From NCBI RefSeq assembly GCF_029633965.1, contig NZ_CP091277.1:2167940-2231939 (forward strand): DNA of 64,000 bases. Reading direction: 5' to 3'. Each line of letters opens with the position of its first letter. Position 1 is the stretch's first letter. The notes under the pieces are model-generated. The model was not told where the DNA came from, ran no database searches, and saw nothing but the letters and a program-made list of their open reading frames with translations. Origin of the DNA: Methanogenium sp. S4BF (GTDB lineage Archaea > Halobacteriota > Methanomicrobia > Methanomicrobiales > Methanomicrobiaceae). Made by a program: the position numbers and the translations under genes. Below, piece after piece: positions 1 to 64,000 of the stretch.

Positions 1-362
1 GTCGGAACCATGGAGTAGCATGACGCCCGGACGGTTTCCAGGTATCCGCCGCTTCCTTTGAAGAAGAGGACGAAGATATGGGTGATTGCGGCACCGATAA
101 ACAGAGAGATGACTCCGCCCGCCAGAGAGAACAAAAACACTCCCGGAATAATGAAGATGAGGGCGGCATTGGGTATATCCAGCTCCGGGCCGAACGCCGC
201 AAGACCGGCGGCAATCACGACGGTAAGAAGCAGGGAGAAGGCACAGAGAAGCGTCAGGTAGAAGCCAAAGGCGTCCCTGAAGGACTCGTCCCTGTACTCG
301 CCAAATCCCTGATCAAAGGAGAAGAGGCAGGTACGGATATGATCGCTGAACGATGAAGTCAT
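1..362 (-). CDS. Yip1-like membrane protein, 3' part missing
   Basis: Only the N-terminal ~120 residues lie in the window; the gene runs off the left edge. From the ATG at 362 the protein has a short soluble start (MTSSFSDHIRTCLFSFDQGF), then two hydrophobic segments at about residues 35-55 and 62-92, and then a Gly-containing loop followed by an ETVRASCYSMVP stretch. That order (two membrane spans, then an A-x-x-YSMVP-type segment) is what I know from archaeal Yip1-domain proteins, small multi-span proteins of uncertain function. The upstream AGGT is weak as a ribosome site. The neighbour at 481 is divergent. Confidence 0.6.
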   Translation of the reverse strand, partial: MTSSFSDHIRTCLFSFDQGFGEYRDESFRDAFGFYLTLLCAFSLLLTVVIAAGLAAFGPELDIPNAALIFIIPGVFLFSLAGGVISLFIGAAITHIFVLFFKGSGGYLETVRASCYSMVP

Positions 363-480
363 ACCTGTATCTGCATTGAATGCGGCAATAATTCTTGTGA
401 TGAAATGGCGTTTTTGCGTGCGAAACCTTCATCATCCTGTGTTTCGTTAAGGGGACATACCGAACATGGAGGTGTTGTGA

Positions 481-1122
481 ATGAATGTTCTCATAATTTA
501 TGCCCATCCGTATCCTGCATCGTTTAATGCGGCCATGAAGGACCAGGCAGTTTCGGTCCTGCAGGATATGGGTCACATGGTGAAGGTATCAGATCTGTAT
601 GCGATGAAGTTCAAGGCGGCCCTTGATCAGGATGACTTTCTCCACCCCTGCAACAGGGATTTCTTCTCGGTTCCGGGGGAACAGGTGGCAGGGGTCAGAA
701 ACGGCACACTGGCTCCCGACATTCAGGCGGAGATGAAAAAGGTTGAGTGGGCGGATCTGCTGATCTTTCAGTTTCCTATCTGGTGGAGTTCGACGCCCGC
801 CATCCTGAAGGGGTGGATTGACCGGGTCTTTGCACAGGGATTTGCGGTGAATCTTGCAGAGGGTAAACTCTACCGTGAAGGTCTGCTTGCCGGTAAAAAG
901 GCGCTGATATCAACAACGGCCGGGTCTCCGCCGGAATTCTACACTGAGGACGGGCCGCATGGCGATATTAATCATCATCTGATGAGCCTCTGGCACAATA
1001 CGTTTGAGTTTTGCGGCATGGAGGTTGTGCCAACCTTCTATGTGTTTAATGCGGGTGTGATGGATAATCTGCAGGTTAGTGCCGAACTGGAACGGTGGGA
1101 GGAGTATCTGCGCCTGCTGTGA
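481..1122 (+). CDS. NAD(P)H dehydrogenase (quinone) family flavoprotein
   Basis: A 213-residue flavodoxin-fold protein of the MdaB/KefF/NQO1 family, which reduces quinones or similar acceptors by two electrons with FAD or FMN. The first strand and nucleotide loop (MNVLIIYAHPYPASFNAAMK) is typical, as are the W-A-D-L-L-I-F-Q-F-P-I-W-W substrate/flavin segment near residues 90-102 and LKGWIDRVF near 109. The usual family length is 190-270 residues. The start is set by GGAGGTG at 468-474, six bases before the ATG. It stands alone, divergent from the Yip1-like gene. In a methanogen without classical quinones the natural electron acceptor is unknown; a stress or detoxification role is only an inference. 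Confidence 0.85.
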   Translation: MNVLIIYAHPYPASFNAAMKDQAVSVLQDMGHMVKVSDLYAMKFKAALDQDDFLHPCNRDFFSVPGEQVAGVRNGTLAPDIQAEMKKVEWADLLIFQFPIWWSSTPAILKGWIDRVFAQGFAVNLAEGKLYREGLLAGKKALISTTAGSPPEFYTEDGPHGDINHHLMSLWHNTFEFCGMEVVPTFYVFNAGVMDNLQVSAELERWEEYLRLL

Positions 1123-1344
1123 TGGATGTCAGTGTATTGGCCAAATGATGAATCCTGCTATTTTTCATTTTTATTCTGATTGAGCGAACGTTTCGGTGAT
1201 GAGAGTCCCGTGCTCATGCCTCAGCATGCATGGTCTGATGGAGACAGTGCAGAGGGCGGGTAACTCACGGAGAAGTTCAGAGAAATGGTTGTCGGCCCCG
1301 TCATCACCTACATCTGAATGTGAGCTTTCTGCAGCCCTGCATTC

Positions 1345-2907
1345 TCAGACCTTTTTGTCATGTTCTGGCGGAGGAGTTTTCCGGGGTAAAAAGAGGCTCG
1401 CAATAAGTGCAATGCCGAAGAAGAGCGTGATGGCATCAAAGCAGTGGAGCATCCCTGCACCGATGGCGGTGTCAGCGATATCAGCCAGCTGTGCAAGAAC
1501 TGTGTCCGGGACAGCGATTTCAGGACTGCCGGTCTGCATTTTATCTACCCATCCCTGGAGCCCCGTTGCCAGCTGCCCGGCGGGGATGCCGGCCACCGCA
1601 GCCTGCTGTTCGACCTCGTCAACAATCCCCGCGTAGATGAAGATGATCAGAATCACTCCGATAATGGCGGTGCCAAGTGAGGTGCCCAGCTGGCGAAGCG
1701 TATTCAGTACGCCTGCGGCATCGGTGGCGTGTTCGTCCGGTACCGATGAAAGGGTGAGGTTTGTGACCTGCGAGAGTACAATTCCGAGGCCTACTCCCAG
1801 GACAACGGAGCCGGGTATGAAATCGGTGGTGCCGGTCCCGAGCCCGAAGATGCCCCTGAGCATGAACGAGCCTGCCATGCCCAATAGGAGGCCTGCAATG
1901 AGGAGATGTTTCGGGCTGATGAATGCGGAAAGGCGGGCTCCGCCAATCGAGAAGATGAAGACCGCAATCGACATCGGGAGGAGGAGGAGGCCCGTTTCAA
2001 AGGCGCTGATGCCGGTCACCTGCTGGTAGAATACCGGGATGATGAAGAGAAAGCCCGCGAACGCGATGTTCTGGACAACGCCAATGGTGTTGCCGAGGAC
2101 AAAGCTCCGGTTGCGGAATATGCTGATGTCTACAAGGGGTATGCGCCCTGTGGTTTTGCGCCGTTTCTGCCAGAGAAAGAATACACCCATGATAAGCAGA
2201 CCCCCGCCGATCAGCGTGGAGATGTATTGCCAGAGCTCGTAGTTTCGCATGAGCAGGATGCCCATTACAATGGCAAAGAGTCCGGCAAAGGAGAGGAGAG
2301 TGCCGACGACATCAAGATCACGCCACTTCAGGGTGGGACGTGACTCCGTGAGGAGGTATGATAAGACGAGGATGAGGATGACGACCACGAGCTCGATTCG
2401 GAAGGCCCAGCGCCAGCTGTAGAATGTGGTGAGATATCCGCCGAGAATTGGCCCGAACGCGGCACCAGCGGCGCCGATGCCCCCCCACATCCCGAAGGCG
2501 AAGGCAAGATCCCTCCCGCTGTAGGTGCTGGTCAGAAACGTGGTGGTTGCAGGCATCATCAGAATCGCACCCAGACCCTCGAGGATGGCCCAGCCGATGA
2601 GAAGAATGGTTGCGTTCCAGCTCATTGAGGCGGTGAACGTGCCGATACCGTAGATGCCAGTACCAATGAGAAACGCCTTCTTCCGCCCGAGGACGTCCTG
2701 CAGTTTGCCGCCGATGAGCATGAACGACGCCATCACGAGAGCATATATCGCGATGATTGCCTGAATGATGGGCACGGTCGTGTTCAGATCCTGGACAAGC
2801 GCTGTGATTGAGACATTCATGATGGTCGTGTCGATGACCATGATGAAGACCGCCATGCAGATGATGGTGAGCACACCCCATTTGAAATTCCCCCCGGATT
2901 TCATCAT
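1345..2907 (-). CDS. MFS multidrug exporter, DHA2 (14-TMS) family
   Basis: A 520-residue integral membrane protein of the EmrB/QacA type, which expels drugs or other lipophilic compounds by proton antiport. The start region carries the DHA2 hallmark D-T-T-I-M-N-V in TM1, the motif A sequence GGKLQDVLGRKK between TM2 and TM3, and the proline/glycine motif C region GAAGAAFGPILGG in TM5. Hydrophobic stretches are consistent with 14 spans, and the C-terminal tail ends in basic residues. The ATG at 2907 follows a GGAGCG site with short spacing. No regulator or membrane-fusion partner is adjacent, so substrate and control are open. Confidence 0.9.
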   Translation of the reverse strand: MMKSGGNFKWGVLTIICMAVFIMVIDTTIMNVSITALVQDLNTTVPIIQAIIAIYALVMASFMLIGGKLQDVLGRKKAFLIGTGIYGIGTFTASMSWNATILLIGWAILEGLGAILMMPATTTFLTSTYSGRDLAFAFGMWGGIGAAGAAFGPILGGYLTTFYSWRWAFRIELVVVILILVLSYLLTESRPTLKWRDLDVVGTLLSFAGLFAIVMGILLMRNYELWQYISTLIGGGLLIMGVFFLWQKRRKTTGRIPLVDISIFRNRSFVLGNTIGVVQNIAFAGFLFIIPVFYQQVTGISAFETGLLLLPMSIAVFIFSIGGARLSAFISPKHLLIAGLLLGMAGSFMLRGIFGLGTGTTDFIPGSVVLGVGLGIVLSQVTNLTLSSVPDEHATDAAGVLNTLRQLGTSLGTAIIGVILIIFIYAGIVDEVEQQAAVAGIPAGQLATGLQGWVDKMQTGSPEIAVPDTVLAQLADIADTAIGAGMLHCFDAITLFFGIALIASLFLPRKTPPPEHDKKV

Positions 2908-3021
2908 TCGCGCTCCTGCGGAGTAGTATCTGTTGTGATATTTAAGCGTGTGCCAGACTCCCGCGAATCAGGATACTGTCCGCCATTCGGTCTTTCAGGG
3001 AAATCCGATGCCTTGTGGATT

Positions 3022-3612
3022 TCAGGAAAAGAGCCGGTCGAGGGTGCAAAGCACCTCCTCTTCGATCTCTTCTGCGAGAAGGCCGAAGAGGAGGCGGTCA
3101 TGGTAGCCTCCCCTTGCATACCAGTATTTTCGCTGGCATCCTTCAGGGACAAACCCCCCCTTCTCCAGGACCCTCACCGAGCCCCTGTTTCCTGCGGCAG
3201 TATCGGCGTTAAGGCGGTAGGCTCCTGCAACACGGAATGCAAACCAGACAAGGAAGGTGACCGCCTCCGAACCGATGCCCCTGTTCCAGAAGGGATCGTC
3301 GATCTGGTATCCGACAAGGTATGCCCCGGGAGAAAAATCCTCTGCAAGGAGCGCACACTGGCCGATGAAGCTCCCGGTTTCCCGGTTCCGGATCGTGAAG
3401 ACAAAGTGGCCGGGCATCCTGTTCTCAGCGAGTGCGAGAGTGTTCTCATCCACAAAGGGGAGGAAATAGGCCTGGGTCACTTCCGGGGTGTTCGGGCCAA
3501 AGAAGAGCCAGCGGCAGACCGTCTCCTTTGCAAGCATCTCTGATATCGGGGCCAGGTCTTCGAGCCTGATATATGAAAAGGTGAGGGTGGGCGACGTCCA
3601 GGTGGTCTGCAT
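3022..3612 (-). CDS. GNAT acetyltransferase, RimJ/RimL-like
   Basis: A 196-residue GCN5-related N-acetyltransferase. Visible family features are the opening T-x-R-L-x-x-L-like segment (FSYIRLEDLAPISEML), the strand FVFTIRNRETGSFIGQCAL, the WNRGIGSEA motif that replaces the acetyl-CoA pyrophosphate loop Q/RxxGxG/A, and NRGSVRVLEKGGFVPEG, the C-terminal helix-strand typical of the RimJ/RimL branch. That branch acetylates protein N termini or small amines; the substrate here cannot be told. The gene is separated from the MFS gene by about 110 bases and shares its orientation. Confidence 0.85.
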   Translation of the reverse strand: MQTTWTSPTLTFSYIRLEDLAPISEMLAKETVCRWLFFGPNTPEVTQAYFLPFVDENTLALAENRMPGHFVFTIRNRETGSFIGQCALLAEDFSPGAYLVGYQIDDPFWNRGIGSEAVTFLVWFAFRVAGAYRLNADTAAGNRGSVRVLEKGGFVPEGCQRKYWYARGGYHDRLLFGLLAEEIEEEVLCTLDRLFS

Positions 3613-3768
3613 CTGCTATGGTGTTTGTGGGGATGGGGAAATAAGGGTTGGGTGGTTTCGTATTCCCAGAGTCGGGGGGAGGAGTCATATGTATGCCGGA
3701 CGGGTGAGAGCGGGCGGTAAAACAGGGCTATTGAACCTGAATATTCTGAATGATTGCGCTAAAATTGC

Positions 3769-4701
3769 TCAATCCTGATTCACATCCTCATTTCGCATCC
3801 GTTCTCTCCTCTTCCGCTTCTCCTCCCGTCTCACCTTCTGGCCCCATTTCACGGCAGTCAGTCCGGATACCAGCGTCTGGACGATTGCATAGACAATGAT
3901 GATAAGAAATGCCTCCCCGTGGCCTGCGAGGGCGCTTGCCCCCACGAGGAGGGATACGCCGAGATTCCTGTTGGCAGAACTGGTGGCAATCACCTGCCGG
4001 TTGTGTTTCTCCGGGCCGCCCAGAAGATAGCCGATGACCATCGAGAATGCCACCAGAATAAAGACGGCCGCCGTAGCGGCGATGCCAACACTGTAGAACG
4101 AATCGATGAACCTGACCTCGCCTGTCACCTGTACCCAGATGAAGATGATGCCGAAGATGACGATCGTGAGATTCGAGAAGATAAACACCGGCCTCCGTAT
4201 TCTGTCGGCACATGCCCTGCATCGGGAGTTGATGGCCATACCTGCGACCATGGGCAGAAATATGAGGATGATAAGGGTGGTCATCACAGAGAAAAAGTCA
4301 ATCTGCTCCGTGATGGCCCCGGGGAGAATGAGGGTGAGAGTGACGGGAGTGGTGAATATCGCAAGCACACTTAAAAAGAACATGATGCTGATGGCAAGAG
4401 ATACATCGCCTTTGGAGAACTCCGCGAGTTTCGGACCGATGGTCGAACCCGGGGCACAGGCGACGATGAGCAGGCCTGCTGCGACCCCGATGTCCATGGG
4501 AAGCATCCGGACCACAGAGATGCCGGCCAGGGGAATGAGGATGAGATTGATGAAAAGGGCAACCCCTATCAGCCAGCGATGCCGGAGAGGTGCTGCAATC
4601 TCACGCATCGTCAGGCCAAGCCCCATCGAGAACATCGTTGCCACCAGAAAGAGGTAGATGGAAAGTTCAAGGGGCAGGGTAAGACCTATGGTCGGAAGCA
4701 T
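3769..4701 (-). CDS. Bile acid:sodium symporter (BASS) family transporter
   Basis: A roughly 310-residue membrane protein with about ten hydrophobic spans. The early sequence FSMGLGLTMREI, the ACAPGSTIGPKLAEFSKGDVSLA segment (read as two parts: APGSTIGPKLAEFSKGD and the following helix) and the later SSANRNLGVSLLV stretch match the two crossover helices of the BASS/SBF family. Members move bile acids, pantoate, keto acids or similar anions with sodium. I set the start at the ATG 4701 because the codon two places upstream is GTG. The tail is very basic (RREEKRKRRERMR). The substrate in this archaeon is unknown. Confidence 0.85.
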   Translation of the reverse strand: MLPTIGLTLPLELSIYLFLVATMFSMGLGLTMREIAAPLRHRWLIGVALFINLILIPLAGISVVRMLPMDIGVAAGLLIVACAPGSTIGPKLAEFSKGDVSLAISIMFFLSVLAIFTTPVTLTLILPGAITEQIDFFSVMTTLIILIFLPMVAGMAINSRCRACADRIRRPVFIFSNLTIVIFGIIFIWVQVTGEVRFIDSFYSVGIAATAAVFILVAFSMVIGYLLGGPEKHNRQVIATSSANRNLGVSLLVGASALAGHGEAFLIIIVYAIVQTLVSGLTAVKWGQKVRREEKRKRRERMRNEDVNQD

Positions 4702-4845
4702 CTGCACAGAGATAGTCGGTCATCCCTATAATTACTGCTGTTTACTGATTTTTGATGAACAGATGTGAAATTGGGCTTTCTCTGAAAAAAAGCTCAATTT
4801 TATCTGAGAGGATGGATTTATAGCCATTGGTGGCAATATGAAGTC

Positions 4846-5493
4846 ATGGAAACGAAGTACGGTATGTACCTGGCATACTTTTTTCAGACCCTCATCGGCC
4901 TGAACTGTATCTATGCCTTTATATCCGGAAACCTTGTGGGTTTTTTCTCGGCCCTCATCATGTTTATCGCAACCCTGATTCCCTTCTTCATCGCCCATCG
5001 GATGAACATCCGTTTTCCCTGGTTCGTCTTCTTTTTGATTGCCCTTGCTCTCTGGTTCCACACGGCTGGCTATATTCAGGGCTACTATGAGATGTTCTAC
5101 CCGTATTATGACAAAATCGCCCACCTGGTCTCCGGCACGACGGTGGCCCTTCTCGGATTTTTAGGGGTCATCTTCCTTGACCGGTACTGGAATATGACCC
5201 TCACAACCCCCTTCATCGTAGGATTTACGATTATATTCGGGGTGGCCCTCGGGGCATTCTGGGAGATGTATGAGTTTCTGGTGGACACCTTCCTTGGCGG
5301 ATCCCTTGCCGGCCCGATGCAGAACGGCCTGAATGACACCATGCTTGACATGATGTTTGTCCTTGCAGGCTCCATCATTGTCGCCATTATGGGCGTCTTC
5401 TACTTCCGCCATCACCACAAAGAGGACATCGTGGGGTCGATGAATGGAGATGAACTTCTTGGTTCACTGAAAGGGGATGTCAAAAAAGAGTGA
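4846..5493 (+). CDS. DUF2238/YjdF-like membrane protein
   Basis: A 215-residue polytopic protein with about six spans. Conserved-looking charged residues sit inside or beside membrane segments: YYDKIAHLVSGTTVALLG near residue 85-102, and GAFWEMYEFLVDTFLG near 140-155, then NDTMLDM. The pattern D-K-x-x-H...W-E-x-x-E-F resembles the DUF2238 (YjdF) family; function is unknown to me. A TATA-like ATTTATAG at about 4815-4821 lies some 28 bases before the ATG, so the transcript leader is very short or absent. The tail is hydrophilic (HHHKEDIVGSMNGDELL). Confidence 0.7.
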   Translation: METKYGMYLAYFFQTLIGLNCIYAFISGNLVGFFSALIMFIATLIPFFIAHRMNIRFPWFVFFLIALALWFHTAGYIQGYYEMFYPYYDKIAHLVSGTTVALLGFLGVIFLDRYWNMTLTTPFIVGFTIIFGVALGAFWEMYEFLVDTFLGGSLAGPMQNGLNDTMLDMMFVLAGSIIVAIMGVFYFRHHHKEDIVGSMNGDELLGSLKGDVKKE

Positions 5494-5522
5494 CGTGCTT
5501 TCTCTGCGACGTGCTATCTCTG
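5491..5522. repeat. Two-copy 16-bp tandem repeat
   Basis: Units tgacgtgctttctctg (5491-5506) and cgacgtgctatctctg (5507-5522) agree at 14 of 16 positions and begin inside the stop codon of the preceding gene. The rest of the 250-base gap up to the tRNA (5523-5744) shows no convincing gene. The repeat may be simple slippage. Confidence 0.6.
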
Positions 5523-5744
5523 CTATGGTACGAGGAAAAATCCTTTTTGATTTTGATTTCAAAAACCGGAGTCTCAAAATATTCCCGCCTTTCACTGTGC
5601 AGTAGTGCACACTCCGGGTGATGCGGATTTGCTCTGTGGTTGTGACACATCCAGAAATGGTTCCCTGTATCTTCCGTGTCGGCACATATTTGGAACTGCC
5701 CTGAGAATGGTATACCTCTCATGGATATATCCCCTAAAAATGAA

Positions 5745-5816
5745 TGGGCCTGATGCGATTCGAACGCATGACCGTCCGGTTATGAGCCGGACGCTCCACC
5801 ACTAAGCTACAGGCCC
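5745..5816 (-). tRNA. tRNA with CAT anticodon (Met elongator, or Ile2)
   Basis: A complete 72-nt cloverleaf: acceptor stem GGGCCTG/CAGGCCC with discriminator A, D arm GCT...AGC, anticodon stem TCCGG/CCGGA with loop CTCATAA (anticodon CAT), a five-base variable region and T arm ATGCG/CGCAT with loop TTCGAAT. The anticodon stem lacks the three G-C pairs of initiator tRNA, so it is not the initiator. CAT-anticodon tRNAs in archaea also include the AUA-reading tRNA-Ile2, whose wobble C is modified to agmatidine; I cannot separate the two by eye. No CCA is encoded. No intron is seen. Confidence 0.92.
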
Positions 5817-6011
5817 TGATGAATTGTGCATATTCACTATGTCATGAATGGCTAAAAATGTATTGAGAATGCCTGCCCTTTTGGCATCCGGTGGCATTGC
5901 GGGAGAGCGGTTTTTCGGTCCCGGTGTTTGGGTGGTGGATATTTTCCGGTTCGGTTTTGACGGAGCTCCCAGTGGGCCGTTAGATGAAGGTATCCGGCAG
6001 AATGGCCGGTG

Positions 6012-7028
6012 TCAGGGATGTGAGCCCACGATATGGTTAATGGTGTGCTCACAGATGTCAGCTGAATAGTCCCCCATGCGCCGGAGGGAATCTGCGATAT
6101 AGACGAAGTGAATCGCATGTGCCGCGTCAAACGAGAGGGCAAGGCTGCTCACCTCCCGACAGCGTTCCTCCAGATTATCGGTATGTCCGATGGTCGTGTT
6201 TGCCTTTTCCAGATCGCCGGAGTGAAATGCCTCCATTGCAGCCCGGAATATGGCCATCGCGTCACGTTCTGCCCGTTGGATTGATTCACAGATGCCGTTT
6301 TCAATCCCGATGTCCGTCAGTTCAATAGCGTTTCGGGCAATCTTTGTGGCGTGATCTGCAATCCGCTCGATAATCTTTGCGATCTGGATATAACCGGAGG
6401 CGGTTGCGACCGGGATGTCCATCCGGCGGGAGAGGTTCACATCTGAGAAGATCAGGTTAACCTGCCGGGCGACCAGCCACTGGAGGCGGTCCACATCACC
6501 ATCACGTTCAATGACTGAGGCTGCAAGAGAGCTGTTATGGTCCCGCAGGGCAGTGGTTGCATCCTCACTCATCTTTGTCGCAATAACGGCCATCCTGCGC
6601 AGGGTGTTTTCAATCGGCATCTCTGTCGGATTAAGGAGATCCTTTACCGTGATCTCCGTGTCCGTCTCCATCACAATCTCCTGCCCGATGGACATCACGG
6701 TGAAATTCCGCACCTGCTCAATAATATCTGCAGGCAGCCGGTGCCGGGAACGGATCACAATCTCCGTATAGCCGGTAATGTAGGCTCCGACCATTTCACG
6801 GAGAATGAGGGAACGGTCTGTTCCTGCATCAACCATGAAAATCTTTTTTCTCTGTAGCTGCACACCGGTGGTATTCGGTGTCAGAAGCAGTGTCCCGTCG
6901 CTCTGGATAATCAGGCCCACCGCGTCATTTTTCTGAATGTTGGTTGCATCCACCCATTTTTTCGGGAGGGATACAATCAATGAGGAGCCGCCGCTCCGCT
7001 GCACCTTCCGGATCTCCATGTTTGCCAT
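6012..7028 (-). CDS. AbrB-domain/PhoU-domain phosphate uptake regulator
   Basis: Translated from the ATG at 7028 this is a 338-residue protein. Residues 4-45 (MEIRKVQRSGGSSLIVSLPKKW...) form a SpoVT-AbrB swapped-hairpin DNA-binding domain. Residues ~110-335 contain two PhoU-like three-helix units, marked by the acidic metal-binding motif IIERIADHATKIARNAIE and its counterpart IADSLRRMGDYSADICEH. Archaeal proteins of this architecture are taken to couple Pst transport to transcription. An upstream in-frame ATG at 7118 lies in the shared promoter region and overlaps a palindrome, so I reject it. The gene is divergent from pstS, which supports a phosphate role. Confidence 0.85.
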   Translation of the reverse strand: MANMEIRKVQRSGGSSLIVSLPKKWVDATNIQKNDAVGLIIQSDGTLLLTPNTTGVQLQRKKIFMVDAGTDRSLILREMVGAYITGYTEIVIRSRHRLPADIIEQVRNFTVMSIGQEIVMETDTEITVKDLLNPTEMPIENTLRRMAVIATKMSEDATTALRDHNSSLAASVIERDGDVDRLQWLVARQVNLIFSDVNLSRRMDIPVATASGYIQIAKIIERIADHATKIARNAIELTDIGIENGICESIQRAERDAMAIFRAAMEAFHSGDLEKANTTIGHTDNLEERCREVSSLALSFDAAHAIHFVYIADSLRRMGDYSADICEHTINHIVGSHP

Positions 7029-7114
7029 TGTAACAGTATTTAATTGTGATGAGTATATTGCTTGTGGTGTTTGGGTGGTACAAGTATATTCAGTAATATT
7101 TAGTAAGTACTCGT

Positions 7115-7154
7115 ACATTCTGAATGTGTTGAATATCGGTCAAAACTATATATA
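7115..7154 (+). promoter_or_regulatory. pstS promoter with palindromic operator candidate
   Basis: ACATTC-T-GAATGT (7115-7127) is a perfect inverted repeat about 20 bases upstream of a strong TATA box, TATATATA (7147-7154). The expected start of transcription is near 7175-7180. The palindrome is placed to affect both pstS and the divergent AbrB-PhoU gene; that is inference from position. Confidence 0.6.
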
Positions 7155-7187
7155 CTGCTTTTCCTTTTTGGTATGGAGAATTCCATC

Positions 7188-8039
7188 ATGAACATGCGTT
7201 CTAAACCATTCATTGCATTTTCACTGGGAGTCATTCTGCTGGCAACGGCGTTTGTCTGCGGATGTACCGACTCCGGTCCTGCCCCGGCAGAGACCGGGAC
7301 CATCTCTGTGACCGGTTCAACCACCGTCCTTCCGCTTGCGCAGCTGGCTGCTGAGGCATACATGGATGCTCACCGGGAAGCCGATATTCAGGTCTCCGGC
7401 GGTGGTTCGTCTGTGGGTGTGAAGGCAGTCGGTGAAGGCACGGCAGAAATAGGCATGGCATCCCGTGAACTGAAGTCATCAGAATCTGAGGCCTACCCGG
7501 GTCTGGTCCGGCACGTTGTTGCAAAGGACGCCATTGCGATCATCGTCAATCCGTCCAACACGGTTTCTGACCTTAGCGTGGCACAGATAAAATCCATCTA
7601 TCGCGGTGACGTCACCAACTGGAAGGATGTCGGCGGCCCGGATGAGACCATCGTCGTTGTCGGCCGTGACAGTGCCTCCGGTACCCGTGAATACTTCCTT
7701 GAATCGGTGATGGACAAGGAAGACTTCACCACCAGTCAGCTTGAGAAGAACTCGAACGGCGCTGTCCGGCAGACTGTTGCACAGACGCCGGGCGCCATTG
7801 GCTATGTGGGACTTGGCTACCTGGATGGTACCGTGAAGGCAGTTCCGGTCAACAACGGCAGCGCTACGGTTGATGCAAGCGTTGCAACCGTCCTCTCCGG
7901 CGAATACCCGATTGCCCGTGGGCTGAACATGTATACCGTGGGGCAGCCGGCCGGTCTTGCCGCCGATTACCTTGCCTTCATCATGAGCCCTGACGGTCAG
8001 GCACTCGTGGCAGAAGAAGGATTTGTTCCGATTGCCTGA
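7188..8039 (+). CDS. pstS: Phosphate-binding lipoprotein PstS
   Basis: The substrate-binding protein of the high-affinity phosphate ABC importer. The N terminus is a lipoprotein signal: MNMRSKP, hydrophobic core, then VCGC with the lipidated Cys at residue 26. The mature protein contains the phosphate-site signatures ISVTGSTTVLPLAQ and SGGGSSVGVKAVGEGTAEIGMASRE (ligand loop GGGSS), and VVVGRDSASGTRE. The family length of ~280-300 residues fits. I chose the ATG at 7188 because GGAG (7175-7178) is 9 bases upstream and the TATA box makes the earlier ATG at 7173 fall at or before the transcript start. It heads the pst operon. Confidence 0.93.
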   Translation: MNMRSKPFIAFSLGVILLATAFVCGCTDSGPAPAETGTISVTGSTTVLPLAQLAAEAYMDAHREADIQVSGGGSSVGVKAVGEGTAEIGMASRELKSSESEAYPGLVRHVVAKDAIAIIVNPSNTVSDLSVAQIKSIYRGDVTNWKDVGGPDETIVVVGRDSASGTREYFLESVMDKEDFTTSQLEKNSNGAVRQTVAQTPGAIGYVGLGYLDGTVKAVPVNNGSATVDASVATVLSGEYPIARGLNMYTVGQPAGLAADYLAFIMSPDGQALVAEEGFVPIA

Positions 8040-8074
8040 TTCCTTCCGGCACCCTCTCCCCCCCTTTTTGAATT

Positions 8075-10036
8075 ATGATGGAACAGGAACAACAGACGAC
8101 TGGTACTCCCGCAGTATCCGCTGAACTGACCTCAGGACAAAGAGCCTACTGGAAAGAACGTATCATCCGTTCCGTCTGGTTTGCAACCGCCGCCTTCGGC
8201 GTGCTCACGGTATTCTTTATCCTTGCATTTCTGGTCAAAGACGCCCTTGGGATCTTTGCCACCGCAACGCCATGGGAGTTTCTCTTCGGCGCTACCTGGA
8301 ATCCGACCGGCACGGTACCGGCATACGGGACTCTTCCGCTATGGGTTGGCACCATCCTTGTGACCATCGGTGCGATGGTCATCGCAGCACCCCTGGGCGT
8401 TGCATGTGCGATTGTCATTGCAGAACTTGCATCACCCCGTATGAAGGCGATATTTAAGCCTGCCATTGAGCTTCTGGCAGGCATCCCATCGGTCGTTTAT
8501 GGGTTTTTTGGCCTGATTGTCCTCACTGATGTTATCCGGGTGAATTTTTCCGTCCCCACCGGTGAAACCTGGCTCGCCGGCTCCATCCTCCTGGGCATCA
8601 TGGCCCTCCCCACGATTATCAGCGTCTCGGAAGATGCCATATCAGCGGTGCCGAAGGAGTACCGGGAAGGGTCACTCGCTCTTGGAACCACCCGGTGGCA
8701 GACCATCTCGCAGGTGGTCGTCCCCTCCGCCCTCTCCGGCATCACCGCAGCGCTCATCCTCGGCATCGGCCGGGCGGTCGGCGAGACGATGGCGGTCCTG
8801 ATGGTCACCGGCAATGCCCCCCTCATCCCTGACCCGCTCTATAATGTCCTCTCCCCAATACGGACCCTGACCGGCACACTGGGTATTGAGGTAGGGGAGA
8901 CAGCCATCGGCAGTGCCCATTACCACGCCCTCTTCGGCGTCGCCCTGCTTCTTCTCCTTATAACCCTTATTGTCAATCTCTCGGCAACCAGAATTCTCAG
9001 CCATATCCGGGCCAGACAGACCGGGACCGGCAGGGAGTCCGGTATGATTGCCGCACTCTTCGCCCGGTATGGTCGGGAGATCCGGATCCTTGTGGCAGCT
9101 CTTATCCTGTGTGTGGTGGCAGTGTTCGTCTCACCACTGGCGGCTGGTGCGTTCGTTCTTGCCGGTGCCCTCTGGTGGTATCTTCCTTCACGCATTCAGC
9201 CCCGGCACCAGCAGCATGTGGCATTTGTCCTTCTGTATGCTGCCATCGGCGTAGTGCTTGCTGCGCTTGGCATCATCCTTGGATATATTGTCATAAACGG
9301 CCTTCCGGCAATCAGCTGGGAATTTTTAACCACTGCACCACGGGCCCTCGGGCGGGAAGGCGGCATCTTCCCGGCTATCGTCGGCACACTATACCTTGTC
9401 GCCGGAGCAATCGTGATTGCACTTCCAATCGGAGTCGGCGCAGCAATCTATCTCATCGAGTACACCCGTGAGAATGTGATCACCAGAATCATCCGGTCAG
9501 GTGTGGACCTCCTGAATGGCACACCGTCCATTGTATTCGGCCTTTTTGGCTTCTCCTTTCTGGTCTTATACCTCAACCTTGGCATCAGCCTCGTTGCAGG
9601 GCAAATCACCCTCGCCCTGATGGTCCTTCCGACGGTCATCCGGACGACAGAAGAGGCGCTCCGGAGCGTCCCCGCATCCCTCAGGGAGGGAAGCCTTGCC
9701 CTGGGTGCCACCCAATGGCAGACCATCTCGCGGGTAGTTCTCCCTCCCGCCATGCCCGGTATCATCACCGGAGCGATTCTTTCCATCGGGCGTGCGGCAG
9801 GTGAGACGGCCCCTGTCATGTTCACCGCAGTTGTCTTCTCATCCCGGTTCCTTCCGTCGTCTCTCTCTGATCCGGTCATGGCCCTGCCCTATCATCTCTA
9901 CATCCTCGCGACAAATGTCCCGGGTGCAGAGGCAAACCAGTATGGGACCGCACTGGTGCTCGTTGCACTGGTGGCAGTCATCTATCTCGGTGCAATCGCA
10001 GTCAGAACACATTATCAGAAAAGTATCCGGTGGTAA
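8075..10036 (+). CDS. pstCA: Phosphate ABC permease, PstC and PstA fused in one chain
   Basis: A 653-residue protein holding both permease subunits of the phosphate importer. Each half has its own six-span membrane region and its own EAA loop that docks the ATPase: [21 protein letters not shown] near residue 195 and [21 protein letters not shown] near residue 535, about 340 residues apart. The first half resembles PstC ([29 protein letters not shown]), the second PstA ([29 protein letters not shown]). The joining segment at about 310-345 is a basic cytoplasmic stretch followed by two extra hydrophobic helices. No frameshift or stop separates the halves. pstB starts 2 bases after the stop codon. 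Confidence 0.93.
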
Positions 10037-10038
10037 CA

Positions 10039-10800
10039 ATGGACACATCAGCAGTAATCGAAACACAGGGAGTAAATCTCTGGTACGGGGACACCCAGGC
10101 ATTGAAGGATGTCTCGGTCAGGTTTCAGGAATTGACCATCACCGCCCTCATCGGGCCTTCAGGGTGCGGGAAATCAACCCTTCTGCGGTGTTTTAACCGT
10201 ATGAATGACCTCATCCCGTCCTGCAGAATCGATGGCGGGATCTCATATCATGGAACTGACATGTATGACCCTTCCGTCGACCCGGTGCATCTCAGGAAAC
10301 GGGTTGGCATGGTATTCCAGCGCCCCAACCCGTTCCCGAAGTCAATCTATGACAACATCACCTACGGGCCGCGGATGCACGGCATCCGTGATCGTGCAAC
10401 GCTTGATCACATTACCGAAGAGAGCCTGAAAAAGGCCGCACTCTGGGATGAAGTGAAAGATCGCCTCAATGCGTCTGCACTTGGCCTCTCCGGTGGACAG
10501 CAGCAGCGCCTCTGTATCGCCAGGACCCTTGCCGTAAATCCGGATGTCATCTTAATGGATGAACCGTGCTCGGCACTTGATCCGATTGCGACTGCAAAGA
10601 TTGAGTCGCTGATGGAGGAGCTCAGGAGTCAGTACACCGTAATCATTGTGACGCATTCCATGCAGCAGGCGGCACGGGTGAGTGACTATACCGGATTCAT
10701 GTACATGGGGGAACTCATTGAGTTTGGGGAGACCGCAAAGATCTTTGAGAACCCGGAAAAAGAACTGACAAATAATTACATCACCGGGAGGTTTGGATAA
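10039..10800 (+). CDS. pstB: Phosphate ABC transporter ATPase PstB
   Basis: The ATPase that drives phosphate import, 253 residues from the ATG at 10039 (a GTG at 10030 is possible but overlaps the upstream gene; GGTGGT at 10029-10034 suits the ATG). It carries Walker A GPSGCGKS, the PstB-specific [17 protein letters not shown]-loop VFQRPNPFP, signature LSGGQQQR, Walker [14 protein letters not shown] and the switch histidine in [11 protein letters not shown]. All catalytic residues are in place and length is typical for PstB. phoU follows after one base. Confidence 0.96.
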
Positions 10801-10801
10801 C

Positions 10802-11455
10802 ATGACGTTTGAATCGTTTCATCAGGAACTGGACGCCATCCAGGCACGTGTCCTGGCAATGGCAGAGCTTTCAATGGGGATGCTTACTGATGGCATGCGG
10901 TCTCTGGATTCATTGGACGAACAACTGGCAAATGATGTCATGGATCGTAAAACTCTCCTTTCCGAAATGCATGAAGAGATTGAAGACCGCATTATGCGTC
11001 TCCATGTGCTCTATCACCCGGTGGCAGCAGACCTCCGGAGAGTCGTCTGTTATAATGTGATGAACTACTCCCTGTACCGGGTCGGAAGAATGGGGAAAGG
11101 TCTCGCAAAAAATGTACTGACGGTGAATAAAGAGATACAGGGTGTCCCACGGGACAGCCTCATCGTCATGGGTGATATGGTTGTTGGCATGCTTGAGGAT
11201 GTCATCACCGCTTTCCGGACATCAACGGTGGTAGATCCCGTCTCGCTGGGGCGGCGCGACGATCAGGTGGATGCGATGAGGGCAGGTATCTTCCGTGAAT
11301 GCCTCACGTATATGATGGAAGACCCGCGGAATATCCCCAGCGGCATTGAATGCGTCACCGCCTCGCGCCACCTGGAACGAGCCGCTGATCATGCCTGCAT
11401 TATGGCAGAGAAAGTGTACTTCATGGTGAAAGGGACACGCGTGGAAATTCGGTAA
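10802..11455 (+). CDS. phoU: Phosphate-specific transport regulator PhoU
   Basis: A 217-residue all-helical PhoU protein, the negative regulator and peripheral partner of Pst. Sequence shows the two three-helix repeats with TFESFHQELDAIQARVLAM at the start, the acidic-basic LHVLYHPVAADLRRVVCYN motif of repeat one and ASRHLERAADHACIMAEKV of repeat two. A GGAGG ten bases before the ATG at 10802 sets the start; an in-frame TTG at 10793 lies inside pstB. Together with the AbrB-PhoU gene this locus encodes two separate PhoU-fold proteins. Confidence 0.92.
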   Translation: MTFESFHQELDAIQARVLAMAELSMGMLTDGMRSLDSLDEQLANDVMDRKTLLSEMHEEIEDRIMRLHVLYHPVAADLRRVVCYNVMNYSLYRVGRMGKGLAKNVLTVNKEIQGVPRDSLIVMGDMVVGMLEDVITAFRTSTVVDPVSLGRRDDQVDAMRAGIFRECLTYMMEDPRNIPSGIECVTASRHLERAADHACIMAEKVYFMVKGTRVEIR

Positions 11456-11799
11456 AGACATCAGGAGATGCATGCCGGGATGGCAGATTCTTTGATGAAT
11501 TGAGTGCGAATGGTCTATTCTGTCTCTTCTTTGAACAATTCCATGCACGGTTCAGCCGTCCGCAGAAGAGGGACGTGGTGTCCGGTACTGGCTCCGGTGA
11601 ATGATGAAAGATTCAATCCTGCTTTGTTCAGGTATGGAAATCACCGTTCCCTCATTTTAAAGGAATAAATGTAATTACATTTTATTGATGCACTTAATAT
11701 CCGGGATTATTTACGATAATCGGTTGCCTTTTCAAACAGAATGTTTATGCCCTCCTGAATACGGATCTTATTAACTGACTGGCAGGGGTTTATCAGTAA
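11456..11799. other. Gap with a 16-bp perfect palindrome
   Basis: No gene is seen in these 344 bases. AAATGTAATTACATTT at 11667-11682 is a perfect 16-bp palindrome in an AT-rich stretch about 120 bases before the sensor kinase start. It is a plausible operator, or a weak terminator for the pst operon. Several T-rich runs follow. Confidence 0.5.
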
Positions 11800-14703
11800 A
11801 TGGAGCCTGAATATTCTGGGCAGATAACAGGGGGTGAAACGATACCGGTAGCAGGCTTTTCCTGTGAGGGCAGCCTGATCTTTTCAAATCGCGCCTACCG
11901 GAAAATCGCAGGAACCGGGGAGGAAACAGACGTGCCTGCGGGTCTGGCAGCAGGAGATCGGGAGGAGTTTCTTTCTGCAGTCCGGAAGGCATGCAGCGGG
12001 ACTGCATGTTCCCTGCAGGCAGAGCTGGCGCCGTCCGGAATCAGGACCCGCTTTTCCCTGTTTTCATCCTCGGATAAATATGGTCCGTTTGCACTGGCCG
12101 TTGCGGTTCCGGATAGCTTTGATGATGGTGCGGGTGCACCTGTGACGCTGACATCGAATCTGCCCTTTCCGGCAGGAGATGAAGCGGTCTTAATCGCTGA
12201 TGTGGACCGCAGGATTCTGGACGTAAATGAACTGGCCTGTCAATGGCTTGGATACACCAGAAAAGAGATGCTCAGACTCGGGATTGATGATATTGTTGCA
12301 CCGGTATGCCGTGAATCAACACCCGGCCTCCATGCCTGTCTTCTGGAAAAAGGGGGCGGTTTATTTGAAAATCTGCATGTCACCCGGGATGGCAGGGTAT
12401 TTCCGGTGGAGGTGCATGCCATGGTGATCGATTATCGCGGAAAACCTGCCCTGCTCTCCCTGTCACGGCCCATCACAGAGATCCGACGAACAGAATGTGC
12501 GTCAGATGCGCTCTCTGAAATGGAAAAGAAATACCGTTCATTCTTTGAGGCGGCAAGTGAGGGATTCATTGTCACTGACTGTGATGGGGTGGTGCTTGAT
12601 ATCAATGAGCGGTTCGCTGCCCTCCTTGATCAGCCCAAACGTCTGGTGATGGGGCATAGTCTCTTTTCATTTCTCGCGGTTGAAGGAGCATATGAACCGG
12701 AATCTTTGATCCGGTCAGCCATTGAAAATGGCTCTGTCCGGTTTGAGGCGGGGGTGATATCCGGCACCAGCGGTGGTCTGGCACTGGAATGCTGTCCGAT
12801 TACGCTCCAGGGTGAGCAGTGTATTCAGGTAATCGCCCGTGAAATTCCTTCTGTGGGGCGCTCCCCGGAAGATGAGTTCAGTCCTTCCTCCAGCCTTTAC
12901 CTGTCCGCCTTTGATGTGTCGGGCACGGGTCTGATGATCATCGACCGGAATGACCGTGTTGTCCATGCAAATCCCGAGGTTGAACGTATCCTCGGCGCAT
13001 CTGCGGATGAAATGAGGGGACAGCCATGGGCAGACTTTGTGGAAGACTCCGTGGACCCTGCGATCGCAGAGGACGCAGATGTTTCAGAAGGAGATGGGGC
13101 ATTCCGCATCAAAAATCATGAAATAACGTTCAGAAATATCAATGGCTCTGAAATCCCTGCGGTGATCTCGGTCCGCGATATTCCGGGGACATCCCTGTAC
13201 ATTGCATCCGTGCAGGATATCTCCCTGCAGCGTGAGATGATAGGTGCCCTCTCTTCCCACCGGGAGATGTTTGAGAAACTCTTCTCATCGGGCTGTGAGG
13301 CGTTCATTCTGCTGGATGATACCTACGAGATCCGGATGTGGAATACTGCTGCAGAAGAGATGTTTGGATACGGTGCGGATGAAGTCATGGGACGGAATAT
13401 CTTTCCTCTGCTCTTCTCCCGTGGTCCGGAAGAAGGACAGCGTATATTCCAGCGGTTCCTTGAACCGGATGCCACCTCTTCCGGATGCACCCCGGCGGAA
13501 CTCTCCCTCAGCACCAAAGAGGGGGGTGCCGTTCATACAGAAGCATCGGTGTCCCGGTTCACTCATCAGGGACATCCCTATTTCCTGCTCATCATACGGG
13601 ACAATACAGAACGCTACCGGTTTATCGAATCGCTCACGGAAAGCGAGGAGTTTCTCCGGTTTGCAATTGATGCTGCCCGGGTGGGCATCTGGGATTATGA
13701 CATTGAAGAGGACTTCTTCACCATGAGTGAGGATGTCTATGCAATGCTCTCCCTTAACCGGCAGCATTCTTCTGCATCCCGTGTTTCTTCGGATGTCTGG
13801 CGTACGATTCTGCATCCGGATGATCTCCTGACTGCTGAAAGCATCAGCCTCGCACTCATGAGCGGAAGCATCACTGATTTTGAGTCTGAACAGAGACTGC
13901 GAACCGCCGGCGGCACATGGAACTGGTTTGCCCTGGAAGGAAAGGTAGTCGAGTATGACACTACCGGGCGGCCCCAGCGGGTGGTCGGCATCATCCGTGA
14001 TATACAGGACAAAAAACAGGCTGAATCTGCCATCCGGGAGGCAAACCGGAAACTGAGTCTTTTGGCAGGTATTACCCGGCATGACATCCTGAACCAGATA
14101 CAGGGTCTGCTCTTCTATTCCGAAGAGATGAAGACCGGTGAATACACGGTGGACGAGATGGTGGTGATGGCCGGTAAGATCTATGAGATGACAGAAACAA
14201 TCAACCGCCAGATTGTCCTGACACGGAATTATGATATGCTCGGCACAGAGCCGCCGGTCTGGCAGAACATCCATTACCTGGCCGATGAAATTATAACAGG
14301 GATGGATACCATGGGGCTTGTCTACCGGAATGAATCCCCGATGGTGGAAGTCTATGCTGATTATCTCTTTGCAGATGTCCTCAGAACCGTTTTTGAGAAT
14401 GCATCCCGGCATGCAGAGGGTGCAACAACACTGAATGTACGGTTTGCAGAGAGCGATAACGGCGGTGTTCTCACTATTGAGGATAATGGGTGCGGCATCC
14501 CCCTCAAATACAAAGAAAAGATCTTTTCCCATGGATTTTCCAAAGGAACAGGCGGAAGACTGTTCATCGCCCGTGAAATTGCGGGGGTGACCGGTATTGA
14601 ACTCTATGAGGATGGTGAAGCAGGCTCCGGCGCCCGGTTTGCGCTCCGTATTCCAAAGTCCGGATACCGGTTCGTGGGAACGGAAGAGAGAGATGAGCTA
14701 TAA
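11800..14703 (+). CDS. Multi-PAS sensor histidine kinase, apparently soluble
   Basis: A 967-residue kinase with no signal peptide or membrane span. About six PAS units follow one another (roughly residues 10-100, 118-225, 240-345, 365-475, 487-605, 612-745); typical motifs are ILDVNELACQWLGYTRKEML and IRMWNTAAEEMFGYGADEVMG. The transmitter begins near 750 with the phospho-acceptor in ITRHDILNQIQGL (His761), a variant common in methanogen kinases, then the ATPase N box FENASRHA (Asn867), G1 DNGCGIP (Asp895) and FSHGFSKGTG. The G2 box is degenerate (KGTGGRLF instead of GxGLGL). No receiver gene is adjacent. The ATG lies about 12 bases after a GGGG. Confidence 0.9.
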   Translation: MEPEYSGQITGGETIPVAGFSCEGSLIFSNRAYRKIAGTGEETDVPAGLAAGDREEFLSAVRKACSGTACSLQAELAPSGIRTRFSLFSSSDKYGPFALAVAVPDSFDDGAGAPVTLTSNLPFPAGDEAVLIADVDRRILDVNELACQWLGYTRKEMLRLGIDDIVAPVCRESTPGLHACLLEKGGGLFENLHVTRDGRVFPVEVHAMVIDYRGKPALLSLSRPITEIRRTECASDALSEMEKKYRSFFEAASEGFIVTDCDGVVLDINERFAALLDQPKRLVMGHSLFSFLAVEGAYEPESLIRSAIENGSVRFEAGVISGTSGGLALECCPITLQGEQCIQVIAREIPSVGRSPEDEFSPSSSLYLSAFDVSGTGLMIIDRNDRVVHANPEVERILGASADEMRGQPWADFVEDSVDPAIAEDADVSEGDGAFRIKNHEITFRNINGSEIPAVISVRDIPGTSLYIASVQDISLQREMIGALSSHREMFEKLFSSGCEAFILLDDTYEIRMWNTAAEEMFGYGADEVMGRNIFPLLFSRGPEEGQRIFQRFLEPDATSSGCTPAELSLSTKEGGAVHTEASVSRFTHQGHPYFLLIIRDNTERYRFIESLTESEEFLRFAIDAARVGIWDYDIEEDFFTMSEDVYAMLSLNRQHSSASRVSSDVWRTILHPDDLLTAESISLALMSGSITDFESEQRLRTAGGTWNWFALEGKVVEYDTTGRPQRVVGIIRDIQDKKQAESAIREANRKLSLLAGITRHDILNQIQGLLFYSEEMKTGEYTVDEMVVMAGKIYEMTETINRQIVLTRNYDMLGTEPPVWQNIHYLADEIITGMDTMGLVYRNESPMVEVYADYLFADVLRTVFENASRHAEGATTLNVRFAESDNGGVLTIEDNGCGIPLKYKEKIFSHGFSKGTGGRLFIAREIAGVTGIELYEDGEAGSGARFALRIPKSGYRFVGTEERDEL

Positions 14704-14809
14704 TCTGCGATTCTGCTCCCTCCCGCTCTCCACTCTCGAATCATTTATTGCCACTCTTTACCAGAACAGATCATACCGGATATCTCCGGGTATCTGTTGG
14801 TTGATTGGT

Positions 14810-15550
14810 ATGAAAGACAAAAACTGGATCATCGTCATCGCCTGCACACTCATCGTTACCTCGGCACTGCTCTATTCCATTCATTACCTGGTGTTCCATG
14901 ACCTGCATCATATCGCTGTTTTTGGCCTGCATGAACTGGCTTTTCTCCCCGTTGAGGTGCTGATTGTCACCCTTGTCATTCACCGCCTGCTCGATGAACG
15001 CGAAAAGAAGCAGAAACTGGAGAAACTGAATATGGTCATCGGCACCTTCTTCTCACGGGTGGGAACGACACTGATCACCTGTTTTGCCAGCCATGATCCA
15101 AATCTCGAATCCGTCCGTTCTGAACTGGTGGTGACCGATACGTGGAGTGAAGAGAACTTCAGTACTCTGGCAGCCCGGATGAAGACCTATCAATATGATA
15201 TTGATGCCTGCACCCTGGACCTCGAGCGTCTCCGTGGATTCCTTCTGGAGCGTGAGGATTTCCTCATGAGAATGCTGGAAAACCCGGTGCTGCTGGAGCA
15301 CGAGGAGTTCACCGAACTCCTGCGGGCCACCTTCCATCTCACCGAAGAACTGAGCCGCCGTGGTGCCATTGCCGAGTGCCCGCTCTCTGATATCTCCCAT
15401 CTCGGCGGTGATGTCAAACGTGTCTATGGGCTCCTCATTCATGAGTGGGTTGCATACATGCACTACCTGAAGAAAAATTATCCGTACCTCTTCTCACTTG
15501 CCCTGCGCACGAATCCCTTTGACCCGGATTCATCTGTGATGGTCACCTGA
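14810..15550 (+). CDS. Membrane-anchored protein of unknown function
   Basis: About 246 residues from the ATG at 14810. Two hydrophobic spans come first (IIVIACTLIVTSALLYSIHYL and LAFLPVEVLIVTLVIHRLL), then a basic coiled segment (DEREKKQKLEKLN) and a ~190-residue helical cytoplasmic domain rich in Leu and Glu. The frame is open upstream to a possible start at 14693 that would overlap the kinase stop codon by 11 bases, but the added residues do not look like protein ahead of a membrane anchor. I do not recognise the family. Position right after a sensor kinase suggests a signalling partner; that is inference. Confidence 0.7.
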   Translation: MKDKNWIIVIACTLIVTSALLYSIHYLVFHDLHHIAVFGLHELAFLPVEVLIVTLVIHRLLDEREKKQKLEKLNMVIGTFFSRVGTTLITCFASHDPNLESVRSELVVTDTWSEENFSTLAARMKTYQYDIDACTLDLERLRGFLLEREDFLMRMLENPVLLEHEEFTELLRATFHLTEELSRRGAIAECPLSDISHLGGDVKRVYGLLIHEWVAYMHYLKKNYPYLFSLALRTNPFDPDSSVMVT

Positions 15551-15560
15551 CCATTCCCCG

Positions 15561-17651
15561 TTATTTTTCTTCCGGGTCGTTTTCTCTCTCTTCTCTGTCC
15601 GTGTCCTCTTCAAAGTCATAATGTTTAATCAGGAATTCACGTATCTTTGCAGATTCGAGCCATCCCTGGTCTAGTTTCCGGACGATCTCATCAATCTGAT
15701 CTACCTGTGACAGGATAATCTCCCGCGATTCAGTATCATGCAGATCTGCGGTGGCGGATATAACGGTCAGGGGATTTCTGATATGATCGTTGAGAATGGC
15801 CAGAGAGAGCAGGTTCTCCTCTATCTGACGGAGTGCCTCTTTCTCACGCTCCCGCATCTCAACGGTCTCTGTCATATCACGGGCAAAGATGCAGGTGAAC
15901 TCCTCACCCTGTGTAGAGAGGTGACTGTTGGTCTGTGCGATGGGGAAGGCAGTATTGTCAGATCGTTTCAGGATTGATTCCTCATGAACCCGGCTGCCAT
16001 CTGCAATCCGGTTCCACACAGACGGCCAGGTATCCGGGCTGAGGGTTGGGTTAATATCCCATGTCTTCAGGCTGGTGAGTTCTTCAGGAGTGTAGCCAAG
16101 GGATCGGCATGCTGCGATGTTTCCGTAGGTGACAGATCCGTCTCTTTTCACCCAGTATATGGCATCATCAGCGTTGTCCACAGAGAACTGGGTGATACGC
16201 AGGTGCTCTTTGTTCTTTACAAAAGTGGTAATGTCACGTACAACGGCTAGCAGGTACACCGTTTTTGTCCCGGTGAACCGGGACAGGGAGACACTGAAAT
16301 GCCTGACCGGCTCATTATCCTGATGTCGTTCGCACGTGAAGTGCTGGGGTTCACCAGCGTATGCGGCTTCTGTGTGTTCCCTGAGAACATTTCCATCCGG
16401 GTCTATTGAACAGGTGCCCATGATCTCACTGAGCCGTTTCCCGGTCAGGTCATTCCGGCCGCACCCGGTCATCTCTTCAGCAGCCCGGTTGCATTCACAA
16501 ATTACCACGCCATCCAGAATGAAGATCGCCTCATTGGCTGCTTCAAAGAGGTGACGGTATTTGCGTTCTGACTCCTCACGTGCCCTCCCAGCTCCCTCAA
16601 TCTGTACAAGACTTGTCTGAATGGTGTCAAGCAGGCTGTTTACCGACCGCACAATGGCGGTGAGTTCATCATTCCCACCATCGATGAGTCGCACATGGTA
16701 GCTTGCAGATCCGGATATTTTGCGGACCCCCCGGGAAATATTCTCTATTCTTCTGGTGAGGTGGCGTCCCAGATACAGGTAGACAAACACTGAACCGATG
16801 AGTACGACGATGATAAACAGGATGACAGAATTGAGGACTGCCTTTTGTCCCAGGAGGTATGTGTCACGGGGACTTGTTATCGTGAGAAGAAGGCTGGTTT
16901 TTCCTGTCACATCATACACCAGCGTGCTTGCTGCGATCTCTTTTTGTGATCTTACTATCTGTATCCCGGTATCTGCAGTATCGTCTGCTCCTGTCAGACC
17001 GGGGGCCCTGTCGTCTCCCGTCGGCAGGGGAGCCATCCTGATATCCATATTCGTATCTTTGGCAATCTTTGTTACCGTCCCGGATGTAAAGGGGGAGACC
17101 ATTACCAGGTGGCCTCGTGACGGGCTTTGGCGATCTGATGTACGGATGGGTTGAGCCGCAAAGATCCATATCTCTCCGGGTGTGTTCAGTATACCGGAAA
17201 GCTCATCCCCGGCAGATGCGGGAGAAGAGATCAGAGGGAGGGACTGCAGAGCATCTGCCAGCAGGGTGGAGACAGGGAGAATTTCACCTGTTTCCGGATC
17301 ATAAGAGTCTGCATAGATGAGATTTCCCACCGTGTCGAAGTAGAGTATTGATTCGATATCGATGCCGGAGAATGTTTCAGGAACCAGATTACTCTTGATA
17401 TAAGCCGGATTCAGGTCAGAGATAAAAGTGTATGTGTCGTCCCATCCGGCATAGTCTGACGCAAGGACTGCAAGATTCTCTCCCTGCCGGTCAATAGCAT
17501 GCTGTGCTGTAATGAGATCACCGGTGATCTCTTCTGTTTCTATCTCCTGTATTCCTGCAATGAGGAAATACTGGGAGCTGATGATGAATGCAACGCCGAT
17601 TGCCAGTATTACGGCACAAATGACGAGGACATTTCTGGTATTTACCCGCAC
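15561..17651 (-). CDS. CHASE4-HAMP-PAS sensor lacking an ATPase domain
   Basis: A 696-residue membrane receptor starting at GTG 17651, directly after an in-frame TAA. Order: TM1 (8-30); extracytoplasmic CHASE4 domain with the signature SDYAGWDDTYTF; TM2 near 270-295; HAMP linker (YLGRHLTRRIENISRGVRKI); two PAS domains; then a HisKA-like helix pair with LNDHIRNPLTVI (His623) and a terminal segment LDQGWLESAKIREFLIKHYDF ending in acidic residues. No HATPase domain follows: the protein stops about 70 residues after the histidine. Similar ends occur in other methanogen PAS proteins as I remember them, so this is probably not a recent truncation. Convergent with the previous gene (10-base gap). 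Confidence 0.85.
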   Translation of the reverse strand: MRVNTRNVLVICAVILAIGVAFIISSQYFLIAGIQEIETEEITGDLITAQHAIDRQGENLAVLASDYAGWDDTYTFISDLNPAYIKSNLVPETFSGIDIESILYFDTVGNLIYADSYDPETGEILPVSTLLADALQSLPLISSPASAGDELSGILNTPGEIWIFAAQPIRTSDRQSPSRGHLVMVSPFTSGTVTKIAKDTNMDIRMAPLPTGDDRAPGLTGADDTADTGIQIVRSQKEIAASTLVYDVTGKTSLLLTITSPRDTYLLGQKAVLNSVILFIIVVLIGSVFVYLYLGRHLTRRIENISRGVRKISGSASYHVRLIDGGNDELTAIVRSVNSLLDTIQTSLVQIEGAGRAREESERKYRHLFEAANEAIFILDGVVICECNRAAEEMTGCGRNDLTGKRLSEIMGTCSIDPDGNVLREHTEAAYAGEPQHFTCERHQDNEPVRHFSVSLSRFTGTKTVYLLAVVRDITTFVKNKEHLRITQFSVDNADDAIYWVKRDGSVTYGNIAACRSLGYTPEELTSLKTWDINPTLSPDTWPSVWNRIADGSRVHEESILKRSDNTAFPIAQTNSHLSTQGEEFTCIFARDMTETVEMREREKEALRQIEENLLSLAILNDHIRNPLTVISATADLHDTESREIILSQVDQIDEIVRKLDQGWLESAKIREFLIKHYDFEEDTDREERENDPEEK

Positions 17652-18279
17652 TTAGTCACCAAGGTGAGCTGTAATTCCGGTTCCGGAAATGATACAACCC
17701 TCTCATGAATAGTCACTGTACAGTGTATATATTCCTTTATATCATGCTCTTTTTGCAGAATGAACCTGAATATATCTTTTCCCGCATCATGGTGTTGGCG
17801 CCGGTGCCTGCGCTTCACCTGTTCAAAGAGGAAGGAGGATCATTTCCATGATACGTATGTGAATCTGGTTTATATCTGAGGATTCTCTCTATTAAAACCT
17901 GTCAGACAGGGCTGCCATGTTAATCTTTCGGAACTGTGCAGGTAGTGGCGCATCTGCCGGTAAATCAGTAACAAAAGTCATAATTTCCTCCAATATGGAA
18001 TTTCCGGGAAAGCGGGTTTTTTTCGGTCCGCCGTATAGTAACTGGTTTCCGGCCTGCATGAATGAATCGTTGTGACTGATATTTTCCGGTCCTGCCGGAA
18101 AAGCACGAATTATTGGTTTATTCTTTAAATTACTGGTAATTACCCGTTTTATCTTAATCCAAAGGAATAACATATTCCTGCTATAAACAACCTCATACCG
18201 ACTGTACTGTATCTGCATCCCCACGCTCACCGGAATACCGGGTGTCTGTTGCATGATATACGACAGCCAGAGGAGTTTC
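17652..18279. other. 628-bp divergent intergenic region with hairpin
   Basis: Separates two divergent sensor genes. TTTTCCGG-tcctg-CCGGAAAA (18082-18102) can form a perfect 8-bp stem with a five-base loop. Flanking sequence is AT-rich. A 129-codon open frame on the minus strand (18281-17892) has no recognisable domain, overlaps the start of the next gene and lacks a ribosome site, so I do not call it. Confidence 0.5.
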
Positions 18280-21200
18280 ATGGCGTTTACCCGTGTGCAG
18301 CTACCGGAAGACTCTCATGTCTGGGATGTACTCATCGTCACCAGTTCACTGGCAATAGGGCTTATCGTCACGGTGACACTCTACAACGGCTATGAATCAG
18401 TTTTTCCCCACCTCATAGATATTCCCATAATTATCTACGCCTACCGTTACCCCCGCCGTGGAATCTGGTTTGCAGGGATTGCCTCAGCCCTGTACCTTAT
18501 TGCCTATATGATTGTCCTCTCACCCGGCATATCAGGGCTTTCCGAGGCGTTCGGGCGGGTGATGATCTTTCTTGTTATTGGGGCTGTTGTCTCCTACCTT
18601 TCCTTCCGCCTCCGAAATAGCGAGAATACGTATCGTAATCTCTTCGACAACCTTTCCAATGCTGCGTATACGGTAAAGATCAATCCTGACGGCACTCCCG
18701 GACGGTTTATGGATGTCAATGACATGATGTGTGCAGCGGTTGGATATACACGGGATGAACTGCTCTCGATGAAGCCTGCTGAGATCGTGCCTGATGCGTA
18801 TGCACATGAGCTGGCTGTCAGGGCAAATGGTAAGAATATGGATACATATGCGGAGTTTGAGTCATTTCATCACGCAAAAGACGGCAGGGAGATTCCCGTC
18901 GAAGTCAGGATTCATCTCTTTGCGATTGAAGCAGGACCAATTATTCTTGCAACCGTAACCGACATGACTGAACGCTACCACCGGGACAGAATTCTGAAGG
19001 CCCAGCGCGATGTGGCGGTCTCACTGAATCATGCCAGAGACAGCGAGGAGGCGGTTCGTCTGGTCATCGGGTTTGCTCTTGAGAACAGCAGCCTTGATGC
19101 GGGGGCATTTTATTATGCTGATGAGGGCCGCACCTTATTTTCCCTTTTCTACAGTTCCGGTTTCTCCGACAAATTTATCCGGCTGAATAAAACAATCCGG
19201 TCAACACCCGGAAGCATTGTGGCAAATCATGGGAGACGGCCAATATACGGCTCTGTGGAGGACCTTGTCCGTAGCGGAATAATAAGCGGTTCGGGTGAAA
19301 ATCAGAAGATGATCGTGGTTCTGCCGGTCATGGGCAGCAATGGAGTACTGGGCCTTTTCCTGCTCTCGTCCTATGGCACAGCCGGGATATCTGATACTGA
19401 ACGGCGTCTTATTGAAGCACTGGTTGCGCAGGCGGGTGCCGCCATCGATCGTCTGAATGTCGTCCATGCCCTGCGCCGGAGCAGACAGGATCTTCGTTCA
19501 CTTGTGGACTCCCTTGATGCATATCAGGCCCTTACAGGGCCGGATGGGACGATAATCACGGCAAATCGTTCGTTTGCAGCCGCATCAGGGATGAGGCCTG
19601 ATGATCTTTTCGGGAAGAGCATCTTTGAGGCCACCGGAAGGTCAGATGAATTTCAGATGTTTCTGCAGGAAAAATTTGCTGCTGTGCTGAATAACGGGCT
19701 GCCGGTTCGTTTTGAGGACCGGGGTGAGGGCCATTTCTATGACAGCATCCTGTACCCTGTTCGGGACTCCGAGGGCAATGTCCGGGCAGTCGGCATGCTC
19801 TCCACTGACATATCGCCCCTGAAAGAGGCGGAAGAGGCACTTCTTGAGGCGGAACGCAGATACCGTCTGGTTATTGAGGCGCTGAATCTCGGCGTGTTTG
19901 ACATTCGTCTTCCGGAGGTCAGCATGACTGTTTCACCGGAATGGTATACGATGCTGGGATATGATGGTGACACGCCGGGTGACGCCTTCGCCTTCTGGGA
20001 GGGGCACCTCCATCCCGATGAGAAGGAGAATGTTCTGAAGATCATGGATGATACTCTGGGAACCGGGGAGGAGTATTTCAATGAGTACAGGATGCGGGCA
20101 GCAGATGGAACCTGGCGGTGGATCAAGAGCCACGGAAAGGTAATAAGCTGGCTGCCGGATGGCAGCGCCGGGCGGTTGATTGGGACGCATTCTGATATAA
20201 CCCGCAGAAGACGTGCTGAGATGGCGTTCAGGAGGACAACCCGACTTCTCCGGGATGCCCAGAAGATAGCCCGCCTTGGATATTATGAATATGATGTGGA
20301 AAATGATCTGATTCTTCCGGATGCCGGCATTTATGAGATCCTGAATATTTCAGATGAAGAGCCGGTTTATACACTTCATGAATTCTGCGGGTTTATCCAT
20401 CCGGATGAACGTGAACAGGTGGAGGCTGAAATTGGAGCTGCTGCCCAGGAAAATCGGTCATATAGTCATATATTTCGTATTATTGCCCGTGGAGGGCCAG
20501 AACTGTGGGTGAGGGCATGGATTGAACCGGGTGTTTGGAAGGATGGGGATTTATCACCGGTATTTGGCGCGATACAGGACATCACTGATGTTCGCCAGAC
20601 AGAGGAGGAACTTCTCCGGACCCAGATTGCGGTAGAGACATCCCGTGACGAGGTGCTCTACATCTCCCCGGACGGTGAAGTCCTGTACGGCAACCAGCAG
20701 GCAGTGAATGCCTATGGAAAAGACGGGTCACTCACGGGGCTCATGATTGGTGATATCGATCCGGCATATCCATCCGGGAAGTGGCAGCGCCACTGGGCAG
20801 CACTCAGGGAGAAAAAAATCCAGCTCAGTGAATCCCTGCACCGGAAGAACGATGGTTCTTTCTTCCCCGTTGAAGTCGCAGAAAACTATGTAAAGGTGGG
20901 GTCCCAGGCGTTTTGTTGTGCGTATTCCCGTGATATCACCGACCGCCGAGCCGTGGAGAATGCCCTCCGTGAAAGTGAACAGCGGTTCTCCCTTGCGGTT
21001 GTGGGGGCTGATCTGGGTATATGGGACTGGGATATGTCATCGGATCACCTGGTCTTTGATGCACGGTTTGCAGAAATCCTGGGGGCTGGTCCGAAGGAGA
21101 TGGATGCAGGTACATTCAATGATCTGATGGCACTGGTACACCCGCATGAACGTCCGTTATTCCGAAAGGTGCTGGAGGATTATATTGCTGAAAAAGGATC

Positions 21201-23469
21201 CCCCTTCCTCTGTGAGTTCAGGATACTGCACAGAGACGGCACCTGGAGATGGGTAAGGGGTCGGGGCGTCATCGTTTCACAGGATACCTCAGGCAGCGGG
21301 CGCCGGATGATCGGCACCATTATGGATGTCACCGAACAGCGTGAAGCAATGGAGGCGCTGGCGGAGCGGGAAGAGCAGCTCCGGGAGACACAGGACATTG
21401 CCCGTGTCGGGGGGTGGACCTATGAGATTCCCGAAGACCGGCATACCTTTGACCGTGATACCATGCAGACGATCGGGTTCGGGGAGACACCTGCACCGGC
21501 AACACTGGAGGAATTTCTGCATACGTTTGTCTATCCTGAAGACAGTGCAGCGGTTAAAGAGGCGTATTTCCGTCACCTGGAGGAGTATGTGCCGTTTGAT
21601 CTGGTATATCGTGTCATGCTTCCGGATGGGAGGGTGCGCTATCTCCACAGCCGGTGCCAGACGATCTTTGACAATCGGGGTGCGCCGCAGAAGAGCGTGG
21701 GCATTATTCAGGATGTCACCGAGATCAAGGAGGCGGAGAACGAACTTATCGAGCGCGAATGGAAAGTGAATGAGGCGCAGCGTATAGCCCATATCCGGTA
21801 CTGGGAGTGCGATGGCTCGTGCATGACATTCTCACGGACGGATATCGGTGCACCCTTCAACCAGCTCACATTCCTTGAACGCCCCGGCCTCCGGATACAC
21901 CCGGACGACAGCGATTGGCTGGCTGCCCATTTCCGCAAATCTGTTGAAGAACACGGTGAATTTTCAGAAGAGTTCCGCGCTGTTCTGGAAGACAGCGGGG
22001 ATATTCTCTCTCTCTATTGCAGGGGGAGCCATTACTACCGCACCAATGGCACATATATCCGGTCCCTCGGCACCATCATCGATATCACCGAACGGGTTCA
22101 GACCCTGAATGCCCTGCAGGAGAGTGAGAGAAAGTTTTGGCTGGTGGCAGAGAACCCCAGCATTGGTACCTACATCATTCAGGACAGCATGTTTGTCTAC
22201 GTCAATGATACCTGTGCCCGGTTCTTCGGCTATTCGATTGACGTGATGATGGGGCTGCAGGCAGCGTCAATAATTGCACCCGAAATGCGCAGTGAGATGC
22301 TTGATCTCTTCAGCGAGTGCACAGCAGGGGAACGTGATGAGATCCATCTTGAGGCACAGGGGATTACCCGGAGCGGGATCACATTCCCGGTTGAAATATT
22401 CGGGTCGTCCGGCGAGTATGGCGGTCGTCCGGCGGTCATCGGAACCATCATCGATATCACTGAGCGCAAGGCATATGAGGAGATGCTCACCATCACCCGG
22501 CTGACCGTGGATCAGGCAACGATCGGCATTGGCTGGGTCAACCGCACCGGCGAAATCATCTATGCCAATACCAAGGCGGTGGAGATGCTGCAGATCCCGA
22601 TTGCAACCGTTCTTGGGATGAATATCCGGGAGATCTACCCGTCAGATGACTCTTCTTCGTGGGAGAAGTTCTGGAGCCTCATCACTGCAGGGGAGAATCA
22701 GCAGTTTGAGACCATTTACGTCCGAAAAGACGGCACCTCCTTCCCGGCTGACATTATGGTCGACTATGTGCATCTTGGTGACATGGAGTTTGCCTGCGTA
22801 TTTGCGACTGATATCTCCCGGCGCAGGGAGGCAGAGGCCGCCCTCCAGCAGTCGCTTGTTGAGAAGACGACGCTCCTGCAGGAGGTCCATCACCGGGTGA
22901 AGAACAATCTTGCCCTCATCTCATCGATGATCCAGATGCAGATGCGGACCCTGGATGATGAGCAGGCGGTAGCATCACTGACCGAGACGGCAAACCGCAT
23001 CATCTCGATGGCGATGGTCCACGAGAGCATCTATCGCTCACGAAATATCACCACCATTGATGCACACGAGCACCTCACAGCGCTGGTCAATGAGATCGTT
23101 CCGAACTTCTCTGTCGGAAAAATAATCGAGGTGGATGTGGATGCATATGGCTGCACCCTTGATCTGAATACCGGGATTCTCTACTCTCTCATTGTCAATG
23201 AACTCATCACGAACTCCATCAAATATGCATTTGATGGGCGGGATGCAGGCAAAATTACCATTACGATGAAGTGCAGCAGCACAGAGAAGGTGCTCTCCAT
23301 CACCGATGACGGGGTGGGGATACCGGAGGATGTCGACCCCTTCCGGAGTCCGTCCCTGGGGATGAATATTGTCCACAGTGTGGTCGCCGATCAGCTGGGC
23401 GGAACGATTGAGCTTCTCCGTGGTGAGGGAACTACGTGGATTTTGACATTTCCGATAAAAGGGGTATGA
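18280..23469 (+). CDS. Giant membrane sensor kinase: GAF, about nine PAS, HisKA_2
   Basis: A 1,729-residue kinase from the ATG at 18280 (AGGAG at 18271-18275; an ATG at 18253 has no ribosome site). The N terminus holds about four hydrophobic spans (residues ~15-105), then a PAS domain, a GAF domain (~245-400), and a run of about eight more PAS/PAC units up to residue ~1515, with repeated closers such as GTHSDITRRRRAE and GTIMDVTEQREAM. The transmitter is of the HisKA_2 type (EVHHRVKNNLALISSMIQMQ near 1537) with ATPase motifs NELITNSIKYAF and DDGVGIP. HisKA_2 kinases often lack a fixed partner regulator, and none is next to it. It has diverged promoters with the CHASE4 gene. Confidence 0.92.
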   Translation: MAFTRVQLPEDSHVWDVLIVTSSLAIGLIVTVTLYNGYESVFPHLIDIPIIIYAYRYPRRGIWFAGIASALYLIAYMIVLSPGISGLSEAFGRVMIFLVIGAVVSYLSFRLRNSENTYRNLFDNLSNAAYTVKINPDGTPGRFMDVNDMMCAAVGYTRDELLSMKPAEIVPDAYAHELAVRANGKNMDTYAEFESFHHAKDGREIPVEVRIHLFAIEAGPIILATVTDMTERYHRDRILKAQRDVAVSLNHARDSEEAVRLVIGFALENSSLDAGAFYYADEGRTLFSLFYSSGFSDKFIRLNKTIRSTPGSIVANHGRRPIYGSVEDLVRSGIISGSGENQKMIVVLPVMGSNGVLGLFLLSSYGTAGISDTERRLIEALVAQAGAAIDRLNVVHALRRSRQDLRSLVDSLDAYQALTGPDGTIITANRSFAAASGMRPDDLFGKSIFEATGRSDEFQMFLQEKFAAVLNNGLPVRFEDRGEGHFYDSILYPVRDSEGNVRAVGMLSTDISPLKEAEEALLEAERRYRLVIEALNLGVFDIRLPEVSMTVSPEWYTMLGYDGDTPGDAFAFWEGHLHPDEKENVLKIMDDTLGTGEEYFNEYRMRAADGTWRWIKSHGKVISWLPDGSAGRLIGTHSDITRRRRAEMAFRRTTRLLRDAQKIARLGYYEYDVENDLILPDAGIYEILNISDEEPVYTLHEFCGFIHPDEREQVEAEIGAAAQENRSYSHIFRIIARGGPELWVRAWIEPGVWKDGDLSPVFGAIQDITDVRQTEEELLRTQIAVETSRDEVLYISPDGEVLYGNQQAVNAYGKDGSLTGLMIGDIDPAYPSGKWQRHWAALREKKIQLSESLHRKNDGSFFPVEVAENYVKVGSQAFCCAYSRDITDRRAVENALRESEQRFSLAVVGADLGIWDWDMSSDHLVFDARFAEILGAGPKEMDAGTFNDLMALVHPHERPLFRKVLEDYIAEKGSPFLCEFRILHRDGTWRWVRGRGVIVSQDTSGSGRRMIGTIMDVTEQREAMEALAEREEQLRETQDIARVGGWTYEIPEDRHTFDRDTMQTIGFGETPAPATLEEFLHTFVYPEDSAAVKEAYFRHLEEYVPFDLVYRVMLPDGRVRYLHSRCQTIFDNRGAPQKSVGIIQDVTEIKEAENELIEREWKVNEAQRIAHIRYWECDGSCMTFSRTDIGAPFNQLTFLERPGLRIHPDDSDWLAAHFRKSVEEHGEFSEEFRAVLEDSGDILSLYCRGSHYYRTNGTYIRSLGTIIDITERVQTLNALQESERKFWLVAENPSIGTYIIQDSMFVYVNDTCARFFGYSIDVMMGLQAASIIAPEMRSEMLDLFSECTAGERDEIHLEAQGITRSGITFPVEIFGSSGEYGGRPAVIGTIIDITERKAYEEMLTITRLTVDQATIGIGWVNRTGEIIYANTKAVEMLQIPIATVLGMNIREIYPSDDSSSWEKFWSLITAGENQQFETIYVRKDGTSFPADIMVDYVHLGDMEFACVFATDISRRREAEAALQQSLVEKTTLLQEVHHRVKNNLALISSMIQMQMRTLDDEQAVASLTETANRIISMAMVHESIYRSRNITTIDAHEHLTALVNEIVPNFSVGKIIEVDVDAYGCTLDLNTGILYSLIVNELITNSIKYAFDGRDAGKITITMKCSSTEKVLSITDDGVGIPEDVDPFRSPSLGMNIVHSVVADQLGGTIELLRGEGTTWILTFPIKGV

Positions 23470-23603
23470 AAGAAATTCCCGAGGTACTGTTCCGATGAGA
23501 TGATTCGAATGCTTCTGCGGAGTAGCTCTTTACCTGAATCCCGGGAATGATTATTCCGCACATTTTACGTTCTCTCCTGCAAATACTCAGATGGAGTAAT
23601 TCT

Positions 23604-24008
23604 ATGGTACAACTGACCGATGACCTGATCGAGGCGTTCAATGCACTACGCATCATTCCTCTTGCAACCGCAGACAAAGATGGCGTTCCCAATGTCGCAC
23701 CCATGGGTGCAAAGGCACTTGCTGACCCGGAGACGATTCTTGTGATGGACAATTTCATGCAGAAGACGGTGGCAAATATCCGTGAAAATCCAAAGGCTGC
23801 CATTTATCTCTGGGGAGAAGGCGTGAAGGGCTGTTTCCAGATTCACGGCGATGTTACGTATGTAAATGAGGGTGAGCAGTTTGAGGCGTTTCGCAGTGAG
23901 ACTCTTGCCCGGATGCCGAACGTGCCGGCAAAAGGGATGCTTGTCATTAAAATTACTGATGTCTTCACCTGTGCAGCAGGGCCCGGCGCCGGTAATAAGA
24001 TCATCTGA
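23604..24008 (+). CDS. Pyridoxamine 5'-phosphate oxidase-fold flavin protein
   Basis: A 134-residue split-barrel protein. LIPLATADKDGVPNVAPMG-like sequence (here LRIIPLATADKDGVPNVAPM) is the hallmark first hairpin of the PNPOx/FMN-binding family, and FMQKTVANIRENPKAAIYLW and GCFQIHGDVTYVNEGEQFE follow in the expected order. Archaeal members of this size bind FMN or F420 and reduce small molecules; the reaction here is unknown. The ATG at 23604 has GGAG seven bases upstream; an earlier in-frame ATG at 23547 would add residues of no family match. It may be related to the neighbouring TetR locus but its own promoter is separate. Confidence 0.8.
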   Translation: MVQLTDDLIEAFNALRIIPLATADKDGVPNVAPMGAKALADPETILVMDNFMQKTVANIRENPKAAIYLWGEGVKGCFQIHGDVTYVNEGEQFEAFRSETLARMPNVPAKGMLVIKITDVFTCAAGPGAGNKII

Positions 24009-24130
24009 AACCGGCGAATTTCCCGTAAAATCTTTTTTTGCGCAGCAGAATGCACTTTCCGTATGAATGGCGGTCGTTCCCTTTCAGGGCCGGGTATGTG
24101 GGGATGGGTGAAAGAAATGGGTTGTGTGTT

Positions 24131-24436
24131 TCAGGTGCCTGCATGAATGCGGTGCAGAATTTCGACGAGCATCTGCACGTCACGTGGGGGTTCATAACCG
24201 GCCTCGTCCCAGAGTGCTGCGGTCTCCAAAGGCTGGCCGGATGTTTTCATGAGGGTGTCTGCCCTGTCTCCCGTGTATTCCCGGATGATCTCTGCTGTCA
24301 GACGGACTGCGATCATCTCATCCGGCTCATCCGGGGGAGAATTCCCGGATACACGGGCTGCCGCACGGAACCGTTTCGGATTCGTGATGCGGTATCCTGT
24401 GGATTCTGTGCTATTTGTAAATGACGTTTGTGTCAT
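24131..24436 (-). CDS. Small protein divergent from TetR, unknown function
   Basis: A 101-residue hydrophilic protein from ATG 24436. I do not recognise it. The N-terminal third is rich in Ser/Thr/Asn, the middle has PPDEPDEMIAVRLTAEIIREYTG, and the end ALWDEAGYEPPRDVQMLVEILHRI looks like an amphipathic helix. The ATG lies inside the first TGAC-N6-GTCA operator and about 22-30 bases from the TATATTTAT box read on this strand, so a leaderless transcript is expected. The shared operators suggest control by the divergent TetR. Codon pattern resembles its neighbours, which supports a real gene, but evidence is mostly positional. Confidence 0.5.
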   Translation of the reverse strand: MTQTSFTNSTESTGYRITNPKRFRAAARVSGNSPPDEPDEMIAVRLTAEIIREYTGDRADTLMKTSGQPLETAALWDEAGYEPPRDVQMLVEILHRIHAGT

Positions 24437-24487
24437 TATATTGACATTGGCGTCACCTATATTTATCAATTACTGACGTGAGTGTCA
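24422..24487. promoter_or_regulatory. TetR promoter with three TGAC-N6-GTCA operators
   Basis: Three inverted repeats with half-site TGAC and a six-base spacer: 24422-24435, 24442-24455 and 24474-24487. Their centres are 20 and 32 bases apart. TATATTTAT (24458-24466) lies between the second and third, so bound repressor would block TBP. The region serves the TetR gene on the plus strand and the small gene on the minus strand. Confidence 0.8.
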
Positions 24488-24522
24488 TTTATTTGGGTGG
24501 ACGACATATCTGTTCATATACT

Positions 24523-25122
24523 ATGCCACGTGTTGCTCCCGGATATAAAGAGGATGTACGCCGCCGCATTATGAGGGCGGCACTGGAAGAAGTCAATGCC
24601 TGTGGCCTGCAGGCGCTTCGAATGGAGGATGTGGCTGCACGCGTTGGTATCTCCCGTGCTGCGCTCTATAATTATTTCAGTGACAAAGAAGCCCTTCTTG
24701 GCGCAATTATTCATGAGATGCAGGAAGAAGGGATGTCTGTTCTTGAGGACACCTTCCAGGAGAAATCTTTTAAGGACGCCCTCTCCTTTATCTTTGAACT
24801 GATGGTCCTCTCCGCACAGGAGATGCCCGGGGTTGAAGCCGAACTCTTCAGCATCGCCTCCCGTACTCCGAAGATTCAGTGTTTAATGCATTCTACCTTT
24901 GAAGACGGACTTCTGAAACTCTCCGGACTTATTGAGGAAGGACAGAAGGGCGGGGAGATTGTATCTGCCGGTGATCCCCGCTGTCTTGCTGAGATCGTGA
25001 TGTACACGCTCGGGGGGCTGAAGCATGCGATCATCTTTGGATCTGATACCGCTGTTCTGAAGACGCGCTGGAATGCCATGACGGAGCTGCTTTTTTTTAC
25101 CGAAGAAAAACCGGGCGACTGA
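24523..25122 (+). CDS. TetR/AcrR family transcriptional regulator
   Basis: A 199-residue repressor. The N-terminal helix-turn-helix is clear: RRRIMRAALEEVNACGLQALRMEDVAARVGISRAALYNYF with the usual YNYFSDKEALL end of the domain. The ligand-binding C-terminal half is helical and not assignable. I take ATG 24523 (MPRVAPGY) as start; the frame is open back to a GTG at 24478 inside an operator, which is unlikely. The gene has its own operator array and is followed by pyrimidine-rich terminator sequence. A matching operator array lies 1,216 bases downstream, so it probably regulates more than itself. Confidence 0.88.
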   Translation: MPRVAPGYKEDVRRRIMRAALEEVNACGLQALRMEDVAARVGISRAALYNYFSDKEALLGAIIHEMQEEGMSVLEDTFQEKSFKDALSFIFELMVLSAQEMPGVEAELFSIASRTPKIQCLMHSTFEDGLLKLSGLIEEGQKGGEIVSAGDPRCLAEIVMYTLGGLKHAIIFGSDTAVLKTRWNAMTELLFFTEEKPGD

Positions 25123-25124
25123 AA

Positions 25125-25171
25125 GGTTTTTCCCTCTCTGTTTCCCTCTCCTTTTCCCCTCTCTTTTTTTC
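25125..25171 (+). terminator. Pyrimidine-rich terminator after tetR
   Basis: Directly after the TetR stop codon comes a long C/T tract with several runs of four to seven T, the usual form of an archaeal intrinsic terminator. From 25172 to 25637 I see no convincing gene: short open frames exist on the plus strand (25225-25515, 25301-25588) but have no domain or ribosome site. Confidence 0.6.
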
Positions 25172-25637
25172 ATCAGCCTTTTTCCTGCAAATTCTGATTT
25201 GTATCCATCTTTTCCGCATGTAATGTGCCGTTGTTGTACCCTGTATACTATTCGGGGGAAGTAATTCTGCACAAAAGGGGGAAATACTCAAAAATGGTGA
25301 ATGAGCATCCCGGACGTGAAAGCAACCGGGGGATTTATGGGACTGGTGAGACTCATCATGTACCGGTATGGAACGATGGAGATTTTTTCTCCATTCTGTT
25401 TATGGCGTCTGGAGGTTCATACGCGGGGATTCCGGGCAGCAGGGATCGTTTCTGTGATATGTGTGTGGTTAGGGGATTACAGAAAAGACCCGGATATTAT
25501 TCTCATTCAGAATAATGTGCCGCCTGATATAATCCGGCTTCTGTGGTCTGTAGGTTGGTGGTTTTGTGTTTACAGGCGTGTTCCCTGAAACAGTCTGATT
25601 GGTTGCTCATCCCGATATTCCGGGTGCCATTCATTGA

Positions 25638-25703
25638 TGACAATTATGTCACCAATATGACATCTGCGTCATTTATATTTATTTTTTACTGACACTCGTG
25701 TCA
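25638..25703. promoter_or_regulatory. Second TGAC-N6-GTCA operator array with TATA box
   Basis: Three sites at 25638-25651, 25658-25671 and 25690-25703, centres 20 and 32 bases apart, with TATATTTAT at 25674-25682. Every element is offset by exactly 1,216 bases from the array before the TetR gene, while the spacers differ. No gene starts in the right place on the plus strand: the first ATG frames are 6 and 12 codons long, and from 25836 the opposite strand codes for LarE. On the minus strand a 43-codon frame (25634-25503) is open but unremarkable. Confidence 0.8.
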
Positions 25704-25835
25704 TCGTCTTGTTTGTCTCTTCCCCGGATGCATCCCACGTCCCGATGAGGCTGTACGTGGCAGTAATGACATGTGCTCCATGACAGGGGAGCGCTGACTC
25801 CTAAAAATTGGATTATTTCAGGGAATTATCCTATT

Positions 25836-26630
25836 TCAGTCCATGCTGCCACTTTTAAATCCATCCAGATCAAGTGTCACATGTCGAAATCCCAGGGTAT
25901 GGAATGCCCTGCTGATGGCGTCCCGGAGAACAAAGATCCGTTCTGCGGATTCGGGATCAGTCTCGATACGTGCCACATCGGCGTGGACCCGGACCCGCAC
26001 CTGCCGGGCCCCGGCAGCAACGATCACCTCTTCTGCCCGGGAGATGCGGGCGAGAAGCTGTGGGTCAAGACACTCGCCATAGGTGATTCGTGTGGCGAGG
26101 CAGGACGCAGATGGCTTTGCATATTCCGGTATCGAATGCATCTTTGCGATGGCCCGGATGTCATCTTTGGTAATACCTGCCTCGACAAAGGGGTGAGTAA
26201 TGCCCGCCGCAAGGCCGGTCTGGTAGCCGGGGCGGTATCCGGCGATGTCATCGGCATTCGTCCCGTCTGCGATGGATGCAAATGCATGTTCATCCGCTAC
26301 CTCACGGAGGATCCGGGCACTCTCCTGTTTGCACACAGCGCACCGGTTCTTTGGGTTCATCCTGAATTCGGGTTTTTCCAGGATAGCTGACTCCCTGACA
26401 AAGAGCTGCAGTTCTTCCCGTGCGGCGATGGCACGGGCAGCTTTTTCCTCACGCAAAGGGAGAAGAGGACTCACTATCAGACAGCAGGCAGCATTGTTGC
26501 CCAGAACATCACGTGCGACAACGGCGAGAACAGTGCTGTCGATGCCGCCTGAGTATGATACCAGCAGTGATTTTTTGTCCCTGATTGCCGCCCGCAGGTG
26601 AGTGTAGCGTTCCTGTCGTCGTTCTGTCAT
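25836..26630 (-). CDS. larE: ATP-dependent sacrificial sulfur transferase LarE family
   Basis: A 264-residue PP-loop protein. The ATP site SGGIDST is at residues 27-33. LarE adenylates a substrate carboxylate (the nickel-pincer precursor in lactate racemase maturation) and gives up sulfur. The protein has the sacrificial-type cysteine in KPSASCLATR (Cys177) and also the pair CAVC (Cys97, Cys100), making the three-cysteine form that binds an iron-sulfur cluster in other LarE proteins rather than losing its own cysteine sulfur. No larB, larC or larA is near, so the target pathway in this organism is open. It ends just after the orphan operator array. Confidence 0.88.
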   Translation of the reverse strand: MTERRQERYTHLRAAIRDKKSLLVSYSGGIDSTVLAVVARDVLGNNAACCLIVSPLLPLREEKAARAIAAREELQLFVRESAILEKPEFRMNPKNRCAVCKQESARILREVADEHAFASIADGTNADDIAGYRPGYQTGLAAGITHPFVEAGITKDDIRAIAKMHSIPEYAKPSASCLATRITYGECLDPQLLARISRAEEVIVAAGARQVRVRVHADVARIETDPESAERIFVLRDAISRAFHTLGFRHVTLDLDGFKSGSMD

Positions 26631-26881
26631 GGCGTTCCTATCCCCCGGTTTGCCCGGATGGTATGGTAGTCTTTGTCCCTGTCCAGATAAAACCTGCCGC
26701 AGACTCCTTCAGGAGTGATCCGGCAGTGGTATTTTTCTCTGATGTATTCGGCTGAAGTATTCTGATCTTATCTCATTCATACCCATACTGTCGGAAAAAT
26801 TCAGAAATTATTTGAAAGGACAAATGTACTTAACAAATAAATAGAAATAGGTTGATTCCACAGATTTATGTCCGTTTTGAG

Positions 26882-26888
26882 TATAAAG
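26882..26888 (+). promoter_or_regulatory. wtpA TATA box
   Basis: TATAAAG, 34 bases before the wtpA ATG, predicting a leader of about 12-15 bases. The upstream 200 bases (26631-26881) are AT-rich without a clear palindrome for a molybdate/tungstate regulator. Confidence 0.55.
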
Positions 26889-26921
26889 AGTTAAACATTT
26901 CTGAATAAAATCTGTTATGTG

Positions 26922-27989
26922 ATGAAAAAGAATCTGGTAATTCTCATGGCAGTCGCAGTGGTGTGTGCGACTGTGTTCATCTGTGGCTGTACGGGAAGTG
27001 GTGAAACACCCGCAGCTGATCAGACACCTGTGCCGACCGCAGCAGCGGAAGAAAAAATAGTCCTGACAGTCTACCAGGCTGGCAGCCTTACCAGTCCGAT
27101 GGAGGAGATGGAGGCTGCATTTGAGGCAGAACACCAGAACGTAGATGTCCAGCTTCATCCGGCGGGCAGTACTGCACTGGCAAAGGAGATAACCGAGCTC
27201 GGTGCAGTTGCTGATGTCTATGCATCCGCTGACTATTCACTGATCCCTGGCCTTTTGATCCCTGACTATGCATCATGGTACGTGACCTTTGCAAAGAACC
27301 AGATGGTACTCTGCTACACGGACAAGAGTATGTTTGCAGATGAAGTGACCGCAGACAACTGGTACGAGATCCTTGGTCGTGACGAAGTCACCTGGGGCTT
27401 TTCCGACCCGAATCTCGACCCCTGCGGCTACCGGTCCCTCATGGTGATTGCACTCGCTGAGTTCAATTACAATGACGAGATGATCTTTGACAATCTCGTT
27501 GGCCAGTACTCACAGATCTACCCGACTGTTGCAGACGGTGTTGTCACCATTCATGCCAACGAAACCGCAGCTGTCTACCCGGTCACGATTACCCCCAAGA
27601 GTGTGGAGTTAATCGCCGGTCTTGAGTCCGGAAACCTGGACTATGCATGGGAGTACCGCAGTGTGGCTGAACAGAATGCGGCATCCGGTGTCAAATACAT
27701 CGAAATGCCTGAAGCGATCGATCTTTCTGCCATCGCATACAAGGATATCTATGCAAAGGTGCTGATTGACACCGCGGGCGGCATGATGAAGGGCAAACCG
27801 ATTGTCTATGGTGTCACGGTCCCGAAGACCGCAGATGACCCCGGGATGGGTGTAGAGTTTGTGTCCATGCTTATCGGTCCGACCGGTCAGCAGATCATGG
27901 CAGATGCAGGTCAGCCGCCAATCAATCCTCCGGTCGGGTTTGTTGACATTCCCGCAGCACTGGAGAGCATGGTTGAGCTGAGTGTCTGA
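26922..27989 (+). CDS. wtpA: Tungstate/molybdate-binding lipoprotein WtpA
   Basis: The oxyanion-binding protein of the archaeal tungstate/molybdate ABC importer, 355 residues. It has a lipoprotein signal ending in ICGC (lipidated Cys at residue 23), a Thr/Pro-rich linker, and then the WtpA ligand region LTVYQAGSLTSPMEEMEAAF, with AGS as oxyanion contact, HPAGSTALAKEI, and the conserved DVYASADYSLIP and FSDPNLDPCGYRS segments. Length is typical. ATG 26922 is taken; the preceding GTG would only add one residue. Tungsten or molybdenum is needed by formylmethanofuran dehydrogenase, the enzyme feeding ftr. A T7 run lies between this gene and wtpB. Confidence 0.94.
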   Translation: MKKNLVILMAVAVVCATVFICGCTGSGETPAADQTPVPTAAAEEKIVLTVYQAGSLTSPMEEMEAAFEAEHQNVDVQLHPAGSTALAKEITELGAVADVYASADYSLIPGLLIPDYASWYVTFAKNQMVLCYTDKSMFADEVTADNWYEILGRDEVTWGFSDPNLDPCGYRSLMVIALAEFNYNDEMIFDNLVGQYSQIYPTVADGVVTIHANETAAVYPVTITPKSVELIAGLESGNLDYAWEYRSVAEQNAASGVKYIEMPEAIDLSAIAYKDIYAKVLIDTAGGMMKGKPIVYGVTVPKTADDPGMGVEFVSMLIGPTGQQIMADAGQPPINPPVGFVDIPAALESMVELSV

Positions 27990-28022
27990 ATATCTCCCCT
28001 TTTTTTATTCCGGAGCAGATGA

Positions 28023-28835
28023 ATGAAGAAGCCAGCTACGTTTCCTGATTCCTGTCTGCTGTCGTTTGCCCTGATTGGCAGCATGATTGTAATCCTGACC
28101 GTCATGGGCCTTCTCACGATTACCCTCGGTCAGGTCACGGATCTTCCGTACTTCATCTCCGTTGCAACGGAGTCAAAGGTCGTGGATGCCATCCTGCTGA
28201 CGATGGCAGCAGGCCTGAATGCTGTGATTCTGCTCCTTATCTTTGGTATTCCCCTCGCCTATATTCTGGCACGGACGGATTTCAGGGGAAAAGGGCTGGT
28301 GGAGAGCATCGTTGACATCCCGGTGATGCTGCCGCATACTATTGCGGGCATCATGGTCTATATTCTCTTTATGCGCCGGGGAATTATTGGGGAACCGTTC
28401 TCACAGATAGGCATCATCTTTGAGAATGCGTACCCCGGAATTGTTGCGGCGATGTTCTTTGTCTCCTCCCCGTATTTTGTAAACGCAGTGCGTGACGGGT
28501 TCGAGAAGGTTCCGGTGCATCTGGAGAATGCGGCCCGGACTCTGGGAGCGTCGCGGTTTCAGGCCTTTCGTCTGGTTGTGCTGCCGCTTTCCCTGCGGCA
28601 TATCTTCAGTGGCAGCATTCTCGCTTGGGGGCGCAGTATCGGTGAATTTGCGGCAATCATCATGATCGCCTACTATCCAATGGTCATATCGACACTGATC
28701 TACTACAAGTTCACCACCGCAGGGCTCAAAGAGAGTACAGCGGTGGCATTTGCAATGATTCTGGTCTGTCTTGTGGTCTTTGCCATTCTGCGTGGTTTGA
28801 TGAAGAGGGTGGGGGTATACGATGATAGAGTTTGA
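28023..28835 (+). CDS. wtpB: Tungstate/molybdate ABC permease WtpB
   Basis: A 270-residue permease of the molybdate/tungstate importer with about six spans. The EAA-type coupling loop reads VHLENAARTLGASRFQAFRLVVLPLSLRHI with the conserved glycine, and GIPLAYILARTDFRGKGLVESIVDIPVMLPHTIAG is the usual substrate-path region. GGAG about nine bases upstream supports the ATG at 28023. It overlaps wtpC by 14 bases, indicating coupled translation. Confidence 0.93.
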   Translation: MKKPATFPDSCLLSFALIGSMIVILTVMGLLTITLGQVTDLPYFISVATESKVVDAILLTMAAGLNAVILLLIFGIPLAYILARTDFRGKGLVESIVDIPVMLPHTIAGIMVYILFMRRGIIGEPFSQIGIIFENAYPGIVAAMFFVSSPYFVNAVRDGFEKVPVHLENAARTLGASRFQAFRLVVLPLSLRHIFSGSILAWGRSIGEFAAIIMIAYYPMVISTLIYYKFTTAGLKESTAVAFAMILVCLVVFAILRGLMKRVGVYDDRV

Positions 28836-29910
28836 GAATGTCTCGGTGACACTGGGTGATTTTCGGCTGAATGAAGTGAGCATCAGGGTAGAAAGCGGTG
28901 ATTATTACTTCATCATCGGTCCGTCGGGTGCGGGAAAGACTATCATCCTTGAGGCGATGGCAGGTCTTCACCACCCGAATTCCGGGAGGGTGCTCATCGA
29001 TGGGGAGGATGTAAGCAGGGTGCCTCCTGAGAAACGAAAGGTTGCGCTGGTCTATCAGGATTATTCCCTCTTCCCGCATATGACGGTCTATGACAACATC
29101 GCTTTCGGGCTAAAGCTGCAGAAACTGCCGAAAGCAGAGGTTGAGAGGCGTGTTGTTGCGGTTATCAGCCGGTTTGGCATTGCGCATCTCAGGAACCGTG
29201 CCCCGTATACGATGAGCGGGGGCGAACAGCAGCGGGTGGCCCTCGCCCGTGCTCTGGTGACAGAACCGGATATCCTGCTGCTTGATGAACCGCTCTCTGC
29301 GATGGATCAGGTAAACCGGGACAAGTTTGTCGCAGATTTGCGTGCCATTCACAAGGAACACAACCTTACCATTGTGCATGTCACCCATTCCCGTGAGGAG
29401 GCTCTCTCGCTTGCCACCCGGGTGGCGGTCATCATTGACGGTACCCTGGAGCAGGAGGGTGAGCGTGATGAGGTCTTCCGAAAGCCTCCGAACCGGAGAG
29501 TCGGCAGGTTTGTGGGCATTGAAAATGTCTTTGAAGGCATGGTGGCAGGCACCGGTGCCGGGGGTTCTGTGATCCGGATTGATGGATGCAGTATCAGGAC
29601 CACGGATCCGGTGCCTGAAGGATGCCGGGTCTGTGTCTTTATCCGGGCCGCTGATGTGGCGGTACGGCGTGCGGGAATACCCGCGGATGACGAATACAAT
29701 TGTTTCCCGGCAACGGTCGAGGAGATAATTCCCCGTGAATCCTATTATCTGCTGAAAATAGCGTGTGGCATCAGCCTGTACTCGCTTGCCTCAGAACAGG
29801 AGATCAAAGAAAAAGACCTCGCACCGGGGCAGGCTGTTTCGGTTTCGTTCAGTCCTGCATCGGTTCATGTTACGCGGGATGAGGTGCAATCCCCTCTCCT
29901 GGATCTCTGA
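28822..29910 (+). CDS. wtpC: Tungstate/molybdate ABC transporter ATPase WtpC
   Basis: A 362-residue ATPase of the importer. Walker A GPSGAGKT, Q-loop VYQDYSLFPHMTVYDNI, signature MSGGEQQR, Walker B ILLLDEPLSAMD and switch VTHSREEAL are all present in residues 30-200. The last ~130 residues form a TOBE/MOP-type regulatory region, which in this family can bind the oxyanion and inhibit transport (trans-inhibition); that function is known of the family, not shown here. Terminated by a T-rich run after the stop. Confidence 0.94.
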   Translation: MIEFENVSVTLGDFRLNEVSIRVESGDYYFIIGPSGAGKTIILEAMAGLHHPNSGRVLIDGEDVSRVPPEKRKVALVYQDYSLFPHMTVYDNIAFGLKLQKLPKAEVERRVVAVISRFGIAHLRNRAPYTMSGGEQQRVALARALVTEPDILLLDEPLSAMDQVNRDKFVADLRAIHKEHNLTIVHVTHSREEALSLATRVAVIIDGTLEQEGERDEVFRKPPNRRVGRFVGIENVFEGMVAGTGAGGSVIRIDGCSIRTTDPVPEGCRVCVFIRAADVAVRRAGIPADDEYNCFPATVEEIIPRESYYLLKIACGISLYSLASEQEIKEKDLAPGQAVSVSFSPASVHVTRDEVQSPLLDL

Positions 29911-29929
29911 GATATCCCGTCTTGGGGAA

Positions 29930-29946
29930 TTTTCCTCTTTTTTTCA
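29930..29946 (+). terminator. T-rich terminator of wtpABC
   Basis: TTTTCCTCTTTTTTT-type tract 20-35 bases after the wtpC stop, the archaeal oligo-T signal. The rest of the gap to 30105 is empty. Confidence 0.55.
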
Positions 29947-30105
29947 GATATTCCCATGTGTCAGGAATGAATAGGTTTCACGGGATTTTTCTCTCCTCTG
30001 GGATCTGTTCTGACAGGATAATTGGGAATCCGTACGGGATTTAGCGTGATATGGGGTGCAGGGTCTGCCTGTTCGCGGCTAATTAAGAGAAAAAGGAAAA
30101 GCCGA

Positions 30106-30534
30106 TTATTTCTTCCGCCCTTTCCCTTCCCAGATGGCGGAGACCACGGTTTCCACATCTTCGTCCGTGTATTCCCGTGATCCGCTCTTCTTAATGCCGA
30201 GTTCTGTCACTATGACGGTCTGTGCCGCACAGATACCCTTTGCCTCTGCAATCTTTCCTGCACACCGGGCGGGGCATCCGTCAAGGATGATGACTTCATC
30301 CGCATCACGTGCTGCCGCAACAATGCCTTCTGCGCCTGCTGCGAGGAGGGCGATGCAGGCAGCGCCGCCATAGCCTTCTTCAGTCAGCTGTATTGCAGCA
30401 CAGTTGGTGAGCTGTCCGGTGTTTGCCACGCCTGCACAGGGGAAGATCAGGCGTTTGGTGACTTCTTCTGCCTGTTCCGCCTCACTGCATGAGCAGCCGC
30501 AGGAGCATACGGGTTTATCTGCCATTTTACTCAT
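30106..30534 (-). CDS. DGC-domain zinc-binding protein
   Basis: A 142-residue protein with a cysteine-rich head (CSCGCSCSEAEQ) and a core matching the DGC (putative zinc-binding) family: LIFPCAGVANTGQLTNCAAI, then IILDGCPARCAGKIAE and a C-terminal helix. Members have several conserved cysteines and often sit by arsenic, mercury or thioredoxin genes; the exact role is unknown. The ATG overlaps the stop codon of the thioredoxin gene, so it is the last gene of a four-gene operon running from the permease at 32117. A second DGC protein lies across the divergent promoter at 32667. Confidence 0.8.
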   Translation of the reverse strand: MSKMADKPVCSCGCSCSEAEQAEEVTKRLIFPCAGVANTGQLTNCAAIQLTEEGYGGAACIALLAAGAEGIVAAARDADEVIILDGCPARCAGKIAEAKGICAAQTVIVTELGIKKSGSREYTDEDVETVVSAIWEGKGRKK

Positions 30535-30770
30535 CACCCCTGAAGGAGGGCAGAGATTTCCTTCACGTCTGCCACACGGCCCGAGACCTTCAGTTCACCG
30601 TCTATGATGAGGGCCGGTGTGAGCATCACACCACGATCCATGATCGCACTGATGTCATCAACCTTGACGATCTCCGCTTCTGTTCCGGTCTCTTTCACAG
30701 CTTTTTCAACATTTTTCAGGAGGCGTTTGCACTTCATGCAGCCGGTTCCCAGCACTTCAATTGTTACCAT
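30534..30770 (-). CDS. Small thioredoxin-fold protein (redox-active disulfide)
   Basis: A 78-residue mini-thioredoxin of the MTH895/TM0996 type. The active site is CMKC (Cys11, Cys14), early in the chain, and the cis-proline strand GVMLTPALIIDGEL is typical. Such proteins pass electrons to or from a partner protein, probably in the cytoplasm. The start overlaps the stop of the upstream gene, and the stop overlaps the start of the DGC gene. Being between an ArsP-like permease and a DGC protein points to handling of thiol-reactive metalloids or related stress. Confidence 0.9.
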   Translation of the reverse strand: MVTIEVLGTGCMKCKRLLKNVEKAVKETGTEAEIVKVDDISAIMDRGVMLTPALIIDGELKVSGRVADVKEISALLQG

Positions 30771-31027
30771 TATTTCATCATCTCTTTTTGATATTCTGCA
30801 AATACTGCATCTGCATACGTTTCTTCGGCAGGTGCCGGCACATAGTTGTAGATTTTCACCTGGCGTATGAGTTCACGGCGTATATCCGTTTCACCGGTGA
30901 TGTCTGCGCCTGCCACGTCTTCAAAGATCTGTTCCAGCATCGAGAGGCCGACAACGCTGTCCCCGACAGATATCTGCCGGATTCTTCTCATCGCATCGGC
31001 CGCACAACATGGTATGTGTCTCTTCAT
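30770..31027 (-). CDS. Small operon protein, unknown, with CC motif
   Basis: An 85-residue soluble protein beginning MKRHIPCCAADAMRRIRQ. I do not recognise the family. The paired cysteines near the N terminus and the following helix rich in basic and hydrophobic residues suggest metal or thiol chemistry; SVGDSVVGLSMLEQIFEDV and IRRELIRQVKIYNYVPA follow. ATG 31027 is 16 bases after the permease stop and preceded by a purine-rich stretch; an upstream extension in frame would overlap the permease gene. Transcribed with permease, thioredoxin and DGC genes. Confidence 0.7.
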   Translation of the reverse strand: MKRHIPCCAADAMRRIRQISVGDSVVGLSMLEQIFEDVAGADITGETDIRRELIRQVKIYNYVPAPAEETYADAVFAEYQKEMMK

Positions 31028-31043
31028 CTTCTCTTTCTCTCCC

Positions 31044-32117
31044 TCATCCAAAGAATGTCCCGTAGACAAGTCCTGCTGCCGTTGAAAATACAATCACCAG
31101 TGCGACGTAGGCAGCCGTCTTTTTCGCACCCATGATCCGGGTGAGAACGAGGATGGAGGGCAGACTGATCGTCGGTCCTGCGAGCAGCAGGGCGAGAGCC
31201 GGGCCGCCTGCCATCAACCCCTGAGTATAGCCGAATGTCCCGCCGATGATTGGCACTTCAAGCAGGGTCGGCATGTAGAGAATGGCACCTACAACTGCAC
31301 CTAAAAAGACCGAGCCGACGGAATTTGTTCCGAAGAAGGGCTGGAAAGTCTCGGGCGGGAGGAAGAATGCGATCACCCCGACGATGAAGGTGCCGCCGAC
31401 GAGGATTGGGAAAATCTTCTTCACGAGATCCCATATTTCATATCCCCATTCGGTCACTTCATCGCGTTCAAAGAAGTAGATGAGGAGAACCGCAATTGCG
31501 AGTGTCAGGAGATAAACCACCGCAAGACGCAGCACCATGTCAAGCTGTGAGGCGCCGATGATCAGGACAAGGACGAGCATCACAAAGAATGCCGGGTTCA
31601 CCCAGCGTGGGCGCTCTTCTCCCCCTCCCGCCGGTGTGGGCGGCATCGCTGCGGCTGCACTTCGTGCTTCTGCGTCGTGCTCTTTGAAGAGGGCTGCCAT
31701 AATGAGGCCGATGACGATGGCCATAAGGATGGCAAAGACTGCACGCGCAATACCGATCTCCAGTCCCAGTACCTTTGCCGTGTAGATGATGGCGAGTATG
31801 TTGATCGCGGGGCCGGCATAGAGGAAGGCGATGGCAGGCCCTATACCGCTGCCCTTCTTCATTATTCCTGCAAACATCGGGAGGATGGTGCAGGAGCATA
31901 CGGCAAGGACAATGCCTGAAACCGATGCGATGCCGTATGATACCGATTTCTTTGCATCCGGACTGAAATACTTCAGTATGGCGTCTTTTTTTACAAATGC
32001 AGCAATTGCACCTGCAATAAAGAATGCCGGAACCAGGCAGGTCACCGTATGTGCGGCGAGATACTCGATAACTGCGTCCAGACCGGAGACCAGTGCTCCG
32101 GTGATATAGTCTGTCAT
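31044..32117 (-). CDS. ArsP-type (DUF318) permease
   Basis: A 357-residue membrane protein of the ArsP_1/DUF318 permease family, whose known members expel organoarsenicals. Two homologous halves of about four spans each are seen. The first half has VSGIVLAVCSCTILPMFAGI, containing the CSC motif, then GPAINILAI; the second half has LEVPIIGGTFGYTQGLMAGGPALALLLAGPTISLPS, which is the symmetry-related loop. A 70-residue charged loop with a Pro-rich stretch divides them. TAGGA lies eight bases before the ATG. Expression is probably ArsR-controlled from the divergent operator region. The substrate (organoarsenical, other metalloid or sulfur species) is inference. Confidence 0.82.
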   Translation of the reverse strand: MTDYITGALVSGLDAVIEYLAAHTVTCLVPAFFIAGAIAAFVKKDAILKYFSPDAKKSVSYGIASVSGIVLAVCSCTILPMFAGIMKKGSGIGPAIAFLYAGPAINILAIIYTAKVLGLEIGIARAVFAILMAIVIGLIMAALFKEHDAEARSAAAAMPPTPAGGGEERPRWVNPAFFVMLVLVLIIGASQLDMVLRLAVVYLLTLAIAVLLIYFFERDEVTEWGYEIWDLVKKIFPILVGGTFIVGVIAFFLPPETFQPFFGTNSVGSVFLGAVVGAILYMPTLLEVPIIGGTFGYTQGLMAGGPALALLLAGPTISLPSILVLTRIMGAKKTAAYVALVIVFSTAAGLVYGTFFG

Positions 32118-32132
32118 GGTATATTCCTACTT

Positions 32133-32197
32133 GTTCAATTTTTGTTGAACTAATCTGGGCGATGAACATATATAAAAGTAATTCAAAAATTCTTGAA
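32133..32197. promoter_or_regulatory. ArsR-type divergent promoter with two operators
   Basis: GTTCAA-N6-TTGAAC (32133-32150) is a perfect inverted repeat, and TTCAA-N6-TTGAA (32182-32197) is a second; their centres are 48 bases apart. CATATATAAAAG (32166-32176) lies between and can serve as TATA box on both strands. One operator overlies the permease transcript start and the other the arsR start. Confidence 0.8.
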
Positions 32198-32199
32198 CA

Positions 32200-32670
32200 A
32201 TGGGGCGCAGGCAAAGGAAGTGCACTGCCTGCACATGCCCCGCCTGTCTTACCACCAACCATATGTCTGGGAGTACAATGAAACCATCATGCTGCAGTGA
32301 AATACCGGCTGAGGCTCTGGAGACGATTGCCGCACAGGGGGGTCTCGAAGGGCTTCTCTCGGCCATTCCGGACGATGTGACCATTGCACGTGTACGGGCT
32401 TTTCACCACGCCTGTGCAGATGTGTATCGTGTCAAAATAATTGAGATGCTCCGGGTTCAGCCCCTCTGTGCCTGCATCATCAGGGAAGCACTGGGAATTA
32501 CCAAATCAAAACTCTCCTATCACCTGAAGATCCTCCAGGAGGGGGGGATGATCACAGGTACGGCAAAAGGAACCTGGATCGTCTATGAACTGACTGAATA
32601 CGGTTCATTCTGCTCTTCCATCAATCAGCGGGCCGCTGCGTGCACGGGGTATATCGGAGAAAATAAATGA
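32200..32670 (+). CDS. ArsR-family winged-helix repressor
   Basis: A winged-helix regulator. The HTH region reads CACIIREALGITKSKLSYHLKILQEGGMITGTAKG, with the recognition helix SKLSYHLKIL; VYRVKIIEML is the preceding helix. Many cysteines occur: a pair in the Cys-rich head and in PSCC, CAC near the HTH and others at the C end, consistent with metal sensing. The start is uncertain. ATG 32200 would give a leaderless message relative to the TATA box and a Cys-rich extension (KCTACTCPAC); ATG 32278 has GGGAG four bases upstream and gives a more usual MKPSCC start. The next gene overlaps its stop by four bases. Confidence 0.88.
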   Translation: MGRRQRKCTACTCPACLTTNHMSGSTMKPSCCSEIPAEALETIAAQGGLEGLLSAIPDDVTIARVRAFHHACADVYRVKIIEMLRVQPLCACIIREALGITKSKLSYHLKILQEGGMITGTAKGTWIVYELTEYGSFCSSINQRAAACTGYIGENK

Positions 32671-33032
32671 AGCCAGAGAAATTACTCGTTCTGATTACCT
32701 GTTCGGGTTTGTCCAATACCGGCAAATGCACAACGCGGGCGGCGATAATGCTGCGCCAGCGCTGCCCGGAGATGATTGACTACCATATCGCCGCATCAGG
32801 ATCAGACCCGTTCATGGTGCCGGATGGACTGGATGCCGGTTCGCTGCGGGTCATTGTCATTGACGGGTGTGACGATTACTGCGGGAGAAACAAAGCAGAA
32901 CAATGCGGTCTTATCCCTGACTGTCATGTAGTGGCAACCACATGCGGTGTGATAAAATCCGGTATGGATGAGCCGGGTTTTTCTGATATTGAGGCGGTAT
33001 GCCGTGCTGCAGAACGGGAGATCCGCCACTGA
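32667..33032 (+). CDS. DGC-domain protein, second copy
   Basis: A 121-residue DGC-family protein with VLITCSGLSNTGKCTTRAAI at the start, VIVIDGCDDYCGRNKAEQCG in the middle and TTCGVIKSG. It parallels the 142-residue DGC protein at 30106 (same order: CxGxxNTG, DGCxxxC, IKSG) but lacks its Cys-rich head. Translation is coupled to arsR through an ATGA overlap. Two DGC proteins in one divergent ArsR regulon imply a shared substrate or partner. Confidence 0.8.
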   Translation: MKPEKLLVLITCSGLSNTGKCTTRAAIMLRQRCPEMIDYHIAASGSDPFMVPDGLDAGSLRVIVIDGCDDYCGRNKAEQCGLIPDCHVVATTCGVIKSGMDEPGFSDIEAVCRAAEREIRH

Positions 33033-33224
33033 GCTGTTGAACCTGTGGGGGGCGGGAACCCGGGTTTTCTCCCACTCTGATCCAAAGAGCCGGCAGTATC
33101 AGAAATTTTGGTAAAGGGGCTTGAGCAGCAGAAACGGACGGCCCCCCTCTCTGTGGAGACTGGATGGGGTACGCGGCCGGATACGGGAGGGGGATGGTGT
33201 TTCCATCCCGTTCTTTCGTCAGCG

Positions 33225-33863
33225 TTATTCTGCACGTTTCCCGGGGCGCATCCGAAGCCACTTGGGGAACTGAAGCCCGGTCTCGATAGCAATGCCCCGG
33301 AATCCTGTCATGAAGCAGATCGCAACGATCGACCATTGCGTGGTATACTGCGGGGCAATATCAAGCAGGAGTACGTAGAGGATTGCGCCAATCAGCACCG
33401 GGGTGACAAAGAGCTCTTCAGAGGCAATCATCATCGGTGGCCTGCCGGTGAGGAGATCCCGGATGATACCGCCTGTGCATGCTGTGACAAATCCCATGAT
33501 CACCGCCACCTCCCCCGAATGGCCGAGTGCCAGTGTCTTGTCGATGGCAGCAACCGAGAAGAAGGCGACGCCGATGGCATCTGCATAGAGCAGCACTTTC
33601 CACATCTTCTCCCGGAAGATGGATGAAAAGAGGAACGCCACGAGGCATGCAAGGATGGCAAGCCACACGACGGTAAAATCCCTAACCCAGAATACCGGGA
33701 TGTTGAGAATGATATCGCGCAATGTGCCACCGCCGATGGCTGTCACTACGCCGAGTACGAAAACCGTGAGAATGTTTGCGTCCTGCCGGGCACCCGCTAT
33801 TACCCCGGATATGGCAAAGGCGGCGACGCCGACGACGACGATGAATATGGGGGGATCTGTCAT
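33225..33863 (-). CDS. TRIC-type cation channel family (UPF0126) membrane protein
   Basis: A 212-residue membrane protein made of two repeats of three spans. Each repeat has a conserved glycine-rich helix: VLGVVTAIGGGTLRDIIL and VMGFVTACTGGIIRDLLTG, the GGGxxRD/GGxxRD signature of the TRIC/YicG family, followed by F-V/I-W/R and P segments. Bacterial and archaeal members conduct K+ or other cations. A TATA-like TTAATATC about 27 bases upstream of the ATG suggests a leaderless message. Alone in its transcription unit. Confidence 0.9.
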   Translation of the reverse strand: MTDPPIFIVVVGVAAFAISGVIAGARQDANILTVFVLGVVTAIGGGTLRDIILNIPVFWVRDFTVVWLAILACLVAFLFSSIFREKMWKVLLYADAIGVAFFSVAAIDKTLALGHSGEVAVIMGFVTACTGGIIRDLLTGRPPMMIASEELFVTPVLIGAILYVLLLDIAPQYTTQWSIVAICFMTGFRGIAIETGLQFPKWLRMRPGKRAE

Positions 33864-34181
33864 TCCAGATACGTGATGGGATGTCAGAGATATTAAGACG
33901 TATGTGGAGCTGCCCGGCCAGATGTTTCATGTTTTTTGCTTCTGCCGGAAAGCACCGGTGAACGTGGGCCTGATGCAAAATGTGTTGACCTGCACCATTT
34001 CTGATGTTCCCGTCCTCCGGGAGCCGAGCAGGAATATCTGCCGCAGATATGAGGGATGACTCCCAATGAGAGTCTTCGTTGCGCGTGGGGACAGGGATAC
34101 GAAGGGGGGTGTGAGGACTGGTAAAGCCCCTTTGGCAGGCAAAAAACGGAATGTCGGTGGTGAGGGAACTTTCTGTCTCCC
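33864..34181. other. Gap with small hairpin
   Basis: 318 bases between two minus-strand genes. ATATCTG-ccg-CAGATAT (34034-34050) is a perfect 7-bp stem. Nothing else is supported; short open frames on the minus strand have no domain. Confidence 0.4.
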
Positions 34182-35057
34182 TCAGAGGTCATTTTCAGGA
34201 TAGAGGTGCCATACTCCACGATTTTCGGTCATTTTCAGGTGGATGATGGCGGCAATGCCGATCACCGTCCACGGAATGACGAAGAGCAGGTACCGTGTCA
34301 GCGGAGCCGCCTCAAAGACCGGAAGGTAGATGATGGGGCCTGCGGTGCTGTTGAACGAGGCGTGAGCGAGCACCGCCGGCCAGAAACTTCCGGAACGAAG
34401 CGTCAGCCATGCAAACACCCCGGAGGTGCCGAGGGTAAAGAGCGGCATTAATACCAGGCTTCCCAGGAGTGGATAACCGGGAAAGTTATATCCGGCGTAA
34501 ATGATGGGAGCATGCCAGATGCCCCAGAACAGCCCGAGGAACACAAGCCCTGCCACAACACCATACTGCGCAATCAGCCGGTTCTGCATCACACCCCGCC
34601 ATCCGAACTCTTCACCGAATGTGGCAATTGAGGTGATCGCAATTCCTATCATCATGGTGGCGATGAACTGAAGAACGAAGGAGTCAACAGAGATCTGCTG
34701 CCCGTCCATTCCCGGGAGGTTGATCAAACCTGTTGCGCTGTCATACAGCGTCTGTGTTATCACGCCCGTTGCGACAGCTGCCCAAATCACAAGGATGGTC
34801 CCCACGACCGGGACGAGCACTGCCGCCAGCAGGTAGCGTTTTTTGCCCACTGCAGTGAGGATCGGTTTTGCGCTTCGTTTCGTCCGGCGCAGGTACACTA
34901 ATCCCGCGATGGTGGGGAAGAACATCAGGAGCGTGGCCATCAGGGTAAAATACGGCCCAGCAACTCCGCCAAAGAGAAGAACCAGTCCCTCCCAGATGAA
35001 CGAGATGAGAAGGAGCCCCCCCATCATCAACAGGAGGTTCCGGTGTTCACTCTGCAT
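34182..35057 (-). CDS. CPBP (CAAX-type) intramembrane metalloprotease
   Basis: About 291 residues with eight spans. The protease motifs are present: EEFGWRG (glutamate pair and arginine) in one helix, then FWGIWHAPIIYAG (the second motif HxxF/H..) and a third helix with LAHASFN. These residues form the metal-dependent active site of the Abi/CPBP family, which cleaves membrane proteins or prenylated peptides. The start is ATG 35057, with GGAG nine bases upstream inside the GbsR gene; 35066 is alternative. The gene is translationally coupled to the upstream regulator. Confidence 0.9.
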   Translation of the reverse strand: MQSEHRNLLLMMGGLLLISFIWEGLVLLFGGVAGPYFTLMATLLMFFPTIAGLVYLRRTKRSAKPILTAVGKKRYLLAAVLVPVVGTILVIWAAVATGVITQTLYDSATGLINLPGMDGQQISVDSFVLQFIATMMIGIAITSIATFGEEFGWRGVMQNRLIAQYGVVAGLVFLGLFWGIWHAPIIYAGYNFPGYPLLGSLVLMPLFTLGTSGVFAWLTLRSGSFWPAVLAHASFNSTAGPIIYLPVFEAAPLTRYLLFVIPWTVIGIAAIIHLKMTENRGVWHLYPENDL

Positions 35058-35553
35058 TCCGGGCATCTCCGCCAGCGGCGAGGCGCTCCAGCACCTCAGT
35101 GATAATTTGGTCGATTCCTCTCATGTCATCATGCAGGCCCCGGAGAAGGGCAATCTTTTCTGCCAGTTCTTTCGGTGGGTTATCCGTCTGATACCGTTCG
35201 ATCATCGGTGGAATTTCCTTCATCATCACCAGTGTCTGCGTATGCCGTATCTGCTCAAGCTGGCGCATAAACGTTGCGATGAGATCCTTGTGCGCATACA
35301 CATAGACCTTCCGCGTCCCGGGCCGCGTACGCTTCACGATGCACCCGGCATGTTCAAGCATCTGGCACTTGTTGCTCACGGATGCGAGTGAATACCCCGC
35401 CTCTTCAGCAAGAGTGGCCATCGCCATCTCCCCCGGCTCGATATACAGGCGTGCCAGGAGCCATGAGGAAAGGGCATCCATACCATTTGCACCCCCGATA
35501 CCTGTCTGGAACATCCGGATGAAATCATCCTCAAGTGTTTTTGCTTCCTCCAT
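35047..35553 (-). CDS. GbsR/MarR-type winged-helix regulator
   Basis: A 168-residue regulator. The HTH reads MATLAEEAGYSLASVSNKCQMLEHAGCIVKRTRPGTRKVYVYA, with helix YSLASVSNKCQML and the wing RPGTRKVYV; the C-terminal part is helical (EIPPMIERYQTDNPPKELAEKI) and ends in a short tail. GbsR-type proteins repress osmolyte or membrane genes in archaea and bacteria; here the likely target is the coupled protease gene and itself. Upstream, the sequence carries direct TTCAC repeats (ATTCACCACATTCAC) near the AT-rich promoter, which may be its operator. Confidence 0.82.
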   Translation of the reverse strand: MEEAKTLEDDFIRMFQTGIGGANGMDALSSWLLARLYIEPGEMAMATLAEEAGYSLASVSNKCQMLEHAGCIVKRTRPGTRKVYVYAHKDLIATFMRQLEQIRHTQTLVMMKEIPPMIERYQTDNPPKELAEKIALLRGLHDDMRGIDQIITEVLERLAAGGDARNAE

Positions 35554-35746
35554 ATATTCACCACATTCACTATTTATTAAAAATAATGAAACATTGGAAT
35601 AAAGAAGTTTCGATCAATTTCATCCGATAACCGGGAGTTACTATGTGTTCTCCCCGGACGCATTCGCATGGGGAAGCACCCGGGACATGATCATTCTTCC
35701 GTGAACGGAGGGGCAGTTGATGCAAAAAAGAAGGGGTTAGGGCCTG

Positions 35747-36550
35747 TTATCGGTTTCCAAATGTCATGATTGGCTGAAGCCGTCTGGCGCACTGCATCCA
35801 AACTGCAGCGACTGCATCCCTGTCAGGGCTCAGTATATCAGATAAGGGAATCAGGTACTCAAACCGGAGTGCCATGAAGGCATCCGGTTCAGGTGATTTT
35901 TTCGCATTTCTGCCCTGATAGAATGACTTGTAATAGGCGGTTGCCTCTTCCCCATACCGCGGGTCGATCTCCATCGTGGTCAGCCCTTTTCGCATCGCCT
36001 TTTCAAACCCGGCCCGCACACCGTCAATGCGTCTCATGATGGAGGCAGCAGATGTCTGGTTCTGGCTGAACTTCACCACAAGCTGAAAGTAGTATTCATC
36101 CCATCCGACCGGTCCGAGGGGTATTTTGGTATACAGGCGGGAGGTAAACCGCTGATCAGGAGGAAGGGCGGCCAGCAGGGCGTCAAATCCTTCGGGATCG
36201 TTCTTCAGGTTCTGATAAAATCTCCCGATGCTGGACGGATACTCGGTATTGGTAATGATCTGGATATTTCGCTTTCCGATAAACAGGTTCAGGAATGTAT
36301 CCTTCTCCTCTGCCGGGGTATCAAAGAATGCGAGATGTACATAGCTGAAGTCCCGGTCATCATATCCTATTCGGGATGTGCGGCATCCCAGACCATCCCG
36401 CAGCATCGTATAGATGGGTTTTATTTTTTCTTTCAGAAAACGCTCGGATTGCTCTGTGAGGAGCGTTTTTTCATGCTCATTCATCTCCGGCAGATGGCAG
36501 AACAGATCAAAATCCTGCAGTGAAAAATATCCGGAACCGTTGCTGTTCAT
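35747..36550 (-). CDS. Protein of unknown function, 267 aa
   Basis: A soluble protein without membrane spans or signal. It starts MNSNGSGYFSLQDFDLFCHL and shows mixed helix and strand with many aromatic residues: ERFLKEKIKPIYTMLRDGL, DDRDFSYVHLAFFDTPAEE, KNIQIITNTE-like strand, then RFTSRLYTKIPLGPVGWDEYYFQLVVKF and a long helical end. Codon use is like its neighbours and the frame is long, so it is a real gene, but I recognise no family or catalytic motif. It stands alone, about 200 bases from each neighbour. Confidence 0.7.
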   Translation of the reverse strand: MNSNGSGYFSLQDFDLFCHLPEMNEHEKTLLTEQSERFLKEKIKPIYTMLRDGLGCRTSRIGYDDRDFSYVHLAFFDTPAEEKDTFLNLFIGKRNIQIITNTEYPSSIGRFYQNLKNDPEGFDALLAALPPDQRFTSRLYTKIPLGPVGWDEYYFQLVVKFSQNQTSAASIMRRIDGVRAGFEKAMRKGLTTMEIDPRYGEEATAYYKSFYQGRNAKKSPEPDAFMALRFEYLIPLSDILSPDRDAVAAVWMQCARRLQPIMTFGNR

Positions 36551-36763
36551 GCCGCATTCGTTATCCTGTGTACATATCTGCCTATCGAAGGATGAAACCG
36601 GAATCCGTCCTGCCGGCAGGGATGCTGATTACATCTGATACCCTGAAAACAAAATCGCTGACACACTATAGCGGACATGAACCGGAAAGCGGCCTCCCGG
36701 AGGAGAAAACCGCTATCTGCCGCAAAAAAAGGGAATAATGATATCCCTCAGGTTCATTTTGGA

Positions 36764-37495
36764 TCAGTTGTGGATGGCGTAGACGATGTTTACCGTTGCT
36801 GTCACATCAAGGGTGCCTGCCTCGATGGGTGTTGGTGCATAGAGCTTTGCCGACTCCCCACCAGCGTATGACATCGTATCTGCATAGGTCATCGGGGTTG
36901 AACTGCCGTATGTCGTGACGTCCTGCACGCCGGTGATGGTCACGCCAAGGGCACCTGCCAGCGTATCAGCATCGCCGCGGGCCTGTGCAACCGCTGCAAT
37001 CAGTGCCTGTGCACGCAGGGACTGCGCCTTCTCATCACTGATGGTAAACCGGATGGAGTTCACGTTGTTTGCGCCGCTCATCACCGCGGTATCGATGATT
37101 TCACCGGCACGGCTGACATCGTTATAGGTGACAGTTACCGTATTTGAGACCACATATACCTCTTTTTTGCCGTAGAACGGGCTGTTGTCATCCGGTGTCT
37201 GGGAGTACATCCGGTATCCGGATGTCTGAATATCCTCTGATGCGATACCAAGTTTTTTCAGGGCACTGATGACAGCAGAGGTCTTCTGTGCATTCTCCTG
37301 CTGGGCGGTTACCGGATCGGTGTGGGTCGTCTGCACACCGACAGAGATAATAACTTCATCCGGAGCGGTGGTCACCGATCCGGTGCCTGAAACCGTAATT
37401 GAGGGGATGTCTCCACTGTCTGCGGCGGCCACCGGGATCACGAGGCAGCATGCCATAATCAGGCAGAGGGTAATCCACTTCATCTTCATTGTCAT
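36764..37495 (-). CDS. Exported SIMPL-domain (DUF541) protein
   Basis: A ~243-residue secreted protein. The signal peptide MTMKMKWITLCLIMACCLVIPVAAA is followed by SITVSGTGSVTTAPDEVIISVGVQ, the hallmark of the SIMPL/DUF541 family, and by the usual repeat and IVSN-like VVSNTVTVTYNDVSRAGEIIDTAVMSGANNVNSIRF. Members occur in the bacterial periplasm or outside archaeal membranes, some with roles in oxidative stress or signalling, mostly unknown. ATG 37495 is chosen because the TATA box is 18-29 bases upstream; ATG 37489 is possible. The frame is open further upstream but encodes no signal peptide. Confidence 0.85.
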   Translation of the reverse strand: MTMKMKWITLCLIMACCLVIPVAAADSGDIPSITVSGTGSVTTAPDEVIISVGVQTTHTDPVTAQQENAQKTSAVISALKKLGIASEDIQTSGYRMYSQTPDDNSPFYGKKEVYVVSNTVTVTYNDVSRAGEIIDTAVMSGANNVNSIRFTISDEKAQSLRAQALIAAVAQARGDADTLAGALGVTITGVQDVTTYGSSTPMTYADTMSYAGGESAKLYAPTPIEAGTLDVTATVNIVYAIHN

Positions 37496-37512
37496 ATGCA
37501 CTAATAGGCATG

Positions 37513-37524
37513 ATTTAAATATAA
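37513..37524 (-). promoter_or_regulatory. TATA box of SIMPL gene
   Basis: TTATATTTAAAT on the minus strand, 18-29 bases before ATG 37495, so the message should be leaderless. The remaining gap to 37826 (about 300 bases) holds no gene I can support. Confidence 0.55.
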
Positions 37525-37826
37525 CTTTGTCTTTGACTTCGAATTTGTTCGCACATACATCTTCCTGAAAGCTTTTCTGAATCCCTGAGAGGGTGATTGT
37601 CTCGTGCGATGCATTGCCTGTCCGTTGTGATAGCGATGAGGGCCGCATTCTTGTCCTGAATCTCCGGAAATGTATATTTCCGGTTCTTAACGGACTTAAA
37701 TGGCTGTATCGGCCATACATCATGTTTTGAACCTGATCCACAGCGCTGGCTATTATCCGCGTGGTTCGGCCGGGCGGTGGAGTATCCGGCGAAACTATAT
37801 TATTGCGAATGGCGAAGAGGGGGGTT

Positions 37827-38807
37827 ATGGCAGATAGTGTCATTCTCGGATTTCTTATCTCAGCTGCTGTCATTGGTGTGATACTCCTTCTGGCTCATGC
37901 CCTGGTGAGAACCGACGGGGGAAATATTCTCAACATCATCCGTGCTGATTACTGGGTGCCGAGTCTGTCACTCTTCCAGTTTCTGCTCTGGACGTTAGTC
38001 ATCTCGTTTTCATATATCTGGATTACCGCCATCAGGATATTCGAGGGGAATTTCTTGTTTTCGACCGCAATTCCGCCGAATCTCTATCTGCTTCTCGGCA
38101 TCAGCGTCGTGGTGCCCCTGATCAGTGTCGGCTACACAAAATCGACCTACAAACCGGATACGCCTGCAAAACCGCCAGAAAATCTTCCTCCCTTCGGCAT
38201 GATGCTGAAAACCAAGGGGAAAATTGCCCTCAACCGGTTTCAGATGTTTCTGTGGACAATTGTTGGTGTTGTTCTCTACCTCTCAGTCGTCGTGGGGACG
38301 GTGACTGATGGTGGTGACGCCGCCCTGCTCTCCCTTCCCGACATCGATCCGACCCTCGTCTACCTGATGGGGCTCTCGCAGACGGGGTACCTCGGCGGCA
38401 GGCTGGTAGGCGAAGAGAAACCGCCTGCGAAAACAAAGACGATGGCCAAAGAGCCATCTGCTGGAAAAGCTGACACCTCTCCTGCCGTGGCGGTGGCATC
38501 CGCCGAATCGGTGGCCATGACAGCAGAGCAGACGAAACAGTCCCGGAAGCGAATGCCGGAAAGTGTCCGGAGGTTTCTCGTGGACGACCTGGGCCACTCA
38601 CGGAGTGTGCAGGACAGGCTGGAGATTGCGATCGACAAGGCAGAGATTAAGGGATTTTCCCGTTATTACCTCATCGGAGATGGATTTTATTATCTGATTG
38701 ACCGTGGGCAGATCCGAGGTGCGGGGAAGGGGTCACAGGTTGATATCATGCGGCATATCAGCGATGTGAAAGATGAGATCGGTGAAGCGGAGGTGCTGCA
38801 GGTATAA
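37827..38807 (+). CDS. Membrane protein of unknown function
   Basis: About 326 residues from ATG 37827, with GAGGGGGGTT upstream. Four hydrophobic spans are visible: LISAAVIGVILLLAHALV, LFQFLLWTLVISFSYIW, LYLLLGISVVVPLISVGYT and MFLWTIVGVVLYLSVVVGTV. The spans 2 and 4 both begin with a F-Q-x-F/M-L-W motif. A Lys/Ala-rich linker (residues ~215-255) follows, then a C-terminal soluble region ending in a small alpha/beta unit (SRYYLIGDGFYYLIDRGQI). I do not recognise it. It is immediately upstream of the methyltransferase gene and probably co-transcribed. Confidence 0.65.
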   Translation: MADSVILGFLISAAVIGVILLLAHALVRTDGGNILNIIRADYWVPSLSLFQFLLWTLVISFSYIWITAIRIFEGNFLFSTAIPPNLYLLLGISVVVPLISVGYTKSTYKPDTPAKPPENLPPFGMMLKTKGKIALNRFQMFLWTIVGVVLYLSVVVGTVTDGGDAALLSLPDIDPTLVYLMGLSQTGYLGGRLVGEEKPPAKTKTMAKEPSAGKADTSPAVAVASAESVAMTAEQTKQSRKRMPESVRRFLVDDLGHSRSVQDRLEIAIDKAEIKGFSRYYLIGDGFYYLIDRGQIRGAGKGSQVDIMRHISDVKDEIGEAEVLQV

Positions 38808-38843
38808 TGGGTGAAGGGGCGGACGCATTCCTCTTTTGAGAGA

Positions 38844-39701
38844 ATGATGGAAGAGGGGTTTTCATTGGGGGATGTGGCTGCGACTGCGCTTGTTACTCTG
38901 TACTGCCATGCCATCGAGACCCGGTCAGAGAGCCCGATCCTGTCTGACCCGAAATCCGTCGAAATCACGACGGTGCTTGATCCTGTTTTGTCACGCTCCG
39001 GTGACCTGTTGGAGCAGACACTGGCAAAAGGCGCCCTGGACCCGATGCTGGTGGTGCATATTGCCATTCGTGCAAAAAAATACGACCATTATGTCTTGGA
39101 TTTTCTGGCACAGTATCCGGACGGGGTGGTTGTGAACATCGGGTGCGGGCTTGACTCCCGTTTTTTGCGGACAGACAACGGTGCTATGCACTTCTATGAT
39201 CTCGATCTTCCCGAAGTCATCGCCCTTAAAAAACTGTTTTTCACCGAAACCGGGCGTTATCATCTGATTGCGTCGTCTGTGCTGGACGATGCCTGGCTCT
39301 CTGTTGTTTCTGCACATTCCGGCCCGTTTCTCTTTCTTGCAGAGGGGGTGTTCATGTACCTCGGGAGTGAGGCGGTGAAATCCCTCGTGCTCAGGCTCCG
39401 GGAACACTTCCCCGGGTCAGAACTGGTATGTGAGGTGGTGAATGCGTTCTGGCTTAAAAAACCTCTCAACAAACTGGTGGAATACAAGATGCGACGCCGC
39501 CTGCACTTCGGAAAGGATGCGGTCTTTCGTTCCGGCATCAGCCGCAGCGACGAGATGGAGGGGTGGCACCCCGGCATTCGGCTGCTGGATGACTGGTCGT
39601 ATTTCGACTCCGGTGAGAAGAAGCTCGGCTGGCTGAAGATTTTTTCCCGGTTCCGGCTGTTTCGTTATGTCCAGTGGACGGTGCACTATCGGCTGGAGTG
39701 A
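38844..39701 (+). CDS. LCM-type class I methyltransferase
   Basis: About 285 residues. It matches the leucine carboxyl methyltransferase / O-methyltransferase (PPM) family: TALVTLYCHAIETRSESPILSDP, YDHYVLDFLAQYPDGVVVNIGCGLDSRFLR with the SAM loop NIGCGLD, WFYDLDLP-like MHFYDLDLPEVI, and FLAEGVFMYL. Family members methylate carboxyl or hydroxyl groups of small molecules or proteins; the substrate is unknown. I start at ATG 38844 (MMEEGFSLGD); a GTG at 38811 is also in frame. Four bases or more downstream of the membrane protein gene and likely co-expressed with it. Confidence 0.8.
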   Translation: MMEEGFSLGDVAATALVTLYCHAIETRSESPILSDPKSVEITTVLDPVLSRSGDLLEQTLAKGALDPMLVVHIAIRAKKYDHYVLDFLAQYPDGVVVNIGCGLDSRFLRTDNGAMHFYDLDLPEVIALKKLFFTETGRYHLIASSVLDDAWLSVVSAHSGPFLFLAEGVFMYLGSEAVKSLVLRLREHFPGSELVCEVVNAFWLKKPLNKLVEYKMRRRLHFGKDAVFRSGISRSDEMEGWHPGIRLLDDWSYFDSGEKKLGWLKIFSRFRLFRYVQWTVHYRLE

Positions 39702-39765
39702 GTGCAGATGAATCCTGTTCCGTCTGGACACTGTGGTACCCGGATGCTGATCCGTTGAATTGCCG

Positions 39766-39798
39766 TTATATTAAAATGGTCAACCTGCATATGTTGAC
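39766..39798 (+). promoter_or_regulatory. TATA box and palindromic operator of HTH gene
   Basis: TTATATTAAAA (39766-39776) is followed by the perfect inverted repeat GTCAAC-N8-GTTGAC (39779-39798), which ends two bases before the ATG at 39801. The expected transcript start is at or very near the ATG, so the message is probably leaderless and the operator covers the start site. Confidence 0.75.
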
Positions 39799-39800
39799 GC

Positions 39801-40247
39801 ATGTCACTCCCCCTGTCTGACCGCCAGTTTGAGTTCTGGAAGCTGCGCCGTGACGGCCTCGCAAATATTCACATTGCACAACAGTTCCGGATCTCCCGGC
39901 AGGCGGTCTCAAAGGCGCTTCTCTCCATGGAAGACAAGGTGGAGACGACGCTTCTGGAGATGGCCCGCGCAAACCGGATTGAGGCGGAGCGGTATAACGC
40001 AGAGAAGGGTGTCCTTTTCGGGCGGTCTGTCCCGTTCAATGCGGGAGCCATTGTATTCATATCGGCAAAACACGGCGTGCAGGTATGGTATGAGCACGAG
40101 GGTGAGTGCGGTTCCTGTCCCCGCTACCGGGAGTGTGTCGAGCTGCTCTGGGATTTTGCGGATGAACTGCATCTCTCTCTTTCAAAGACGGATGACCCGA
40201 CACGGCTTGCGGATGAGTTGTTTACTAAACTCAGGGAGATGGTCTGA
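39801..40247 (+). CDS. HTH DNA-binding regulator with zinc-like C-x2-C-x4-C motif
   Basis: A 148-residue regulator. N-terminal residues read LSDRQFEFWKLRRDGLANIHIAQQFRISRQAVSKALLSME, a sigma-70 region 4/Tfx-like HTH (helix SRQAVSKALLSME). The middle part forms a small domain with GECGSCPRYREC (three or four Cys that could bind zinc), and a helical tail. It is followed by two bases and then the first GWCP gene, so it is the first gene of that operon and probably its regulator through the palindrome at 39779-39798. Target and signal are unknown. Confidence 0.78.
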   Translation: MSLPLSDRQFEFWKLRRDGLANIHIAQQFRISRQAVSKALLSMEDKVETTLLEMARANRIEAERYNAEKGVLFGRSVPFNAGAIVFISAKHGVQVWYEHEGECGSCPRYRECVELLWDFADELHLSLSKTDDPTRLADELFTKLREMV

Positions 40248-40249
40248 CG

Positions 40250-40849
40250 ATGTCCTGTAAAGATACGCAGCAGGAATGCATGGGATGGTGCCCGTGCGAG
40301 CAGCAGATGCCCGGAAAGATGCTGAAGATGCCGGTCACCGGGATCGGTGATGCCGACGGTGGAGGAAACCGGAAGGTTCCCGCTGAATATTGCTGGTGGC
40401 ATCGCTATCACAACCAGCTCCTCGTTGCAGCGCTCCTCGCTTCGGCTGTTGCAATGCTCCTCGTCTCTCTGGTGGGAAGTCCTCCGGGTTCCGTATGGAC
40501 GGCACTTGCCATCGCAGCAGGTGCCACGATTGGCCTCTCGCTGAATCATTCAAAGCGGTATGGAGAGATTGCCGCAGGAAAATGGCGGCGGGGAAAAGTG
40601 CCCGCGAAAAAGCGCCTCTTCTGGAGTATGGTGATGCTCGCTCTCATCGTGATTTCTCTCATCTGTCTGGGATGGTTTATCCACGAGGGGATGTTTGACA
40701 CCCTTGGGATGGTTGCTGTTGGCTCTGCTCTCATCTACTGGTCTTCTCTTGCGATTACGATTCGCTGGGAACGGCGGCACGGGGCAGTCCTGATTAAGGA
40801 GTGGGGATCGTGGGATGCCGTGAATTCGGCGGCAACTGATGATGGATAA
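40250..40849 (+). CDS. GWCP/DUF1673-type membrane protein (copy A)
   Basis: A 199-residue protein. It begins with a cysteine-rich soluble head (MSCKDTQQECMGWCPCEQQ) and holds four membrane spans in two pairs (residues ~55-95 and ~123-165), separated by a basic loop (HSKRYGEIAAGKWRRGKVPAKKR). An R/K-rich end, RWERRHGAVLIKEWGSW, follows. The head motif GWCP plus four-span plan resembles the DUF1673 family of methanogens, function unknown. Starts two bases after the HTH gene. Serves as the reference for the interrupted copy at 41348. Confidence 0.72.
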   Translation: MSCKDTQQECMGWCPCEQQMPGKMLKMPVTGIGDADGGGNRKVPAEYCWWHRYHNQLLVAALLASAVAMLLVSLVGSPPGSVWTALAIAAGATIGLSLNHSKRYGEIAAGKWRRGKVPAKKRLFWSMVMLALIVISLICLGWFIHEGMFDTLGMVAVGSALIYWSSLAITIRWERRHGAVLIKEWGSWDAVNSAATDDG

Positions 40850-40877
40850 CTGATTGAGAGATAATAAAGGGGAAAAT

Positions 40878-41351
40878 ATGACGAAATATACTGATATTGT
40901 GCGGAAACGTCTGGGCTGGTGTCCCAATGCGGATGCCTTCGGCGGGTCCCGATACAGCGGGAAGGAGCAGGATTGTGAGCATGCATGGAAGCGGGGTGGG
41001 CCTGACCCGGGGCCGTCCCCGGAATCGGATACGCCTGCAGCGACCCCTCATGGATACCGGGAAAACATCCTCCTGATTCTCATCGCGGTGGGCTGGCTCT
41101 TTCCTGTCGTCTACCAGCAGGAGTTCCTGTTTCTTTTCATGGTCATCAGTGCTGTTGCCGTGTACTGCGACGCCCAGAACATTCATGCGGGGGAGAAGTT
41201 CGAGAAGGAGACGCTCTTTGGCGATATCGTCGCATGGCGTCCGCTGACGTGGGGGGCGGCCACGTTTGTCGGCGGAATCATCATCATGGCCATCTATCTC
41301 TTCCACCGGAAAGAGATCTACACCGCGAACACGGAAAAGGCGTCTTCATGA
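40878..41351 (+). CDS. GWCP-type membrane protein (copy B)
   Basis: A 157-residue protein from ATG 40878, preceded by a GGGG-rich site. N-terminal TDIVRKRLGWCPNADAFGGS shares the GWCPN motif with the other copies; then a long hydrophilic stretch with many Pro and Asp/Glu, and three spans (ILLILIAVGWLFPVVY, FLFLFMVISAVAVYC, WGAATFVGGIIIMAIYLF). Beyond the head it is not clearly homologous to copy A, and its final spans differ. The stop overlaps the ATG of the next copy (ATGA). Confidence 0.65.
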   Translation: MTKYTDIVRKRLGWCPNADAFGGSRYSGKEQDCEHAWKRGGPDPGPSPESDTPAATPHGYRENILLILIAVGWLFPVVYQQEFLFLFMVISAVAVYCDAQNIHAGEKFEKETLFGDIVAWRPLTWGAATFVGGIIIMAIYLFHRKEIYTANTEKASS

Positions 41352-41944
41352 ATATCAGATCATGGCTTGAGAAACGTGCCGGCTGGTGTCCGAACGAATG
41401 CCAGGGTGTGGCGAGTGCCGGGATAACCCCGGAGAGATACGCAGACACAGTGCCGTCCGCTCGTGGTGGATTGCGGAGCACGGCTCTCAGCTGGTGGAAC
41501 CAATACCGCAACCGGGTGCTGGTGATGGCTGTCAGTCTGACGGCTGCAACCATTGCCCTGTCCCTTCTGTTCGGTGATGCATCGGGTAATACCTGGAAAG
41601 GGATTGTCCTTGGTAGTATCATTGGAATCTCGGCGGGTATTGTGACCTTATGGCATTCCTGGAATCGGTATGACAGAATTGATGCCTGAGAATTCATTGC
41701 CGTTCATGAAACGACACACCAGCGGATGATTCGCTATGGTGGAATACTTATTCTTTCCGTCGCGGTTATTGTCTGGATGGTACTCCAGATGTTCAATGGG
41801 GCCACTCATCTGATTCTTGCGGCAGAGGCAGGTCTCTGTATCGTCATCTGGGTTGTGTACTTCACTGTGTTTGTCTGGGAGAGGCGACGTCACAAGGTGG
41901 TCATCGCAGAGAATCGGTCAATGTACGCCATTGACAGGGATTGA
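41348..41944 (+). pseudogene. GWCP membrane protein (copy C), interrupted by in-frame TGA
   Basis: Read in one frame from ATG 41348 to the stop at 41944 the sequence codes for 199 codons including stop, the same length as copy A, with a single TGA at 41687-41689. Before it: EKRAGWCPNECQG, then two spans ending in TLWHSWNRYDRIDA. After it, in the same frame: EFIAVHETTHQRMIRYGG, then two spans and VWERRRHKVVIAEN, which corresponds to copy A RWERRHGAVLIKEW. So the two pieces together reproduce copy A. Translation would give a 113-residue protein (41348-41689) and possibly a 72-residue one from ATG 41726. Nonsense mutation is the simplest reading; recoding or two-chain function is possible. Confidence 0.75.
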
Positions 41945-42133
41945 GCACGCTGGTTGTGCTTTTTCATCCGTGATTGTAGCGGGGCTGTCTGTTTCTCACT
42001 AATCGGCACAAGAATAATCCCATAATATCCTTAGCCGATGAACGGACAAACCCGTGAATTATGGTACACATATCAAAATGGCGGAATGATCCCGGATACA
42101 TCAGATCAGCAGGATTTGTGAAAAGTTGCAGCT

Positions 42134-42721
42134 CTATCCTGACAATATCTCAATAAGCCAATGCAGGAACGCCACGGTAAGGGGAAAAATGAATATTACC
42201 GCAATAAATGCCGCAAGTACCAGCAGAGATCCAAGTAATATCTTATCCCCATCTGTTTCCTGTTTCTCAATGATGGTGAAAACCGAATGAATTGCCGATT
42301 CAATCATCGTGGGCCGGTCATCACCTTTGTTGTATTTGCCTGCCAGGACATGGAACATCAAAAAAACAAGTGATATGACGAACAACACCAACAGGAATGG
42401 AGAGTAGAGCTTATCCGTTAGGGTCTGGATTGTTACCGCCGAATCAGCAAACGTGTATCCGAAATAGAGAGCGGCGAGAGCGGCAACCGCAAGCGTGTAC
42501 TGACGGTATCTTATCAAAAGAAATGCAAGCAGACCGGCACCGATTGCTTTTAAAAATAAGTAAATCCCTGCTGACGTCCCGGCGAGTCTCACTCCGAAAA
42601 TAAATCCTTCCCAGTTGATCAGAAAGACAACCATATACATCAGAAAAGACAGGAGAAGGATGGCGATGAGGACATATTTCAGGAAAACATCAATATTTTT
42701 TAAAACCCGTTTTATTTCCAT
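42134..42721 (-). CDS. Membrane protein of unknown function
   Basis: A 195-residue protein with about six hydrophobic spans: YVLIAILLLSFLMYMVVFLI near the N terminus, then IYLFLKAIGAGLLAFLLIRY, LAVAALAALYFGYTFADSA, PFLLVLFVISLVFLMFHVLA, and a last one near the C end (ILLGSLLVLAAFIAVIFIFP). A short hydrophilic loop (GKYNKGDDRPTMIES) lies between. I recognise no family. Its upstream DNA carries a 37-bp element also found upstream of the UbiA gene. The 189-base gap downstream to copy C is empty. Confidence 0.65.
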   Translation of the reverse strand: MEIKRVLKNIDVFLKYVLIAILLLSFLMYMVVFLINWEGFIFGVRLAGTSAGIYLFLKAIGAGLLAFLLIRYRQYTLAVAALAALYFGYTFADSAVTIQTLTDKLYSPFLLVLFVISLVFLMFHVLAGKYNKGDDRPTMIESAIHSVFTIIEKQETDGDKILLGSLLVLAAFIAVIFIFPLTVAFLHWLIEILSG

Positions 42722-42781
42722 CCTGGTATCCCCGTCCTGTTTTTTCCGGCAGATACAAAACGTTCGTCTCTTCTGGTATAC

Positions 42782-42818
42782 GTTAGTACGTTCGCCGAAT
42801 ATTCAGTGATCAGATGAA
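42782..42818. repeat. Upstream repeat element, copy 1
   Basis: Shares an identical 18-base core, GTTCGCCGAATATTCAGT (42790-42807), with copy 2 at 43876-43893; identity extends to about 34 of 37 positions. GAATATTC in the core is palindromic. It lies some 70 bases upstream of the membrane protein gene on the minus strand. Confidence 0.8.
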
Positions 42819-42940
42819 CATGGCGTGTGCCGATGAAGGTATACTGACATGAAGGGCCGCGCTCTGTTGTCGCTCACCGTATTATTTTCAGAACAAAAAG
42901 CGTAATCTTGTGAAATAAGAAACGGGTTAAACCCTGTTTC

Positions 42941-43840
42941 TTATGCAATACATACTGTAGAGATGTACATCAGTCCTCCAAGGAGCAGATACTGGCCGTC
43001 TGCAATGAGATCATAGAGTATCCTGCTGAGATCGGCTCCGTTAAAGAAAAGAATGTATCCCTGGATATAAATCGCGATACCGGCGAGGATTGCCGTTTCA
43101 ACTGGTGTTAGCCAGCCGCTGCAAAGGACGAGAATAATCCCGATACCCATGCCGTTCATCACCGACAGGAGGATTCTGGTTCTCTGTATCCCAAGGATAA
43201 CGGGGATGGTCTGAACACCTGTTTCGGCATCCCCCTTTACATCCCGTATGTCAAAAACCGTCGAATCGATAAATGAAAGGAGAAAGAACAAGAACCCAAC
43301 CGCAATTGTCATCTCGCCAGGGGGACATCCGCTGCAGGCAACCGGCAGAAGTGCAATCGGAAGAGCCCATGCAAGTCCCACAATGAAGTTTTTCACAAAA
43401 GGGATGTCCTTCAGGCGACGATACCTGAATCCATGGGGCAGAAACGGAATGCTGTACAGAACTCCGTTTATGAGGGGTATGGCTGTGATCGCCACCGCTG
43501 CAATTCCGTATATTCCCGCAATCAGAAATGCAACAACGTATGTCGCAATGGATAAATCCATGAGAATCTTTGCATATTTTTTCGTGAATGCATAGCGTCT
43601 GGAATGGTTGATTGCATCTTCATCTTCGTCTGTTTTCCGGTTCAGGTTGTACACCGAAAAGGTCACGAGGAATATGATGAGGCATGCCGGCAATGACAGC
43701 GGTATGTCCTGAAATACAGATGACAGATATACCATTGACACGGCGGCAATGCAGAGATACAACGAGCTGTACAAAAAGTTGTCAAACACTACCCGAAGTT
43801 TCAGGTCAATGTTTCCGGGGGTATGCTCATATTTGAACAT
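42941..43840 (-). CDS. UbiA-family prenyltransferase
   Basis: A 299-residue polytopic enzyme that joins a polyprenyl or geranylgeranyl group to an aromatic or lipid acceptor. The two aspartate motifs are visible: NLNRKTDEDED near residue 70 (variant of NDxxDxxxD) and DIRDVKGDAETG near 200. About nine spans surround them. Archaeal members make lipids (digeranylgeranylglyceryl phosphate synthase), quinones or hemes; the acceptor here is unassigned. The regulator FilR1 lies next, and copy 2 of the repeated promoter element sits just upstream, suggesting joint control with the gene at 42134. Confidence 0.85.
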   Translation of the reverse strand: MFKYEHTPGNIDLKLRVVFDNFLYSSLYLCIAAVSMVYLSSVFQDIPLSLPACLIIFLVTFSVYNLNRKTDEDEDAINHSRRYAFTKKYAKILMDLSIATYVVAFLIAGIYGIAAVAITAIPLINGVLYSIPFLPHGFRYRRLKDIPFVKNFIVGLAWALPIALLPVACSGCPPGEMTIAVGFLFFLLSFIDSTVFDIRDVKGDAETGVQTIPVILGIQRTRILLSVMNGMGIGIILVLCSGWLTPVETAILAGIAIYIQGYILFFNGADLSRILYDLIADGQYLLLGGLMYISTVCIA

Positions 43841-43867
43841 ACAATACCGTGGATATTGGTATTTGAC

Positions 43868-43904
43868 ATTAGTTCGTTCGCCGAATATTCAGTTATCTGA
43901 TGAA
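43868..43904. repeat. Upstream repeat element, copy 2
   Basis: Counterpart of the element at 42782-42818, about 30-60 bases before the UbiA ATG. The palindromic GAATATTC core and flanking GTTCGCC and ATC-GATGAA blocks are kept. Confidence 0.8.
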
Positions 43905-43958
43905 TATAAAGCAACTCTCAGAAGGTTCAGGAAATGTCGGTCCAGGCAGGGGACGGGT

Positions 43959-44774
43959 TCATATGAGGGTAAATTCTTCTGATATTTCCCGGTAATACGA
44001 AAAGAGGCGCTCACCCCAGGCAAGGGCCAGACTGTCGGTGCCAATGAGGTCGCTTGATATGTCGTATTTGAGATCGTCATTCCTGCACAGGCCGAAAGAG
44101 AGGGTTGCATTGGTCACCGTCAACCCGATATAAAGGGGTGTGGGTGCCACATATACCCTGAAGTGATTATACTTTTCAATCTGTTTGATTTTACTCAGGA
44201 ACGGTTCCTTCCTGAGCTCTTCAGCGATCTCAGTGTTCACCACCATCTCCACAGGCACGCCTTCCTTCACCTTTGCAATGAGAGCATCGGCATGGGCGTG
44301 GCTCATGAAAGAGGAGACGACACATATCCGTTCGGCGTTTTCAATCATCTCAAAAAAACACTCGAGAACAGAGAAAATATCCGTATTGCTGGTTTCAACC
44401 ACCGTGGCATTGCAGAGGTCTCCGATATCACGCAGGAAAGGAGCCGGAAGTGCTTCCAGATAGTGTGACGACCAGAATGACGGATTTTTGCTGAAAAGGT
44501 ATCCCGTTCTGATATGACCCTGCACTTGTGATGAAATGACATTTCCCTGGGGGGTCAGATGATAGGCGTCGTCATGGTGGTGGATATAATGCACTTCCTC
44601 CAGAAACCGGATCTTCGGGAGGAGTGTCTGTGAAGTAGTGCTGGTCACCTCACGGAGCTCCCCAAGGGTTTTTTCCCCTTCGCCCAGTGAGATCATGATC
44701 TGCAGCAGCAGCCGTGACCGAAACAGCTTCTGGATACCATCCTGATAGGTATTGAAAATCTCAAGGGTCTCCAT
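43959..44774 (-). CDS. FilR1-type winged-helix regulator
   Basis: A 271-residue archaeal regulator. N-terminal winged helix: LLLQIMISLGEGEKTLGELREVTSTTSQTLLPKIRFLEEVHYIHHHDDAYHLTPQG. The C-terminal ~170 residues match the FilR1 domain (ICVVSSFMSHAHADALIAKV..., VEMVVNTEIAEEL..., RVYVAPTPLYIGLTVTNATLSFGL...), a sensor domain common in methanogens. ATG 44774 is selected by GGAGG five bases upstream (44780-44784), rather than ATG 44786. It probably controls itself through the TACTCGTT repeats and perhaps the UbiA pair. Confidence 0.82.
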   Translation of the reverse strand: METLEIFNTYQDGIQKLFRSRLLLQIMISLGEGEKTLGELREVTSTTSQTLLPKIRFLEEVHYIHHHDDAYHLTPQGNVISSQVQGHIRTGYLFSKNPSFWSSHYLEALPAPFLRDIGDLCNATVVETSNTDIFSVLECFFEMIENAERICVVSSFMSHAHADALIAKVKEGVPVEMVVNTEIAEELRKEPFLSKIKQIEKYNHFRVYVAPTPLYIGLTVTNATLSFGLCRNDDLKYDISSDLIGTDSLALAWGERLFSYYREISEEFTLI

Positions 44775-44789
44775 GCTGTCCTCCAATAG

Positions 44790-44820
44790 TACTCGTTATT
44801 TTAACCCATATATACTCGTT
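44790..44820 (-). promoter_or_regulatory. FilR1 promoter with direct-repeat operators
   Basis: On the plus strand TACTCGTT occurs at 44790-44797 and 44813-44820, 23 bases apart. Read on the minus strand these are AACGAGTA repeats flanking the TATA box GAGTATATATGGG and the expected transcript start. Good candidate for autoregulation. Confidence 0.65.
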
Positions 44821-44985
44821 TATTTTTATAATGTGCTGAAACCTGTTTGTCTGTCATTTAGTATGGAAAATCCATAAAATGGGTCTCAATCTGTCCGTCA
44901 CATCTCGTGAATCATCCTTGAATATCAGGATGGCTGTTAATGTGCGCCTGCCTGATTTCCGCAAGATCTCTCTTACATGCCGGGT

Positions 44986-45183
44986 TCAGATGTACTCTTC
45001 AGCCGCCTTTTTGATCTTCTGATTGACGTTGGGGCTGTTTTCCATCCGGTGCCAGTCGTCTTTGCTCATGCCCATAAAAAAATTGCATGAGCGGCATTTG
45101 AGCCAGATCTCGTATTCATCAGGCTGTTCTGCATGCAGTTCGTCTTTTCCGCATTTTGGGCACTGATACGCAACTTCTTTCAT
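44986..45183 (-). CDS. Small zinc-ribbon protein
   Basis: A 65-residue protein that begins MKEVAYQCPKCGKDELHAEQ and has CRSCNFFMG later, so four cysteines in CxxC pairs (C8/C11 and C30/C33 approximately) form a zinc ribbon. The remainder is acidic and helical, ending KIKKAAEEYI. AAGGAG lies seven bases before the ATG at 45183. Function unknown; proteins of this size often bind nucleic acid or an enzyme partner. Confidence 0.8.
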   Translation of the reverse strand: MKEVAYQCPKCGKDELHAEQPDEYEIWLKCRSCNFFMGMSKDDWHRMENSPNVNQKIKKAAEEYI

Positions 45184-45662
45184 AAAAAACTCCTTTGAAA
45201 GTCCCTGATGAGGGATATGTGCGCATGGTAATAAGCCTCGTGGTTTTGTTATCTGTTGAATTTGCTCTGGAATGTGAATTTCAGGGGGAATCTGCGCTTT
45301 TATTCCGCCACTTGTTTCCCTCTGCATGATGGACGATCTATTTTGCATCCTCAACGCAGCAAATATCAGGTGCGGGACTGCGGATACAAAACAGCGTCCA
45401 CCAGTGGCCGCCATACATTACAGAGATGAGCTACATTACAGAGATGAGCTGTATGGCACGGGGGAAGGGATTGCTAAGGTTTTCTTCTGCCCGTCTCCTC
45501 CGAAAAATGCCTTCGCAAAAATGAAATACAAGGGTTTCAGATGGGTTTCCGGTGAAATAGTTCCCGCAAAGAGCACTACCACCATTTTTTTGATGATGCC
45601 GATGCAATTGAAAGGAATACTCGTGTGAACCCGTTCCCGGGTGCACGATCGCATGAGATGGT
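45184..45662. other. Intergenic 479 bp with 18-bp tandem repeat
   Basis: No gene is supported here. Short open frames occur on both strands without ribosome sites or domains. ACATTACAGAGATGAGCT is perfectly repeated in tandem at 45415-45432 and 45433-45450. The 3' part contains the promoter of the wHTH-FHA gene. Confidence 0.5.
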
Positions 45663-46436
45663 ATGATGACCCGAACAGTTGTACTCTCGGAAGACCCGGA
45701 ATTTCTCGCTGAACTCTCCGAGTACCTTGAGGTTCTTTCCAGTCCGACACGCCTGAAGATCCTCCGGGCTATCGAGCGCCGTCCGATGGAGATCCGTGAA
45801 ATCGCATCAGAGATTGAAACCAGCTACGAGAATACAAAAAAGCACCTGAACAAACTTACCGCAACGGGCATCATCAAAAAGGAGGCAGGTCTCGGACGTG
45901 AGACGGCCAAAGGGGTTCACCCGGTCTGGAAGTTTTCGCTGCAGCCGGGAGGGCTTGAATCGGTCATCACGAGTCTGGGGGTGTTCTCCTCCGGTGCGGT
46001 TCCGGCCGGGTTTGGGGATGTTGCATCCCGCGTCAGGACCGTCAAATCGATCCTGACCGGGGGTGAGGCCCTGCCCATGCTCCTCCTGACACTGGGGGAG
46101 GAGGACGGGAGGGTATTCCCCCTGAATTCCGACACCATTGCCCTTGGCAGGGAAGACCTGCCGAATGAGGCCAGGTATACCCCGGCAACAGACATTATCC
46201 TTCCCGCTTCGTATGCCGCCGTTTCCCGGGTGTCCCGGCCCCATGCACGGCTGAGCCGTACGGGAGAACAATGGCGGCTGGAAGACTGCGGAAGTACCGG
46301 CCAGACCATGGTGAACGGTGTCCCCCTGGGGAGAGGCGAGAAGAGGCCGGTCATCGGGGGCGACATAATCGATCTCGCAAACGGGGTCGGAAGTGCCCGG
46401 TTTGTCGTGATTGGCCCTGATAGTGATGAGGGATGA
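45663..46436 (+). CDS. Winged-helix/FHA fusion protein
   Basis: A 257-residue protein that joins DNA binding to phosphothreonine reading. Residues ~20-92 are an ArsR-like winged helix (VLSSPTRLKILRAIERRPMEIREIASEIETSYENTKKHLNKLTATGIIKKEAG in two overlapping pieces: LKILRAIERRPMEIREIA and SYENTKKHLNKLTATGII). Residues ~140-252 are an FHA domain with Gly162-Arg163, Ser191-Arg192-x-His194 (SRPHARL) and Asn218-Gly219, the core phosphopeptide-binding residues. The kinase gene follows after 6 bases, so a kinase-to-transcription route is likely. What it regulates is unknown. ATG 45663 or the next codon 45666 is possible. Confidence 0.85.
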   Translation: MMTRTVVLSEDPEFLAELSEYLEVLSSPTRLKILRAIERRPMEIREIASEIETSYENTKKHLNKLTATGIIKKEAGLGRETAKGVHPVWKFSLQPGGLESVITSLGVFSSGAVPAGFGDVASRVRTVKSILTGGEALPMLLLTLGEEDGRVFPLNSDTIALGREDLPNEARYTPATDIILPASYAAVSRVSRPHARLSRTGEQWRLEDCGSTGQTMVNGVPLGRGEKRPVIGGDIIDLANGVGSARFVVIGPDSDEG

Positions 46437-46442
46437 GGAACG

Positions 46443-47825
46443 ATGAATGATACCCGCCGGGTGCCCGGCCTCCAGAGTCCGTTCTGCCGTGTACTCTGTA
46501 TCACCCTTGTCCTGCTCTTTCTGGCGGCCGCCCCGGCCATGGCAAAGACAAATGATACCAAATCCGGGAAGATCTGGCCCGGACAGGGTGTCGGCCCGGC
46601 AAAGATCAACACGCCGGTACCTACCACAGAACCGTTCACGGAACAAACGCCCGTGAACACTCCGGGAGCAACTCCCGAACCAACTCCCGCAGCAACATCC
46701 ACGGAAAATCCTGTGGAACCATATGCGCAAGACCTTCAGAACGAAACGGCCGAAGCAGCGGATGGCGTGGATGCAGGCGAGGCCCCTTCTGCTGACGGGG
46801 AAGATGGAAACGGCCTGCTCTTTCTTCTCATCCCGACTGCGGCCGTTGTTGCCGCCGGTGTGATCATCGCAACCCGGGGGCGGGGAACGGCAGGTGATGG
46901 CATGCCTGAACCTCCGGCGGGAGGCGAAGCAGACATTCCTGTCTCGATCAGGACTGTGGTGAAGGGGGCCGGGAATATTTCCTCCCCCCGTGTCCAACCA
47001 TCATATTCCGGGTTTCCCGAACAGCTCGCATCAAAATACCGGAATATTGAATATCTTGGTCAGGGAGGGATTGCCTGTGTATACAGGGCGGAAAGGATCT
47101 CCGATGGCGGGGCGGTTGCGGTAAAGATCCCTATCGTTCCCGATGAGCAGACGGGCACCCATTTCATGCGGGAGATCCGGTTCTGGGAACGTCTGCACCA
47201 CCCGAATATCCTTGCGATTTATGCGGCAAACATCCTCCCTGTCCCCTATGTGGAGATGGAGTATGCCCATCATTCCCTGAAGGACTGCCCGCTGCCCCTT
47301 TCGCCGGAAGCGGCCGTTCGCGTGATCCGGGGCATCGCCGCCGGCCTCTCATTCGCCCATGAAAACGGAGTGATTCACCGGGATATCAAACCCGAAAACA
47401 TCCTCTGTGCAGAGGGCCGGATCCCGAAGATTACCGACTGGGGACTGGGATCGGTGACCGACGGGGGACACCGGACGCAGGTCGGCGGGTTCTCACCCGG
47501 ATATGCGGCCCCGGAACAGCTGAGGCCGTCCGTGTACGGAGGAGAAGACGTCCGCACCGACCTGTACCAGCTGGGCGTACTCTTCTTTGAACTGCTGACA
47601 GGCACCACACCCTTTTGGGGTGCCGGGATTGGTGAGGTGACACTCGCCGTTCTCAACGAGCCTGCACCCCTTCCTTCAGAGTCCGGGGCCCCGACCGGTG
47701 CCTATGATGCCGTCATCCTCAGGTGCCTTGAAAAAGAGAAGGAGAAGCGGTTCTCTTCGGCAGAAAGGTTCTGCGAAGCCCTGCGGGATGCATCCGGGGA
47801 TGTCAGACCTCACGAAAACGGATAA
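46443..47825 (+). CDS. Transmembrane Hanks-type Ser/Thr protein kinase, DWG variant
   Basis: A 460-residue receptor-like kinase. Signal peptide 1-34 (ending PAMA), a Pro/Thr-rich outer stretch ~55-90 with repeated TP and TPEPTP, a single span ~124-144, and a cytoplasmic kinase domain 200-450. Catalytic motifs: G-loop LGQGGIACVYRA (206-216), Lys228, alphaC Glu244, HRDIKPEN with Asp314 and Asn319, and Asp332-Trp333-Gly334 where DFG is expected, then PGYAAPEQ. All ATP- and metal-binding residues are there. DWG for DFG is the main oddity. Co-transcribed with the FHA protein 6 bases upstream. Confidence 0.9.
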   Translation: MNDTRRVPGLQSPFCRVLCITLVLLFLAAAPAMAKTNDTKSGKIWPGQGVGPAKINTPVPTTEPFTEQTPVNTPGATPEPTPAATSTENPVEPYAQDLQNETAEAADGVDAGEAPSADGEDGNGLLFLLIPTAAVVAAGVIIATRGRGTAGDGMPEPPAGGEADIPVSIRTVVKGAGNISSPRVQPSYSGFPEQLASKYRNIEYLGQGGIACVYRAERISDGGAVAVKIPIVPDEQTGTHFMREIRFWERLHHPNILAIYAANILPVPYVEMEYAHHSLKDCPLPLSPEAAVRVIRGIAAGLSFAHENGVIHRDIKPENILCAEGRIPKITDWGLGSVTDGGHRTQVGGFSPGYAAPEQLRPSVYGGEDVRTDLYQLGVLFFELLTGTTPFWGAGIGEVTLAVLNEPAPLPSESGAPTGAYDAVILRCLEKEKEKRFSSAERFCEALRDASGDVRPHENG

Positions 47826-47866
47826 GGAGAACCTGGGAGTTCCATACCGGGAACCGGGGTATTTCC

Positions 47867-47878
47867 TTAATATATATT
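47867..47878 (+). promoter_or_regulatory. TATA box of secreted repeat protein
   Basis: TTAATATATATT, about 60 bases before ATG 47938, overlapping the end of the kinase region. It could give this gene its own transcript besides read-through from the kinase. Confidence 0.5.
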
Positions 47879-47937
47879 CGAACCGGACCAACAGGAATGC
47901 GAGGAACGGAGATGTCGTTCCCGGGAGCATATCAGTA

Positions 47938-48768
47938 ATGCAACGAACAACACTGGTCATCGGATGTGTGATCTGCCTCTGCCTCTGTGCGTTTGCAGTG
48001 ACGCCTGCCATGGCAAAGAACGTCATCAGTCCTCAGGCAGACAAGCTTTCCGACCACAAGCTGGACACGGGGGTGTCCGGGAAGGGGGCGCTCAAAAATG
48101 CTGACGAGCAGCTGATCAATAGCACCTGTGCAGCGACGAATGCATTCAGGATGCAGCAGTTCAACGACAGCGTCTCCTGGGGGGAGGAGATGATTGCAAC
48201 GGTCAGTTCTTCAGGATATGACACTGCAAAGGCAGAAGCAGTCCTTGCCCAGCTGATTGGACAGGAGGACAGCCTCAGGGGGGCGCTTGAATCCTGCAAT
48301 CAGGGGCAGATTTCTTCGGTGATGGCCAAAAACGATGCGCTGACAAAACAGCTCCGTATGTCACTGAACAATTGCGTCCGGATTAACGGCACCGAAAACG
48401 GAACCATGGAGATGAACCAGCTCCGTGAGAACTGCACCGCCGTCGATGCGCAATACCTTGAACTGCGGTACAATGAACGTCTGATGTACGGACAGGAGAT
48501 CATTGATACCTTCAATGCGTCAGGGTATGACACAACAACCGCAGGAGAACAGCTCGGGATCATCGGGGCGAATAACCGGACATTCATGAATGCCACAGAA
48601 GATGGTGACCGTCCGGCCGTCAACACCGTTTTGAACGAGAACAAAAAAGCCTGGAACACCGGCAAACGTTCTCTCTGGGAGCAGATCCGTTACCTCTTCT
48701 TTGGTGAAGCGGCACCTGAAGACGCATCCGCCCCGTCCGATGATCCCGGAACCGGCGAAGGAGCCTGA
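47938..48768 (+). CDS. Exported two-repeat protein of unknown function
   Basis: A 276-residue secreted protein. The signal peptide MQRTTLVIGCVICLCLCAFA ends near PAMAK, like that of the kinase. The mature part has two homologous ~57-residue units spaced by 102 residues: Cys64 to ~Leu117 and Cys166 to ~Asp222, both with the core GEEMIATVSSSGYDT / GQEIIDTFNASGYDT and similar helices. Four cysteines (64, 120, 146, 166) and numerous N-x-S/T sites fit an S-layer-side protein. The C-terminal tail is acidic with Pro/Ser. No family recognised. It is the third gene of the FHA-kinase region and may be a ligand or partner; that is inference. Confidence 0.7.
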   Translation: MQRTTLVIGCVICLCLCAFAVTPAMAKNVISPQADKLSDHKLDTGVSGKGALKNADEQLINSTCAATNAFRMQQFNDSVSWGEEMIATVSSSGYDTAKAEAVLAQLIGQEDSLRGALESCNQGQISSVMAKNDALTKQLRMSLNNCVRINGTENGTMEMNQLRENCTAVDAQYLELRYNERLMYGQEIIDTFNASGYDTTTAGEQLGIIGANNRTFMNATEDGDRPAVNTVLNENKKAWNTGKRSLWEQIRYLFFGEAAPEDASAPSDDPGTGEGA

Positions 48769-49088
48769 CCATTCCAAAAAACGCACCTAATAACAAATCC
48801 TGATACACATCAATCCGCATCGGACAGAGGCAGTCTGTCCTTCATAGAAATACTATAACCCTTTTCAATATTTTTTTCCTCCCTCATGCGTCTGGAGAAC
48901 ACCGTCATTTATCCATGAAAATCTCCTGTTACCCTGTAATCCGATATCTTCACCGGAGTCCAACAGTCGGATGAGGGGGTCAGCTGATAAGAATGGCCGG
49001 TAGTATTTCCGTTAGTATCAGGATGGCAGGTTGATCTGTGAATTTCTGTACGCCCGGACGGGCACGGATGTTCCGGTCCCATCCCCTT
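48769..49088. other. Gap with hairpin
   Basis: 320 bases. GGACAGA-ggcag-TCTGTCC (48822-48840) forms a perfect 7-bp stem, followed 30 bases later by a T-rich run (TATTTTTTTCC), which together look like a terminator for the previous gene. No gene is supported. Confidence 0.55.
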
Positions 49089-49970
49089 TCACACAGGGGT
49101 GAGAATCATTTTTTCCGCAGGGATGCCTGCCATCTTACCTTCTTCGACAATCCGGACAAGGTTCTCCATCATGGCGTCAACCTGTTTCCATGTCGGATTG
49201 TCCGGTGCCATTCCGGGGCTGCGGATGAGAAACGGCCTTCCTTGATCGGCCGCCTTGCGCATCGCAGGGTCCAGCGGGATGGCGCCGAGGAACGGGACGT
49301 CCATCTCCTTTGCGGCACGTTTCCCGCCGCCTTTCCCGAAAAGGTCGATCGCTTTTCCGCAGTGGGGACATACCATGCCGCTCATGTTCTCGATGATGCC
49401 GATCACCGGCAGCCCGATGGTCCTGACGAAATTCACGGCCTTTCTGATATCAAGGATTGCGACATCCTGCGGGGTGGTGACAATAACCGCCCCTGCGATG
49501 TTCGGGGCCAGCTGGGCGATCGTCAGGGCTTCGTCTCCGGTCCCCGGCGGGAGATCGACGACAAGATAGTCGAGTTCGCCCCAGTGGACATTTTCAAGGA
49601 ACTGCCGGATGACGCCAGCCTTCATCGGCCCCCTCCAGATGACCGGAGAACTTGCTTCCGGGAGCAGAAATGCCATCGAAACCACTCCCAGATTGCCTGT
49701 CACGGGTACCGGTTCCATATGTTTCTGATCGTATGATGTCATTCGGCGCTCTTCAACCCCCAGCATCTTGGGAATATCGGGGCCGTGTATGTCGAGGTCC
49801 AGAAGTCCTGTTTTAAAGCCGTGGTTGGCAAAGGCAACGGCTAGGTTCGCGGCAACGGTAGTCTTTCCCACGCCCCCTTTGCCTGAGAGGACCAGCACGA
49901 CATGGCGGACGGAGATATCTGCTTTTTTCGGTGTTGTCGGCGGGGGACGTGATGATGTATCTTCTGGCAT
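49089..49970 (-). CDS. Mrp/NBP35-type iron-sulfur ATPase
   Basis: A 293-residue P-loop ATPase of the Mrp/ApbC family, which carries and delivers Fe-S clusters. Walker A is SGKGGVGKTT in the deviant form, LDLDIHGPDIPKMLGV follows, and VVDLPPGTGDEAL, TPQDVAILDIRKAVNF and GIIENMSGMVCPHCGK are typical; the CPHC pair (late in the chain) binds the shared cluster. It lacks the N-terminal four-cysteine ferredoxin-like head of NBP35. I start at ATG 49970 because the open frame upstream encodes no family sequence. Codon use is normal for the window. Confidence 0.93.
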   Translation of the reverse strand: MPEDTSSRPPPTTPKKADISVRHVVLVLSGKGGVGKTTVAANLAVAFANHGFKTGLLDLDIHGPDIPKMLGVEERRMTSYDQKHMEPVPVTGNLGVVSMAFLLPEASSPVIWRGPMKAGVIRQFLENVHWGELDYLVVDLPPGTGDEALTIAQLAPNIAGAVIVTTPQDVAILDIRKAVNFVRTIGLPVIGIIENMSGMVCPHCGKAIDLFGKGGGKRAAKEMDVPFLGAIPLDPAMRKAADQGRPFLIRSPGMAPDNPTWKQVDAMMENLVRIVEEGKMAGIPAEKMILTPV

Positions 49971-50247
49971 ATGCCCCTTACTCAGGGGGGCAGTCGATAA
50001 AGGTTTGTGTGGGATTTCCATTCGATGCCGGCTGGGATTCTGCGTCCCTTTTTTCCTGACCTGCTGTGCGAACAGTACGTGTGTGTTCTCCGCCGGTTTT
50101 GGATGCATACCGGAGATGAAGATCTATGGCGAATTTCCGGGGCAGATTGTATAACCCTGACGATTTCCGTTCGGCCGGACATACCAGAGGAAAATTGGTA
50201 TATAGCATCTCTCTTACACATACTGCTATGCTGTCCGGGGTATCTGA

Positions 50248-50673
50248 ATGCTGAAAATGGCGGGAGTTTTTTCACTGATATTCCTGTTTTGTCTCTCTGT
50301 CGGCTGTATCGCGGATACGAAAAACCCGGATGGAATGCCGACGCAGGAGTTTATGGGAAAAGTGAATGAAAGTCAGGAATATTATGATGCACTGGTCGCA
50401 ACCGATCCGGAGAACCCCGGGGCATGGTGCTATCGGGCCATGAGCTCCAATAATTGCGGTCAATACGCGGCAGCCATGGAGAGCTGTGAAAAGGCGCTGG
50501 AACTGAACCCGGATTATGGCCTGGCCTGGCTCGTGAAGGGAATTGTCCTGATGAACATGAACCGGCATTGCGAGTCACTTCCGTGCTTTGCAAATGCCTC
50601 GATGTATGATCCGGAACTGGCATCCTATGCAGATATCTGGTATGTCTATAATGAAAACGCCTGCCCTGCGTAA
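50248..50673 (+). CDS. TPR-repeat lipoprotein
   Basis: A 141-residue lipoprotein: signal MLKMAGVFSLIFLFCLSVGC with lipobox SVGC. Then about three TPR-like helix pairs (AWCYRAMSSNNCGQYAAAMESCEKALELNPDYGLAWLVKGIVLMNMNRHCESLPCFANAS, read over two segments), which usually hold a peptide partner. TGGTATATAGC at ~50196 is a fitting TATA box. It is small for a TPR lipoprotein. Divergent from the Mrp gene; converging with the TIM-barrel gene. Confidence 0.8.
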   Translation: MLKMAGVFSLIFLFCLSVGCIADTKNPDGMPTQEFMGKVNESQEYYDALVATDPENPGAWCYRAMSSNNCGQYAAAMESCEKALELNPDYGLAWLVKGIVLMNMNRHCESLPCFANASMYDPELASYADIWYVYNENACPA

Positions 50674-50680
50674 ATCCTAA

Positions 50681-50704
50681 TTTCCCTCTTTTTCTCTTTT
50701 TCTC
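50681..50704 (+). terminator. Oligo-T terminator
   Basis: TTTCCCTCTTTTTCTCTTTTTCTC tract eight bases after the lipoprotein stop, ahead of the converging TIM-barrel gene. Typical archaeal terminator. Confidence 0.55.
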
Positions 50705-50715
50705 AGTAAAGGCGC

Positions 50716-51792
50716 TCATTGTTCTGCCTTCTCCGGGTCCCGCTCCAGCGCCCCACGCTGCATCGCCAGAAACGCGGTCAGATCATCCAGCGTCTTCGGG
50801 ATGCACTCATGGACGACCATTGAGGGGGCGATCATATCCACCATCTCCCGTGCCTCCGGAAGAGAGAGCGGCCGGTGCTGGTCGGTGAGGACGGCATGCT
50901 GGAATGCAAGCGCCTCCTGATCATGGCGCTGCATCGTGGTAAATCCGTTCGGGATTCCCCTCCGGATGCGTTCCTGCCGGAGGGAGTGTGAGCCGCTCCA
51001 GTGGAGGTGGACGACATCAATCCGGTTGAGTATTTCCGGCGGCAGGGTTTCGATAAAGCTGCAAACGGCGCTAATGCAGTCCTTTTCTGGATCAGAGGAG
51101 GTGATGCGGTTCATGAGGTGTCCCGTGTCGAGGAGGAACCCGTAGTCTGAGAACTCCAGCATGTCCATGAAGGCGAGACAGGCATCCGGGTCTGTGTAGG
51201 TGAGGCCCGGATACCAGAGATTCTCAAACTGGAGGCGAACGGGAGGTTCCCCGTCGGGGAAGTCAGCCACCAGCTCATTGAGAAAGACTGCCGCCCGTTC
51301 GAGCACCTCACGGTCATCCCGTGCATAGGTGAGGGTGAACATCTCTGCCGTGTGGTAGTAGCCGAGGTGGTAGACTGCATAGCCTGCCTGAAGCCGGGCG
51401 GCCCGCTCGAGCTGGAGGCGCAGGGCGGCAACGAAATCCTGGTGCGTGCTGCAGGCAAAGAATGGCGGTTCAAACCGGACTGCCCCTTCACTTTCGGGGA
51501 TTTTGCCATTTCCTGGTCGCTCAGGGTCCACGCCTTTTTCCCTGTTTTTCCATTCTTTATGCTCTTCCTCCATCATCTCCAGCCACCCGGAATGGAACGG
51601 GAGGTGGACGCCCCGCACCAGGTCCGGGGGGATTTCTGAGGGATCAACATCCTCATAGCCGGTATAGAGCTCCACACCGTCCAGCCCCTCTCTCAGGCAA
51701 AATGCGGCCACATCTGCCCATTCACCCCCGAAGAGGCTGCGGCCCCACGGGTAGACGGGGAGGCTGATAAGTTCTTTCCGGCGTAGCTGCAT
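50716..51792 (-). CDS. Sugar phosphate isomerase/epimerase-like TIM barrel protein
   Basis: A 358-residue protein of the xylose isomerase-like/AP endonuclease 2 TIM barrel superfamily. Strand ends carry expected metal ligands: the helix-strand LDGVELYTGYEDVD, RGVHLPFHSGW, QAGYAVYHLGYYHTAE, VRLQFENLWYPG (the Glu ligand), YGFLLDTGHLMNR (Asp-x-GHL ligands), IDVVHLHWSGS and MVVHECIP (Glu). The start ATG 51792 is preceded by GAGGAG. Substrate unknown; archaeal members of this kind are found near sugar or cofactor metabolism genes. Longer upstream frame is noncoding. Confidence 0.85.
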   Translation of the reverse strand: MQLRRKELISLPVYPWGRSLFGGEWADVAAFCLREGLDGVELYTGYEDVDPSEIPPDLVRGVHLPFHSGWLEMMEEEHKEWKNREKGVDPERPGNGKIPESEGAVRFEPPFFACSTHQDFVAALRLQLERAARLQAGYAVYHLGYYHTAEMFTLTYARDDREVLERAAVFLNELVADFPDGEPPVRLQFENLWYPGLTYTDPDACLAFMDMLEFSDYGFLLDTGHLMNRITSSDPEKDCISAVCSFIETLPPEILNRIDVVHLHWSGSHSLRQERIRRGIPNGFTTMQRHDQEALAFQHAVLTDQHRPLSLPEAREMVDMIAPSMVVHECIPKTLDDLTAFLAMQRGALERDPEKAEQ

Positions 51793-51961
51793 GGGGTATT
51801 CTCCTCTGTCAGGAAGATTGGCCGTCCGATAAGAAAAAAAGCGTGGAATAGAGATCCGGTGTTGGGGCGGCGGGAACGCCGTACCCCGTAATCCGGGTGT
51901 ACGGTCTCCGCAACTTTCATGTGGGAGGGAAACCCTAAGGGAGTGCTTGGAGGAAGGAAAC

Positions 51962-52189
51962 ATGTATGAAGCAGATGTGCCCCATGTGGCAAAGGTTCTT
52001 GAGCTCATTGGCAGTTCCCCGAACGGATGGGAGGATGCCGTTGGGAATGCTGTGAGGGAGGCAGCAAAATCCGTCCACGACATAAAAGGTGTCTACCTGA
52101 AGGAGTGCACCGCAAAGGTGGACGGGAACAAAATCGTCGAGTATCGCGCCGTGGTTAAGGTCTCGTTCGTCGTGGAAAGGGAGAGCTGA
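51962..52189 (+). CDS. Dodecin, flavin-storage protein
   Basis: A 75-residue dodecin. It starts MYEADVPHVAKVLELIGSSP, then GWEDAVGNAVREAAKSVHDIKG and the last strands VDGNKIVEYRAVVKVSFVVERE, i.e. the beta-alpha-beta-beta fold with the tryptophan that stacks on flavin. Dodecamers of this protein sequester FMN, riboflavin or coenzyme A. GGAGG eight bases before ATG 51962 sets the start. Divergent from the TIM-barrel gene. Confidence 0.93.
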   Translation: MYEADVPHVAKVLELIGSSPNGWEDAVGNAVREAAKSVHDIKGVYLKECTAKVDGNKIVEYRAVVKVSFVVERES

Positions 52190-53035
52190 CCCGTCCACAT
52201 GACCCCCCCGGGAGACCATCAGTCGTGAGGTAATTTCTTCTTTACCGGAGGTATCGGCCCTGGGGATGGTGGGTTACTACTCGTCACATATACTGGGGTA
52301 TCCGGACTTGTCACCCCCCGCCATCAGATCCGTATCTTCTCTCCGTTTCTCTTCAATATGGGTTATCCCGCAGGTAATCTTCCTCTGACGGGTCTTTGGG
52401 AATCACTCGCAGATCAATAATTTTCTCGGGCCTCGGGTGATGAAGAACAACGGTTCCGAGGTCGTCCATCCTGTCACCTGCATGGTTGTCGGGTATCTTT
52501 CCTGTCCGCGGAGTGTTGCGCCGGTGTTCAACGGGGAACGTGATTGGGGGGTGGCTATCATACGGGTCGGAGGAACTGCCGGAGACACACCTGTGGCAGG
52601 GGTGCATATAATCATCGGAACGAACCGGCTTGTGACGAGGCTGTCGGAAATAAGTATCAGACAAAAGACAGGGTTTGTCTTCGAAAGATGGAAAAATGAG
52701 ACTATATGCTGTCACTCACATCAATCTTCCCCGTCACGGCGGAGAGATGAGCGCCGTCCGGTATTCCCGAAGCATCCAAATGGAGGTTTCCACCTTTCCG
52801 ATGAGGGCATCGATACGGGCGCATGTCCGTTAAAATAAAAAAAGAGGTTAATAATATGACAGATGCAAGAACTGCCGCAGTTGAAGTATACATTCTTCGA
52901 ATGAGATCAAAATCAGAATTGTTCTTCATAACATGACTCTCTAAAAAAGAGATACGTTTTCTACAGAGCTGGAATAACCTGATAAAAATTGTATCCGGAG
53001 ATTATTAGAATTTCAGAGATACATCCGGACAATAA
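52190..53035. other. 846-bp region without a convincing gene
   Basis: Open frames lie on both strands (52437-52838 plus, 52353-52715 minus, 52702-52929 minus) but overlap each other, have no ribosome sites and match no family. The smallest, a 75-codon minus frame from 52929, has one hydrophobic stretch (VLASVILLTSFFILTD) and a start ATG, and might be a real small protein. Composition shifts from GC-rich to AT-rich towards 53035, where the ftr pair starts. Confidence 0.4.
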
Positions 53036-53935
53036 TTATACTGAATTTTTAAGGATTTCATGAAGATAAAAATTATTTGTGCCGAGTTTCCCATCGTAAT
53101 TTCCGGCATCGATGTACAGGATACCATCTTTTTCTGTCGCGGCAAGTATTCCGTCTCTCATGGCAGCTTCAATAACTCCTGTATCGGTTCCGTTTATCAC
53201 AATCTCATAGATTGAATTCACGCCATCAGGGACGAGGGAATCTTCGATCTTATCCTTTAGTGTCGGGCAGAACCTGTGGTTTGTGCTTGCAGACATAGGG
53301 AACCGGTAATTCTTACTTGCAACCTTTGACCCGCTTGCAACAATCCCACCCGGAAATCCTGTTATAATTCCCTCCCGGTTCCTGATTGCCTCAATTGCCG
53401 CCTGTGCAGCTGAGAGTGCAGACTGCTTATCCTTACCCATGATAAGAAAATTTCCGCCTGCAATTCCTTTGACTGCACCAAAGGACTCTTCTCCGATATA
53501 ATCCCCTTCCATCACAGGAATCTTCCAGCATTTTCTGCCCCCGACAGTGCAGCGGCTCTCGTATGAGTCACCGAAATAGTGCATCCTGATATGGAACCTT
53601 GTTCTCGCATCCGGAAATCCGTCAAATGCTGATGCGGTTGCAGCTGTAAGAACACACTGGGAGATTCTTGCAGAGACATTTTCCTTCATACTCTTTCTGG
53701 CAGTACAGACAAATATTGATACTCCGGGACGTTTGTCCGGTGTCTCTTCCGGGGAGTAATATCTCTCAATTCCCGCTTCGCACGGGCACATAATAGTTGA
53801 GGTTGCAAAGCCGGTGGCCTCCGTCGCTGCAATCATTGCAAGTTCATATGTATCGGCTGTTATTATTACTCTTGAGAGCCAGATCGGAAATGCCTCTGCA
53901 TATGTATCGACAATTTCAGTGCCGTTTATCTGCAT
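53036..53935 (-). CDS. ftr: Formylmethanofuran:tetrahydromethanopterin formyltransferase
   Basis: A 299-residue methanogenesis enzyme that moves the formyl group from formylmethanofuran to tetrahydromethanopterin. Sequence shows family blocks in order: MQINGTEIVDTYAEAFPIWL, EATGFATSTIMCPCEAGIER, PDKRPGVSIFVC, ISQCVLTAATASAFDG, GGRKCWKIPVMEGDYIGEESFG, IAGGNFLIMG, GFPGGIVASGSKVASKNY, PTLKDKIE, YEIVINGTDTGV and the end GNYDGKLGTNNFYLHEIL. Length matches the ~297-residue family. It is AT-richer than neighbours and follows the cyclo-ligase gene after 4 bases, so both are one operon. A second ftr in the genome cannot be excluded. Confidence 0.95.
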   Translation of the reverse strand: MQINGTEIVDTYAEAFPIWLSRVIITADTYELAMIAATEATGFATSTIMCPCEAGIERYYSPEETPDKRPGVSIFVCTARKSMKENVSARISQCVLTAATASAFDGFPDARTRFHIRMHYFGDSYESRCTVGGRKCWKIPVMEGDYIGEESFGAVKGIAGGNFLIMGKDKQSALSAAQAAIEAIRNREGIITGFPGGIVASGSKVASKNYRFPMSASTNHRFCPTLKDKIEDSLVPDGVNSIYEIVINGTDTGVIEAAMRDGILAATEKDGILYIDAGNYDGKLGTNNFYLHEILKNSV

Positions 53936-53939
53936 TGGT

Positions 53940-54539
53940 TCACCTCTGTTTTCCGGTTTTGATTACACCGTCTTCAGTTACAACATAATCCATTAAGACA
54001 TCATTCTCCTCAAGCGGCAGTTCATCTGTCTCCTGGCAGGCAAATGCAAGTGCAATTTTAATTACATCAGGATTTTTCTCAAGGAACCTGTCATAGTAGC
54101 CCGATCCATATCCGATTCTTCCGCCACGCCTGTCAAAACCAAGCATTGGCAGCATTACAACATCCACTGCACCTTCAGGAACGGGGATCTCGTTTCCAAT
54201 AGGTTCAGGGACATTAAATGTGCTGGGAACAAGATGCGAAAGATCCCTTAAATATGAAAGTCTGAGGCTATAATCCTCCTTTACAATGATAGGAACAACC
54301 AGATCATATTTCTCATCAAGAAGTCTCTGCAGGATAGGAGCTGTATTAACTTCAATATCCTTTGATGAAAAACCCATAACTGTCTGGCCGGGGCTAATAA
54401 GTGTGAAAAAGTGTCTGCAGATGGCTTCGCCTTTTGTTTTTTTCTCCTCAGGAGTTAGCGAATCACGCCTTTTTCTCATAATATCGCGGATTTTGTTCTT
54501 CTCTTCACGTAAATTGGAATATTCGCGAGACATAGGCAT
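53940..54539 (-). CDS. 5-formyltetrahydrofolate cyclo-ligase family protein
   Basis: A 199-residue protein of the MTHFS family, which converts 5-formyl-tetrahydrofolate and ATP to 5,10-methenyl-tetrahydrofolate. It begins LREEKNKIRDIMRKRRDSLT, and has the catalytic-site segment LGFDRRGGRIGYGSGYYDRFL plus PILQRLLDEKYDLVVPII and the C-terminal strand DYVVTEDGVI. The ATP-binding motif is intact. In a methanogen, where methanopterin replaces folate in the main C1 path, a methanopterin substrate is imaginable because ftr is 4 bases away; that is inference. AT-rich. ATG 54539 or 54533. Confidence 0.9.
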   Translation of the reverse strand: MPMSREYSNLREEKNKIRDIMRKRRDSLTPEEKKTKGEAICRHFFTLISPGQTVMGFSSKDIEVNTAPILQRLLDEKYDLVVPIIVKEDYSLRLSYLRDLSHLVPSTFNVPEPIGNEIPVPEGAVDVVMLPMLGFDRRGGRIGYGSGYYDRFLEKNPDVIKIALAFACQETDELPLEENDVLMDYVVTEDGVIKTGKQR

Positions 54540-54928
54540 TACTTTCTGGTTAAGGTATTTATGAATTGGTGAAGGATCCGACTAAAAAAGTACTTGTGGT
54601 TTGGGGAGGTTTATGGAAATTCTCCGATTTTTTTGGGTGGGTGGAAGGCGGTTTAGTAGGAAAATCTTATCCATTGTATCGATAATCTATAAACCAAAGT
54701 ATATACCAAAGCCCTTTTTGAAAAAAACCTTCACAGAACTGCTGTATTGCCCTTTCTCAGGCGTTGTGGTATGATGCACTGTTTAAATGTAATGTCAACA
54801 GAATGCCGTCATATCTTTTGCAATTAATAGAAAAAACAGTAATAAATGTCCACTTATGTGGTAAACATAAATTTTTGAAATCAATAGAATCACTTGAAAC
54901 CGTGAAGAACGAAAGCGTACAAAAATTA
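54540..54928. other. AT-rich 389-bp promoter region
   Basis: No gene is supported. The sequence is AT-rich with several TATA-like stretches (for example AAAGTATATACC near 54701-54712), and contains the promoter of the cyclo-ligase/ftr operon. A 63-codon plus-strand frame (54764-54955) runs into the tRNA gene and is not called. Confidence 0.5.
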
Positions 54929-55001
54929 CGCCCCCAACAGGACTCGAACCTGTGACATTCTGGTTAACAGCCAGACACTCTACCAACTGAGTTATGGAGG
55001 C
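54929..55001 (-). tRNA. tRNA-Asn (GTT)
   Basis: A complete 73-nt cloverleaf: acceptor stem GCCTCCA/TGGGGGC with discriminator G, D stem ACTC/GAGT, anticodon stem TCTGG/CCAGA with loop CTGTTAA (anticodon GTT), and T arm CAGG/CCTG with loop TTCGAGT. No CCA encoded, no intron. AATATTTATTA about 40 bases upstream on the minus strand serves as TATA box. Confidence 0.95.
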
Positions 55002-55049
55002 ATGCACAACCTGTGTGCCATACAAGGTCGCAGTGAGGGATAATAAATA

Positions 55050-55364
55050 TTATTGATTTGTTCCGTTCTCTTCGCGCATTGTTTCGAGAAGAGCGATGAT
55101 TGCATCAATCTCTGAATCAAGCGTTTTCATCCGTTCTTTTGCCGCTTCGGTCACCATAGCGCCTGCGGGGGATGCCTGAATATACCCCTGACCTTCAAGC
55201 ACCTTCAGGGAGTAGCGCACACGATGGGCAGGCAGCCCGGTGAGTTCAGCCAGTTTCATTATTCCAATCGGCTGATTCTCTGCTACGATGCGCACCACCC
55301 TGAGGTGTCGTCCCACCAGTTCCACTTCAGAAAGGATCTTCTCAAGCATCGGTGTCGCCTGCAT
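55050..55364 (-). CDS. Small winged-helix regulator
   Basis: A 104-residue helix-turn-helix protein. PIGIMKLAELTGLPAHRVRYSLKVLEGQGYIQASPAGAMVT is a winged helix with recognition helix PAHRVRYSLKVL, and the end (EIDAIIALLETMREE) is a dimerising helix. The start is ATG 55364 or 55349 (MLEKILSEVEL); the longer overlaps the upstream membrane protein gene by 23 bases, as in an operon. Target unknown. It is a common type of small archaeal regulator. Confidence 0.75.
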   Translation of the reverse strand: MQATPMLEKILSEVELVGRHLRVVRIVAENQPIGIMKLAELTGLPAHRVRYSLKVLEGQGYIQASPAGAMVTEAAKERMKTLDSEIDAIIALLETMREENGTNQ

Positions 55365-55647
55365 GTTCTCCGGCAGGGGCGGATGGTTCCGCCTGATTTG
55401 CTGCCGGTTTCCCGGATGTATCGTCCTGGGCCATCAGCCATTCCCTGTCGCTCTTATAGGCATTCCTGAAATACAGTGCCAGCACAATTGCCCCCACACC
55501 GCAGATGGCTGCGATCTGGTAGCTGTAGACAGGGATTACCCTGAATGCAGCAAGGATTGACAGTGCTGCGAGAAGGAAAATTGCATTCAGAACCATGGTG
55601 AGCTTTGCAAATTTCATCTTGAATATCTGCTTCGCTGACTCGTCCAT
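55342..55647 (-). CDS. Small two-span membrane protein
   Basis: A 101-residue protein with two hydrophobic spans, MVLNAIFLLAALSILAAFRV and IAAICGVGAIVLALYF, and a hydrophilic tail rich in Ala, Pro and Glu (KPAANQAEPSAPAGEHAGD). No family recognised. It overlaps the regulator gene by 23 bases and the two are probably translated together. The unrelated M24 peptidase starts about 60 bases upstream on the other strand. Confidence 0.7.
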   Translation of the reverse strand: MDESAKQIFKMKFAKLTMVLNAIFLLAALSILAAFRVIPVYSYQIAAICGVGAIVLALYFRNAYKSDREWLMAQDDTSGKPAANQAEPSAPAGEHAGDTDA

Positions 55648-55707
55648 TATCCATACATCAACCCGTCAGGATAAAAGTACTTGTGCTTTGCTCGGCAATA
55701 TTCAGGC

Positions 55708-56838
55708 ATGGAGACGCTCGATGAGGCCATGGAGAAGGCTGGGGCGGCAGCCTATGTCATCTATGCCTCCTCCCAGGACCCTGACATGCGGTACCTGACG
55801 CAGTTTGTCACATCTGACCCCCTTTTTTATGTCCAAAAACGGGGGGAAGAAGGAATCCTCATCGTCCCGCAGATGGAACTTGACCGGGCGCAGGATGAAG
55901 CGGCCTGTGGAGTAATTTCCCGGGGTGACGCAAGATTTTTTGAATTCCTCGAAGAGGAGGTCAGTCCCCGCCGGGCCGCTGCCCGTATGGTATACGAATA
56001 TGCAGGCGGGGAGATCATAGTGCCGGGTTCATTCCCGCTTGGCATGGCTGAAGATCTTCGGTCATTCTGCCGGGTCACCGTTGACACGGACACGGTTGAG
56101 GGCATGCGGGCGGTGAAGAGCCGCCGCGAGCGTGACGCAATCCGCGCAGCGCAGGAACGCACCAACGAGGTGATGTCGTTTGCTGAAGATATCATCCGGC
56201 ATGCCATCGTGCAGGGCGGAGAGCTCTGGTATGAGGGGGCTCCCCTCACCTCAGACATCCTCCGGCGGGAGATGCACTGCTGGCTTCTCCGGCACGGCTA
56301 TACGGCACGTGACACGATTGTCTCATGCGGGAGAGAAACAGCCCAGCCTCACAACACCGGCTCAGGCACCCTGCTTGCAGATGAACCCATTCTCATTGAT
56401 GTCTTCCCGCAGGACGAGAGGACAGGATACTATGCCGATATGACCCGGACGTTTGTCAAAGGGGAACCGTCCCCTGAGATACAGGAGATCTATGAAACCG
56501 TCCGTGACGGGCAGACACTCGCAGAAGAGATGCTCCGGCCGGGCATCACCGGTGCAGAGGTGCACAATGCCGTCCTTGACCTTTTTACCGAACGTGGCTA
56601 TGCCACCGGGGATGAAGGGTTCATCCACAGCCTCGGCCACGGGGTTGGTCTGCAGATTCATGAAGGCCCCTCTCTTTCCCCGCGGGGTGACACCCCGCTT
56701 GAGGCAGGGCATGTGGTCACCGTTGAACCCGGCCTCTATTACCGGAAGACAGGGGGTGTCCGGCTGGAGGACCTCGGTGTTATCACCAAAGATGGTTTCG
56801 TCTGTTACACGAAATATGAGAGAAGACTGATCGTATGA
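55708..56838 (+). CDS. Xaa-Pro aminopeptidase family (M24) protein
   Basis: A 376-residue pita-bread-fold metallopeptidase that removes residues before proline. Creatinase-like N-terminal domain (~1-130), then the catalytic domain with the five metal ligands: LIDVFPQDERTGYYADMTRTF (two Asp), FIHSLGHGVGLQIHE (His and Glu region) and VTVEPGLYYRKTGGVRLEDLG (two Glu). Length is that of short archaeal PepQ-like enzymes. The start is ATG 55708; an upstream frame extension lies in the promoter. Its stop overlaps the next gene (ATGA), which is also an M24 enzyme. Confidence 0.9.
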   Translation: METLDEAMEKAGAAAYVIYASSQDPDMRYLTQFVTSDPLFYVQKRGEEGILIVPQMELDRAQDEAACGVISRGDARFFEFLEEEVSPRRAAARMVYEYAGGEIIVPGSFPLGMAEDLRSFCRVTVDTDTVEGMRAVKSRRERDAIRAAQERTNEVMSFAEDIIRHAIVQGGELWYEGAPLTSDILRREMHCWLLRHGYTARDTIVSCGRETAQPHNTGSGTLLADEPILIDVFPQDERTGYYADMTRTFVKGEPSPEIQEIYETVRDGQTLAEEMLRPGITGAEVHNAVLDLFTERGYATGDEGFIHSLGHGVGLQIHEGPSLSPRGDTPLEAGHVVTVEPGLYYRKTGGVRLEDLGVITKDGFVCYTKYERRLIV

Positions 56839-57710
56839 ACGACGATATTTTTACTAAATATATGGAAGCCGGGGCGCTTGCGAAGCGGTTCCGTGAAGAA
56901 GCAGCCGCCATGGTGCTTCCGGGCGCGTCAATCCTGGAGCTTGTCGACACCATCGAGCAGGCAATCCGCGATGAAGGTGTCGGGATTGCCTTCCCCCTCA
57001 ATATCTCGATAAACGAGGATGCGGCCCATGATACTGCGGGGCCGGGGGATGAACGCCTCTTTTCAGAAGGGGATGTGGTAAAAGTTGATCTTGGTGTCCA
57101 TATCGACGGATATGTCGCAGACACCGCAACAACCGTGGATATCGGCGACAACGCTCTCCTGGTCGAAGCGTCACGCGCGGCCCTGAATGCGGCCATTGCA
57201 CTGGTCCGCCCGGGGGTTACCACGGGTGAAATGGGCACTGTTATCCAGCATGAGATCGAGTCACGGGGCTTCCGCCCGGTTGTAAATCTCACCGGACACG
57301 GGCTTTCACAGTATTCACTCCACGGAGAGCCGATGATCCCCAACGTCGCCATGACCGGCGGTGCCGTCCTCGAAGAGGGCATGGTCTTTGCGGTGGAGCC
57401 TTTCGCATCAAGCGGCACAGGTATGGTCTCCGATAGTAACCGTACCGTGATCTACAGCCAGATAGCAAACCGGGGTGTCAGGCTTGCCTCCGCAAAACGG
57501 GTAATGGACCAGATCCGTGATCGGCGCTCCCTGCCGTTCTCCAAACGCTGGCTGACGGGTGATAAGATTGATCTGGCACTCTCCACGCTGAAGAAGAACG
57601 GGGTGGTGCGGGGCTATCCGGTCCTTCATGACATTTCCGGGTCACTCGTCTCCCAGGCAGAACATACCCTCATTGTCACGGAAGATGGCTGTGTGGCAAC
57701 CACCCTTTAG
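56835..57710 (+). CDS. map: Methionine aminopeptidase, type II
   Basis: The 291-residue enzyme that removes the start methionine from new proteins. Metal ligands are in VKVDLGVHIDGYVADTATTVDIG (two Asp), NLTGHGLSQYSLHGEP (His), MVFAVEPFASSGTG (Glu) and HTLIVTEDG (Glu). The ~60-residue insertion of type II enzymes is present between the last two ligands (RVMDQIRDRRSLPFSKRWL...). Start overlaps the Xaa-Pro peptidase stop by 4 bases, so they are co-translated. Confidence 0.94.
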   Translation: MNDDIFTKYMEAGALAKRFREEAAAMVLPGASILELVDTIEQAIRDEGVGIAFPLNISINEDAAHDTAGPGDERLFSEGDVVKVDLGVHIDGYVADTATTVDIGDNALLVEASRAALNAAIALVRPGVTTGEMGTVIQHEIESRGFRPVVNLTGHGLSQYSLHGEPMIPNVAMTGGAVLEEGMVFAVEPFASSGTGMVSDSNRTVIYSQIANRGVRLASAKRVMDQIRDRRSLPFSKRWLTGDKIDLALSTLKKNGVVRGYPVLHDISGSLVSQAEHTLIVTEDGCVATTL

Positions 57711-57752
57711 CCAACCTTTTTTGTTCTCTGCGTAGTACATCTCCTGTTACGC

Positions 57753-59030
57753 ATGTCTGATGATGCTGATTCAATGGTTCTTGATCTCATGGAGATTCTT
57801 CTGACGGCCGCAGTCGCAAATGAAATCCCCGGGATCACGAAGAATGATCTGCCGCAGAAATTACGGAAAATAACCGGAATGTCCGGAGCAGCGTCAGAAT
57901 TTAAACGGCCGCTGGTGATCAGCGAAGGGGTTCTCGACCGTGAGATAGGGGTGAAAGGGGCGTATGAGCACCTGCGCGCAAATCCTTTCGTTGACTATGA
58001 CGAGTTCGGGCAGCGCCTCTCTATCACCGCGCTTGGACCTGCGGTGCAGTGGTTTGTGAAGAAGGGGGGAAAACGGTGGATAGAACAGAATCCTGCACTT
58101 GCACTCTATGCGGAGAAAAATAAGATCGGTACCTTCTCCTATCAGGACGCACTGAAGAAGAACGGGCGGTTTGAGGACTCGGTTGAGTTTATTGAGGCAA
58201 AGCTTGCCCCCATCGTAGCCGAGTCCGAGGAGATGCGCAATGCCCGTGACCTGATAATCATCTACGCGCCGGATGAGATGGAGTTCAGTATGGATGATCT
58301 TGTCTGCACGGAAGGGCAGCTGGATGCGATTAAAAAGATCGATGTGGCGCTGAAAAACCGGGATTTCCTGCGTGATCACCGGATATATGAGTTTGGAAAA
58401 CTGCTCTTTGTGGGTCCTCCCGGAACCGGAAAGACATCTCTTGCGCTTGCGATGTCCCGCGAACTCCATATGCCCCTCCTTGAAGTCCGTCTTGCGATGA
58501 TCACCTCCCAGTACCTGGGTGAGACATCCAAGAATATTGACCGCATATTTGAACTGGCGCGGCGTCTCTCCCCCTGTATACTCTTCATTGACGAGTTTGA
58601 CTTTGTAGCAAAGTCCCGTCTCACCGATGACAACGCGGCGATGAAGCGTGCGGTAAACATGCTCCTCAAAAACATCGATATGGTCAGTTTTGTCAAAAAC
58701 GGTGTCCTCCTCATCGGGGCAACCAACCATCCTGCTCTGCTGGATGAAGCGGCATGGCGGCGCTTTGATGATGTTGTTGAGTTCCCGATGCCGGATCGCA
58801 CAATGCGGCGGGACATCCTGCGTGCGGTCACCTCCCTGATTGAGTGTGAATGCGACTTTGATTCCGTTGCTGAACAGACGGAAGGGTTCTCCGGTGCAGA
58901 CCTGCGGATGATGATCAAAGAAGCGATAATTGCGGCCCTTATGGATAACCGCCACAAAGTAACGGCTGAAGATATTGAAATCGGCATGCAGAACCTCAAG
59001 AACCGTCACGTCATCCGGAGCAATATCTGA
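57753..59030 (+). CDS. AAA+ ATPase
   Basis: A 425-residue single-ring AAA protein. A ~180-residue helical N-terminal domain (LPQKLRKITGMSGA..., FDYDEFGQRLSITALG... region) precedes the AAA core: Walker A GPPGTGKTS, Walker B ILFIDEFD, sensor 1 GATNHP, arginine finger WRRFDD and sensor 2 FSGADLRMMIKEA. Domain order resembles archaeal CDC48-like or FtsH-like AAA without a protease, so a remodeling role is likely, exact client unknown. Followed by an MBL hydrolase 19 bases downstream. Confidence 0.88.
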   Translation: MSDDADSMVLDLMEILLTAAVANEIPGITKNDLPQKLRKITGMSGAASEFKRPLVISEGVLDREIGVKGAYEHLRANPFVDYDEFGQRLSITALGPAVQWFVKKGGKRWIEQNPALALYAEKNKIGTFSYQDALKKNGRFEDSVEFIEAKLAPIVAESEEMRNARDLIIIYAPDEMEFSMDDLVCTEGQLDAIKKIDVALKNRDFLRDHRIYEFGKLLFVGPPGTGKTSLALAMSRELHMPLLEVRLAMITSQYLGETSKNIDRIFELARRLSPCILFIDEFDFVAKSRLTDDNAAMKRAVNMLLKNIDMVSFVKNGVLLIGATNHPALLDEAAWRRFDDVVEFPMPDRTMRRDILRAVTSLIECECDFDSVAEQTEGFSGADLRMMIKEAIIAALMDNRHKVTAEDIEIGMQNLKNRHVIRSNI

Positions 59031-59049
59031 CGACCAGGTGCCTTTTTGG

Positions 59050-59775
59050 ATGACTGTTACAATCACACTGCTTGGAACCGGTGACACCACCGGCACCCCT
59101 CTTGTCGGATGCACCTGTCCGAACTGTACCGAAGCCGCTGCATCCGGAAGGGAACGCCTCCGGACCTCTCTTCTGGTGGAGCATGAGGGGTTCGCCCTCC
59201 TCATTGACACCTCACCTGACCTCCGTCAGCAGCTGCTGCGCGTGGGGTCACCCCATATCGATGCTGTACTCTGGACCCACGGGCACTATGACCATTTTGC
59301 GGGATTTAATGATTTTTACCGCGTGCAGAAATATCCTCCCGGGTATGGCGCCCCGGAGGTGGTGGCATATATGCAGGAGCAGTTCCATTTCATTCACTTT
59401 GCTGCCCACCCGCAGGAGCCCTATGTGCCTTTCACCCTGGGCGGCCTGCAGATCACCCTCGGGGAGGTGAACCACCCGCCTGCGCCGACGTATGGCCTTC
59501 TCATAGAAGACGGGAATACCCGTATCGGGTATACGGCAGACACCAACCCTGACATCCCGCAGCGGACGAAAGAGCTTCTGGACGGGTGTGATCTTTTCTT
59601 TGCTGATGCGCTTTTCCCGAACGGGATTGAGCATCCAAAACATATGAATTATTCAGAAGCAGTATCCCTCGCACGTGAACTGCACGCAAAGGATTTCCGT
59701 CTCGTCCACCTCTCCCATAAAATCGGTTTGGAGGCCCCACATATCGGATATGACGGGGATGTGTTTGTGCTCTGA
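59050..59775 (+). CDS. MBL-fold metallohydrolase, PhnP-like
   Basis: A 241-residue metallo-beta-lactamase-fold protein. Start ATG 59050 is preceded by AGGTG. Structural Cys motif GCTCPNCTEA near residue 18 is typical of the PhnP/ARR family, the metal site is LWTHGHYDHFAGF (HxHxDH), and later GEVNHPPAP, GYTADTN and VHLSHKIG give the remaining His/Asp ligands. Family members hydrolyse cyclic phosphodiesters or related esters. Substrate unknown here. Probably one transcript with the AAA gene. Confidence 0.9.
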   Translation: MTVTITLLGTGDTTGTPLVGCTCPNCTEAAASGRERLRTSLLVEHEGFALLIDTSPDLRQQLLRVGSPHIDAVLWTHGHYDHFAGFNDFYRVQKYPPGYGAPEVVAYMQEQFHFIHFAAHPQEPYVPFTLGGLQITLGEVNHPPAPTYGLLIEDGNTRIGYTADTNPDIPQRTKELLDGCDLFFADALFPNGIEHPKHMNYSEAVSLARELHAKDFRLVHLSHKIGLEAPHIGYDGDVFVL

Positions 59776-59838
59776 GACCGGGTGGTCATTTAGTTATTCC
59801 TGAAATGCAGTTCTCCTCTCCTCAGGAGGGGGCAACCC

Positions 59839-59849
59839 ATATATATTTA
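59839..59849 (+). promoter_or_regulatory. TATA box of rpoL
   Basis: ATATATATTTA, about 31 bases before ATG 59880; predicted leader under 10 bases. Confidence 0.6.
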
Positions 59850-59879
59850 CCCGGTCGTTCACAGACATATACGGTACGT

Positions 59880-60149
59880 ATGGAGATCAAAATTCTTGAG
59901 CTCAATCCCGCCAGTGTAAAGATCCTCTTTGTCGGTGAGAGCCACACATATATGAACGCCCTGAATCAGCAGATCCTCACAGATCCCCGTGTGGACGTGT
60001 CATCCTATAACCCAAGGTTTGATTTTACTGACCCGGAGTTGTATGTCTCAACCAAAGACGGTGCAGACCCCATTGTGGTCATCATCGATGCAGCCCGCAA
60101 GATCAGTGCAGACTGCGCTGAACTGCTGGACGCAATTCAGCAATCCTAG
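59880..60149 (+). CDS. rpoL: RNA polymerase subunit L (Rpb11 homologue)
   Basis: An 89-residue archaeal RNA polymerase subunit, partner of subunit D in the assembly platform. It begins MEIKILELNPASVKILFVGE, then HTYMNALNQQILTDPRVDVSSYN and the family end DPIVVIIDAARKISADCAELL. Length matches ~90 residues. ATG 59880 is fixed by alignment with the known family start MEIKILE and by the TATA distance. Confidence 0.92.
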   Translation: MEIKILELNPASVKILFVGESHTYMNALNQQILTDPRVDVSSYNPRFDFTDPELYVSTKDGADPIVVIIDAARKISADCAELLDAIQQS

Positions 60150-60317
60150 ATACCATATATCTTTTTTCAGACCTCTTTTTGTGATCGGCATCCCTGCAGT
60201 GCCAGCTGATTCTGAAATCCGGCCGGGCAGAAACGAAAGCTTCGCTGGTCGGTGCATTGGATCTGCCGCCGGAGGATAATACCTCACAATGGCGGGAAAA
60301 AAACGGGTTTGGGATTA

Positions 60318-60929
60318 TTATAGCCGTTCGGTGAAGACAATTGAGCCCGCTACACGGGTGACACGTACCTGCAGTTTCTGGCCGGGTTTTCCACCGCTTA
60401 CATACATTGTGTATTTGCCGATTCTGACCACACCATCGCCACGTTTTGATATGGACTGGATTTCCACTGTCATCTCTTTGCCTTCTTCCACCTGATTCGC
60501 CACTGATTCAGGGCGGGCACGGCGTTTTCTGACCGGCCTGTGACTACCGCAGGCATCACACCGGAGGAGAGTGATGCGCCCGTCTTTTACGAGGCGGGTG
60601 TCGGGCTTGCCGCATTCAGAACACATGACATAATCTTCTGTATATTTGTTCACAAGGCTCTTGATCAGGTCAATTTCAAACTTACCGTTAAAGACCGCCC
60701 GGTTTCCGTCTAACTTCCCGGATGTTCCCAGTTCACCCAGCAGAAACTTCATCAGGTGGTCAGGTTCACGGCGGAGAATTGATGCAATCTCTCCAAAGTT
60801 TTCAAGGACAGTCGTCTTCCCCTCAATAAACACCTTTGCCGGAGGTACAGCAAACCGTCCCTCATCACCTGAGGTCTCGGTGATATTCTCATAGGCATGG
60901 TCAAGCAGCGCTTCATATGGGTCGGTCAT
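60318..60929 (-). CDS. Translation initiation factor aIF2 beta with C-terminal TRAM domain
   Basis: A 203-residue initiation factor. Residues ~1-135 match aIF2 beta: the N-terminal helix, [23 protein letters not shown], the zinc ribbon [27 protein letters not shown] and a linker. Residues ~145-203 ([35 protein letters not shown]...) form a TRAM domain, an RNA-binding beta barrel seen in euryarchaeal proteins. This fusion is known in some archaea. AGGT lies six bases before the ATG. Convergent with rpoL, divergent from purL. Confidence 0.92.
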
Positions 60930-61079
60930 GCAGGTACCTTTAGTATTCTACTGACTTAATAGTGCTTTTTGCGCCTCCGGGGTACTCAGGGCCGATTCCT
61001 TTGTCCCTTGTGCCTGCAGGTGCATGCAGGATGCTATATGCGCACCATTAATAGCGCAGGTGTCCAACCCTTCTGCATC

Positions 61080-63149
61080 ATGGTATCTGCCGGAGACCTT
61101 GCTTATCTGGAAGAACAACTAAAGCGGCCCATAACTCCGCTTGAATACGCCTGCTTCGAAAATCTCTGGAGTGAACACTGTAGCTATCGTTCAACAAAGG
61201 CATTCCTGAGGACACTCCCGACTACGGGTGAGAATGTCCTTTTGGGGCCTGGTGATGATGCGGCCATTGTGAAATATTCAGATGATATTGCGCTTGCAAT
61301 CGGCATGGAATCCCATAACCATCCGAGTTATGTGGACCCCTTCGACGGGGCTGCGACCGGAGTCGGCGGCATTGTGCGGGACATCATCTCGATGGGCGCC
61401 AAACCGATTGCGCTTATGGACCTCCTCTACTTTGGGCCAATAACGGAAGAGAAGAACCGCTATCTCCTTGAACATGTGGTGCAGGGAATTGGTGACTACG
61501 GCAACTGTATCGGTGTTCCGGTCGTGCGGGGAGAAGTGGCATTCGACGAGGGGTACTCCGGCAATCCTCTCGTCAATGTTGTCTCTGTGGGAATTGTAGA
61601 TCCGGAAAAATATCTCACCGCCCGGGTAAAGAAGCCCGGCAACCGGCTGGTGCTCTATGGTGCATCCACCGGGAGAGACGGCCTTGGCGGGGCATCGTTT
61701 GCCTCCCGCGACCTCTCGGAGGATGCGGAGGCTGAAGACCGGCCCTGTGTCCAGGTCGGCGACCCGTATACTGAGAAACTGCTCATTGACGCAACAATGG
61801 AGATGGCAGCCACCGGAAAGATTGTGTCATGCCGTGACCTGGGTGCGGCAGGACTCGCGGGCGCATCGTCTGAGATGTCCTCCAGTTACGGTGCCCGGAT
61901 TGAGGCGGACGCTGTTCACCTGCGGGAGACCGGCATGAATGAGGTGGAGATTATGCTTGCCGAGTCGCAGGAGCGGATGCTCATGGAGGTCGCAGAAAGC
62001 GACATTCCGGCACTTGCGGCCATTATGGAGAAGTACAGTCTTCAGTGGCGCGATATTGGTGAAGTAATCGAAGAGAGGCGCTACATTGTCACCTTTGAAG
62101 GGAATGTCGTCTGTGATCTGCCGATTGATCTGCTTGTGGAAGGGGCGCCCGGTGAGGCATGGGCTTCTCTTTCCTATTCGCGCGAACGTCCCTATCAGGC
62201 TCCGGAAGGGGATATCAAAGAGCTCTGTCTTGCGGTGCTCTCCCATCCTGATGTGGCCCGAAAGGACTGGATCTCCCGCCAGTATGACCACGATGTGCAG
62301 CTTCGGACCGTCTCGATTGCAGGCGGGGCCGGCCTTCTCCGGCTGGGGGATGCTGCCCTGTCCCTCTCCTGCGGCTGCTCCCCGCGGCAGATTGAACTCA
62401 AACCGTATGAAGGCACAGCAAACACTGTCTATGAAAATGCCGCCAACCTTGCCTGTGTAGGCAGTATGCCTCTCTGTGTGGTAAACTGCCTGAACTTCGC
62501 AAGCCCGGTACACCCGGATATCTACTGGCAGCTGGGTGAGGCAGTCCGCGGCATGGGGGACATGGCAACGGCCGTCGGTGCTCCGGTGGTGGGCGGCAAT
62601 GTCTCGCTCTACAATGAGAGTGATGAGTTTGGAACACGTATTCTTCCCACTCCGTCTATCGGGATGGCAGGGAAGGGGCCGGTGCTCCGGTACACCCTTC
62701 CTGCAGAGGGGGCCACGCTTGCCATCGCCGGCAGTTCTGTCTCTGCGCTCGGAGGCTCCGTGCTGGATGCAGTGACCGGATGCGGTGGTCCGGCTCCGGA
62801 TAAGGCTGACCCCTCCATTCTGGAAAAGATCCGTTCCTTCGTACAAAACGGTGGTTTTGCTGCTGATATCTCTGCAGGTGGGTTAATCGCGGCCCTGGCG
62901 GAGTGTACACCTGCTGCCGCTGTCACCCTTGCAGGCGAGGCAATACCTGCTCTCTTTGACGAATCACCGGGTCGGTTCCTGATAGCATACACGGATAAAT
63001 CGATTGCAGAGGGGCTTGACGCAGTTGAAATTGGCACCGTCGGCGGCGATGAACTTATCATATCTGTAAGTGGAAATATTATTAGGTTCACTCCTCAGGA
63101 GACTGAAGCAGCACTGGGAGCCCTGACATCAGTGATGTATGCTGAGTAA
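61080..63149 (+). CDS. purL: Phosphoribosylformylglycinamidine synthase subunit PurL
   Basis: The 689-residue PurL subunit of FGAM synthase, fourth step of purine synthesis, working with PurS and PurQ (not seen here). Motifs: FENLWSEHCSYRSTKAFL, GPGDDAAIV, GMESHNHPSYVDPFDGAATGVGG, AADISAGGLIAALAE near the end and VGGDEL at the last strand. Small-type PurL length of ~700 fits. ATG 61080 agrees with the family start; ATG 61038 is possible. TATATG (~61034) sits as TATA box. Confidence 0.94.
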   Translation: MVSAGDLAYLEEQLKRPITPLEYACFENLWSEHCSYRSTKAFLRTLPTTGENVLLGPGDDAAIVKYSDDIALAIGMESHNHPSYVDPFDGAATGVGGIVRDIISMGAKPIALMDLLYFGPITEEKNRYLLEHVVQGIGDYGNCIGVPVVRGEVAFDEGYSGNPLVNVVSVGIVDPEKYLTARVKKPGNRLVLYGASTGRDGLGGASFASRDLSEDAEAEDRPCVQVGDPYTEKLLIDATMEMAATGKIVSCRDLGAAGLAGASSEMSSSYGARIEADAVHLRETGMNEVEIMLAESQERMLMEVAESDIPALAAIMEKYSLQWRDIGEVIEERRYIVTFEGNVVCDLPIDLLVEGAPGEAWASLSYSRERPYQAPEGDIKELCLAVLSHPDVARKDWISRQYDHDVQLRTVSIAGGAGLLRLGDAALSLSCGCSPRQIELKPYEGTANTVYENAANLACVGSMPLCVVNCLNFASPVHPDIYWQLGEAVRGMGDMATAVGAPVVGGNVSLYNESDEFGTRILPTPSIGMAGKGPVLRYTLPAEGATLAIAGSSVSALGGSVLDAVTGCGGPAPDKADPSILEKIRSFVQNGGFAADISAGGLIAALAECTPAAAVTLAGEAIPALFDESPGRFLIAYTDKSIAEGLDAVEIGTVGGDELIISVSGNIIRFTPQETEAALGALTSVMYAE

Positions 63150-63204
63150 GTAGGGGCAGAATCCCACACAATATTTATCCGTAACAACGGGGGGAAACCG
63201 GAAT

Positions 63205-64000
63205 ATGATGACAATTCTTCTCGCAGATGATGAGCCCAGTCTTCTTGAACTGGGCAAGGTCTTTCTCGAGCGTACAGGCGATCTGAAGGTGATCACCGCA
63301 CTGGGTGCAGAGGAAGCTATGGAGATCCTCAGGACCACAAAGATCGATGGTATTATTTCAGACTATCAGATGCCGGGAATGGACGGTATTGCGTTTCTGC
63401 AGAAGGTGCGTATCCGGTATCCTGATATGCCCTTTATGATGTATACCGGCAAAGGGCAGGAGGATGTAGTGATCTCAGCCCTGAGAAACGGGTGTGATTA
63501 TTATCTGCCCAAAGGCGAGGATCCGAAGGCTGAGTTTGCCGAACTGGCCCTGCAGGTCAGGCGGATGGTGAAGAACAAAAACCTTGAACGGGATCTCAAT
63601 GAGAGTGAGGAGCGTTACCGGCTTATCATCGAGAACTTCACCGGCATCATCCTCCAGCGCCGTGCGGATAACCGCGTTATTTATGCAAACGGTGCGGTGG
63701 AGAGTATCACCGGATATCCGGCTGAGATGCTCATGTCCGGTGACTTTGGATGGGATACAATCGTCCATCCGGATGATCTGTCGATTCTCTCCCGCACAAT
63801 AGAGGATGCACGGGCCGATCCCTCGGTTGTCAGCGTGAGTGAATATCGTATCATAACCCGGGAAGGGGATGTCCGGTGGGTGCAGGAGTCATGCAATTAT
63901 GTCCGTAAAAAGAGCGGTAAGATTGCCTCGGTGCACGGCACTCTCTATGATATCACCGATCGGAAACAGATGGAGGAGCAACTCATCGCCCAGCGTGATC
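63205..64000 (+). CDS. Response receiver-PAS protein, 3' part missing
   Basis: Only 265 codons lie in the window. Residues 1-120 form a receiver: LLADDEPSLLEL with Asp8/Asp9, phospho-acceptor Asp53 in IISDYQMPGMDG, and TGKGQ then YLPKGE. PAS follows at about residue 135 (SEERYRLIIENFTGIILQRRADNRVIYANGAVESITGYPAEM), then a PAC segment with HGTLYDITDRKQME. The rest, possibly another PAS or a kinase, lies beyond the edge. Receiver-PAS proteins with a kinase end are common in methanogens. Upstream TATA: AATATTTATCC around 63170; ATG 63205 or 63208. Confidence 0.88.
   Translation, partial: MMTILLADDEPSLLELGKVFLERTGDLKVITALGAEEAMEILRTTKIDGIISDYQMPGMDGIAFLQKVRIRYPDMPFMMYTGKGQEDVVISALRNGCDYYLPKGEDPKAEFAELALQVRRMVKNKNLERDLNESEERYRLIIENFTGIILQRRADNRVIYANGAVESITGYPAEMLMSGDFGWDTIVHPDDLSILSRTIEDARADPSVVSVSEYRIITREGDVRWVQESCNYVRKKSGKIASVHGTLYDITDRKQMEEQLIAQRD

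Follow-up and report, generated by a model that had tools for sequence, protein, structure and literature searches.

Why does a Methanogenium genome carry two operator arrays of identical geometry beside one TetR-family gene, when only one of them faces recognisable genes? We investigated this in a window of 64,000 nucleotides, which is the whole stretch of DNA that was analysed. The sequence TGAC-N6-GTCA occurred exactly six times in the window, and all six copies belonged to the two arrays; shuffled windows gave a mean of 1.2 copies and a maximum of 4. The operators of array 1 were located at 24422..24435 (TGACGTTTGTGTCA), 24442..24455 (TGACATTGGCGTCA), and 24474..24487 (TGACGTGAGTGTCA), and those of array 2 at 25638..25651 (TGACAATTATGTCA), 25658..25671 (TGACATCTGCGTCA), and 25690..25703 (TGACACTCGTGTCA). 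The distances from centre to centre were 20 and then 32 bp in both arrays, each of which is 66 bp long. Operators 2 and 3 of array 1 are separated by an 18-bp spacer that holds a TATA-like element, TATATTTAT, at 24458..24466, and the same element lay at the matching position, 25674..25682, in array 2. It begins 9.5 bases past the second centre in both cases; the orientation assigned to the array 1 element is ambiguous. All elements were shifted by 1,216 bp between the arrays in this genome. A first-pass annotation of this DNA had described the six palindromes, their spacing, the offset of TATATTTAT, and the shift, and every one of these was exact. An 81-bp repeat with 70% identity was also picked up independently.

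Genome-wide counts were obtained by pattern searches. With 87 of them per strand, single TGAC-N6-GTCA palindromes are common across the genome and mean little. When up to two mismatches were allowed, the 66-bp geometry was matched at two places in the genome, and a reversed control gave 0 matches. The scan for 20/32 triples that the first-pass annotation had proposed therefore returned the two arrays only, and the same spacing was found at no unrelated locus. Pattern searching of this genome found no pairs of exact sites 2-30 bp apart outside the arrays, and chance triples of any one fixed geometry are expected about 1e-7 times per genome. A chance origin of the arrays was rejected on the basis of the window shuffles, the empty reversed control, and the lack of other close exact pairs. 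A search of the genome for a wider regulon with the pattern TGACRYNNRYGTCA gave only two further single sites, close to the control count, and no arrays. A literature search for TGACACNNGTGTCA gave no match.

Array 1 lies between two divergent genes. To its right is a gene for a TetR-family regulator of 199 aa (24523..25122, forward strand), and to its left is a small gene of 101 aa (24131..24436, reverse strand), which the first-pass annotation had passed over. The TetR protein scored 48.9 bits with Pfam TetR_N (PF00440; cut-off 24), and its profile matched solved TetR structures over about 150 residues. An AlphaFold2 model was all-helical, with 10 helices and a pLDDT of 86, in agreement with the TetR fold of a helix-turn-helix and a C-terminal ligand domain. 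With the AcrR equivalog model of NCBIfam (NF007949), the protein reached 39 bits, below the cut-off of 271.

The comparison with related genomes suggested by the first-pass annotation included M. marinum (G003), M. cariaci (G001), and Methanogenium sp. CSMAG_280. Five Methanogenium genomes, this one included, have an orthologue of the TetR gene, and in each of them array 1 with the 20/32 geometry was present upstream of it; no array was found in G004 and G005, the Methanogenium genomes without the orthologue. Among the 28 genomes of the family that were searched, the geometry was confined to Methanogenium. Wherever array 1 was found (five genomes), the ATG of the small gene adjoins operator 1, even in M. 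cariaci with its fragmentary copy, and in the window operator 1 abuts and overlaps this start codon. Operator 1 therefore doubles as the first codons of the small gene. In the four species other than M. cariaci, the gene was intact, with 67-70% identity. In M. cariaci (L038), the TetR gene, the small gene, larE, and the wtp genes were split into several frames; this assembly, with 59% completeness, is likely of low quality.

We found that all 24 fixed operator bases were invariant across eight arrays from five species, while the inner bases and spacers were on average 54-76% identical and the flanks also varied. These results bear out the functional constraint that had been proposed from the window.

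The small protein resembled a helical stretch of about 90 residues of the anaerobic CO dehydrogenase CooS, with about 29-34% identity. The match had an E value of 2e-9 in one genome and recurred in many, and PDB 6t7j was matched with an E value of 0.13. A Foldseek search of the small-protein model against the PDB gave no significant match, and CODH/ACS appeared as a weak match over 30 residues. The link to CooS thus comes from sequence, by which the small protein is apparently a free-standing piece of enzyme beside a regulator. About 3.5 kb to the left of the window lies a paralogous pair of divergent genes (L072:3769-4746), one for a TetR with an SKG helix and one for an 86-aa protein related to the small protein. 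The pair adjoins a CODH-like gene (L072:833-2920), and no TGAC arrays were found at it.

The first-pass annotation had named the TetR protein as the ligand of the arrays. Relatives of this TetR with about 32% identity, from another genus of the family and from two other families of the order, were also preceded by three TGAC-N6-GTCA-like sites. In these sets, 7 or 8 of the 8 fixed bases were kept per site, and the spacing was 20/34 or 21/50. The recognition helix GISR[AT]xLY was present in every parsed protein of a three-site set, and TetR relatives with SKG or TKG helices had no three-site set. Since the three-site sets track the TetR subfamily with the GISR[AT]xLY helix, the TetR protein is the likely ligand of the arrays, as the earlier proposal had it. 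That the palindromes bind some regulator other than the adjacent TetR is very improbable, because the sites follow the subfamily and its helix across genera and are missing from the two Methanogenium genomes that lack the orthologue.

RND exporters are a usual target of local TetR repressors. In all six three-site loci that were read out (L055-L060), the TetR gene and a large gene, of about 750-800 aa, were divergently oriented. The large genes that were tested encode an MMPL/HAE3 RND exporter (486 bits with NCBIfam, cut-off 352). A relative of the small protein precedes the large gene in at least four of the six loci. The small-protein gene partly overlaps the HAE3 exporter gene in places among these loci, in several genera. 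No RND pump was found beside array 1 in Methanogenium, whose locus looks like a reduced version with the pump gone.

These loci also bear on the spacing, which had been read from the window as about two and three helical turns. The step from site 1 to site 2 was held at 20-21 bp, and this part of the proposal stood. The step from operator 2 to operator 3 was 32, 34, or 50 bp by clade; the step of 32 bp belongs to Methanogenium alone, and strict 20/32 spacing was rejected as a general rule since the relatives use 20/34 or 21/50. In the 21/50 clade, the TATA box, TATATAA, ends 6 bp before operator 3, and operator 3 starts 19 bp before the TetR ATG. The only distances that appear to be held across clades are that between sites 1 and 2, about two turns, and that between the TATA element and site 3.

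We propose that three TetR dimers would occupy the three 14-bp palindromes around one promoter region, which would serve tetR rightward and the small gene leftward. TetR would repress its own gene and its neighbour until released by some ligand. Operator 3 occupies the stretch from the TATA box to the predicted TetR start and may block the TetR side; the other side would be blocked by operators 2 and 1, of which operator 1 lies over the start of the divergent gene. The centre of the array 1 TATA element, 24462, is equally far, 26 bp, from the ATG of the small gene and from the base that follows operator 3, 24488. Judged against the usual archaeal distance from TATA box to start, this fits a shared TATA box, from which the leftward message would be near-leaderless and the rightward one would start just past operator 3.

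Array 2 has no such neighbours. No recognisable gene leaves it on either side, a point that the first-pass annotation had missed; the leftward frames are broken and unshared between species, and to its right lies the 3' end of the convergent larE. The interval 25836-29910 holds larE (LarE sulfur transferase, 260 bits) followed by the wtpABC tungstate transporter genes on the other strand, an order conserved in the genus. Array 2 was present in three of the five genomes with array 1, at distances of 1216, 1252, and 1277 bp from it. It was absent from M. marinum and M. cariaci. By array 1 sequence, M. marinum is the nearest relative of the genome G006, which has array 2, and array 2 has therefore been dispensable at least once.

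We next considered how array 2 is related to array 1. In the window, a decayed start of the small gene was found over array 2 on the reverse strand (about 25605..25652), in which the ATG has become GTG and a stop stands at codon 3. The 24 bp to the left of array 2 agreed at 18 of 24 positions with the flank of array 1 in M. marinum. The remnant was clearer in G006, where 16 residues of the small protein could be read in register to the left of array 2 (PLNDTQTSGHYINRSK vs LINNTHTTGYLITNPE, p <=5e-5). On the other side, the starts of the tetR genes showed no robust similarity to the right flank of array 2, in which no residue of a second TetR was found; this flank had 27-30% identity, as in background or random sequence. 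Because the likeness runs into the left flank, which the first-pass annotation had overlooked, the arrays are related by descent and were not built independently. As read from these alignments, array 2 is an old paralogous duplicate of the array 1 control region. The first-pass annotation had taken the identical geometry itself as a sign of constraint. Since a decayed copy of the small gene persists beside array 2, the shared geometry was inherited first and conserved second, and the part of the claim that stood is that of functional constraint on the operators.

Within array 2, the operators were identical at 24 of 24 fixed positions in the three species, compared with 20 of 42 for the other positions. 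The chance of 24/24 in array 2 is about 2e-8, a guide only, as the value is a simple product and takes no account of phylogeny or of the loci having been chosen by the motif itself. Operators that are perfect in three species while their flanks are scrambled point to selection. It is unlikely that they were kept alike by recent gene conversion between the arrays, because the array 2 copies were closer to each other (0.62-0.64) than to array 1 of the same genome (0.55). A functionless relic whose operators have survived by luck would agree with the dead gene copy next to array 2 and with its loss from M. marinum, and the operator counts above make such a relic improbable.

What array 2 does was approached through its TATA core and the gap between tetR and array 2. 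The core was kept in all three array 2 copies. The gap (25123-25637) could be aligned in the three species, with Smith-Waterman scores of 72-88 against 34 or less for shuffles, and contained conserved blocks at 25283-25362 with about 50% three-way identity. Both observations would suit a repressed promoter for a functional non-coding RNA or a very short peptide, running leftward into the gap. Against this, the gap has no open frame common to the species, Rfam gave only sub-threshold chance matches on 23900-26700, consensus folding with three sequences was unconvincing, and part of the block also occurs in M. marinum, which does not have array 2. A DNA search of the genus for the gap to the left of array 2 gave no significant match at the corresponding place, at the sensitivity of BLAST. 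We regard such a promoter as a possible but doubtful reading. A role for array 2 as a decoy or an auxiliary operator, in which TetR would loop to array 1 across tetR or be titrated, so that induction is sharpened, is somewhat unlikely. In its favour, the operators are perfect while both sides are geneless and the right flank is random, and the genome has only the two arrays, both at the tetR locus. A decoy would have no need of a TATA core, however, and the distance between the arrays varies among the species, so that there is no fixed phase between them. We also know of no established case of looping by a TetR-family protein over about 1.2 kb. Taking titration, looping, and a TetR-controlled RNA together, a geneless operator array that was kept by selection after the death of its genes and is regulatory in its own right is a reading which we hold to be plausible rather than probable.

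Overall, we think it probable that array 1 serves the adjacent TetR gene and the small gene as their operator, and that array 2 is an old duplicate kept by selection and likely still bound by TetR. On this reading, the gene copies of the duplicate decayed, and selection spared its operators and, it seems, its TATA core. Bound by TetR, as is most likely, array 2 may control a short untranslated transcript or serve as an extra operator that sets the concentration of free TetR.

AcrR, TtgR, and MtrR are local TetR repressors whose genes are divergent from the RND pump that they control. This gene order was seen in the relatives from other genera; the Methanogenium locus, which lacks the pump, retains just the small gene. 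To our knowledge, TetR operators of archaea have been described in detail in few cases. An archaeal precedent for autoregulation by three dimers is Ss-LrpB of Sulfolobus solfataricus, which binds its own control region cooperatively, as three dimers at three palindromic sites (PMC4046817). Array 1, known from sequence, likewise places three dimer-sized palindromes in the TetR promoter region. Ss-LrpB differs in belonging to the Lrp family and in its site, TTGCAAAATTTGCAA, and the available part of the same report describes no geneless twin array. FadRSa of Sulfolobus acidocaldarius is a TetR-family repressor that binds semi-palindromic sites, one of which precedes the gene for FadRSa itself (PMC6449355). 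Unlike the arrays, it uses one 16-bp motif, with a dimer or a dimer of dimers per operator, and its target is a fatty-acid gene cluster (PMC6449355). MDR1 of Archaeoglobus fulgidus, cited in PMC2995911 as a model for repression in archaea by blocking the binding of RNA polymerase, is a metal-dependent regulator, in contrast to the TetR family here.

The locus offers a testable operator code for methanogens: the sequence of the sites, the recognition helix that goes with it, and three spacings, each specific to a clade. These spacings separate the distances that seem to matter, from site 1 to site 2 and from the TATA element to site 3, from the others. Array 2, in which the genes are dead and the operators alive, is a natural test of selection on operators without a target gene.
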